The notes beneath the pieces are model-generated. The model was not told the DNA's origin. It did not search any database and worked only from the letters and a program-made list of their open reading frames with translations. A program made the position numbers and the translations under genes. A DNA stretch of 28,748 nucleotides, taken from a virus. The DNA lies in the IMG/VR virus record IMGVR_UViG_3300047481_000407, positions 1 to 28,748 of that record; one strand, given 5' to 3'. Shown here piece after piece: positions 1 through 28,748 of this stretch (within the stretch, counting starts at the first letter, position 1; every line of letters begins with the position of its first letter).

Positions 1-1739
1 GGCTCTACGTCAATAGCATCCATACTTCCGTCAGGCATTACGTACATAGCCTTCTTTCCATTGAGCCAAGCCTCTTTTGAGTAATCCAAAAGTCCTTGGA
101 GTTCTCTTCTTTCGTAGTGAGCAAATTTTCTAAAGATATCCTCTGTAATGTGAGAAGACTGCACAATGCTCTGCTGGGACGTGGCTTTTCCTTCATAAGA
201 ACTCATTTGGCCCTGTCTCTGCCTAGTCACTCCACTGACTTTCTCCCATTCGATCATGATAGATTCAAGGAGAGTTAAGTATTGAGATATAGTCTTGATT
301 GACATATCCAACACTGACTGATGCTGTGGGGATAACTGAATTCCTTCTTTGTTGTAATCTACCCAAGCAATACCTGTCCCCTCTACAAAATACATGAACT
401 TATCCATGTCCCAATTCTTTGGGATCATGTTTATGTCGAACTGAGCAATGATGTCCTTACTACGTGCAATAGCTAGTTCAAGACGGTATTTGTAAATATT
501 GTAATTGAGCTGATAAGCTATTCCTAGACTTACCAAGGAGACACTCTGAGAGTTAATATCTGAGTATTTCCGTCCATTGATTGGGAGTTTACACCTGGAT
601 GGGTTATCTAGACTGCTACGTTGGTTCTTATATGGACGGATATTAACAAAGAATCTTCTATCGATCCTGGTTCCCTCCCACACTTCGTTAACCCACTCCC
701 ATTCCATTTTGGCATTAAGATCTTTGAGTTCTTGTGGGAGCTTATACCCCTCTTCAATATCAAACATCTCAGTATTCCCCGTATTAGGATCGTCATAAGT
801 AACAAACCCAATACGTTTTCTACTTTTCCAGTAAACTGTAATTATCTCAATTAATCTATTACGATATACGTTATCGTCTGCCCCACTAGCTTCAGCTCTA
901 TATAAAAGGTAAGCTTCGGCTGATGTATGTGTTGGGGACTCTAGCTCAAGAACCTGCTCATCAGATAGATATTCCCCGAATATGTCAATGATGGTAGAAG
1001 CGTGAGAATATTTTCTAATGATGGCCCAGTCGGCATCCTCAACAAAATCGATATCAGGATCTTTGTCATAGTCTATATCTAATGGGTTAACTACTTCGTA
1101 GAATACTTCTTCTCTTCTCACCCCCTTATGTGAATAACACTCCCCTGTTACAAGGAAGTGGAAGAATAGCTTTTGAAACTTGTCATAAACCTCGTTGTAG
1201 TACATCATGTAATTCAAGGCTGATTGCCCCATTACTGCTCTGTGGTCTACATAACTTCTTTCAAATTCTTCTGCTACTTGCTTTGGGAGTGGGGGCTCTT
1301 CTTGTTCTGGGAGCTCTACCTGTGTTTGCTTAGCTAACTCAGATAAGAACTTAGCCTTTAAGTTAGCTAATATCAAGTTCTTAAGTGCCTCTTCTTTTAG
1401 ACTGATTGAGTCAGCGTTTTGCACTGTCACAGTATACTCAAGAGGACGTTTAGATTTCTCCCCAAGCAATAGATCGATGATCGGCTTAATGATCGGATAA
1501 TTACGGAGCTTCGAAGGAAAGTGGGACCTAGTTTTCCCATAAGGCTTAAGGACATAGTTGTAGTCCTCCTCATCGATTACCCCGTTATAATAATCGTATA
1601 GAGACTTTAAGTAACTGCGTCGCTCACTTATACCAAACTTAGACAGATTGATAAAGGCATTAACACAGTCTTCTTTCCACTTGTCATCTTTCTGAGAGAA
1701 GGGGATTCGTTGCTTGGGGATTGTAGCTTGTCCGAACAT
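1..1739 (-). CDS. Portal protein, crAss-like type (partial, C-terminus beyond left edge)
   Basis: The reading frame stays open from an ATG at 1739 to the left edge, about 579 codons, so the C-terminus is missing. The product begins MFGQATIPKQRIPFSQKDD. Next comes a charged, Tyr-rich N-terminal region, the segment RNYPIIKPIIDLLLGEKSKRP near residues 85-105, and long helical stretches rich in Glu and Lys. Position directly after the large terminase and the 'KPIIDLLLGEK..P.EYTV' style of the N-terminal third match portals of crAss-like phages, which form the dodecameric ring through which DNA is packaged and released. The gene follows the terminase after an 85-base gap, the only sizeable gap in this cluster. 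The bases just before the ATG contain TACTTTTG (1752-1745), which matches the host -7 box but lies too near the start to be a sure promoter. The call rests on context and remembered family features. Confidence 0.8.
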   Translation of the reverse strand, partial: MFGQATIPKQRIPFSQKDDKWKEDCVNAFINLSKFGISERRSYLKSLYDYYNGVIDEEDYNYVLKPYGKTRSHFPSKLRNYPIIKPIIDLLLGEKSKRPLEYTVTVQNADSISLKEEALKNLILANLKAKFLSELAKQTQVELPEQEEPPLPKQVAEEFERSYVDHRAVMGQSALNYMMYYNEVYDKFQKLFFHFLVTGECYSHKGVRREEVFYEVVNPLDIDYDKDPDIDFVEDADWAIIRKYSHASTIIDIFGEYLSDEQVLELESPTHTSAEAYLLYRAEASGADDNVYRNRLIEIITVYWKSRKRIGFVTYDDPNTGNTEMFDIEEGYKLPQELKDLNAKMEWEWVNEVWEGTRIDRRFFVNIRPYKNQRSSLDNPSRCKLPINGRKYSDINSQSVSLVSLGIAYQLNYNIYKYRLELAIARSKDIIAQFDINMIPKNWDMDKFMYFVEGTGIAWVDYNKEGIQLSPQHQSVLDMSIKTISQYLTLLESIMIEWEKVSGVTRQRQGQMSSYEGKATSQQSIVQSSHITEDIFRKFAHYERRELQGLLDYSKEAWLNGKKAMYVMPDGSMDAIDVE

Positions 1740-1824
1740 TAATACAAAAGTAGGTTTGTTTTACAGCGGGTCTTTAAATTACGTCTTTTTAGCAATGTGT
1801 TTAATATATCACACTACATTTTTA

Positions 1825-3792
1825 TTACTTATATATTTTATCGAACCAGTCATTGCTTGAATTATCTCTATCATTGTAGCTTAACTCCTTGTTATAGAGC
1901 TCTCTAGTGTGGTACATCCCCACCATAAAAGCCATTACACGGTCAAAGTTACCCTTTCTGTTAAACTTGATTAACTCTTGCAATAAAGCTGGGTCATAAA
2001 TCTTTTGCAAGTTAAGGGTAATTTCCCCATCTTCAGTAGCTCCTCGTCCAGAAATTAGCCAGTCTCTAATGTACAATTCTCCTTGAGATTTTCTTTGCTC
2101 AGTCATATGCATCCCATACTGACGTTTTACGTTCTTACTTCTGAGATCTTTCTTATCTAACATTTCGAATTCCTCTTGAAGAAGGTGCAGCTTTCTAAAC
2201 CTTTTAGCATAGGGAATAACTTCACCTCGGTCATTTTCAAATCCAATCTTAGCATTGTAGTACTCTGCTAACATAAACAGATTTCTATTGTACTCATCCT
2301 GAGTCTGAGGTCTCCCAATGTAGGATGCTACGATAATATCGTCAGGTTTAGACAGATTGTTAGGGACTTTGATAACGTATGCTGCCCCTAACGAACTTGA
2401 GCTTTCAGCTTTTCCCTGTGCATACGGGTCATGGCAGATAATATACAGATTCTTTGGGGTTATCTCTTCAACATCTGTTTTAAATGGGGGTTCATATACC
2501 ACTACGGCCCCAGTTAAGTCATCATCTTTTCTGTGTGGGAACTTGGTAATTGGACGTAGATTATTGTTGGGGTTAAAGTCTGCCTTTCCTTTAGAGTTGT
2601 AATACATCTCCCCAACTACCCCTATTTTATCTAAACTTCCTGATATGACCCTGTTGTATTGCTCTTTTAGTGAGGCTACATCAAAGGTATTTGCAGTCAC
2701 TTGAAGTGTTGCTTCTTGAGGACTGAATGGATGTTCAGCTATATACTGGTCATAAGATTTAGGGTCATTCCCCTTCTTTTTCTTTTCTCTTTGTTCTTCT
2801 TCGTATTCAATAGCCTCATTAATCAAGCTGTTCCCATCCTTATCTATAAACCCATCTAGGTTTTTGTAGATAGGGACAAAGAAACCACAGATTGTCCCCA
2901 TAGCCCCAGCATCCCAATCGTTCTCAAACCCTAAGCAGTCGTAAGCTTCGGGGTGATAGAAGAGTTCTTCCAACCCTTCAAACCCAGGTCCTTCTTCTCC
3001 CCCAGTTCCAAAAGCTATCATGGTACCTAGTGTCTTAGACCCCTGTCTCATTGTAGGCATAGCTACCTCCCAAGCTTTTAACAACCCTGAGAATGAACCT
3101 GATTCTTCGAAGAATATCAATTCCCCTGCTTTACCACGTATCTTATCTGGGTCATCTTTCAAACTCACCCCGATTATTTGTGACTTAAACCCTAATGTAA
3201 CGTCTGCTCCGTTTACATTCTTCTTATACCCGGATTGCTTGTGCATCTCCCTATCAATCAGACGAGGCTGTGTCCAAGCTGTGTTATCGTCTATAAATGA
3301 CACGATATCCCAAGCTTTAGATAACATCCCGTCCCCAGTTAAGTACTGTTTATCTGATGCAAATACAAAGTTCTTACTGTTTCTTACGTGAAAGTAGTTC
3401 CTACACAGCATTGCTGCAGCCTTATACGAGAAACCTTTACGTCTAGCCTTGAGAACAACCATATGTTTGTTGTCTTTTCTAGCTTTATCTACAGCATTAA
3501 AGTACTCATAATCCCCGTCATAAAAGGCTGGGAAACTGCGGTCACGACGTGATATTACCTCTCCATCTGGCTGTTTTTCATCTATAATCCTATCAATTGG
3601 GCAGTAATTAAGGTAGAAATAGTGAAACCCTGAGATCTTAACCCCATTTAACTCAAAGCCATGCATACATCTATGTTGTTCTTTATCCCAATAGTCATAA
3701 TACTGCTTAGTCCCAGGGAGGGAGGCCGTGTAATACCCGTATTCCAGGTAGTGGTTAGCCGCTTCAGAAAATAGATGTGTATCCCTTAGCAT
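1825..3792 (-). CDS. terL: Terminase large subunit (TerL)
   Basis: This is the packaging motor: an ATPase that drives DNA into the prohead and a nuclease that cuts it. Of 655 residues, the N-terminal part carries the crAss-type signature (Tyr-rich stretch, then ISGFHYFYLNYCPI at 54-66). A variant Walker A motif KARRKGFSYK lies at 115-124 and Walker B ELIFFEE at 224-230. The RNase H-like nuclease part shows acidic residues at D455 (IICHDPYAQG), E519 (IGFENDRGE) and probably D617 (NFDRVMAF). All three acidic positions and the ATPase motifs are present, so it should be active. Its ATG overlaps the stop of the upstream gene by one base (TAATG), which suggests translational coupling with the small-terminase candidate. 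Length fits the family. Confidence 0.95.
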   Translation of the reverse strand: MLRDTHLFSEAANHYLEYGYYTASLPGTKQYYDYWDKEQHRCMHGFELNGVKISGFHYFYLNYCPIDRIIDEKQPDGEVISRRDRSFPAFYDGDYEYFNAVDKARKDNKHMVVLKARRKGFSYKAAAMLCRNYFHVRNSKNFVFASDKQYLTGDGMLSKAWDIVSFIDDNTAWTQPRLIDREMHKQSGYKKNVNGADVTLGFKSQIIGVSLKDDPDKIRGKAGELIFFEESGSFSGLLKAWEVAMPTMRQGSKTLGTMIAFGTGGEEGPGFEGLEELFYHPEAYDCLGFENDWDAGAMGTICGFFVPIYKNLDGFIDKDGNSLINEAIEYEEEQREKKKKGNDPKSYDQYIAEHPFSPQEATLQVTANTFDVASLKEQYNRVISGSLDKIGVVGEMYYNSKGKADFNPNNNLRPITKFPHRKDDDLTGAVVVYEPPFKTDVEEITPKNLYIICHDPYAQGKAESSSSLGAAYVIKVPNNLSKPDDIIVASYIGRPQTQDEYNRNLFMLAEYYNAKIGFENDRGEVIPYAKRFRKLHLLQEEFEMLDKKDLRSKNVKRQYGMHMTEQRKSQGELYIRDWLISGRGATEDGEITLNLQKIYDPALLQELIKFNRKGNFDRVMAFMVGMYHTRELYNKELSYNDRDNSSNDWFDKIYK

Positions 3793-4289
3793 TATTCACT
3801 GTACTTATTGGTCTTAACCCCAGCTCTGTTAGGATTGTCCTTAGCCTGCTGCTTTTGCACCAGCTCTTCTAGTCTATCCAAGCCTTCAATTACCTCCCCA
3901 ATCTTAGATAGGTTAGCAACTAGGTCTTTTGCTTGGTATAGTAGCTTTCCGTTCTCATCCATCGCTGTAAGATCGATATCTTTGAAGTACTTCTCTAGTT
4001 TATTAACTGCAGACCTAGCTGACTTGAGCAGTTTGATAGCATGTGTGTCTGCCAAATCCCTATACTTCTGCAATCCTGCATGTAAGTTGGGGGTTGACTT
4101 GACTTTTAAGTCTTCAAGCAGCTTATCTCTACGTTCCTCTTCATCATATGCTGCATAACTAGACCGATGGTCTGCAAAGAAGTAGATAAATGCTAACTCT
4201 TTTACAGATAGCTTCTCAAACTCTGGGATAGTAAGAGCATAAGCTGATGGGATAACTAAGTTATTGTTTACTGTTAGCAAGTCTTTCAT
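3792..4289 (-). CDS. Putative terminase small subunit or packaging accessory protein
   Basis: The 165-residue product is almost wholly helical and charged: about 70 N-terminal residues with an acidic cluster (YDEEERRDK near 48-56), then long helices with heptad-like Leu spacing (LLKSARSAVNKLEKYF; IGEVIEGLDRLEELVQKQQ near 132-150) and a basic tail. I see no clear DNA-binding motif. The small-terminase suggestion rests on its place just upstream of TerL with stop and start sharing a base, on its size, and on coiled-coil character suited to a ring-forming recognition subunit. Small terminases diverge fast, so absence of a recognisable motif is not evidence against. It could instead be a virion assembly factor. 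Confidence 0.5.
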   Translation of the reverse strand: MKDLLTVNNNLVIPSAYALTIPEFEKLSVKELAFIYFFADHRSSYAAYDEEERRDKLLEDLKVKSTPNLHAGLQKYRDLADTHAIKLLKSARSAVNKLEKYFKDIDLTAMDENGKLLYQAKDLVANLSKIGEVIEGLDRLEELVQKQQAKDNPNRAGVKTNKYSE

Positions 4290-4500
4290 TCTTTCTCCTT
4301 GTTTTCTCGTTTAGATGAGCTATTCTTTCGGCTTTAGCTGAGAATGCCCCAAAATACTGCAGTCTGATAGAGGCAAAGTTCCCCTCTTTCATAACCTTAG
4401 TCACGTACTTAAACTGATAGTAGATTATCTCCTCTACTTTCTGCAGTGGAAGGTTGTACTTAGTAGCCAGTTTTTGGATTATGACTTTTTCCTTGTTCAT
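4261..4500 (-). CDS. IHF/HU-like DNA-bending protein
   Basis: A 79-residue basic protein with the layout of an IHF/HU subunit. N-terminal helices (KEKVIIQKLATKYNLPLQKVEEIIYYQF) lead into a short beta region containing IRLQYFGAFSAKAERI at about 45-60, which matches the 'gFGtF....r' segment of the family. A basic tail (EKTRRKNERL) follows. It is shorter than bacterial HU (about 90), with a reduced DNA-embracing arm. crAss-like phages are known to carry conserved IHF-like genes near the packaging genes, so context agrees. Probable roles are DNA bending during packaging or genome compaction. It overlaps the next gene by 29 bases in another frame. Confidence 0.75.
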   Translation of the reverse strand: MNKEKVIIQKLATKYNLPLQKVEEIIYYQFKYVTKVMKEGNFASIRLQYFGAFSAKAERIAHLNEKTRRKNERLANSKQ

Positions 4501-4787
4501 TTCCTGAGATTAATCGGTTTTCCCGACTTTCCCACCTGAATAAGCTTCCACCTTGATGGATCGTCAGGGCATTTGGCTGTTTGCCAGCTGGCTTTCTGCT
4601 CAATATAGCAACCGCATAAACCACATTGCTTAGTATCTTTTAAAAGATTCGGGCATTTGTGACAAGTAGCTACTCTTTCCTCATACTCCTCTTGAGTTAC
4701 TGAGGGCATTCCTGCTGCTAAGTATTCTGCAGATGCTTTTGCAAAGTTTGCAATCATCTTAAGCATTGATGGGGTCTTTGTACTCAT
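4497..4787 (-). CDS. Small Cys-rich zinc-ribbon-like protein
   Basis: A 96-residue protein with a helical N-terminus (about 35 residues) and a compact cysteine cluster: CHKC at about 42-45, CGLCGC at about 55-60, and a further Cys in AKCPDD near 74. The spacing CxxC-x(9)-CxxCxC-x(13)-C suggests one structural zinc site. Such 'CxxCP...CGxCGC...Ka.w....CP...W' domains recur as small uncharacterised proteins in phage structural and packaging clusters. The ATG overlaps the stop of the 48-codon gene upstream (ATGA), and its own 3' end overlaps the IHF-like gene by four bases, so it is part of a tightly coupled operon. Function unknown. Confidence 0.7.
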   Translation of the reverse strand: MSTKTPSMLKMIANFAKASAEYLAAGMPSVTQEEYEERVATCHKCPNLLKDTKQCGLCGCYIEQKASWQTAKCPDDPSRWKLIQVGKSGKPINLRK

Positions 4788-4930
4788 TCTTCTTCTTGAT
4801 TTACTGGGATTAATTCTGTTAAGTGCATGCCTTCTATGTCCCCATACCCATTTTGGACAACCATTAAAGAGTATATTCCTATGTAATAGAAGGTAAGTAC
4901 TTTAGTTGGGGGGAAAAATATTGGGTTCAT
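4784..4930 (-). CDS. 48-residue peptide coupled at both ends
   Basis: A short frame fills the gap between the winged-helix gene and the Cys-rich gene exactly. Its ATG (4930-4928) overlaps the upstream TGA as ATGA, and its TGA (4786-4784) overlaps the downstream ATG in the same way. Reading every codon shows no internal stop. The product starts MNPIFFPPTKVLTFYYIGIY and ends in an acidic EEE tail. It has a hydrophobic stretch (VLTFYYIGIYSLMVV) that might pass a membrane or form a beta hairpin. No family recognised. The double ATGA junction is the main evidence that it is translated. Confidence 0.65.
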   Translation of the reverse strand: MNPIFFPPTKVLTFYYIGIYSLMVVQNGYGDIEGMHLTELIPVNQEEE

Positions 4931-5256
4931 GCAGGGTAGATATTCAGCTGAACTTGTTCCTTCTTTAGAATTGCAGCTAGTGCATACCCGTTTTTGTTTT
5001 GAATTATAGCCCCCTTATCTTTGAGTCTTTTTACGTAGTTATTAAGTGTGTTATGATCCTTAATTTCTAGTTTTTCTGACACTTTTTTCTTATTAGCAGG
5101 GGAGCATAGGTTTACAGTCTCACTGCAGTCAATGAATTCAGCTAAGACTTTAAGCTCAGTATCTGTAAGTTCTAGTATCCCGTTAAATATCTGGAGAAAC
5201 TTCTGAGTCGTATCCGTCTTGATATTCACTTTTCGGATTGGTGGTTGGTTCTTCAT
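4927..5256 (-). CDS. Winged helix-turn-helix protein
   Basis: Of 109 residues, the central part (about 30-95) reads like a winged-helix domain: a helix with LTDTELKVLAEFI, a second helix with NKKKVSEKLEI, a recognition helix HNTLNNYVKRLKDKGAI, and a beta-wing with a Lys/Asn turn (IQNKNGYALAAIL). This resembles MarR/Rep-type modules in which the domain follows a 'lt..E..vl' entry. It probably binds DNA and could regulate late genes or act in packaging. The ATG lies 74 bases inside the upstream gene in another frame. Without a Shine-Dalgarno site the start is uncertain, but no later ATG precedes the domain. Confidence 0.65.
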   Translation of the reverse strand: MKNQPPIRKVNIKTDTTQKFLQIFNGILELTDTELKVLAEFIDCSETVNLCSPANKKKVSEKLEIKDHNTLNNYVKRLKDKGAIIQNKNGYALAAILKKEQVQLNIYPA

Positions 5257-5488
5257 CTATAATTTGTATTTTGGCTCGTCCTTCAATTAATCTAATCTTG
5301 CATCGTTTAGAGTAGCTGTTAAATTCTTGGATGTGCTCATCAATGTTTTCTCTGGTTATTAGAAAAGACAAGAACACCTCCAACTCCTTGGCAGCTTTTA
5401 CAATATCTTCTGATGCTTTGTTCCCTGAGTCTGCTTGTTTACGAAGGCTTTCAAAGTCAGCTAGGGAGATTGTTACCGTCCCTACCAT
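5183..5488 (-). CDS. Hypothetical protein, helical, acidic C-terminus
   Basis: 101 residues, not recognised. The N-terminus MVGTVTISLADFESLRKQA leads into a helix (ASEDIVKAAKELEVFLSFLI). A short beta-like stretch (KRCKIRLIEGRAKIQII) and a polar acidic tail (EYQDGYDSEVSPDI) follow. The opening 'T.ISL.DFE.LR..a' pattern is common at the start of small phage proteins whose Leu-rich helix forms a coiled coil. It sits four bases after the GroES-like gene and overlaps the winged-helix gene by 74 bases. The overlapped part encodes the polar tail, which is the part most tolerant of double coding. Confidence 0.6.
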   Translation of the reverse strand: MVGTVTISLADFESLRKQADSGNKASEDIVKAAKELEVFLSFLITRENIDEHIQEFNSYSKRCKIRLIEGRAKIQIIDEEPTTNPKSEYQDGYDSEVSPDI

Positions 5489-5492
5489 AACT

Positions 5493-5762
5493 TTATTTGC
5501 TTATTACCCCAAGGAGCATGAATTCATTAACCATGACATACTGTACTTCATCTACATCGATGATTACTCCTTCCGTGTGCGGGTGCACGTATACGGTATC
5601 CCCTTCTTTAACCTGTTTGCATTCAGGGCCAACTTTAATGGCTTCGAGGATATTAGACTTAAGTGAATTAGCAGCTTCGTCAGATAGAAGAATTCCGCTA
5701 TCTGTTACTTTCTTGTGTGGGATTGGGAGAACTACCCAATCTCTGGTAGGATTAAAGTTCAT
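5493..5762 (-). CDS. GroES-like co-chaperonin (Hsp10 fold)
   Basis: The 89-residue product aligns by eye with GroES from end to end. N-terminal PTRDWVVLPIPHKKVTDSG matches 'rPL.DRVlVk....e..ksgG'. ILLSDEAANSLKSNILEAIKVGP covers the mobile-loop region and the 'G.VvavG.G' strand. VKEGDTVYVHPHTEGVIIDVDEV matches 'vkvGD.Vlf..y.g.ev..d..ey', and MVNEFMLLGVI matches the C-terminal 'l..edilAvl'. In T4, gp31 replaces GroES so that host GroEL can fold the capsid protein, and a similar role is likely here because it leads a packaging and capsid transcript. The loop between residues about 18 and 32 (KVTDSGILLSDEAANS) contains GILL, like the GroEL-binding hydrophobic tripeptide. A consensus host promoter lies just upstream. 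Confidence 0.8.
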   Translation of the reverse strand: MNFNPTRDWVVLPIPHKKVTDSGILLSDEAANSLKSNILEAIKVGPECKQVKEGDTVYVHPHTEGVIIDVDEVQYVMVNEFMLLGVISK

Positions 5763-5780
5763 ATTACGTTTGGTTTAATG

Positions 5781-5810
5781 CAAATGTAATAAGACTTTTT
5801 ATATAGTCAA
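5781..5810 (-). promoter_or_regulatory. Bacteroidota-type promoter before the GroES-like gene
   Basis: On the minus strand TTG (5810-5808) is followed after exactly 19 bases by TACATTTG (5788-5781). This is a full match to TTG-N19-TAnnTTTG, the promoter described for the primary sigma factor of Bacteroides. Start of transcription would fall near 5774, leaving a leader of about 12 bases before the ATG at 5762. It lies in the only gap between the lysis genes and the packaging genes, so it would start a second leftward transcript. Confidence 0.7.
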
Positions 5811-5818
5811 TACTTTTA

Positions 5819-6274
5819 TTAAAAAATTGCAAAATAAAGCGTAGTTGCAGCTAAACTTCCTAATCCTATTGTTAGTACTGTATTTTTTATTCTTAATGTT
5901 TTAACCTCTTTTTTAAGTTTTAACATTTCATTTTCGTTATCCGTTCTTAACTGCCTATCTATTGCTAGTTTATTTTCGTAAACTGTTTGAAGATCTTGGA
6001 TACTACTAGCCTGCACTCCTGTTATTTTGTAGTAGTAATCAAGTTTTTCTTTTTGAATGTAATACAGCTTCTCCAATCTTATGGCAGCATCATACCAGTA
6101 CATCATCGAGTTAAAGTTTAGATTAATTAAGCTCGTTTGGTATGTTGATAGTACGGGAAAAGAATCCTGCTTTAAGGAGGGAGTCCGAAACTTTGAGTAC
6201 TTCTGCGAGTTTGCGGTTAGCACCACGAACATCAGTATTAAGGATATTGTAAACCTCTTGACGGTAGTATTCAT
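5819..6274 (-). CDS. Exported coiled-coil protein with C-terminal membrane segment (spanin-like candidate)
   Basis: From the ATG at 6274 the product has 151 residues; a TTG six bases earlier is also possible. An N-terminal signal peptide (ISLILMFVVLTANSQ) ends in the NSQ typical of flavobacterial cleavage sites and lacks a lipobox Cys. A middle region follows, then a coiled coil near 105-130 (LRTDNENEMLKLKKEVKTLRIKN), and a C-terminal hydrophobic segment (VLTIGLGSLAATTLYFAIF). Its first 152 bases overlap the preceding spanin-like gene out of frame, an arrangement typical of two-component spanins. Anchoring by a C-terminal segment rather than a lipid is unlike classical Rz1, so it could also be a single membrane lysis factor. 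The function is inferred from its place. Confidence 0.55.
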   Translation of the reverse strand: MNTTVKRFTISLILMFVVLTANSQKYSKFRTPSLKQDSFPVLSTYQTSLINLNFNSMMYWYDAAIRLEKLYYIQKEKLDYYYKITGVQASSIQDLQTVYENKLAIDRQLRTDNENEMLKLKKEVKTLRIKNTVLTIGLGSLAATTLYFAIF

Positions 6275-6524
6275 TGACAATGGGTTGTTGGTTAATTAAT
6301 GTATCTGACACTAGATCTAAAGAATCTAATTTATTGTAAAGAGAGTCAATCTTAATTGAATTTTCTATAACCTGTTGCATAAGACTATCGTTTATTTCCT
6401 CTAGTCTTTCTTCTAAATGGTTTCTTTTCTCTTCTCTACATGTTTTGACGGTAGTGGCTATTCCTATTAGCAATAGTATAGCTGATGCTACTTGAATTAT
6501 TTTGACTGTTAAGCTTTTTTCCAT
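6123..6524 (-). CDS. Inner-membrane spanin-like protein (Rz-type topology)
   Basis: 133 residues: a short basic N-terminus (MEKSLTVK), one membrane segment (IIQVASAILLLIGIATTVKTC), then about 100 residues predicted outside the inner membrane, rich in Glu, Leu and Asp and with coiled-coil character (EEKRNHLEERLEEINDSLMQQ; SIKIDSLYNKLDSLDLVSDTL). This is the topology of i-spanins, which join with an outer partner to fuse inner and outer membranes at the end of infection. The start overlaps the endolysin stop by 16 bases and the 3' part overlaps the next exported protein by 152 bases. Spanins have little conserved sequence, so topology and position carry the call. Confidence 0.65.
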   Translation of the reverse strand: MEKSLTVKIIQVASAILLLIGIATTVKTCREEKRNHLEERLEEINDSLMQQVIENSIKIDSLYNKLDSLDLVSDTLINQQPIVNEYYRQEVYNILNTDVRGANRKLAEVLKVSDSLLKAGFFSRTINIPNELN

Positions 6525-7078
6525 CTGGTTATATGTAAATTTCTTGAAAGTGGACGTACTTTTCTATATACCCCGTCTCCCGTCCTTGAGTCTCTAGTCC
6601 CTCGTTCGTTAGTATTTCCTTCAATAGTTCTAACTGAGTACCTTCCTATTAGTTCTACCACTCCCGTGTGACCTATCCCTTTGTATCTGGCTTTATCATA
6701 CCCATAGCTCAGGGTTATGATTAGCACATCTGCAGGACTGTAACTTTGTTTGAACTTTCCGTCGGTAAAGATAACATCTTTTCTATTGTAAGCTGACGGA
6801 GCCCATCCAGTTATAGTGTTTGGGATGTCACACTCGTTAAGCATTGCCATGACAAAGAAAGAACACCACGCATAGCCGGGCTTCCATCCTTGCTTCTCCA
6901 TAAGTCTACGGAAATACTTATCAGTAAACCCTTTGTTATTTCCCCCTTTCTCAACAATCCCTATGAATGATTCTGCAGTTAATCTTACGCAGTAACCGTC
7001 ATTACTAGCCAAAGGATTAGCAGGAAGGATAAGAGAAATCCAAAGTAAACAAACAGATATAATTTTATTCTTTGCCAT
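6509..7078 (-). CDS. Exported CHAP-domain endolysin
   Basis: 189 residues. An N-terminal signal peptide (KNKIISVCLLWISLILPANPLAS) precedes a CHAP-like domain. Catalytic Cys72 lies in GYAWCSFFV, His137 in GIGHTGVVE, and the third polar or acidic residue in TIEGNTNE (E153 or N155). The C-terminal GVYRKVRPL completes the papain-like sheet. Enzymes of this family cleave peptidoglycan stem peptides or the amide bond. A signal peptide means export by Sec, so the holin would trigger or time lysis rather than release a cytoplasmic enzyme. The signal-peptide codons lie inside the 3' end of the holin candidate gene, in another frame (94-base overlap). Confidence 0.85.
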   Translation of the reverse strand: MAKNKIISVCLLWISLILPANPLASNDGYCVRLTAESFIGIVEKGGNNKGFTDKYFRRLMEKQGWKPGYAWCSFFVMAMLNECDIPNTITGWAPSAYNRKDVIFTDGKFKQSYSPADVLIITLSYGYDKARYKGIGHTGVVELIGRYSVRTIEGNTNERGTRDSRTGDGVYRKVRPLSRNLHITRWKKA

Positions 7079-7365
7079 GAGTTTAATTCCATTTTAGAGT
7101 AGTAGCTTAACTCTTTTGAGTAGAACTCTTTTTGTAAGTTTCTAAAGTTAAAGTTTATCCCTAAGAAAACTACAAAGTTAGCAAATACAAGTATCAATGC
7201 CGTCATTAAAACTTGTTGCAGATACTGTATAGAGATGATTGGATCCCCAAAGTATTCTGCACTTAAGTATCCAAAGTAGCTAAATGCTACAAAAGCTAGT
7301 GGTATAGACCACAGCCCATCAAAGAGCTGCAGTCTATATTTTATTGATTTTAAAATTTGTTTCAT
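6985..7365 (-). CDS. Three-segment membrane protein, holin candidate
   Basis: 126 residues with three hydrophobic segments at about 19-40 (LWSIPLAFVAFSYFGYLSAEYF), 51-71 (LMTALILVFANFVVFLGINF) and 103-124 (LYLFVYFGFLLSFLLILWLV), and a basic N-terminus. Between segments 2 and 3 is a polar helix with Lys, Glu and Tyr. Three segments with a short cytoplasmic end fit class I holins, and the gene lies just before the endolysin. Holins share little sequence, so this is inferred from topology and context. Its ATG overlaps the stop of the protease gene (ATGA), which couples the two in translation. Confidence 0.6.
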   Translation of the reverse strand: MKQILKSIKYRLQLFDGLWSIPLAFVAFSYFGYLSAEYFGDPIISIQYLQQVLMTALILVFANFVVFLGINFNFRNLQKEFYSKELSYYSKMELNSWQRIKLYLFVYFGFLLSFLLILWLVMTVTA

Positions 7366-9446
7366 TTTGTTACTAAAATAGTTGAAACATTATTTGTCAA
7401 GTTTGTATCAATAGCCCCATTTACGGTAACAACCTCGATCTTAAATGTATTCGGTATAGTACCATACATATTGCTTGAGAATACTGAACCAAATGACAGA
7501 GTTTTTCCTGGAGTTAAAAAGTCACCTCTATTCCAAGTAGTCTGTGCTCTTCCTTCAAATCCAGCCAATGCTTTCCAAGAAGTAATATTAACACTACCTC
7601 TATTTGTAAAGCTATATCTGATTCTTACTCTTGTTGCATCTAACCATTCATAACCAGTAATCTTAATCTCCCCATCAACACCAAAACCAGGAACTGGACT
7701 TTGTGTTACGTTGATAGATGTCAAAGCTACATTATCATTTTCGTTACTTTCCTGTAGGAAATTATTAGGGTCTACCGTCATAACAAACTGACAAACACCA
7801 CTAACAGTATTTGGTACTGTATAAGGAATGCTCATTGACTTGCTTGTCTGTCCTGTAGGTATAGTTACATTTCCAGTGTAGAAGTTTAAACTTCCCCCAT
7901 CAGGTTTCTTAAATGCAATGTTTACCGCAATAGATTTATCCTCAGTTTGAGGTTTATCTATAATGATGGTGTAAGTAACATTTACAGGTTGGCCCTGCTC
8001 TACTGATGCAGGAGACGATATTGTACCATAGGCATTAATAGTTGGGGTAGGAGTTGGGTCACCAGGATCTGTACCTCCAGCTAGTGTTACTGCAGAAAAC
8101 ATGTCTACAATACCCCAACCAAGTTCTGCTGATTTACCGTCAGTATATGTATAACCACCAACTTTTCTGCAGGCATTTTTAAGAACATCTCTTACCTGCA
8201 TTTCTGTAAGTTCTGGATTTTTTACAAGTACACAACCTGCCACAGCGGCCATTGCTGGACAAGATGCTGATGTACCTGAAAATCCTTTGTATGAATCTGG
8301 GCCATATCCTGCAGCACCAGTTCTATCTACTGTATAAAGAGCGGTTCCAGGAGCAGCAGCAAATAATTTAGGGCCATAGTTACTAAACCCTGCACGAGTA
8401 TCAGAACTTGTACTTGCGCCAACAGCCATTACTGATGAGTATGATGCAGGAAGCTGAGTAAAGTCTGACTGATAGCTGTTACCTGAGGAAGCAAAGAGTG
8501 GGATACCCTTTCCATTACGTGCAGTTGTACGAGCAACATTTAATGCATTACTGAACAAAGGATATCCCGATCCGGTACTACCCCATGACATAGATACAGC
8601 TACACAATCTGGATTAGCAATAGCTTTGTTAATAGCACGGGTAATAATAGTATCTGATGTTTGGAAGCTACCGCCTGAACTACTGTTGTATCCAATATGT
8701 AGGAATTGTACTTTAAGGTGATTATTGCTAATTGATTTACAGCCAATATCATTACCAGTATTAGCACAGATTACCCCAGAACAAGCTGTTCCGTGTTTCT
8801 CATATTCTGAAATAGGATTAACATCAGAACCATCTGTTACACAGTTCCATGATGTAGAACTAATTCTACCTGCTAGATCTTCATGATTTGTCTCACAAGC
8901 AATATCAAGTACAGCTACTTCTTTAACTATGCCTGCTGGAAGAATGCTCCATGCCTCCTGGCATTTCATGTTTGGTAGATGCCAGTGACCTGTATAAGCT
9001 GTCTCTGCTGTTGTTTGCATAGGCATGATGTAGTCAGGCTCTATACTAATAAACTTGCCTGTAGACATAATACTTCCGTAGAAAGAATCAAATGCAATAA
9101 AATCAGGGACTTCTACAAAGAAAGTTTTAGTTAATTCAAATGAATCTTTAATAACGACATTAGCAGAGTTAAGGTAATCCATACCCTCCTTATAGTCATG
9201 TGCAATAAGAATTGCAAGCCCGGTAGCAATCTGATCTAAAGATGCATCTACTGTGTTAGCCTGAGATACCTTAGCAGGATCTGGGGTTACTTCTTCATCA
9301 TCTTGAAAAATGATAATACCAAAGGGTTCATGTACCGCAAGTACATTAGCTTTTGATTTGTTTTTATCAAAAGACTTCTTGTCTTTGAATTTTACTGAGT
9401 TGATTTTCATGTATTTATATTTATAATTGAGAGTTGCTGTTATCAT
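7362..9446 (-). CDS. Subtilisin-like serine protease (S8) with propeptide and C-terminal CARDB-like domain
   Basis: 694 residues. The first about 145 look like an inhibitor I9-type propeptide, ending in FISIEPDYIMPMQT before the usual 'W.L' start of the catalytic domain. The catalytic triad is complete: D181 in VAVLDIACETNHED, H218 in YEKHGTACSG, S393 in GFSGTSASCPAMA; oxyanion Asn323 lies in ASSGNS. After about 460 a Pro/Thr linker leads to a CARDB-like beta domain (PVNVTYTIIID to the Asn-rich ESNENDNVAL near 590), and a second beta region lies at 600-694. No signal peptide. It may mature virion or tail-fibre proteins, or attack the host surface. ATG 9446 follows the tail-fibre stop by two bases; ATG 9410 (682 residues), after an AT-rich leader, is equally plausible. 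The gene is coupled to the holin candidate by ATGA. Confidence 0.9.
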   Translation of the reverse strand: MITATLNYKYKYMKINSVKFKDKKSFDKNKSKANVLAVHEPFGIIIFQDDEEVTPDPAKVSQANTVDASLDQIATGLAILIAHDYKEGMDYLNSANVVIKDSFELTKTFFVEVPDFIAFDSFYGSIMSTGKFISIEPDYIMPMQTTAETAYTGHWHLPNMKCQEAWSILPAGIVKEVAVLDIACETNHEDLAGRISSTSWNCVTDGSDVNPISEYEKHGTACSGVICANTGNDIGCKSISNNHLKVQFLHIGYNSSSGGSFQTSDTIITRAINKAIANPDCVAVSMSWGSTGSGYPLFSNALNVARTTARNGKGIPLFASSGNSYQSDFTQLPASYSSVMAVGASTSSDTRAGFSNYGPKLFAAAPGTALYTVDRTGAAGYGPDSYKGFSGTSASCPAMAAVAGCVLVKNPELTEMQVRDVLKNACRKVGGYTYTDGKSAELGWGIVDMFSAVTLAGGTDPGDPTPTPTINAYGTISSPASVEQGQPVNVTYTIIIDKPQTEDKSIAVNIAFKKPDGGSLNFYTGNVTIPTGQTSKSMSIPYTVPNTVSGVCQFVMTVDPNNFLQESNENDNVALTSINVTQSPVPGFGVDGEIKITGYEWLDATRVRIRYSFTNRGSVNITSWKALAGFEGRAQTTWNRGDFLTPGKTLSFGSVFSSNMYGTIPNTFKIEVVTVNGAIDTNLTNNVSTILVTK

Positions 9447-9448
9447 GA

Positions 9449-11110
9449 TTATGAAGTAAAATATGTTCCGCTATAGTTATAAAATCTAGCATTTATTAAT
9501 CCTGCGGCAGGGTTAAAATAAAATCTAAAAGTAGGAGTAGCTGCAACATTTACTTGTAATCCCCCATAAAAAGTTGCCTGTGCTCCGGTAGTATCTCTTT
9601 GAGTAACTACCGTCATAAAGTTCCTTACTAACCAATAATTATTCACACTAACGAGAGAAGGCACTACGGGGTCTGGCATATCCGCAGGTAAACCCCATGT
9701 AATAAAACCTGTATTAGCAACCCATGTTATAGGGGTAGCACTAGTATAGAAATAAAACATATAGTTAACCATATTACCAACCCTTGTCCAGTTATAGTAA
9801 TATGTTCCAGCGCCTAATGTTAAATTACCACCGCCTTGGTTATAGGTTATGCTTCCCGTAAAAGTCTGATTGCCCGGATACCTAAACGTATGATCAGCAG
9901 CAGTTGCTGTTACACCTGTGTTGTTAGCTTTTACTGTATAAGAAGGATAGCTAGAATCTTGAGGGGTGTACCCTAAAATAGTAGGAATAGATGCAGGTTT
10001 CCAAAGGTTTGGGGTTACTGTGGTATCCCTATAAAGAATGTCATTGTTTACAGCGGTTGTAGAAGCTACATCATGCAACTCGTCCATTTCGTACCCATTT
10101 TGACAACGAACATAAATTTGTCCATTCCCAGCATTTGCTCTTTCTACAATCCCTACATACACTAAGTGAGTTGGGGCATAAGGTTTAGTTGCTGTGACTT
10201 CCCCGTAAGTAACTCCACTTAAATACAGTGTATTCCCTGCTGAAAAAGCAGCTGTATTTACTCCTTCTATAACTCCTTGGATAATGATATACCCTTCTCC
10301 CCCAATACCAATTGAGGTGTCGTAGACTAACCCAATAGTTTTTGCAGATGTACCATCTGTGTCAGCTCTGGCTAACTTAACACTCATCTTATTCCCAGAT
10401 GCCTGATAAGCATATACTACCTGACCTTTAGATATGGTAGCCCCTTCAGCATTATGCACATAGGCTAGTAACTGGTCAGTTATCAGACCTATAGCCTGGA
10501 AGTTAGCTCCATCATATACCACCTCTACTGTCTGATTAGCTTTTATATCACCAGTAGATAGAGGAGTACTAGTATTCTTATATATGTTTACAGCACCTAA
10601 GGCATTGATATTTAGTGTTGATGCTCCATCATTCACCGTATCAAACTTTATTATATAGGTATCTCCTGCTGTATAAGAAGCTACCCCTGCTATAGTAGCT
10701 GTATACACTCCAGCTGGGGATTGTGTAGCTACTCCATATAGGATAGATGGGGCTGGGGCATTGTACCAGTCAGTCCCATTATACCATAGAATGTCCCCAA
10801 CTGTCGGGGATAATAAGCTCACATCTGTAAGAGCTGCTAACGTAGATGCCCCTCCCCCTGTAGAATTTATAGTTAAAACCCCAGAGCTATTAGTGATGGT
10901 AACTCCAGTCCCAGCTTGAATTAAGTCAGTTAGATACTTAAATCTAAACACATCCTTACGATACCTATTCGTTGATGACGTAAGCACCTGATTAGGGAGT
11001 ATGTTATCAGCTCTCTGATTATATAAAGCATTAGTAGTATCTAAGTCGCTAAGTTGCTTAAGACTTATATCTACCTTATCTATTTTATTTTGTTTATATA
11101 AAGAAGACAT
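9449..11110 (-). CDS. Tail-fibre-like structural protein
   Basis: 553 residues. A short charged N-terminus (about 40) with an attachment-like part is followed by beta-rich, Gly/Thr/Asn-rich sequence. Signs of a trimeric fibre are ITNSSGVLTINSTGGGAS at about 74-91, the repeated-looking stretch with TVGDILWYNGTDWYNA (the 'dG.vL.wng..W' motif of phage fibre proteins) near 106-121, and blocks such as KGQVVYAYQASGNKMSVKLA near 220-245. The C-terminal about 150 residues (from GNQTFTGSITYNQGG) look like the receptor-binding head. It probably recognises the host surface. The ATG shares a base with the preceding stop. The neighbouring protease might process it, which is inference. Confidence 0.75.
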   Translation of the reverse strand: MSSLYKQNKIDKVDISLKQLSDLDTTNALYNQRADNILPNQVLTSSTNRYRKDVFRFKYLTDLIQAGTGVTITNSSGVLTINSTGGGASTLAALTDVSLLSPTVGDILWYNGTDWYNAPAPSILYGVATQSPAGVYTATIAGVASYTAGDTYIIKFDTVNDGASTLNINALGAVNIYKNTSTPLSTGDIKANQTVEVVYDGANFQAIGLITDQLLAYVHNAEGATISKGQVVYAYQASGNKMSVKLARADTDGTSAKTIGLVYDTSIGIGGEGYIIIQGVIEGVNTAAFSAGNTLYLSGVTYGEVTATKPYAPTHLVYVGIVERANAGNGQIYVRCQNGYEMDELHDVASTTAVNNDILYRDTTVTPNLWKPASIPTILGYTPQDSSYPSYTVKANNTGVTATAADHTFRYPGNQTFTGSITYNQGGGNLTLGAGTYYYNWTRVGNMVNYMFYFYTSATPITWVANTGFITWGLPADMPDPVVPSLVSVNNYWLVRNFMTVVTQRDTTGAQATFYGGLQVNVAATPTFRFYFNPAAGLINARFYNYSGTYFTS

Positions 11111-11340
11111 TAGTTTTTCTTGATATGTGCTTGAATCCTAAGATGACTTTTCTCTTGTTCTGCAGCCACAATAGCCATTATCCCTCTGAGCTCTTCATAC
11201 GAGAACTGACACACGAACTTCTCCTCCTCATCTAGAAACTGTACAATTTTATCGTCTATGTAGACTAACATATAACTCAAGTTTTCATCCCCTTCAGTGA
11301 ATGGGGGTTGATATAGCCCTGCTTTAATGTTAGTTGCCAT
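11110..11340 (-). CDS. Hypothetical small protein at the head of the leftward arm
   Basis: 76 residues, first gene of the leftward transcript. The sequence is acidic and amphipathic: YMLVYIDDKIVQFLDEEEKFVCQFSYEELRGIMAIVAAEQEK suggests a short beta hairpin followed by a helix, then a basic tail (IQAHIKKN). No family recognised. Its stop shares one base with the ATG of the tail-fibre gene (TAATG), so it may be a fibre chaperone or attachment factor, a role often filled by small proteins next to fibre genes. That role is inferred from position only. Confidence 0.7.
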   Translation of the reverse strand: MATNIKAGLYQPPFTEGDENLSYMLVYIDDKIVQFLDEEEKFVCQFSYEELRGIMAIVAAEQEKSHLRIQAHIKKN

Positions 11341-11391
11341 AGTAGAAAATTTTGTTTAAAGGTATGAAAAATTTTCCAAATGGACACACCT

Positions 11392-11412
11392 ATCCCCTTA
11401 GGGATTTTTTTT
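11392..11412 (+). terminator. Weak rightward terminator-like hairpin
   Basis: ATCCC (11392-11396), loop CTTA, GGGAT (11401-11405), then eight T. Only five base pairs. Its direction is rightward although no rightward gene ends here, so it may block antisense reading out of the left arm or end an unseen short RNA. Confidence 0.3.
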
Positions 11413-11645
11413 GTTTAAAGTTGAGTTTCAGTTCTGCCGTTTTTAGCCTTCGGTGGGACATTCCATTCTTCCCTATAGTCGTAATCCACCCCAGAACCTT
11501 ATGTCAAACTCCGTTTTAGCAACTATTGGGGACAACTTTTATACTCTATGTAATTGAGAATGAGTATAATAGAACCCAACGTCTGACCCCTTACTTACTT
11601 TTTAGCCCTCAGGGGTGATCGTCTTAAGTTGACGGTTGCTGTTTG

Positions 11646-11653
11646 CAAATGTA
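11646..11653 (-). promoter_or_regulatory. Leftward -7 box candidate
   Basis: The minus strand reads TACATTTG, the same eight bases as in the promoter at 5781-5788, here preceded by TA. No TTG lies 19 bases upstream, so only half of the promoter is seen. It would give the leftward arm a leader of about 300 bases. Confidence 0.35.
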
Positions 11654-11770
11654 TACAATTACCCTTGACCTCGGGAAATTTTTTTATAAAGTTTTGAACT
11701 CTTAAGTTTTGAGAACTTTTTCTTAGAGTGTACCCCTGGTCTTTTTTTCCTAGGGTTTGGACTCCACGAG

Positions 11771-11802
11771 TTGGTTGTATTTACTTTGGCCATTTAGTTT
11801 TG
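11771..11802 (+). promoter_or_regulatory. Rightward Bacteroidota-type promoter
   Basis: TAGTTTTG (11795-11802) is a full match to TAnnTTTG. TTG lies 21 bases upstream (11771-11773) and again 17 bases upstream (11775-11777), both close to the usual 19. Transcription would start near 11808, about 80 bases before the first rightward gene. Confidence 0.55.
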
Positions 11803-11809
11803 TTTCTTA

Positions 11810-11820
11810 TTTGTCACAAA
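11810..11820. promoter_or_regulatory. Palindromic operator candidate TTTGTCACAAA
   Basis: An odd-centred perfect palindrome that sits where the rightward promoter should start transcription. The 14 bases 11810-11823 recur in inverted orientation at 12674-12687, in the control region of the third rightward gene. Position over a start site suits a repressor; a phage-specific promoter element is the alternative. Confidence 0.45.
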
Positions 11821-11888
11821 TTTAGTATAAAAGTGCTACAGAATTTTGTAACTTCGTGACCTAACAATTTAATTTAAATCTAAATCTC

Positions 11889-12209
11889 ATGTATCCAGTT
11901 AACTCTACATCAGAACAAAAAGTTCTTATTTCATTAAACCCTGTTACCGCTGCTGGCAATCCTGCTACTTTGGACGGTTCCCCAGTATGGACAGTTATCG
12001 AAGGTGATTGCACTCTCGAAGTTGCTGCTGATGGTTTGTCTTGCTACCTCGTGTCAGGTGCTGCAGGTGTTGTAAACCAAGTTTCAGTTACAGCTGATGC
12101 TGATCTTGATGCTGGTGAAGTTCGTGAAATCTCTGAACTCATCGTTTATGCAGTTGTTGCCCCAGAAGCTACAGCTCTTGGTTTAGCTGCTTCAGTAGAA
12201 AACAAATAA
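11889..12209 (+). CDS. Ig-like (BIG2-type) domain protein, first gene of the rightward arm
   Basis: 106 residues, no signal peptide. The sequence reads as one Ig-like beta sandwich: KVLISLNPVTAAGNPATLDGSPVWTVIEGDCTLE (strands and the 'dg.p.W...d' turn), then GLSCYLVSGAAGVVNQVSVTADADLD with the usual 'G.a.vtv.ad' ending. Small proteins of this kind are often capsid decoration or virion surface proteins that bind sugars. Codon choice leans to GCT, GGT and CTC, unlike the AT-rich neighbours, which suggests strong expression. It follows a consensus promoter and, with the next gene, ends at a strong terminator. A decoration role is inference, since the gene lies on the strand opposite the structural genes. 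Confidence 0.65.
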   Translation: MYPVNSTSEQKVLISLNPVTAAGNPATLDGSPVWTVIEGDCTLEVAADGLSCYLVSGAAGVVNQVSVTADADLDAGEVREISELIVYAVVAPEATALGLAASVENK

Positions 12210-12221
12210 TATTAAGTTGAG

Positions 12222-12548
12222 ATGAAACTTAACGTATCATTTAACAATGCAACTGTCTATGGGTTTGACACCCTAGAAGTTGTTATTGGGGAGAAGTTTA
12301 AAATTTTTGTTGACGGATTTCAAGAAGGAACTCAGTGGTTCCACAATAACGATGCTGTTATCAGTCTTGAAACTTTCAACGGGGAAGCTTTGTTTACAGC
12401 TGTTGAAGAAGGGGAGAGCACAGTTCTCTTCGTTCTTAACGGACAGATTACCCGTCAGTTTGTTATCAAAGTTGTACAACTAGTAAGCCTTACCCCAAAA
12501 GTTGAAGAAGTAATCTACAAAGACTTTGATGTAACCCCTGTAGTTTAG
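12222..12548 (+). CDS. Second Ig-like beta-sandwich protein
   Basis: 108 residues, 12 bases after the first Ig-like gene. The pattern 'YGFDTLEVVIGEKFKIFVDGFQEGTQWFHNNDAVISL' then 'GEALFTAVEEGESTVLFVLNGQITRQFVIKVV' fits a BIG2-type fold: a pre-domain strand, the W-x-HNND turn, the 'a.e.G.s.v.f' strand and a final strand. It has no signal peptide and no other domain. The C-terminus (SLTPKVEEVIYKDFDVTPVV) is acidic. The two genes share one transcript and little sequence identity, so they may make a hetero-complex or be old duplicates. Function unknown; a virion surface protein is most likely. Confidence 0.6.
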   Translation: MKLNVSFNNATVYGFDTLEVVIGEKFKIFVDGFQEGTQWFHNNDAVISLETFNGEALFTAVEEGESTVLFVLNGQITRQFVIKVVQLVSLTPKVEEVIYKDFDVTPVV

Positions 12549-12569
12549 CCTTACTAACTCTATTAAGAA

Positions 12570-12599
12570 GAGCCTCCTTAACTGGGGGCTTTTTCTTTT
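12570..12599 (+). terminator. Rho-independent terminator after the Ig-like pair
   Basis: AGCCTCC (12571-12577) pairs with GGGGGCT (12584-12590) with one T-G wobble, followed by TTTTTCTTTT. It lies 22 bases after the stop codon. Confidence 0.8.
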
Positions 12600-12650
12600 G
12601 TAGCTTATAAGTTACATTATAGTGTGAGTTAGTAGTAACATTTTTACAGT

Positions 12651-12689
12651 AAAATTTGTAACAAAAAAGTGAAAAATTTGTGACAAAAA
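12651..12689. repeat. Tandem pair of TTTGTNACAAA operator-like repeats
   Basis: Two copies of AAAATTTGTRACAAAAA at 12651-12667 and 12673-12689, spaced 22 bases (two helix turns). Each holds an 11-base palindrome, TTTGTAACAAA (12655-12665) and TTTGTGACAAA (12677-12687). The second copy shares 14 bases with the inverse of the element at 11810-11823. They lie between the terminator and the monocistronic gene at 12815, whose promoter I could not identify by the host consensus. Confidence 0.5.
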
Positions 12690-12814
12690 TTTTTTAAATC
12701 TGGGGAAATTTTTTGAGAGTGGTGTCCTACGTATTCAAAGACCCCCGCTAAGTTTTGGTGGATAAGTATATCCCCCATAATAATTTATTCGTAAACTTCA
12801 TAAATTCAAACACA

Positions 12815-13108
12815 ATGAGTAAAAAACCTCAAGTTCAACAGCAGAGCAACAGGGTTGCTGCTGCTTCCGCATCACTTTGTTTCAAGGATAATAAGCCATC
12901 CGGCATTATCCTCTCAACACAGGAGAGAATCAAAGACAACGACGAAGTCGATGTCATTGACGGAGAAATTATGTTCGTCGGCTTCGACTCACTTGACGAA
13001 CAGTTTAAGAATGATGCTATGGTTCGTTATGTATCTTCCAAACATCCTAAGTTTGAGAAGATACTTGCCGCTGCCCGTGCAAAGGGCATCGTCACTAACG
13101 AAGCATAA
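12815..13108 (+). CDS. Hypothetical 97-residue protein in its own transcription unit
   Basis: The ATG at 12815 follows an AT-rich leader; a frame from a TTG at 12755 is longer but starts in the leader. The product begins MSKKPQVQQQSNRVAAASASL, a flexible Gln/Ser/Ala stretch. A compact part follows (KPSGIILSTQERIKDNDEVDVIDGEIMFVGFDSLDEQFKNDAMVRY) and then a helical C-terminus (HPKFEKILAAARAKGIVTNEA). No family recognised. The gene stands alone between two strong terminators, with tandem operator-like repeats upstream. Its GC-richer codon choice (GAC, GTC, ATC, CTC) suggests high or tightly controlled expression. A small early regulator or host-modifying protein is plausible but unproven. Confidence 0.65.
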   Translation: MSKKPQVQQQSNRVAAASASLCFKDNKPSGIILSTQERIKDNDEVDVIDGEIMFVGFDSLDEQFKNDAMVRYVSSKHPKFEKILAAARAKGIVTNEA

Positions 13109-13127
13109 GCTTCTTTAGTTTAAAATT

Positions 13128-13152
13128 GGGGGACATTCGTCCCCCTTTTTTT
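13128..13152 (+). terminator. Strong rho-independent terminator
   Basis: GGGGGAC (13128-13134), loop ATTC, GTCCCCC (13139-13145), then seven T. A perfect stem 19 bases after the stop of the monocistronic gene. Confidence 0.9.
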
Positions 13153-13220
13153 GTTTATTTTTTATGTTGATACTGGTTACTAACTAGGTACTAACCAACC
13201 ATTTACTAATAAATTATTAT

Positions 13221-13256
13221 GTGTGTTGGAGAGATTGATTGCCAATACTCTCACAC
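13221..13256 (+). other. Hairpin A
   Basis: GAGAGATTG (13229-13237) pairs with CAAT-A-CTCTC (13243-13252, one bulged A) around loop ATTGC, and GTGT (13221-13224) with ACAC (13253-13256) below it. About 13 base pairs in all, with no T tract after it, so it is not a terminator. Confidence 0.6.
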
Positions 13257-13261
13257 TCATT

Positions 13262-13315
13262 AAGTGTGGTATCATATCAATCATCTAATTGATTGTATAC
13301 TATGGTATCACACTT
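13262..13315 (+). other. Hairpin B, 21 base pairs
   Basis: AAGTGTGGTATCATA (13262-13276) pairs over all 15 positions with 13301-13315 (two G-T wobbles). After a small asymmetric internal loop, CAATCA (13278-13283) pairs with TGATTG (13290-13295) around a six-base loop. The wobble pairs and internal loop suggest selection at RNA level rather than a DNA inverted repeat. Confidence 0.65.
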
Positions 13316-13337
13316 TATCTTACGTTCCATGTAATCT

Positions 13338-13481
13338 ATGGATAGTGTGTCCTACATGATGAGAAACGGGGTGATAGCCGTAAGTGACCTGGTATCACAG
13401 CAGCGCTGTGTGCAATTTGTTCAGTTGCCTCAAGAAGGGGAAGAGTCTGTAGTAACCGTTGAACTATTCCTAACCCATTAG
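13338..13481 (+). CDS. Possible 47-residue protein
   Basis: An ATG at 13338 (in-frame stop just upstream at 13332) opens 47 codons ending in TAG. The product begins MDSVSYMMRNGVIAVSDLV and ends VVTVELFLTH. It has alternating hydrophobic residues that look protein-like and little low-complexity sequence. Residues 7 and 8 offer a second and third possible start. It lies inside the hairpin-rich region, and one hairpin (13396-13410) is within its codons. No family recognised; chance remains possible for a frame this short. Confidence 0.4.
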   Translation: MDSVSYMMRNGVIAVSDLVSQQRCVQFVQLPQEGEESVVTVELFLTH

Positions 13482-13605
13482 TAGAAAGAACTATGGGGAC
13501 AGCCATAACACCTGTAAGTTGGATAAATTAGGGTGTTTATTTACTAGTAAGACTAAACAATAATGTCTTACACAGCACCTAAGCATGTGTATAAACTGCT
13601 TTACT

Positions 13606-13688
13606 AATGCAACAAGAACAAGCAGGGAATCCTACGGGACGAAACCATTAGAGTACACCTACCTGCAACGGGTGCTACTTGTTGCATT
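13606..13688 (+). ncRNA. Structured 83-base element closed by an 11-bp stem
   Basis: AATGCAACAAG (13606-13616) is perfectly complementary to CTTGTTGCATT (13678-13688). Inside, GCAGG (13621-13625) can pair with CCTGC (13662-13666), and a short TCC/GGA hairpin lies between. The element ends 49 bases before the ATG of a small membrane-protein gene, the usual place of a leader regulator. It is not a tRNA, since no T-arm is present, and it matches no riboswitch class I know. Confidence 0.4.
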
Positions 13689-13737
13689 TATTAACTTGTA
13701 ATCAATAACTTAAATCAATATCAAACACTTAATTCAC

Positions 13738-13977
13738 ATGAAGTACACACTTAACTTCCTCAAAGTAATTACTCAGATTGCAGTAGTTGCTACCGTTACA
13801 TTCATTCTTCCTGCTCTATTGCATGGTATTATCACTCTCAACATGAGTCATTATCTAATGGACATCTTGAGTGGTGACTACCAAATGGGGATGGCTTTTG
13901 TATCTATCATCGTTACAATTCTATACATAGTAGCACTTAGTATGGAACACGATGAACGTAAAGTATCCAAGTTCTAA
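13738..13977 (+). CDS. Small two-segment membrane protein
   Basis: 79 residues with two hydrophobic segments, at about 8-33 (LKVITQIAVVATVTFILPALLHGIIT) and 50-68 (MGMAFVSIIVTILYIVALS). A short loop lies between them and the C-terminus is charged (MEHDERKVSKF). No family recognised. It precedes a lipoprotein-like gene by 12 bases, and the two are probably made together. Small membrane pairs expressed early in phages often block superinfection or alter the host envelope, but nothing in the sequence proves this. The leader shares 15 bases (13696-13710) with that of the gene at 14279. Confidence 0.65.
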   Translation: MKYTLNFLKVITQIAVVATVTFILPALLHGIITLNMSHYLMDILSGDYQMGMAFVSIIVTILYIVALSMEHDERKVSKF

Positions 13978-13989
13978 TACTATCACACT

Positions 13990-14184
13990 ATGAGCAATTC
14001 TAAGCACAAATTTGCTGAGGACATGACAGCCTTCGGGCTTGTCATCCTTGCTATTCTATTGATTGTTATCCTGATGTCTAGTTGTTCAACAACTAAGCAT
14101 AGTTACTACCAAGATCATCTCAGATCAACCCATCATAACAACTTCATATCCAAGGATAATGGAGGATGTGGATGGGATAGATAA
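13990..14184 (+). CDS. Small lipoprotein-like or single-segment membrane protein
   Basis: 64 residues. After a polar N-terminus of 13 residues comes a hydrophobic segment (AFGLVILAILLIVILMSSCSTTK). It ends in SSC-STTK, which resembles a Bacteroidota lipoprotein cleavage site with Cys at about 32. The rest is short, His- and Asn-rich and polar (HSYYQDHLRSTHHNNF). If cleaved, the mature peptide would be about 33 residues and lipid-anchored; if not, it is a plain membrane protein. The long polar stretch before the segment is less typical of a lipoprotein signal. An Rz1-like role is conceivable because of the small size, but the true lysis genes lie on the other arm. Confidence 0.55.
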   Translation: MSNSKHKFAEDMTAFGLVILAILLIVILMSSCSTTKHSYYQDHLRSTHHNNFISKDNGGCGWDR

Positions 14185-14278
14185 GGACTTTAACTATTGG
14201 ACTTCATACAATAGTAGCTTGACGGTGAGGCTTAAACCGTTACTTATTTTGTAATCAATAACTAACACATATAAAATC

Positions 14279-14695
14279 ATGACAAAAGAAGAATTAATCA
14301 ACGATGACCACGATGGTCTCAACATCCCTGAAACTAAAGATGAGCAATGGTTTCTTGACATGCTTAACGAACCTGACTCAGCACCTGAGGAATACTATGA
14401 GAAGTCTAGTAACCCAGAGTATCTCATTGCTTCTACTAGCTATGATGCTAATGAAACATATATATTCGAAGCTGATGCCGATGGTAACATCTTATCATTC
14501 GATGAGTATGGTGGATTAGCAGAGAGATGGGGTGATAGCAATTGGGAGGATCACGAAGCTGCAATTAAAACTATTAGTGGACACAATCACTATCATGCAG
14601 TATCTCGTAAGGGTAATCGTACTCTATATAAGTTGACTCCTCCAGATGAGTTCACTTATTGGGATGGTGATGAATCAGATAGAATCAGCTATTAA
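14279..14695 (+). CDS. Acidic hypothetical protein
   Basis: 138 residues, strongly acidic (many Asp and Glu throughout, for example INDDHDGLNIPETKDEQWF and EPDSAPEEYYEKSSNPEY). The middle has a beta pattern (YLIASTSYDANETYIFEADADGNILSFDEYGG) and the end is rich in aromatic residues (HYHAVSRKGNRTLYKLTPPDEFTYW). The beta part and the 'ADGNI' turn suggest a small sandwich. Such acidic phage proteins can mimic DNA or inhibit host enzymes, but I recognise no family. The next gene starts three bases after its stop. Confidence 0.6.
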   Translation: MTKEELINDDHDGLNIPETKDEQWFLDMLNEPDSAPEEYYEKSSNPEYLIASTSYDANETYIFEADADGNILSFDEYGGLAERWGDSNWEDHEAAIKTISGHNHYHAVSRKGNRTLYKLTPPDEFTYWDGDESDRISY

Positions 14696-14698
14696 AGA

Positions 14699-14857
14699 AT
14701 GGAAAAGATAATTAAAGATTACTACTTAGCTGAAGGAAGTAAGCTAGTACACTATGAAGAAGGCAATAATGGTGTTGATTGTTGGTTTGATACCGATAAT
14801 ATCAGACAGCATAGGTGTTTATCCAATGAAGACTTTAAACTAATTAAAGGGGCTTAG
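14699..14857 (+). CDS. 52-residue hypothetical protein
   Basis: A short frame begins three bases after the acidic gene's stop and ends in TAG at 14855-14857. The product starts MEKIIKDYYLAEGSKLVHYE. Its middle holds NNGVDCWFDTDNIRQHRCL and the end is DFKLIKGA. The close spacing and ordinary residue makeup support translation. Its last codons form the left half of a terminator hairpin. No family recognised. Confidence 0.55.
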   Translation: MEKIIKDYYLAEGSKLVHYEEGNNGVDCWFDTDNIRQHRCLSNEDFKLIKGA

Positions 14858-14866
14858 TCCCCTTTT
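14846..14866 (+). terminator. Rho-independent terminator overlapping a stop codon
   Basis: AAAGGGG (14846-14852), loop CTTAGT holding the TAG stop, CCCCTTT (14859-14865) and a short run of T. A 7-bp stem. Confidence 0.7.
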
Positions 14867-14965
14867 ACTAATGCAGCCAGTGTAACAACTGAAGGTCACA
14901 AGCCCTTTAATGCAGAGTGGTAAAACAATTTAATCATTTAATTTATTATTTAAATCATCAAAATC

Positions 14966-15568
14966 ATGATGAAAAACACAATCAACAGTGGCTCGTTGCA
15001 GGGATTGCAAGCTGGCCAAACTCTCCTCCTCCAAGCTCGTAAAGTTAACGGGGGTAAAATCCAATTGGAATTTGCTGAGATTGTAAAAACACAATCTAAT
15101 GCAGCAAACCCATTGGCTTTGTTTAACAAAAGCGACGATCGTTTCTCACAAGGGAATGGTGCTCGTCGTGCATGGTTAACTGCAGAAGCTAAGGATGCTT
15201 CTATTTACCTCAACATTAACCTTATGGATGATGCTGATTGGGAGGTTGACCAAATGGGACGTGAAGTTGTCTCATTGAACATCATTAATCCTATTGCTAC
15301 TATCAACGGGGAGTCTTTCCCATTGAAAGTACAAGTAGAAGAGACTGTTACTCCAACAGAGTGGCAGGCTTCTAACATCGAGACTGCGGCTAAACGTCGT
15401 GGTAAAGATGGGGATTACATCACTCATCAAGGTATGTATATCTTTGCTAACACTCGTGTAGTGTTTAACAAAGCTACTCACGTATTCCTTGAGGCTGATG
15501 CAGCCAAGACAAATGTTTCTACTGGTATTCCTGCTAGTGCAACATTTGATTCTCCATTCTTCAGCTAA
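14966..15568 (+). CDS. Hypothetical 200-residue protein, probably abundant
   Basis: Two ATG codons lie in tandem at the start. The N-terminal part LQGLQAGQTLLLQARKVNGGKIQLEFAEIV has alternating hydrophobics like an OB-type or other small barrel. RFSQGNGARRAWLTAEAKDASIYLNINLMDD (about 60-90) then carries the basic and aromatic residues, and a second beta region (EVVSLNIINPIATINGESFPLKVQV) follows. Codon use (CGT, CTC, GCT, AAC) is biased compared with neighbours, which suggests strong expression. The gene is monocistronic between a terminator and a tRNA-like gene. A nucleic-acid-binding protein such as an SSB is one possibility, but I recognise no diagnostic motif. Confidence 0.6.
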   Translation: MMKNTINSGSLQGLQAGQTLLLQARKVNGGKIQLEFAEIVKTQSNAANPLALFNKSDDRFSQGNGARRAWLTAEAKDASIYLNINLMDDADWEVDQMGREVVSLNIINPIATINGESFPLKVQVEETVTPTEWQASNIETAAKRRGKDGDYITHQGMYIFANTRVVFNKATHVFLEADAAKTNVSTGIPASATFDSPFFS

Positions 15569-15584
15569 TCTTAGTTGAATGGAA

Positions 15585-15672
15585 GACTAAATAGCTCAAC
15601 TGGTAGAGCGTAACGAGTTTTTATTAGAAGTATTTGTCTCGTTAGGTATGGGTTCGAATCCCATTTTAGTCT
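15585..15672 (+). tRNA. tRNA-like gene with expanded anticodon arm
   Basis: All arms but one are normal: acceptor GACTAAA (15585-15591) with TTTAGTC (15665-15671), D-stem GCTC/GAGC with loop AACTGGTA, T-stem ATGGG/CCCAT with loop TTCGAAT. The anticodon arm is TAACGAG (15611-15617) with CTCGTTA (15638-15644), a 7-bp stem around a 20-base loop, so no anticodon can be assigned by the usual rule. Total length 88 bases against about 73. If 13 bases were removed the loop could read TTTTTAT (Lys-type UUU), but that is a guess. CCA is not encoded. Confidence 0.6.
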
Positions 15673-15710
15673 CATAAAAACCCACCATTGTGTACTTACG
15701 AATAACCATT

Positions 15711-15752
15711 GAATAGACTATAGCAGGTTAAGGGTTTACCTGCTGTCTATTC
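15711..15752 (+). other. Long imperfect hairpin, 15 base pairs
   Basis: GAATAGAC (15711-15718) and AGCAGGT (15722-15728) pair with ACCTGCT (15738-15744) and GTCTATTC (15745-15752). A three-base bulge (TAT) and a nine-base loop are the only unpaired positions. No T tract follows. It stands 38 bases after the tRNA-like gene and may be an RNA processing site or a stabilising 5' structure for the gene at 15836. Confidence 0.6.
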
Positions 15753-15835
15753 TGTGGAAAAATAATCGATGAAAATCAGAGAACAGCCTTTGATTGATAC
15801 TAGTTACGAAACAATTTAAAATCAATATACACCTT

Positions 15836-16069
15836 ATGAGTAAAATGAAATTCGTATTTGACTTGATGGAGTCTGGGACTTATCAAGCGTTTGAACTACA
15901 GGCTATGATGGCTGCTGAACGTGGGGAGAAAATCTTCCAATTCGGTAATGTTACATATGATGTAGAATTTGCAGCCAATGTGATGGCTTATATTTATCAC
16001 AAAATTGCACAAAACCATGAACAAGAGTATCTATTTAGTCAGCAAGAACAGCAGTCTGATAGCGAGTAG
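15836..16069 (+). CDS. Small hypothetical protein upstream of DNA polymerase
   Basis: 77 residues from the ATG at 15836, which follows an AT-rich leader; the frame extends back to a TTG at 15794 with a less likely start. The product is helical: MSKMKFVFDLMESGTYQAFELQAMMAAERGEKIF, then FGNVTYDVEFAANVMAYIYHKIA and a Gln/Glu-rich tail. No family recognised. The last 53 bases overlap the polymerase start in another frame, so the two are coupled. A polymerase accessory role is possible but only from position. Confidence 0.55.
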   Translation: MSKMKFVFDLMESGTYQAFELQAMMAAERGEKIFQFGNVTYDVEFAANVMAYIYHKIAQNHEQEYLFSQQEQQSDSE

Positions 16070-17927
16070 TTTCAACTTAAGTACAATCGATGAAGCTGTT
16101 GAGTATCTATCTACTAAACAATTATTAGGGATAGATACAGAGACAGAAGGATTTGATTTTACATGTAAGAAACTTCTTATGCTTCAGATTGGGGATACTG
16201 ATAGACAATACGTAATAGATTGTCGTACACTCAGTAAAGAAGACTGTGATAAACTAATTCCGATCTTAGAAGATGAGAGTATCATTAAGATACTTCACAA
16301 TGCTAAGTTCGATTATAAGTTTATCAAGCATTATATTCATGCTGATCTCAACAATATCCATGACACATATCTATGTGAGAAGATATTGCACTGTGGTAAG
16401 ACTGACTATGGTTTTGGACTAGCTAAGCTTGTCAAAAGGTATCTTAACAGAGAGCTAGATAAATCAGTACGTAACAGGTTTGTACAATCATCATCAACCC
16501 CGTTTACTGATGACCAGATTATCTATGGTGCTAAAGACATTGAGTATCTAATAGATATTTTCTATCAACAAACAGACTTGTTAAAGCTGCAGACACTAAC
16601 CAGTGTAGCTAAGCTAGAGAACTGGGCTGTTGTTGTGTTCTCAGAGATTGAGTACAATGGACTAGAGATTAACCTTGAGGCATGGAGCAGGCTAGCAGCT
16701 AAGAACAAAGAAGAAAGTTTCCTATTAGGGAAACAATTAGACAAACTTCTGTTGTCATTCCCTGAGTTCAATCACTATAAAGCAAAGAAACAGTTAGATC
16801 TGTTCTTAGCTGAGGAAGAGTTAAAGGATTCAACAGTTAATTGGGATAGCCCTAGCCAAGTGCTTAAGATATTCCAGGTAATCAACCCAAAGATTGAGGA
16901 TGTAAACGGGAAGAAGCTAGCTCCATACAGGTACAAGCATACACTGATCAACGAGTACATTAAGTACAAAGAGAAGAGTAAGCTTGCATCAGCATTCGGG
17001 GCTAATTTCAACAGCTACATTAGTTGTGATGGTAAAGTGCATACTAACTTTCAACAGATACTAGACACTGGACGAGTATCATCTAGTGAACCTAATATGC
17101 AACAGATACCAGCAACTAATGAGTATCGTAACTGCTTTACATGTCCACATGGATGGGTGTTTGTATCCTCTGACTATAGCTCACAAGAGTTGAATGTAAT
17201 TGCTTATGGTTCTGGGGATCCTGTATTCTTAAAAGCTCTTAAGAACAATGAAGACTTACACTCAGTGTGTGCTGAGTTAGTATTTGGACAGGTGTGGCAT
17301 GATGCAGCAGAATCAGATTGTGCATTCGTTAAAGCTAATCAGAAGTGTGAGTGCAAGGAACACAAGAAGCTTAGGACACAGGTTAAGACAATCAACTTTG
17401 GATTGGCTTATGGGATGGGACCTAAGAAACTTAGTGAGACTATTAACTCTACACTGAGTGAAGCAAAAGAATTGATTGATAAGTATTTCAAAGCTTTCCC
17501 TAAAATTAAGAAGTTTCTTAATGATCAGGGGGAGTTTGGGAAGAGGTACGGATTTGTCACAACCTTTCATCCTTTCTATAGGAAGAGATGGTTTGATACC
17601 TGGATCCCAAAAATGTATAACGATAGAGACAGCTTTATGGAGCTGGGTTCTATCGAGAGAGCATCTAAGAATACCCCAATTCAAGGGAGTTCAGCCGATA
17701 TGACTAAGCTAGCACTTGTCTATCTTCACAACAGAATCAAGAAGTTTGGCTATCCAGTTAAAATAGTCATGACTGTTCATGATCAAATAGATACTATCTG
17801 CCCAGAGGAATTTGCTGAGGAGTGGAAAGTGTATATGACTGAAGAGATGGAGAGAGCTGCTAGTAAGATCATACGTAACGGGTTATTAAAAGCAGATACA
17901 TCAATAACTAAAGTATGGAGTAAGTAA
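16017..17927 (+). CDS. Family A DNA polymerase with 3'-5' exonuclease domain
   Basis: 636 residues from the ATG at 16017; a TTG at 16005 would add four. The exonuclease part has Exo I DTETEG (40-45), Exo II NAKFDY (95-100) and Exo III Y170...D174, so proofreading should be active. The polymerase part has TGRVSSSEPNMQQIP (351-365), motif A DYSSQEL (386-392), motif B K457-x7-YG (KTINFGLAYGM) and motif C VHDQ (587-590), with Gln in place of the usual Glu. There is no 5'-3' exonuclease domain, as in other phage replicative PolA enzymes. A Cys-rich insert (C435, C444, C446, H449) lies between motifs A and B. It overlaps the previous gene by 53 bases and the next by one. Confidence 0.95.
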   Translation: MNKSIYLVSKNSSLIASSFNLSTIDEAVEYLSTKQLLGIDTETEGFDFTCKKLLMLQIGDTDRQYVIDCRTLSKEDCDKLIPILEDESIIKILHNAKFDYKFIKHYIHADLNNIHDTYLCEKILHCGKTDYGFGLAKLVKRYLNRELDKSVRNRFVQSSSTPFTDDQIIYGAKDIEYLIDIFYQQTDLLKLQTLTSVAKLENWAVVVFSEIEYNGLEINLEAWSRLAAKNKEESFLLGKQLDKLLLSFPEFNHYKAKKQLDLFLAEEELKDSTVNWDSPSQVLKIFQVINPKIEDVNGKKLAPYRYKHTLINEYIKYKEKSKLASAFGANFNSYISCDGKVHTNFQQILDTGRVSSSEPNMQQIPATNEYRNCFTCPHGWVFVSSDYSSQELNVIAYGSGDPVFLKALKNNEDLHSVCAELVFGQVWHDAAESDCAFVKANQKCECKEHKKLRTQVKTINFGLAYGMGPKKLSETINSTLSEAKELIDKYFKAFPKIKKFLNDQGEFGKRYGFVTTFHPFYRKRWFDTWIPKMYNDRDSFMELGSIERASKNTPIQGSSADMTKLALVYLHNRIKKFGYPVKIVMTVHDQIDTICPEEFAEEWKVYMTEEMERAASKIIRNGLLKADTSITKVWSK

Positions 17928-18283
17928 TGACACAAGAAGAACAAATCAAAGTACTTAACCTGCTTATGTGGTTGCAGGCATCAGTGTATGCATCAGATGA
18001 ATGTGAGCCAATTAAATGGTTCTATAATCATAAGACTAAGCAATCACTGAAACAAACTGTTGATGCTATCAGCAAAGAGCATGGTAAAACTATTGCAGCT
18101 ATGTGGGATGTAGACGGAGTTCAAATGCCACTGGTAACAGAGGTATTAGATAAGTTTGCTAAACAGATAGCTAAGATAGATTACTACACTCTCCCTGATA
18201 TTAACCTGTTACTTGAACTCTATCAAGAGGGGAAATTAGATACAACAATTAAGTTACATCAAAAATTAAAAGACAATGAGTAA
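17927..18283 (+). CDS. Hypothetical protein following the polymerase
   Basis: 118 residues; the ATG shares a base with the polymerase stop (TAATG). Mostly helical: EEQIKVLNLLMWLQASVYASDE, KQSLKQTVDAISKEHGKTIAAMWDVDG, MPLVTEVLDKFAKQIAKIDYY and a final charged helix. No recognised domain, catalytic motif or membrane segment. Translational coupling to the polymerase suggests a replication accessory, which is inference from position. Confidence 0.6.
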   Translation: MTQEEQIKVLNLLMWLQASVYASDECEPIKWFYNHKTKQSLKQTVDAISKEHGKTIAAMWDVDGVQMPLVTEVLDKFAKQIAKIDYYTLPDINLLLELYQEGKLDTTIKLHQKLKDNE

Positions 18284-18557
18284 TTATCCACCAGGGGCAG
18301 AGCATGATCCTCGTGCTCCTTATAACGAGTCAGATGATTTATGTATTTATTGTGACTATGATCTCATAAGAGATATTGCTAGAGGGGAAGCTCAAGAGAT
18401 AGCTGATAAAATGAATGCAGGGTTAAAAGATGGGCAAGAAGCTTTTGACTCTGATGATTTCTATGATAGTTGTCTTCAAGAAGAGATGGATTCACGTTCA
18501 GAGTGTAGGCAATGCTATCTTGATAATCATGCAGAAGATTGGGAGGACGACATATGA
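18276..18557 (+). CDS. Acidic protein with paired CxxC motifs
   Basis: 93 residues, rich in Asp and Glu. CIYC lies near residue 23-26 and CRQC near 77-80, with a further Cys near 66. The spacing of two CxxC pairs flanking a helical region could make one zinc site, which would bring both ends together. Between them are helices with IRDIARGEAQEIADKMNAGLKDG. It overlaps the previous gene by eight bases and the next ATG overlaps its stop (ATGA). No family recognised. Confidence 0.55.
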   Translation: MSNYPPGAEHDPRAPYNESDDLCIYCDYDLIRDIARGEAQEIADKMNAGLKDGQEAFDSDDFYDSCLQEEMDSRSECRQCYLDNHAEDWEDDI

Positions 18558-18850
18558 ACGAAAAACATGCAAGAACCATAGTAGAGCATCTGATTAACAA
18601 GATGTTTGAGTATGCTCATATACCACAGACTTATGACGATATTAAAGATCGTAAAGATGAGTGGTATCAGGAGTTTACAATGACAACAGAACAATCAGAA
18701 GCATTCAAAGATTATGCAGTTAGGTATCTTAGAAAGAATCTTAAGACTGGCTATTACAAAGCAGAGACAGAGTATCAATGGTTTGATATTATGTGGGGTC
18801 TTAAGATATCAGATGAGCAACCTACTACTAACTTTGAAGACCTAGAGTAA
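18554..18850 (+). CDS. Hypothetical 98-residue protein
   Basis: The ATG at 18554 overlaps the previous stop (ATGA); a TTG at 18539 is less likely. The product is helical with many Tyr, Trp and Lys: HARTIVEHLINKMFEYAHIPQTYDDIKDRKDEWYQEFTM, EAFKDYAVRYLRKNLKTGYY and QWFDIMWGLKIS. The 'E..YAvrYLRKnLk..y..ae.e..Wf.l.wGLK' run looks like a conserved domain, but I cannot name it. The gene ends ten bases before the tRNA-Arg gene. Confidence 0.6.
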   Translation: MNEKHARTIVEHLINKMFEYAHIPQTYDDIKDRKDEWYQEFTMTTEQSEAFKDYAVRYLRKNLKTGYYKAETEYQWFDIMWGLKISDEQPTTNFEDLE

Positions 18851-18859
18851 TAGGTCGAT

Positions 18860-18933
18860 GCCCCCATAGCTCAGTTGGATAGAGCAAAGGTTTTCTAAAC
18901 CTTGGGCCTCAGGTTCGAATCCTGATGGGGGTA
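18860..18933 (+). tRNA. tRNA-Arg (anticodon TCT)
   Basis: Acceptor GCCCCCA (18860-18866) pairs with TGGGGGT (18926-18932) with a G-T pair at 1-72. D-stem GCTC/GAGC; anticodon stem AAGGT/ACCTT with loop TTTCTAA (18892-18898), anticodon TCT; variable loop GGGCC; T-stem TCAGG/CCTGA with loop TTCGAAT; discriminator A. CCA is not encoded. It would read AGA and AGG, which are common in the AT-rich right-arm genes. Confidence 0.95.
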
Positions 18934-18952
18934 CTAATCAATCTTTATTATC

Positions 18953-19045
18953 ATGTTTACTTTATTTCTCACAATTGTGGGCTGCCTGTTGGCACATGCC
19001 CTTTATGATTTATTCAAACAAATTAAAAACCAAGATCACTATTAG
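18953..19045 (+). CDS. 30-residue membrane peptide
   Basis: A short frame starts 19 bases after the tRNA-Arg gene and ends in TAG one base before the ATG of the next gene. The product starts MFTLFLTIVGCLLAHALYDL, one hydrophobic helix, and ends in a polar tail (KQIKNQDHY). The tight junction with the next gene and the clean N-terminal membrane segment suggest a real small membrane protein, but the short length leaves doubt. Confidence 0.45.
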   Translation: MFTLFLTIVGCLLAHALYDLFKQIKNQDHY

Positions 19046-19046
19046 T

Positions 19047-19229
19047 ATGACAGAACTAATCGACATTGACCGCGAGATAGAAATCGTGGAGTTACGTGTT
19101 AAACGTAGAAATCTTTTGTTAAAAGAGTGCACCACTGACAGTCAGTCTAAAACCAACTTAAAGGCTAGACAACGTGTTAGTGCTAAGCTTTTTGACTTAA
19201 CCAACAATCCAATTTACATTCACTTTTAA
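19047..19229 (+). CDS. Small basic helical protein
   Basis: 60 residues from the ATG at 19047; a TTG at 18975 in the same frame lies inside the upstream peptide gene. MTELIDIDREIEIVELRVKRRN is a regular amphipathic or coiled-coil helix; a basic part (TNLKARQRVSAKLFDL) and a short tail follow. No family recognised. It may bind nucleic acid or a partner protein. Confidence 0.5.
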   Translation: MTELIDIDREIEIVELRVKRRNLLLKECTTDSQSKTNLKARQRVSAKLFDLTNNPIYIHF

Positions 19230-19240
19230 AACCAAATCAA

Positions 19241-19510
19241 ATGGAAGCAGCAGTAATTATTTTAGCAGGCTTAGTAGCATTTCAGTTTATCTATGGTAGA
19301 TATAGACTGAATAAGCTAGAAGACGGGATGATCAATTTCGAAGCAGAACTTGATTACACACAAGATGTAATTGATACTATTCGTAAGGAGCAGTTACGTG
19401 TTCTGATGAACGACGTAAGACGTTCTAAGCCAGTTAAATCAAGAAAGGGACTTGGTCGTCCTGTTAATCCGAACAGTGTTCGTCAAAAGAAACTCAGAGG
19501 AGATAAGTAA
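19241..19510 (+). CDS. Membrane-anchored protein with coiled coil and basic tail
   Basis: 89 residues. An N-terminal hydrophobic segment (AAVIILAGLVAFQFIYG), a coiled coil (YRLNKLEDGMINFEAELDYTQDVIDTIRKEQLRVLM) and a highly basic C-terminus (RRSKPVKSRKGLGRPVNPNSVRQKKLRGDK). The basic tail looks able to bind nucleic acid, which would tether DNA or replication proteins to the membrane. Its stop shares a base with the ATG of the DnaA-like gene (TAATG). Known function not recognised; the tethering idea is inference. Confidence 0.6.
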   Translation: MEAAVIILAGLVAFQFIYGRYRLNKLEDGMINFEAELDYTQDVIDTIRKEQLRVLMNDVRRSKPVKSRKGLGRPVNPNSVRQKKLRGDK

Positions 19511-19950
19511 TGGATCCAGCAGAAGATGTTAGTGACTCTATTTGTAGAATCGTACAGTTAAAGACTGGGGTTTCTAAAGAAGACTTCTTTGCTCATAACA
19601 GAAAGAGGAAGTTTGTGTTAGCTCGTTGTGTCTACACTAATCTCATGCATATCTTCACTAACCTACGTGATGAGGATATAGCTACGTTTATTAACAAAGA
19701 CAGAACAACCGTGTATCACATGTATAGGGTTCATGAGGATCTTATATCTGTTGATAAGAGCTACAGGAAACTATTTGAGGATTGCTCAGAGAGTTATGTA
19801 GCTCTAGTGTGTAGTAACAAGTACCTCATGATCGAGCCTGCTGTCCTTATGAATAGGATACAGAAGGCAGAAAAGGAGATAAAGAAGTTAAGAGAAATAA
19901 TAACTGTTAAATTATCTATTAAAACAAATGACGAACTTGTTACAAGTTAA
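19510..19950 (+). CDS. Stand-alone DnaA domain IV-like DNA-binding protein
   Basis: 146 residues. The first 90 read like the C-terminal DNA-binding domain of DnaA: SICRIVQLKTGVSKEDFFAHNRKR (the 'i...V...f.v...dl.s..R' opening), FVLARCVYTNLMHIFTNLRDEDIATFI, then NKDRTTVYHMYRVHEDLI at about 62-79, the counterpart of the DnaA signature 'grRDHTTVlha..ki'. The C-terminal 50 residues are a coiled coil (NRIQKAEKEIKKLREII). The AAA+ ATPase part of DnaA is absent. It probably recognises an origin or operator. It lies just before the helicase genes and overlaps the next by 23 bases. Alternatively it could be a transcription regulator. Confidence 0.7.
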   Translation: MDPAEDVSDSICRIVQLKTGVSKEDFFAHNRKRKFVLARCVYTNLMHIFTNLRDEDIATFINKDRTTVYHMYRVHEDLISVDKSYRKLFEDCSESYVALVCSNKYLMIEPAVLMNRIQKAEKEIKKLREIITVKLSIKTNDELVTS

Positions 19951-21121
19951 GGATACAGAACAACGTACAGCTTTAAGGTCATGGGCCAAGGCAGGGTACA
20001 GAGGTTCTGTAATTGCAGGGACAGGTTTCGGGAAGAGTAGAGTTGGGATTATGGCAGTCGGAGAGCTATTGAGAAGGAATGAAGGGAGAGGGCTAGTATT
20101 AGTCCCAACCAATCAGCTTCAAGATCAGTTCTCTGATGAGTTTACAAAGTGGGGTTATGACGATGTACTTGATAGGGTAGACATTCTATGCTATCAGTCA
20201 GCATGTAAATTATCTGGGGAGGCTTATACAGTCACTGTAGCAGATGAGGTACATCTTGGGCTAAGTCCTGTCTATCGTACAATCTTTACTGAGAATACTC
20301 ATAAGATGCTATTGTGCATGACTGCAACTCTCCCCGAAGAGCCTGAATATCGTACTCTCCTTGTCAACCTAGCTCCACCAGTCTATACAATAACTCTTGA
20401 TGAGTGTGTGGCCAAGGGATTGGTTGCCCCTTACAAGATTAATTGTATAGCTGTGGAGTTAACTGAGGAGGAGAGAAAAAGTTATAAGACTGCTAATAAC
20501 ATGTTTGTGCACTACAAGTACAAGCTTGGGCAGTTTGATGCTTTCAATAGAGCTAATCAGATTCTTGCTAGTCCTAGTACATCTAGTGCTGAGGATAAGA
20601 AGAATGCTGCTATGTTTTACAAGGCTATCAGAGACCGTAAGGATATAGTCCAGAAGGCTCATAACAAAATTCTTTATACTGCTCAAATTGCTAAGGCTTT
20701 TCCTGATAAGAAAATACTTACGTTTGGCGGGAGTAATGAGTTTACCGATGCAATGCATGAGGAGGTTACAAATGAAGGTATCCCTGCTGCTCGTTATCAC
20801 TCAAAGCTTAAGAAGAAAGAGAAGGATGCAGCTCTTAAAGACTTTAGAGATAGCACTGTAAAGGTATTATGCTCTACTAAGGCTCTTAACCAGGGCTTTG
20901 ACGTACATGATGCTAACCTAGGTATTATCTGTGGCCTTGACTCAAAGGCATTGCAGATGATTCAGAGGGTAGGCCGTCTCCTCAGACTGTCTGATAAGGA
21001 CAAGGTTGGGGAGGTAATCATTCTGTATGTCAAGGACAGTCAGGAACAAAAGTGGCTGGAGAATGCTATCAAAAATTTATCTAACATTAGTTGGATTGAT
21101 GATATTTCTTCTTATATTTGA
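19928..21121 (+). CDS. SF2 DEAD/DEAH-type helicase
   Basis: 397 residues with the SF2 motifs in order: Walker A GTGFGKSR (31-38), motif Ia VLVPTNQLQDQF (57-68), DEVH (106-109), motif III TAT (132-134), motif V-like STKALNQGFDV and motif VI QRVGRLLR near residue 342-349. It resembles phage UvsW/SSL2-type helicases, which remodel branched DNA such as R-loops and recombination intermediates. An insert of about 60 residues with many Lys and Asn lies between the two RecA domains. No accessory zinc or nuclease domain. The start lies 23 bases inside the DnaA-like gene. Confidence 0.9.
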   Translation: MTNLLQVKDTEQRTALRSWAKAGYRGSVIAGTGFGKSRVGIMAVGELLRRNEGRGLVLVPTNQLQDQFSDEFTKWGYDDVLDRVDILCYQSACKLSGEAYTVTVADEVHLGLSPVYRTIFTENTHKMLLCMTATLPEEPEYRTLLVNLAPPVYTITLDECVAKGLVAPYKINCIAVELTEEERKSYKTANNMFVHYKYKLGQFDAFNRANQILASPSTSSAEDKKNAAMFYKAIRDRKDIVQKAHNKILYTAQIAKAFPDKKILTFGGSNEFTDAMHEEVTNEGIPAARYHSKLKKKEKDAALKDFRDSTVKVLCSTKALNQGFDVHDANLGIICGLDSKALQMIQRVGRLLRLSDKDKVGEVIILYVKDSQEQKWLENAIKNLSNISWIDDISSYI

Positions 21122-21157
21122 AAACGATTCAGTATAGACAGTATAACAGAAATCTTT

Positions 21158-21703
21158 ATGATCATTGAAATTGATACTGAAAGGCTTACTACTCTGTGCT
21201 TAACCCCAAATGAGTATGTATATCTGTCCTTATTGAAGAGTGGCCAGTTAGATTCGTTAAAGTTAAATGTTGATTTAGAGTTATTGCAAACCAATGGGTG
21301 GGTAAAACTAGGGGAGGATGACGAGGTTACATTGAGAGATAAGTTTGATTCATCAACTATCTCAGACTTTGGTCAGATGTGGCATGGTCTCCTCTCCCGG
21401 TTTCCCCTCAAGGTTATCAATCAGGGACAAGTTCGTATGCTACGTGCTAAGGATCCAGACTCTAAAGCAAATGCTAAGTCAAAAGCCAAGTACCATAAAA
21501 TTGTAGGGACTGATAAGGAAAAGCATGATAGGATTATCAAATGCTTAGAGAGAGAACTAGACCTACGAAGGAAAGGGAATGGCTTAGGGTATATGCAAAT
21601 GCTAGACACTTGGATTAACAATCACAGCTGGGAAAAATACACAGACACTAATGACACAACAGAGCCTGAATCAAACACAGGACGAATCACCAGAGCTCTC
21701 TAA
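21158..21703 (+). CDS. Replication-associated protein, helicase-loader candidate
   Basis: 181 residues. The N-terminal part (ERLTTLCLTPNEYVYLSLLKSGQLDSLK to TNGWVKLGEDDEVTL) looks like a winged-helix start: 'l.p.eyv.l..l..g....l...dl..L...gwv'. A basic linker (LRAKDPDSKANAKSKAKYHKIVG) follows, then a compact helical part with HDRIIKCLERELDLRRKGNGLGYMQMLDTWINNHSWEKY. The last part resembles the 'ymqmL.tWln...We.y' module found in phage and plasmid replication initiators and DnaD-like loaders. It overlaps the DnaB-type gene by 53 bases, so a loader is the best guess, not proven. Confidence 0.55.
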   Translation: MIIEIDTERLTTLCLTPNEYVYLSLLKSGQLDSLKLNVDLELLQTNGWVKLGEDDEVTLRDKFDSSTISDFGQMWHGLLSRFPLKVINQGQVRMLRAKDPDSKANAKSKAKYHKIVGTDKEKHDRIIKCLERELDLRRKGNGLGYMQMLDTWINNHSWEKYTDTNDTTEPESNTGRITRAL

Positions 21704-22625
21704 CAATCTAGACGAGACTTTAAAAGAGTTTCGTCACATCTCAAAATCAGTAGACAAGTCAATCGAAGAGATCAAGCTAGCTAAGCTTGGGAACAGGACT
21801 GTCTTCCCTACTGGATGGGACAGATTGAACAAGAACTTACTCGGAGGTTTGCAACCTGGGAAATTGTATGTAATTGCTGGGAGACCAGGTGTGGGGAAGT
21901 CAGCTTTCTCAAACCAGATGGTCTTCGATCTTCTAGACAAGAATAAGGATAAGAAACTCCTGCTCCTTTATTGGAGCTTCGAGATGCCAGACTATCAGCA
22001 GATTATGAGGGCAGCAGCTAACGATGTTAAGTTGCAGTTCTCAGAACTCTATAGTATCGAGTCCCCAATCTCTGACCAGAAGCTCACCGACTATGAGAAG
22101 GCTGTAGACAAGTATCGGAAGTACCCGATATTCTTCTGCTCTATTCCACAGAATATGGTTAAAATTAAAGAGGTAGTAAACAGGGTGAACATTAGATTCC
22201 CACAACACACAATAATCAACCTCTTCGACCATTCAAGACTTATTCTTGGGACAGAAGATACCGAGCTTCAGAAGCTTAATCAGATTTCTAAAACCTGTAT
22301 GTGGCTGCAAGCTAGGGTAGGGGTTATCAATATCCTTTTATCACAGCTTAACAGGAACATAGAGCAGGAGTATCGTGCTAAACAGCAGTATCAACCACAG
22401 CTAACTGACCTATTCGGGGGTGACTCAATAGGCCAGGATGCTCACGTTGTTATGATGCTGCAACGTCCTTATGATTTGTATGGGATTACAGATGCCTACT
22501 GTGGTGAGAACCCAGTCGGATTACTAGCCTGTCACATAGAAAAGAATAGGGATGGACAGCTAGGCATGATACCCTATGAATCAGATTTATCAACCTTCTC
22601 GATTAAAGAGAGACCAAAAAAGTAA
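21651..22625 (+). CDS. DnaB-type replicative helicase (ATPase domain only)
   Basis: 324 residues. An N-terminal helix of about 50 residues precedes the RecA-like domain: FPTGWDRLNKNLLGGLQPGKLYVIAGRPGVGKS (Walker A 77-84), YWSFEM near 107-112 (the H2-like 'SLEM' region with the conserved Glu), IINLFDHSRL near 184-193 (Walker B), ILLSQLNRNIE near 224-234, and GGDSIGQDAHVVMMLQRP near 254-271. It lacks the N-terminal primase-interaction domain of bacterial DnaB, as do several phage helicases. It unwinds DNA at the fork. It lies between the loader candidate and the Sak4-like gene, ending nine bases before the latter. Confidence 0.9.
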   Translation: MTQQSLNQTQDESPELSNNLDETLKEFRHISKSVDKSIEEIKLAKLGNRTVFPTGWDRLNKNLLGGLQPGKLYVIAGRPGVGKSAFSNQMVFDLLDKNKDKKLLLLYWSFEMPDYQQIMRAAANDVKLQFSELYSIESPISDQKLTDYEKAVDKYRKYPIFFCSIPQNMVKIKEVVNRVNIRFPQHTIINLFDHSRLILGTEDTELQKLNQISKTCMWLQARVGVINILLSQLNRNIEQEYRAKQQYQPQLTDLFGGDSIGQDAHVVMMLQRPYDLYGITDAYCGENPVGLLACHIEKNRDGQLGMIPYESDLSTFSIKERPKK

Positions 22626-22634
22626 ATTAATTAG

Positions 22635-23339
22635 ATGGAGTTAACACTGCCAACAGAAAAAGTAGCAGTAGCTAGGAAATCCCCAAGACACATGATCCTT
22701 TACGGACCACCAAAGATTGGGAAGACTACTGCTATTGCTAAGCTAGACGGGTGCTTAATCATAGACCTAGAACAAGGATCTGACATGGTTGAAGCACTCA
22801 AGATTAAGGTTGCTAATCTTGCTGAACTCTCCCAGGTTGGGAAAGCCATCATGCAAGCTAAAAGACCTTATAAGTATATTGCTATCGACACTCTTACCCA
22901 GCTAGAAGTATGGTGTGAGAGTGAGGCTAAGGAACTGTACAGACAAACCCCGATGGGAAAGAACTTTGACCCAGATAATAAGGGATTGTCAGTGCTGTCT
23001 TTACCTCAGGGTGCAGGCTATCTGTATCTTAGAATGGCTATTAAGAAATGGATGGATAGACTAGAGATGCTCTCTGATCATATCATCTATATCGGCCACT
23101 TAAAAGATAAGATGCTGGAGAAGAAAGGCAAGGAGGTATCTGCTAAAGATCTCGACTTGACTGGTAAGATTAGAAACATTGCTTGCTCTAACTCGGATGC
23201 CATAGGCTACGTTTATAGAGATGGAAACAAGACAATGGTTTCATTCGATTCCAGTGAGGAGATCACTGCAGGTTCTCGTTGTGAACATCTTAAGGGTCAG
23301 GTTATGGAACTTGACTGGAGTAAAATTTACATTGACTAA
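22635..23339 (+). CDS. Sak4-like RecA-fold ATPase (AAA_24 family)
   Basis: 234 residues. Walker A GPPKIGKTT lies at 24-32 after the usual 'h..lYG.pKiGKT' entry, LIIDLEQG at about 42-49, and Walker B YIAIDTLTQLE near 85-95. GYLYLRMAIKKWMDRLEML and HIIYIGHLKDK follow. This order is that of Sak4-type single-strand annealing ATPases of phages, which pair with a single-strand-binding protein in recombination. The candidate for that partner is two genes downstream (23745). A small HTH gene lies between. Confidence 0.85.
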   Translation: MELTLPTEKVAVARKSPRHMILYGPPKIGKTTAIAKLDGCLIIDLEQGSDMVEALKIKVANLAELSQVGKAIMQAKRPYKYIAIDTLTQLEVWCESEAKELYRQTPMGKNFDPDNKGLSVLSLPQGAGYLYLRMAIKKWMDRLEMLSDHIIYIGHLKDKMLEKKGKEVSAKDLDLTGKIRNIACSNSDAIGYVYRDGNKTMVSFDSSEEITAGSRCEHLKGQVMELDWSKIYID

Positions 23340-23355
23340 TTAAACCAGATTTAAA

Positions 23356-23694
23356 ATGGCTATTGATGCTACAGTTGCACAAGAAGTTGCAACACAACCA
23401 ACCACAGTAATTACTGTATCCTCAGTACTTGGGGACTTGAATAATGGCTTAGACAGAGCTGCTATTGCAAAGAAGTACAACCTTTCCCCAGCGGAAGTTA
23501 CAGAAGTATTCAAACACCCTAAACTTAAGGGACTACGTGCTCGTCGTAAGATGACTCGTATCTCTATTGTTGACGATACAGTTAGTAATCCTGTAACTAT
23601 TCCTACAGTTGCTCCTCAAACCACTGAGTTGGTTACTGACCCTAACCAACTGGATCTGTTAGACTTGATTGTTGATGCAGAGGCAGAGATGTGA
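23356..23694 (+). CDS. Small helix-turn-helix protein
   Basis: 112 residues. A flexible Thr/Val-rich N-terminus, then DLNNGLDRAAIAKKYNLSPAEVTEVFKHPKLKG at about 27-59, which reads as a helix-turn-helix ('g.d...IAkkynls..eV...f.hpklkg'), followed by a basic part (LRARRKMTRISIVDD) and an acidic C-terminus (DLLDLIVDAEAEM). The spacing and the 'kLkgl' ending match HTH proteins that recur next to Sak4-type genes in phages. It may bind DNA in recombination or regulate the cluster. It starts 16 bases after the Sak4-like gene, and its start context (TTAAAATGGCTATT) is repeated at the next gene. Confidence 0.65.
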   Translation: MAIDATVAQEVATQPTTVITVSSVLGDLNNGLDRAAIAKKYNLSPAEVTEVFKHPKLKGLRARRKMTRISIVDDTVSNPVTIPTVAPQTTELVTDPNQLDLLDLIVDAEAEM

Positions 23695-23744
23695 AGGGAT
23701 AGAGATATTGTTTATAAAATGTATTACCGTTAAAAATTATTAAA

Positions 23745-24509
23745 ATGGCTATTCAATCGAATAATTCAGAAGAAGTAGTAGCAGGTGGTGGGATAACCCT
23801 ATACACGGGTATTGCCCCTGTTTCAGTAGTTGCAATTAACCCTAACCTCAGTGAGCTGGTAGACCTAGGGATTAATCTTAAGAACGAACCTGAGTACAAG
23901 GTTACCTTGAACGAAGAGGAGTATACTAAGATGACATTCTGGGTGAGATCAGACGTACCTGGTTTGTCTTTTACAACCAGATTCGAGATTCTAATGCAGG
24001 ATAAGATCCGTACATCTAAGGATGGGGCTAAGTTTATGTGGTCTAACAACATCGGTCAGACTACATGGAGTGCTGATGTCCCAGCTTATGACTGGTGGAA
24101 GAACCCAGATAAAACAAGAAAAGCTTATGTTGGAGAGGATACTTTGATTAGCTTTGTAAAAGCATGGGCTAACGTATCAAATGGTGGAGAGGTATCATTC
24201 GATACTATCGACAAGATTGTTAAGGGAGACATGAAAGAAATGCAAGAGTATGTGAAGATCCTTAAGGATAATAAGCTTCGTGTTCTTGTAGGTGTTAAAG
24301 ACGGAAAGTATCAGACTGTTTACAATCGTCATTTTGGGAGGTTAAAGCCACAGAGAGACGATATGTTCATCAAGGCTTTGAATGAGGACTATGGTTCTTT
24401 CAATGCTGAGTACAACAAGGATCTTAAGTTGCAGGTTTATTCCCCAACTATGATCGAGGCTGATGCTCCAGTTGCTGCTCCGGCTGCAGCTGATGATTGG
24501 GATGTATAA
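23745..24509 (+). CDS. Putative single-stranded DNA-binding protein
   Basis: 254 residues. The first 60 are beta-rich and polar. The middle has the repeated aromatics expected of nucleic acid contact (FWVRSDVPGLSFTTRFEI; FMWSNNIGQTTWSADVPAYDWW), then helices (SFVKAWANVSNGGEVSFDTIDKI) and a strand pair (LRVLVGVKDGKYQTVYNRHFGR). The C-terminus is an Ala/Pro linker followed by an acidic tip (DDWDV), similar to the tail by which SSB proteins recruit partners. Being next to the Sak4-like ATPase supports the call, but the fold was not confirmed. The gene ends the replication transcript at a terminator. Confidence 0.55.
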   Translation: MAIQSNNSEEVVAGGGITLYTGIAPVSVVAINPNLSELVDLGINLKNEPEYKVTLNEEEYTKMTFWVRSDVPGLSFTTRFEILMQDKIRTSKDGAKFMWSNNIGQTTWSADVPAYDWWKNPDKTRKAYVGEDTLISFVKAWANVSNGGEVSFDTIDKIVKGDMKEMQEYVKILKDNKLRVLVGVKDGKYQTVYNRHFGRLKPQRDDMFIKALNEDYGSFNAEYNKDLKLQVYSPTMIEADAPVAAPAAADDWDV

Positions 24510-24555
24510 TCTGGTTTTGTGTTTAGTGTGTGTATATTGTTATTGATTACTGAGG

Positions 24556-24588
24556 ATGGGGGCAAACGAGCCCCCATTTTCTATTTTT
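24556..24588 (+). terminator. Rho-independent terminator after the replication block
   Basis: ATGGGGGC (24556-24563), loop AAACGA, GCCCCCAT (24570-24577), then TTTTCTATTTTT. A perfect 8-bp stem just before the primase gene. Confidence 0.85.
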
Positions 24589-24595
24589 GTAACTT

Positions 24596-25579
24596 ATGAT
24601 ACAGGTACGAAAAAGTGATGCTTACTTAGATAAGGATTCTGTGCTATGCAGGGTATCTGAGTATGACATCTTCAAGTTCTACTGTCACACATTTTCGAAA
24701 TTAGGTGACAAATTCTGTAGCGAACTAAGGAGAGACAGATCCCCAACATGCTCGATAATCTACTACAATGGTAAACTATTGTATAAGGACTTCGGGAGTG
24801 GGGAGAGTCACGACTGTTTTAGTTATGTAGCTAAGAAGTATAGCCTTACATTCATAGAGGTGCTTAAGGTAATAGATGCTGACTTTGGTCTTGGACTGCA
24901 TATCGGGACTACGACTAAGGCTGAGATGGCTATTACCTATGGGGATCAAATACTTGAGGAGAAGAGATCTACTATCATCACAAAAAGAGCTAGAAAATGG
25001 ACTAACGAGGACATTAAATTCTGGGGAAAGTTTGGGATAGATGTAGAGTTATTGAGTAAATTTGCCGTAGAGCCGATCGATTACTTTTGGATCAATGAGG
25101 TTCGGTATAGCTGCCACACTCTGGCTTATGCATATAATATCAACGGGAGATATAAGATATACAGGCCGTTGGAAACAGAGGGTAAGTGGTTCAGTAATAC
25201 TACTAAAAATGATATCCAGGGCTTTGGCCAATTGAAAGACAGTGGGGACATTGTCTTTCTTGCTTCATCACTTAAGGATGTTATGACTTTAAATGCCATT
25301 GGCTTTGAAGCTATAGCAATGCAGAGTGAGATGCAGATGCCAACCCAGAAGTTTGTCGATCATCTCAAACAACGGTTTGATTTAGTTGTTGTGCTTTATG
25401 ATAATGACTTTAATTCTGATACAAATCCAGGCCAGACTATGGCTAACAAGATCTGTAATACGTATCAGTTAATCAACGTCATCATACCTGCCCACTACAA
25501 ATCAAAGGATATATCAGATCTTGTAAAAGATCATGGTATAGATTATGCAAAAAGAATAATAACCATTCAACTCCCATAA
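24596..25579 (+). CDS. DnaG-type primase (TOPRIM)
   Basis: 327 residues. The N-terminus matches a degenerate CHC2-type start: DIFKFYCHTFSKLGDKFCSELRRDRSPTCSII, then GKLLYKDFGSGESHDCFSYVAKKY (the 'F.sPlR.D.sPs..i...g...y.DFg.g..gd.f.fv' pattern). The TOPRIM part shows VFLASSLKDVMTLNAIGFEAIAMQSE near 220-245, with Ser/Ala where the first motif normally has Glu, and VVVLYDNDFNSD near 260-272, the acidic DxD. It makes RNA primers for the polymerase. It starts after the terminator, so it is probably read from another promoter or by read-through. The next ATG follows its stop directly. Confidence 0.85.
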   Translation: MIQVRKSDAYLDKDSVLCRVSEYDIFKFYCHTFSKLGDKFCSELRRDRSPTCSIIYYNGKLLYKDFGSGESHDCFSYVAKKYSLTFIEVLKVIDADFGLGLHIGTTTKAEMAITYGDQILEEKRSTIITKRARKWTNEDIKFWGKFGIDVELLSKFAVEPIDYFWINEVRYSCHTLAYAYNINGRYKIYRPLETEGKWFSNTTKNDIQGFGQLKDSGDIVFLASSLKDVMTLNAIGFEAIAMQSEMQMPTQKFVDHLKQRFDLVVVLYDNDFNSDTNPGQTMANKICNTYQLINVIIPAHYKSKDISDLVKDHGIDYAKRIITIQLP

Positions 25580-25807
25580 ATGACTGATTCTAAGTATTAT
25601 ACGGACCCTGATGTCAGGGAGAAGGTAGACGAGATACTAAAAAACTGTGCAATGTTGTTCAGCAACCTAGGAACTTATACTACTTTTGATGTAAAAGATA
25701 TACGAATTGCAAAACAACTAGAACGAAAATGGCTAGACGAAATACAAGAACTCGATCCAATACTGTACGAAAGACTGGTCCCAAAAAAGGGAGCAGAGGC
25801 AAAATAA
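25580..25807 (+). CDS. Small hypothetical protein overlapping the nuclease gene
   Basis: 75 residues, starting at the base after the primase stop. Helical and charged: VREKVDEILKNCAMLFSNLGTYTTFDVKDI and RIAKQLERKWLDEIQELDPILYERLVPKKG. It ends 79 bases inside the nuclease gene in another frame. No family recognised. The helix-loop-helix shape and position between primase and nuclease suggest a small replication or recombination factor. Confidence 0.6.
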   Translation: MTDSKYYTDPDVREKVDEILKNCAMLFSNLGTYTTFDVKDIRIAKQLERKWLDEIQELDPILYERLVPKKGAEAK

Positions 25808-26223
25808 AGGCTACCCAAAAGGTAGTCGATGGCATACAGTTTAAGTCAATGTTGGAGGTGTTCACGTATCGTAAGCTATTAGAGTATCAACTTAGGTTCG
25901 AGTACGAGAAGAAAAAGTTTGTAATTATGCAAGGCTTTGAGTACCCTGAGTGTTCTTGGGAGACCAAACCTAGTGGGGATTATGAGGATAAGGGTCATGG
26001 AAAGGTCCGTGATATCACATATACCCCCGACTTTATAGGATATGATTCGAAGGGTAAGATAAAGTGGGTTATAGAATGCAAGGGATTTGCTAACGATAGA
26101 TTTCCAAACACATGGAAACTGTTCAAGCAGACTCTCATTCGAGAGGGGAATCCTGTCCCACTTTATCTCCCTAAGAATCAGAAACAAGTATTAGAGTCTA
26201 TCGAGAAGATACTACTCTTATAA
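25729..26223 (+). CDS. PDDEXK endonuclease (DUF1064-like)
   Basis: 164 residues. A very basic N-terminus (MARRNTRTRSNTVRKTGPKKGSRGK), then the nuclease core: KSMLEVFTYRKLLE with E43, ITYTPDFIGYDSKGKIKWVIECKGF with D101 and the E116-C-K118 triad, and a final helix (RFPNTWKLFKQTLI) as in the DUF1064 and Holliday-junction resolvase-like phage nucleases. All expected catalytic positions are present. It probably resolves or trims branched DNA before packaging. The basic N-terminus lies in the overlap with the previous gene. Confidence 0.85.
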   Translation: MARRNTRTRSNTVRKTGPKKGSRGKIKATQKVVDGIQFKSMLEVFTYRKLLEYQLRFEYEKKKFVIMQGFEYPECSWETKPSGDYEDKGHGKVRDITYTPDFIGYDSKGKIKWVIECKGFANDRFPNTWKLFKQTLIREGNPVPLYLPKNQKQVLESIEKILLL

Positions 26224-26245
26224 TCAACAATTTAACTAATCAATT

Positions 26246-26277
26246 AGAGCTCAGGTAAAACTGGGCTCTTTTTATTT
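26246..26277 (+). terminator. Rho-independent terminator after the nuclease gene
   Basis: AGAGCTCAG (26246-26254), loop GTAAAA, CTGGGCTCT (26261-26269, one T-G wobble), then TTTTTATTT. The rIIA-like gene starts 12 bases after the T tract. Confidence 0.8.
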
Positions 26278-26284
26278 CAAACCA

Positions 26285-28748
26285 ATGAGTATTAAAACTA
26301 TTGAAGATAACTACATTGGGATGGATAAGGGTTTGGCTAAGAGAATAAATAAAGGGGCTGAGAAGCTAGTCTTTGATATCCTGCAGTCAACTCAGTACTC
26401 CACCCCAATTCCTTCAACCGTCAGAGAGCTGGTAACAAATGCCTGCGATGCTCAACGAGAGAAGGAGATTGCTATTGAGATTCTTACTGGGGTTAAACAA
26501 GCATCAGACTACTACATCACCAGAGATGGGGAGCAGTATTCAGATTCTAACTTTGACCCTAGCTACTATGATCTTGCTAAACTTAATATCACTAATAACC
26601 ATGTCGAAGTTGTCTATCAGCACAACGAAGGGGTTGGGTATTGTGATAAGCTCATCATTAAAGATTTTGGTGTGGGTATCGGGGCAAAGAGATTAGAAGG
26701 TATTTTAGAATTAGGCTATTCTACTAAACGTAACACAAGTCAGAACTTCGGTGCTTTTGGCTTGGGTGCTAAGGTAGCGCTGTCAACAGGGGTAGACTTC
26801 TACACCATAGAGACGGTGTACAATGGCAAGAGGTTCAAAGCAAACTGCTTTAACTACAAGACTGACTTTATCATCCCCAAATTCAATCTTGTAACAGGGC
26901 AGATCAATCCTAGTATTACTTTGTCAGACGGATCTATTGTATATTATGAGGATACAGCAGATCAGAACTGGACTCAGGTAAGCTTTGGAGTTAAGTCTCA
27001 CAACTCATCTAGGTTTAGAGAGGCTGTAGAAGAACAGCTCAATTACTTAGATAACGTAAGATTCTATGAGCAAGTTGGAGAAGGTCATCTGATGGAGAGA
27101 GAATTCAAAAGTAAGATTATCTACAACTCTAAGAACCTGATTGTTTCTACTAATAACTATTTGAGAAAGCCTCACATTGTTATTGTGAAAGAAGCAGGAG
27201 CGGCAACTGGTATTAACTATGGCTATGTGGATTTCAGGGAGCTAGAGATGCAGGATCTGTATGGTGCTGTAGGCTTGAAGTGTCCTGTTAAGCAGTCGTA
27301 CATAGATGATAACGGAGAGGAAGTAATCTTACAAGACGGTGTGGAAGTAACTCCATCACGAGAGAAGGTTATCTGGAGTGATGCAACAAAGGCTTTTATT
27401 CAGAAGCTTATTGATGCAGCAGCTGACGAGGTAACTGAACTAGTGGAGAAAGAGTTGTTAGAGACAGACTTTCTTAAGTGGTTGGATACTTGCAGACAGG
27501 TTATAGGGGGAAGAGCAACTAATAAACATTCAGATGACCCAAGTGAAAGAACCCTTGCAATCTTATCTAACATTATTGATACTAAAGCAATCAAGCCTAA
27601 GTATCATCCTAATCCGTCTATTAAATTTACTAGCATTCCGTCAACTCTTAATGGCTTTTCAGTAAAGATTCATAATCAGAAGCAGAACCGTTCAATGTCT
27701 AATTTGAAGATGAAGACTGAGTTCGAGTATACTTCAGATAAGATAGACCATTGGGATCAGATTGGAGATAGGAAAGTATTCTATCGTACTGGTAATGCTA
27801 ATAAGTATAAGGACTTCTATTTGTACAAGCAGCATGGTCCATTCATAACTATTAAGAAGACTAATCTTAGTTATTTAGAAGACCAGATAGCTACTGTTGC
27901 AACTAGTGATGTTGCTCATTACCAAGCTGAGTATGATAAGAAGCTAGCTCATCAGAATCTAATAGAGCCATTGATTAAAGCATCGGAGTTGTATCTCAAT
28001 TATGATGAGATTAAGCTTCCTGATAATATCAAGGAGTTGTTCGATGGTGCTGAAGAAGCAGCTTCTGTTGAGTCTAGTGGAGGAAGTCTAACCCCAGAGG
28101 AAAGACGTAAGCTTAACTCTCAGATTGTAGCATACACTCTTCGTCCTGATAACCACAGAAATGCTGGTAATCATTACTACGACTATGTATGGGATAAAGT
28201 AGAGCCAACTCTACGTACAGTAATTAACAGTACAATCCCTACTTACTATGGTACTGACGAAGATGCAAATAAACTAAAGTTAGCAGCAGCTATTCTCAAG
28301 AACTTTAACAAGAACATGGGTAAGTTTATTACTCATAAGACAGGTTCGTATTGGTATGGTGTTCCTTATGGTGATAAAGGTGATACTTGTTATTACTTCG
28401 AGTGCTTACCTGATAGATGTCAAGATAGGTTCTTTCAGATGGTAGAAGGGGAAGACTATAGTGGTCAGACTCAGTTGCTAAAGCTTAGTGAATCTAACAC
28501 TAAACATGTTAGAGACTTACCTAATTACAAACACATCGATGAGTTCTTTAGGACTGTAGATGCTGATGGTAATTACACTTGTCATCATGCTGTTAAGGCA
28601 TTTGCTAACCACGTATGGGCTAAGCAGTTCCCAATTTGGGAATATTTTGGTTCTTATCGTGAATCCTTTGAGTTAGATTTTATAGATGATAGATATAACA
28701 AGATATATCGACATCTTATATCTATTTATCATAAGTTCAATTCTATTG
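26285..28748 (+). CDS. rIIA-like GHKL-type ATPase protein (partial, runs off right edge)
   Basis: The frame is open for 821 codons to the edge, so the C-terminus is missing. The N-terminal part holds the GHKL (Hsp90/MutL/gyrase) ATP-binding motifs: N-box RELVTNACDAQREK (47-60), G1 DFGVGIG (127-133) and G2 FGAFGLGAK (155-163). The remainder is rich in Lys, Tyr and Asn, with coiled-coil stretches. T4 rIIA has this N-terminal fold and acts with rIIB at the host membrane, including against exclusion by resident prophages. In crAss-like phages an rIIA-like gene is expected in this arm. rIIB, if present, should lie beyond the right edge. Confidence 0.8.
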   Translation, partial: MSIKTIEDNYIGMDKGLAKRINKGAEKLVFDILQSTQYSTPIPSTVRELVTNACDAQREKEIAIEILTGVKQASDYYITRDGEQYSDSNFDPSYYDLAKLNITNNHVEVVYQHNEGVGYCDKLIIKDFGVGIGAKRLEGILELGYSTKRNTSQNFGAFGLGAKVALSTGVDFYTIETVYNGKRFKANCFNYKTDFIIPKFNLVTGQINPSITLSDGSIVYYEDTADQNWTQVSFGVKSHNSSRFREAVEEQLNYLDNVRFYEQVGEGHLMEREFKSKIIYNSKNLIVSTNNYLRKPHIVIVKEAGAATGINYGYVDFRELEMQDLYGAVGLKCPVKQSYIDDNGEEVILQDGVEVTPSREKVIWSDATKAFIQKLIDAAADEVTELVEKELLETDFLKWLDTCRQVIGGRATNKHSDDPSERTLAILSNIIDTKAIKPKYHPNPSIKFTSIPSTLNGFSVKIHNQKQNRSMSNLKMKTEFEYTSDKIDHWDQIGDRKVFYRTGNANKYKDFYLYKQHGPFITIKKTNLSYLEDQIATVATSDVAHYQAEYDKKLAHQNLIEPLIKASELYLNYDEIKLPDNIKELFDGAEEAASVESSGGSLTPEERRKLNSQIVAYTLRPDNHRNAGNHYYDYVWDKVEPTLRTVINSTIPTYYGTDEDANKLKLAAAILKNFNKNMGKFITHKTGSYWYGVPYGDKGDTCYYFECLPDRCQDRFFQMVEGEDYSGQTQLLKLSESNTKHVRDLPNYKHIDEFFRTVDADGNYTCHHAVKAFANHVWAKQFPIWEYFGSYRESFELDFIDDRYNKIYRHLISIYHKFNSI

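Follow-up and report, generated by a model that had tools for sequence, protein, structure and literature searches.

Introduction

Structured RNAs that serve as roadblocks are known from eukaryotic RNA viruses. Coremin, or xrRNA-C, of benyviruses and others follows a consensus in which hairpin 1 carries a YGAD tetraloop or a YGNNAD hexaloop and a second, required hairpin lies downstream (PMC10520033). The xrRNA-D of Tombusviridae and Luteoviridae, built of helices P1 and P2 plus a pseudoknot, has conserved loops and is found intergenically before coding messages (PMC6299227). In the phages T4 and T2, an H-type pseudoknot lies in the mRNA leader of a single gene, gene 32, upstream of the start codon, where it is bound by gp32 (PMC3014915). 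STAXI elements are short pseudoknots arranged in tandem, in two to three units, near genes typical of mobile DNA (PMC2864571), and GOLLD and ROOL are phage RNAs of many hundred nucleotides that stand beside tRNA islands and whose function is unexplained (PMC12286853).

Here we describe a phage locus with two predicted plus-strand elements that can be set beside these systems, an H-type pseudoknot of 26 nt (13576-13601) and an RNA of 217 nt (13322-13538). Both are new to Rfam 15, against which they were tested, and undescribed within the open-access literature.

The non-coding region and its relatives

The stretch analyzed (the window), 28,748 bases long, makes up an entire IMG/VR record and is a fragment of a crAss-like phage. 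Genes recognized in it include those for terminase, a DNA polymerase of family A, and a helicase like DnaB. The top named relatives of the DNA polymerase are gut crAss-like phages, with 26-29% identity. Genes are mostly on the minus strand up to 11,340 and on the plus strand beyond, and the minimum of the cumulative GC skew, at about 11-12 kb, coincides with this divergent junction.

The initial annotation had drawn attention to 585 bases at 13153-13737 as a non-coding region rich in hairpins. Indeed, the sole ORF of at least 50 aa in it is one of 56 aa on the minus strand, and every hairpin claimed was found: A (about 13221-13257), B (13262-13315), a 7-bp hairpin (13547-13571), and an 11-bp stem (13606-13688). 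Directly before the region lies, as had also been claimed, an intrinsic terminator on the plus strand (13128-13152; GGGGGACATTCGTCCCCC followed by T7), which is kept in L002, L004, L006, and L032; it belongs to the upstream gene at 12815-13108 and forms the left border of the region. Downstream, on the plus strand, follows a gene for a membrane-protein-like product of 79 aa (13738-13977), for which PHROG gave no match.

Folding energy was weak evidence of structure. The comparison with shuffled sequence that had been suggested gave a minimum free energy only weakly better than the shuffles (z of -2.02 on the plus strand, with 1 of 100 shuffles as low, and of -1.41 on the minus strand); we therefore set minimum free energy aside as a proof of structure and compared relatives, which was decisive. 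Using the DNA polymerase as bait, 67 loci were collected. The same gene neighborhood, judged by the flanking genes, was present in L002, L004 and L005 (identical here), L006, L024, and L030. Among relatives the non-coding region is a mosaic, whose pieces are common and whose order and content vary, and BLASTN of the whole 585-base region against 50,697 phage records gave no match.

Covariation across relatives was strong. For hairpin B, the 217-nt RNA, and the pseudoknot it exceeded both shuffled and slid controls, and in a fourth element, the hairpin at 13547-13571, changes in the stem are compensated, which bears out the suggestion of an RNA under structural selection. The comparison shows the region to be a plus-strand cassette of predicted, conserved structured RNAs between terminator and gene. 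The initial annotation was right in proposing new structured phage RNA, but instead of one RNA the region holds a series of conserved elements, four or more in number; it had missed the pseudoknot at 13576-13601 and the fact that 13322-13538 is one RNA. Its statement that no known RNA class is recognizable held: no Rfam 15 family matched the region, and searches of the window at gathering and permissive thresholds and of 25 loci at the gathering threshold returned, at gathering, only tRNA, tmRNA, and GOLLD, with neither GOLLD nor ROOL in the window. The letters GATGA..GAAAC near 13358, which presumably recall a hammerhead, and CUAAGCAUG, which we take to resemble a tmRNA 9-mer, were considered and dismissed as coincidence, since no Rfam match follows.

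The region had also been proposed as a possible origin of replication, with the hairpins acting as DNA. It is non-coding, rich in hairpins, and near replication genes, but the skew does not switch at this site, its minimum being at the divergent junction, and elsewhere the elements turn up one by one or differently combined. Both the pseudoknot and the 217-nt RNA occur in numerous phages, at genomic positions that are unrelated to each other, and mostly have the orientation of the neighboring genes or tRNAs. In L396 the 3' hairpin of the 217-nt RNA is closely followed by a long T run, a transcription signal. We consider an origin very improbable.

A 217-nt RNA often found behind tRNAs

The 217-nt RNA (M1) consists of a 5' domain (ACGUUC, a hairpin, and AUGAUGAGAAAYGG..CCRU), a variable middle, and a 3' domain (UAUUCCUAACC, a hairpin, and GGGACAGCCAYAACACC followed by a 17-nt loop and GGGUGUU). 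A pattern search with the 5' domain (13322-13388) returned 8 contig stretches, and the alignment of seven distinct sequences had double changes at 8 pairs; BLASTN of this domain against known phages found no match. An independent search with the 3' domain gave 22 stretches, some of them by chance. Loci with an extended 3' domain, found by that domain alone, hold the 5' domain at the right distance, with covariance model E values of 1e-9 to 1e-16. Across 12 full-length relatives, 97.4% of the cells of 36 pairs are paired and 15 pairs show double changes; none of 500 shuffles scored as high. Covariation thus establishes the predicted structure. Within the 3' loop, UAUUCC could form a pseudoknot with GGAUA, a candidate for which there is one double change only (L465).

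Phages that look unrelated have relatives of this RNA, in many cases immediately after a tRNA. Its start lies at most 2 nt from the tRNA end called by ARAGORN in L448, L465, and L400, and a tRNA-like 3' end immediately precedes it in L394, L396, L451, and L459. In L465, an array of 24 tRNAs holds both GOLLD and the 217-nt RNA. The latter had no Rfam 15 match in the window or in the loci of eight relatives, though GOLLD was found in L465, and a model search of 30 whole phage records added no new strong members. We also noticed odd tRNA-like sequences with long insertions before this RNA (L396 at about 2895-3054, L465:3655-3780, and L451:2569-2672), with the acceptor stem TAGTCAGG/CCTGACTA.

The RNA resembles GOLLD and ROOL in standing beside tRNAs in phages; it differs in size, at about 180-217 nt, and in sequence and structure. 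It would be an added class among these unexplained tRNA-adjacent phage RNAs, perhaps a stable trans-acting RNA that might be excised by tRNA-type processing.

Other hairpins of the cassette

Upstream of the 217-nt RNA, hairpin A (13221-13257, plus strand; GAGAG/CTCTC plus flanking pairs) is near-invariant, being identical letter by letter in L004, L006, and L434. Hairpin B (13262-13315, plus strand; 21 pairs including G-U wobbles) stands where elsewhere a tRNA or another hairpin precedes the 217-nt RNA. It covaries in seven phages, with 98.6% paired cells and double changes at 8 pairs; its covariation score is 0.376, and slid pairings do not exceed 0.09.

The 25-nt hairpin at 13547-13571 (plus strand) has a 7-bp stem, GTAAGAC/GTCTTAC, and the conserved loop UAAACAAUAAU. 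In other phages it is the second half of a two-hairpin element. The pattern was found in about 20 phage loci; in about 16 loci it keeps the loop UAAMCAAUAAU and varies the stem, whose flanking pairs covary (GTAA/TTAC, GCAA/TTGC, AATA/TATT, GTTA/TAAC, GCAT/ATGC, GTAT/ATAC). Behind the pseudoknot, an 83-base element (13606-13688, plus strand) is closed by 11 bp between AATGCAACAAG (13606-13616) and CTTGTTGCATT (13678-13688). It had no homologous stretch in the loci compared and is known from the window alone.

A pseudoknot of less than 30 nt dispersed among phages

The stretch at about 13571-13601 is far more widely common among the loci than the rest of the region. It contains the predicted pseudoknot, CAC-CU-AAGCA-U-GUG-UAUAAAC-UGCUU on the plus strand, in which S1 pairs CAC (13576-13578) with GTG (13587-13589), S2 pairs AAGCA (13581-13585) with TGCTT (13597-13601), L1 is CU (13579-13580), and L3 is UAUAAAC (13590-13596). 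Throughout the family, S1 has 3-5 bp and S2 5 bp, and both covary; L1 is fixed as CU and L3 as seven nucleotides ending in AAAC.

This grammar gave 353 matches and none in three shuffles, and 331 copies were counted in the 261 loci fetched; loop dinucleotides other than CU gave 4 matches, compared with 327. Among 243 copies found with the outer S1 pairs left free, pairs 2 and 3 of S1 follow Watson-Crick rules in 99.6% and 97.5%, respectively, and each of the four pair types is represented. Both outer pairs of S2 can form in 217 of the 243, a figure that is partly biased because part of the set was fetched with S2 fixed. We also examined a set of 89 copies (A1) in which only the closing C-G pair and the inner core of S2 had been selected to be complementary. 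Of its cells, 95.4% are paired; 158 carry double changes, where shuffles give 54. The covariation score is 0.486, and slid pairings do not exceed 0.13. Copies found by the grammar only vary the inner S2 pairs as well (GAACA/TGTTC, GGGTA/TACCC, GAGTA/TACTC, AGACA/TGTCT) and keep CU and AAAC. The predicted structure is thus established by covariation. It had no match in Rfam 15 and no description in the open-access literature.

How does it compare with described elements? Coremin (GUCCGAAGACGUUAAACUAC) and common variants of the phage pseudoknot share a 3-bp GUC/GAC hairpin followed by the 7-nt spacer GUUAAAC. The phage element, however, is found in DNA phages and has an 8-nt loop, CU-RRGCA-U, that falls outside the coremin consensus and forms a 5-bp pseudoknot, where coremin requires a second hairpin. 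The xrRNA-D, likewise a pseudoknot with conserved loops between genes, is larger and has another layout. The gene 32 pseudoknot of T4 and T2 is also an H-type pseudoknot in a phage mRNA, but it has no dispersed family and belongs to one gene, whereas the genes flanking the present element are unrelated. Finally, unlike the tandem STAXI elements, it is a single copy in 211 of 261 loci, and no Rfam match connects the two. A type III antitoxin RNA, likewise a pseudoknot, was also considered and set aside, as no tandem array was seen.

Scans of viral contigs with S1 left free, and with the outer S2 pairs left free, gave at least 120 stretches each; in the same part of the collection the latter had about eleven-fold more matches, from which well over a thousand copies would be expected in IMG/VR by extrapolation. 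The bacteria whose phages carry it include Firmicutes, Cyanobacteria, Proteobacteria, and Bacteroidetes, among others. In the far larger collection of bacterial genomes only 91 stretches were found, and 55 loci follow the full grammar, including a Methanobrevibacter assembly. BLAST lists, taken without context, added matches in Nostoc, Lactobacillus, Arthrobacter, Mycobacterium, Moorella, and Paracoccus phages, and 27 Vibrio records with a match inside an annotated gene, which are candidate matches only.

Position relative to genes and possible roles

In the annotated phages inspected, the pseudoknot is intercistronic and in sense orientation. It directly precedes genes for scaffold and major capsid proteins in the Staphylococcus phages phiETA and B236, in Anoxybacillus A403, and in Streptococcus Javan407, and lies between genes in Microcystis, Synechococcus, Methylophilales, Roseobacter, and Acaryochloris phages and in the gut crAss-like cr7_1. 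Distances from the upstream stop codon have a sharp edge at exactly 6 nt, which is also the most frequent value (55 of 189 copies, with 2 closer); those to the next start vary more widely. In 13 copies, mostly with a stop codon close in front, a tRNA begins 3-13 nt behind the pseudoknot; mostly tRNA-Asp, they may be one lineage. No tRNA was found within 20 nt upstream in the loci scanned. Synechococcus phage S-CRM01 has a tRNA, the pseudoknot close behind it, and then a gene. Crude gene calls place 21 copies apparently in 5' UTRs only, and some copies stand at operon ends, before convergent genes. In the window no ORF stop lies 6-10 nt upstream of the pseudoknot. Mixed A and U without a U run follow the pseudoknot and speak against an intrinsic terminator.

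The reading that we prefer, and to which we give an even chance, is that of a mechanical roadblock protecting mRNA ends, more probably 3' ends. The small size, the fixed loops, the independence from neighboring genes, and the spread over many phyla suggest a self-contained mechanical element rather than a switch specific for a ligand or a protein. Such a barrier, placed as near the stop codon as a terminating ribosome would permit, would keep 3'-5' exonucleases away from the 3' ends of the transcripts upstream. Where a tRNA follows, the pseudoknot would end 3-8 nt ahead of the RNase P cut, leaving a tail presumably too short for an exonuclease to load. It is this place behind stop codons, together with the layout stop-pseudoknot-tRNA, that makes us favor protection of the upstream 3' end. 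In this phage, the pseudoknot could perhaps separate the processed 217-nt RNA upstream from the downstream message and protect it. Against 3' protection, it does not seem to follow from first principles that a short pseudoknot blocks 3'-5' exonucleases, and the order in S-CRM01, the apparent 5' UTR copies, and the window, without a nearby stop, also stand against it.

The spacing of 6 nt resembles the spacers of ribosome-facing pseudoknots. This sharp minimum would suit a roadblock for ribosomes, which would keep post-termination ribosomes from scanning onward into the gene or tRNA that follows, and structures of the coremin type do stall scanning ribosomes (PMC10520033). We find this unlikely considering the copies without a nearby stop codon, that of the window included, and those at operon ends before convergent genes. 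A location 6-9 nt behind a codon of interest might also suggest stimulation of stop-codon read-through or frameshifting. Here stop usage and frame length decided: the stops are mostly UAA (134 of 189), the in-frame extension has a median of 7 codons, and in one frame UAA or UGA falls within the motif. We rejected such recoding as extremely improbable.

The invariance of CU and AAAC could instead mark a site bound by a protein of the phage or the host, an operator as in the autoregulation of T4 gene 32. Fixed loops are, however, also expected from the geometry of a pseudoknot, and one shared protein partner is unlikely for an element that has unrelated genes as neighbors and occurs across phages of many phyla and in the Methanobrevibacter assembly. 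An operator appears quite unlikely to us.

The main rival to 3' protection is the opposite polarity, in which the pseudoknot, as the DNA-phage counterpart of xrRNA and coremin, would stop 5'-3' exonucleases and stabilize the message downstream, at its 5' end, against RNase J. It arises from the likeness to coremin (GUC..GACGUUAAAC) and the places before capsid genes, which recall the intergenic xrRNAs that precede coding subgenomic RNAs of plant viruses, given that an xrRNA can stop RNase J1: a flaviviral one halts this enzyme in vitro, and the authors of that test wrote that xrRNAs never meet it in nature (PMC5760640). Moreover, phages of Escherichia, Salmonella, and Klebsiella are absent from the match tallies, with only partial matches in Citrobacter and Serratia. 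However, full-length RNase J was present in 35 of 55 pseudoknot-positive genomes and in 13 of 25 comparison genomes that fail the grammar, many of the genomes being metagenome assemblies in which misbinned phage contigs weaken the comparison. A dependence on RNase J was rejected for this lack of association. As 20 positive genomes are without the enzyme, RNase J is not the general target and a universal one fits better. In addition, gut crAss-like phages carry the pseudoknot, whereas the Bacteroidetes genomes checked have no full-length RNase J, and the element is tied closer to the upstream stop than to the downstream start. We regard 5' protection against RNase J as doubtful.

Returning to a barrier at transcript ends in general, we propose tentatively, and as a possibility short of an even chance, that one class of pseudoknot of less than 30 nt, in DNA viruses of many bacterial phyla and possibly of archaea, could be a general exonuclease-resistant element that defines and stabilizes transcript ends, a prokaryotic counterpart of the plant-virus and flavivirus xrRNAs, and that the 217-nt RNA could be a further class of tRNA-linked phage RNA. 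If the dispersed, covarying pseudoknot is such a barrier, the shaping of phage messages by built-in decay barriers would be directly testable in Staphylococcus phages, which are easy to handle and have the pseudoknot directly before capsid genes, and the element would supply a short, portable RNA-stabilizing part.

Further conserved elements near the cassette

Several observations concern sequences around the pseudoknot in relatives. In crAss-like relatives, a fixed stretch, AGAAAGGACGTGATAT..CGTCGTA, right before some copies forms a second hairpin fused to the element (L010:7443, L011:5427, L013:5192, L017:2903, L023:4863, L032:5630, L112, L152, L167, and L179). Behind the pseudoknot, several relatives have a hairpin UGCACCAYAACU-stem-UUCCCAAGG-stem, absent here, with varied stems complementary in 14 of 16 copies. 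The hairpin element TAATGCACCAYAACT-stem-TTCCCAAGG-stem-CAGTTGTAATA often follows as well (L006:7378, L009:7243, L013:5364, L017:3139, L030:7949, L102:1283, L402, L419, and others), and its stem covaries (CTCAC/GTGAG, CTATC/GATAG, CTTAG/CTAAG, CTTGA/TCAAG). The non-coding regions of L006:7304 and L013:5253 have in common an element CTCTTCCTTTAACCGAGT.TCTATCCAGTAAGCTGCTGGCGT.

Elsewhere in the window, ARAGORN reported at 15585-15673 a tRNA-like gene (tRNA-???) with an unreadable anticodon and a long insertion in the anticodon region. Upstream of the gene before the cassette, at 12700-12780, lies a conserved non-coding sequence, GAGTGNTGTCCTACGTATTCAAAGACCCCC, common to L024 (1505-2330). Finally, the leader of the downstream gene (13696-13737, plus strand) carries the recurring motif TTGTAATCAATAACT, seen at 13696 and 14249, about 30-40 nt ahead of start codons, and in relatives too, which may be a promoter or a translation leader of this phage group.
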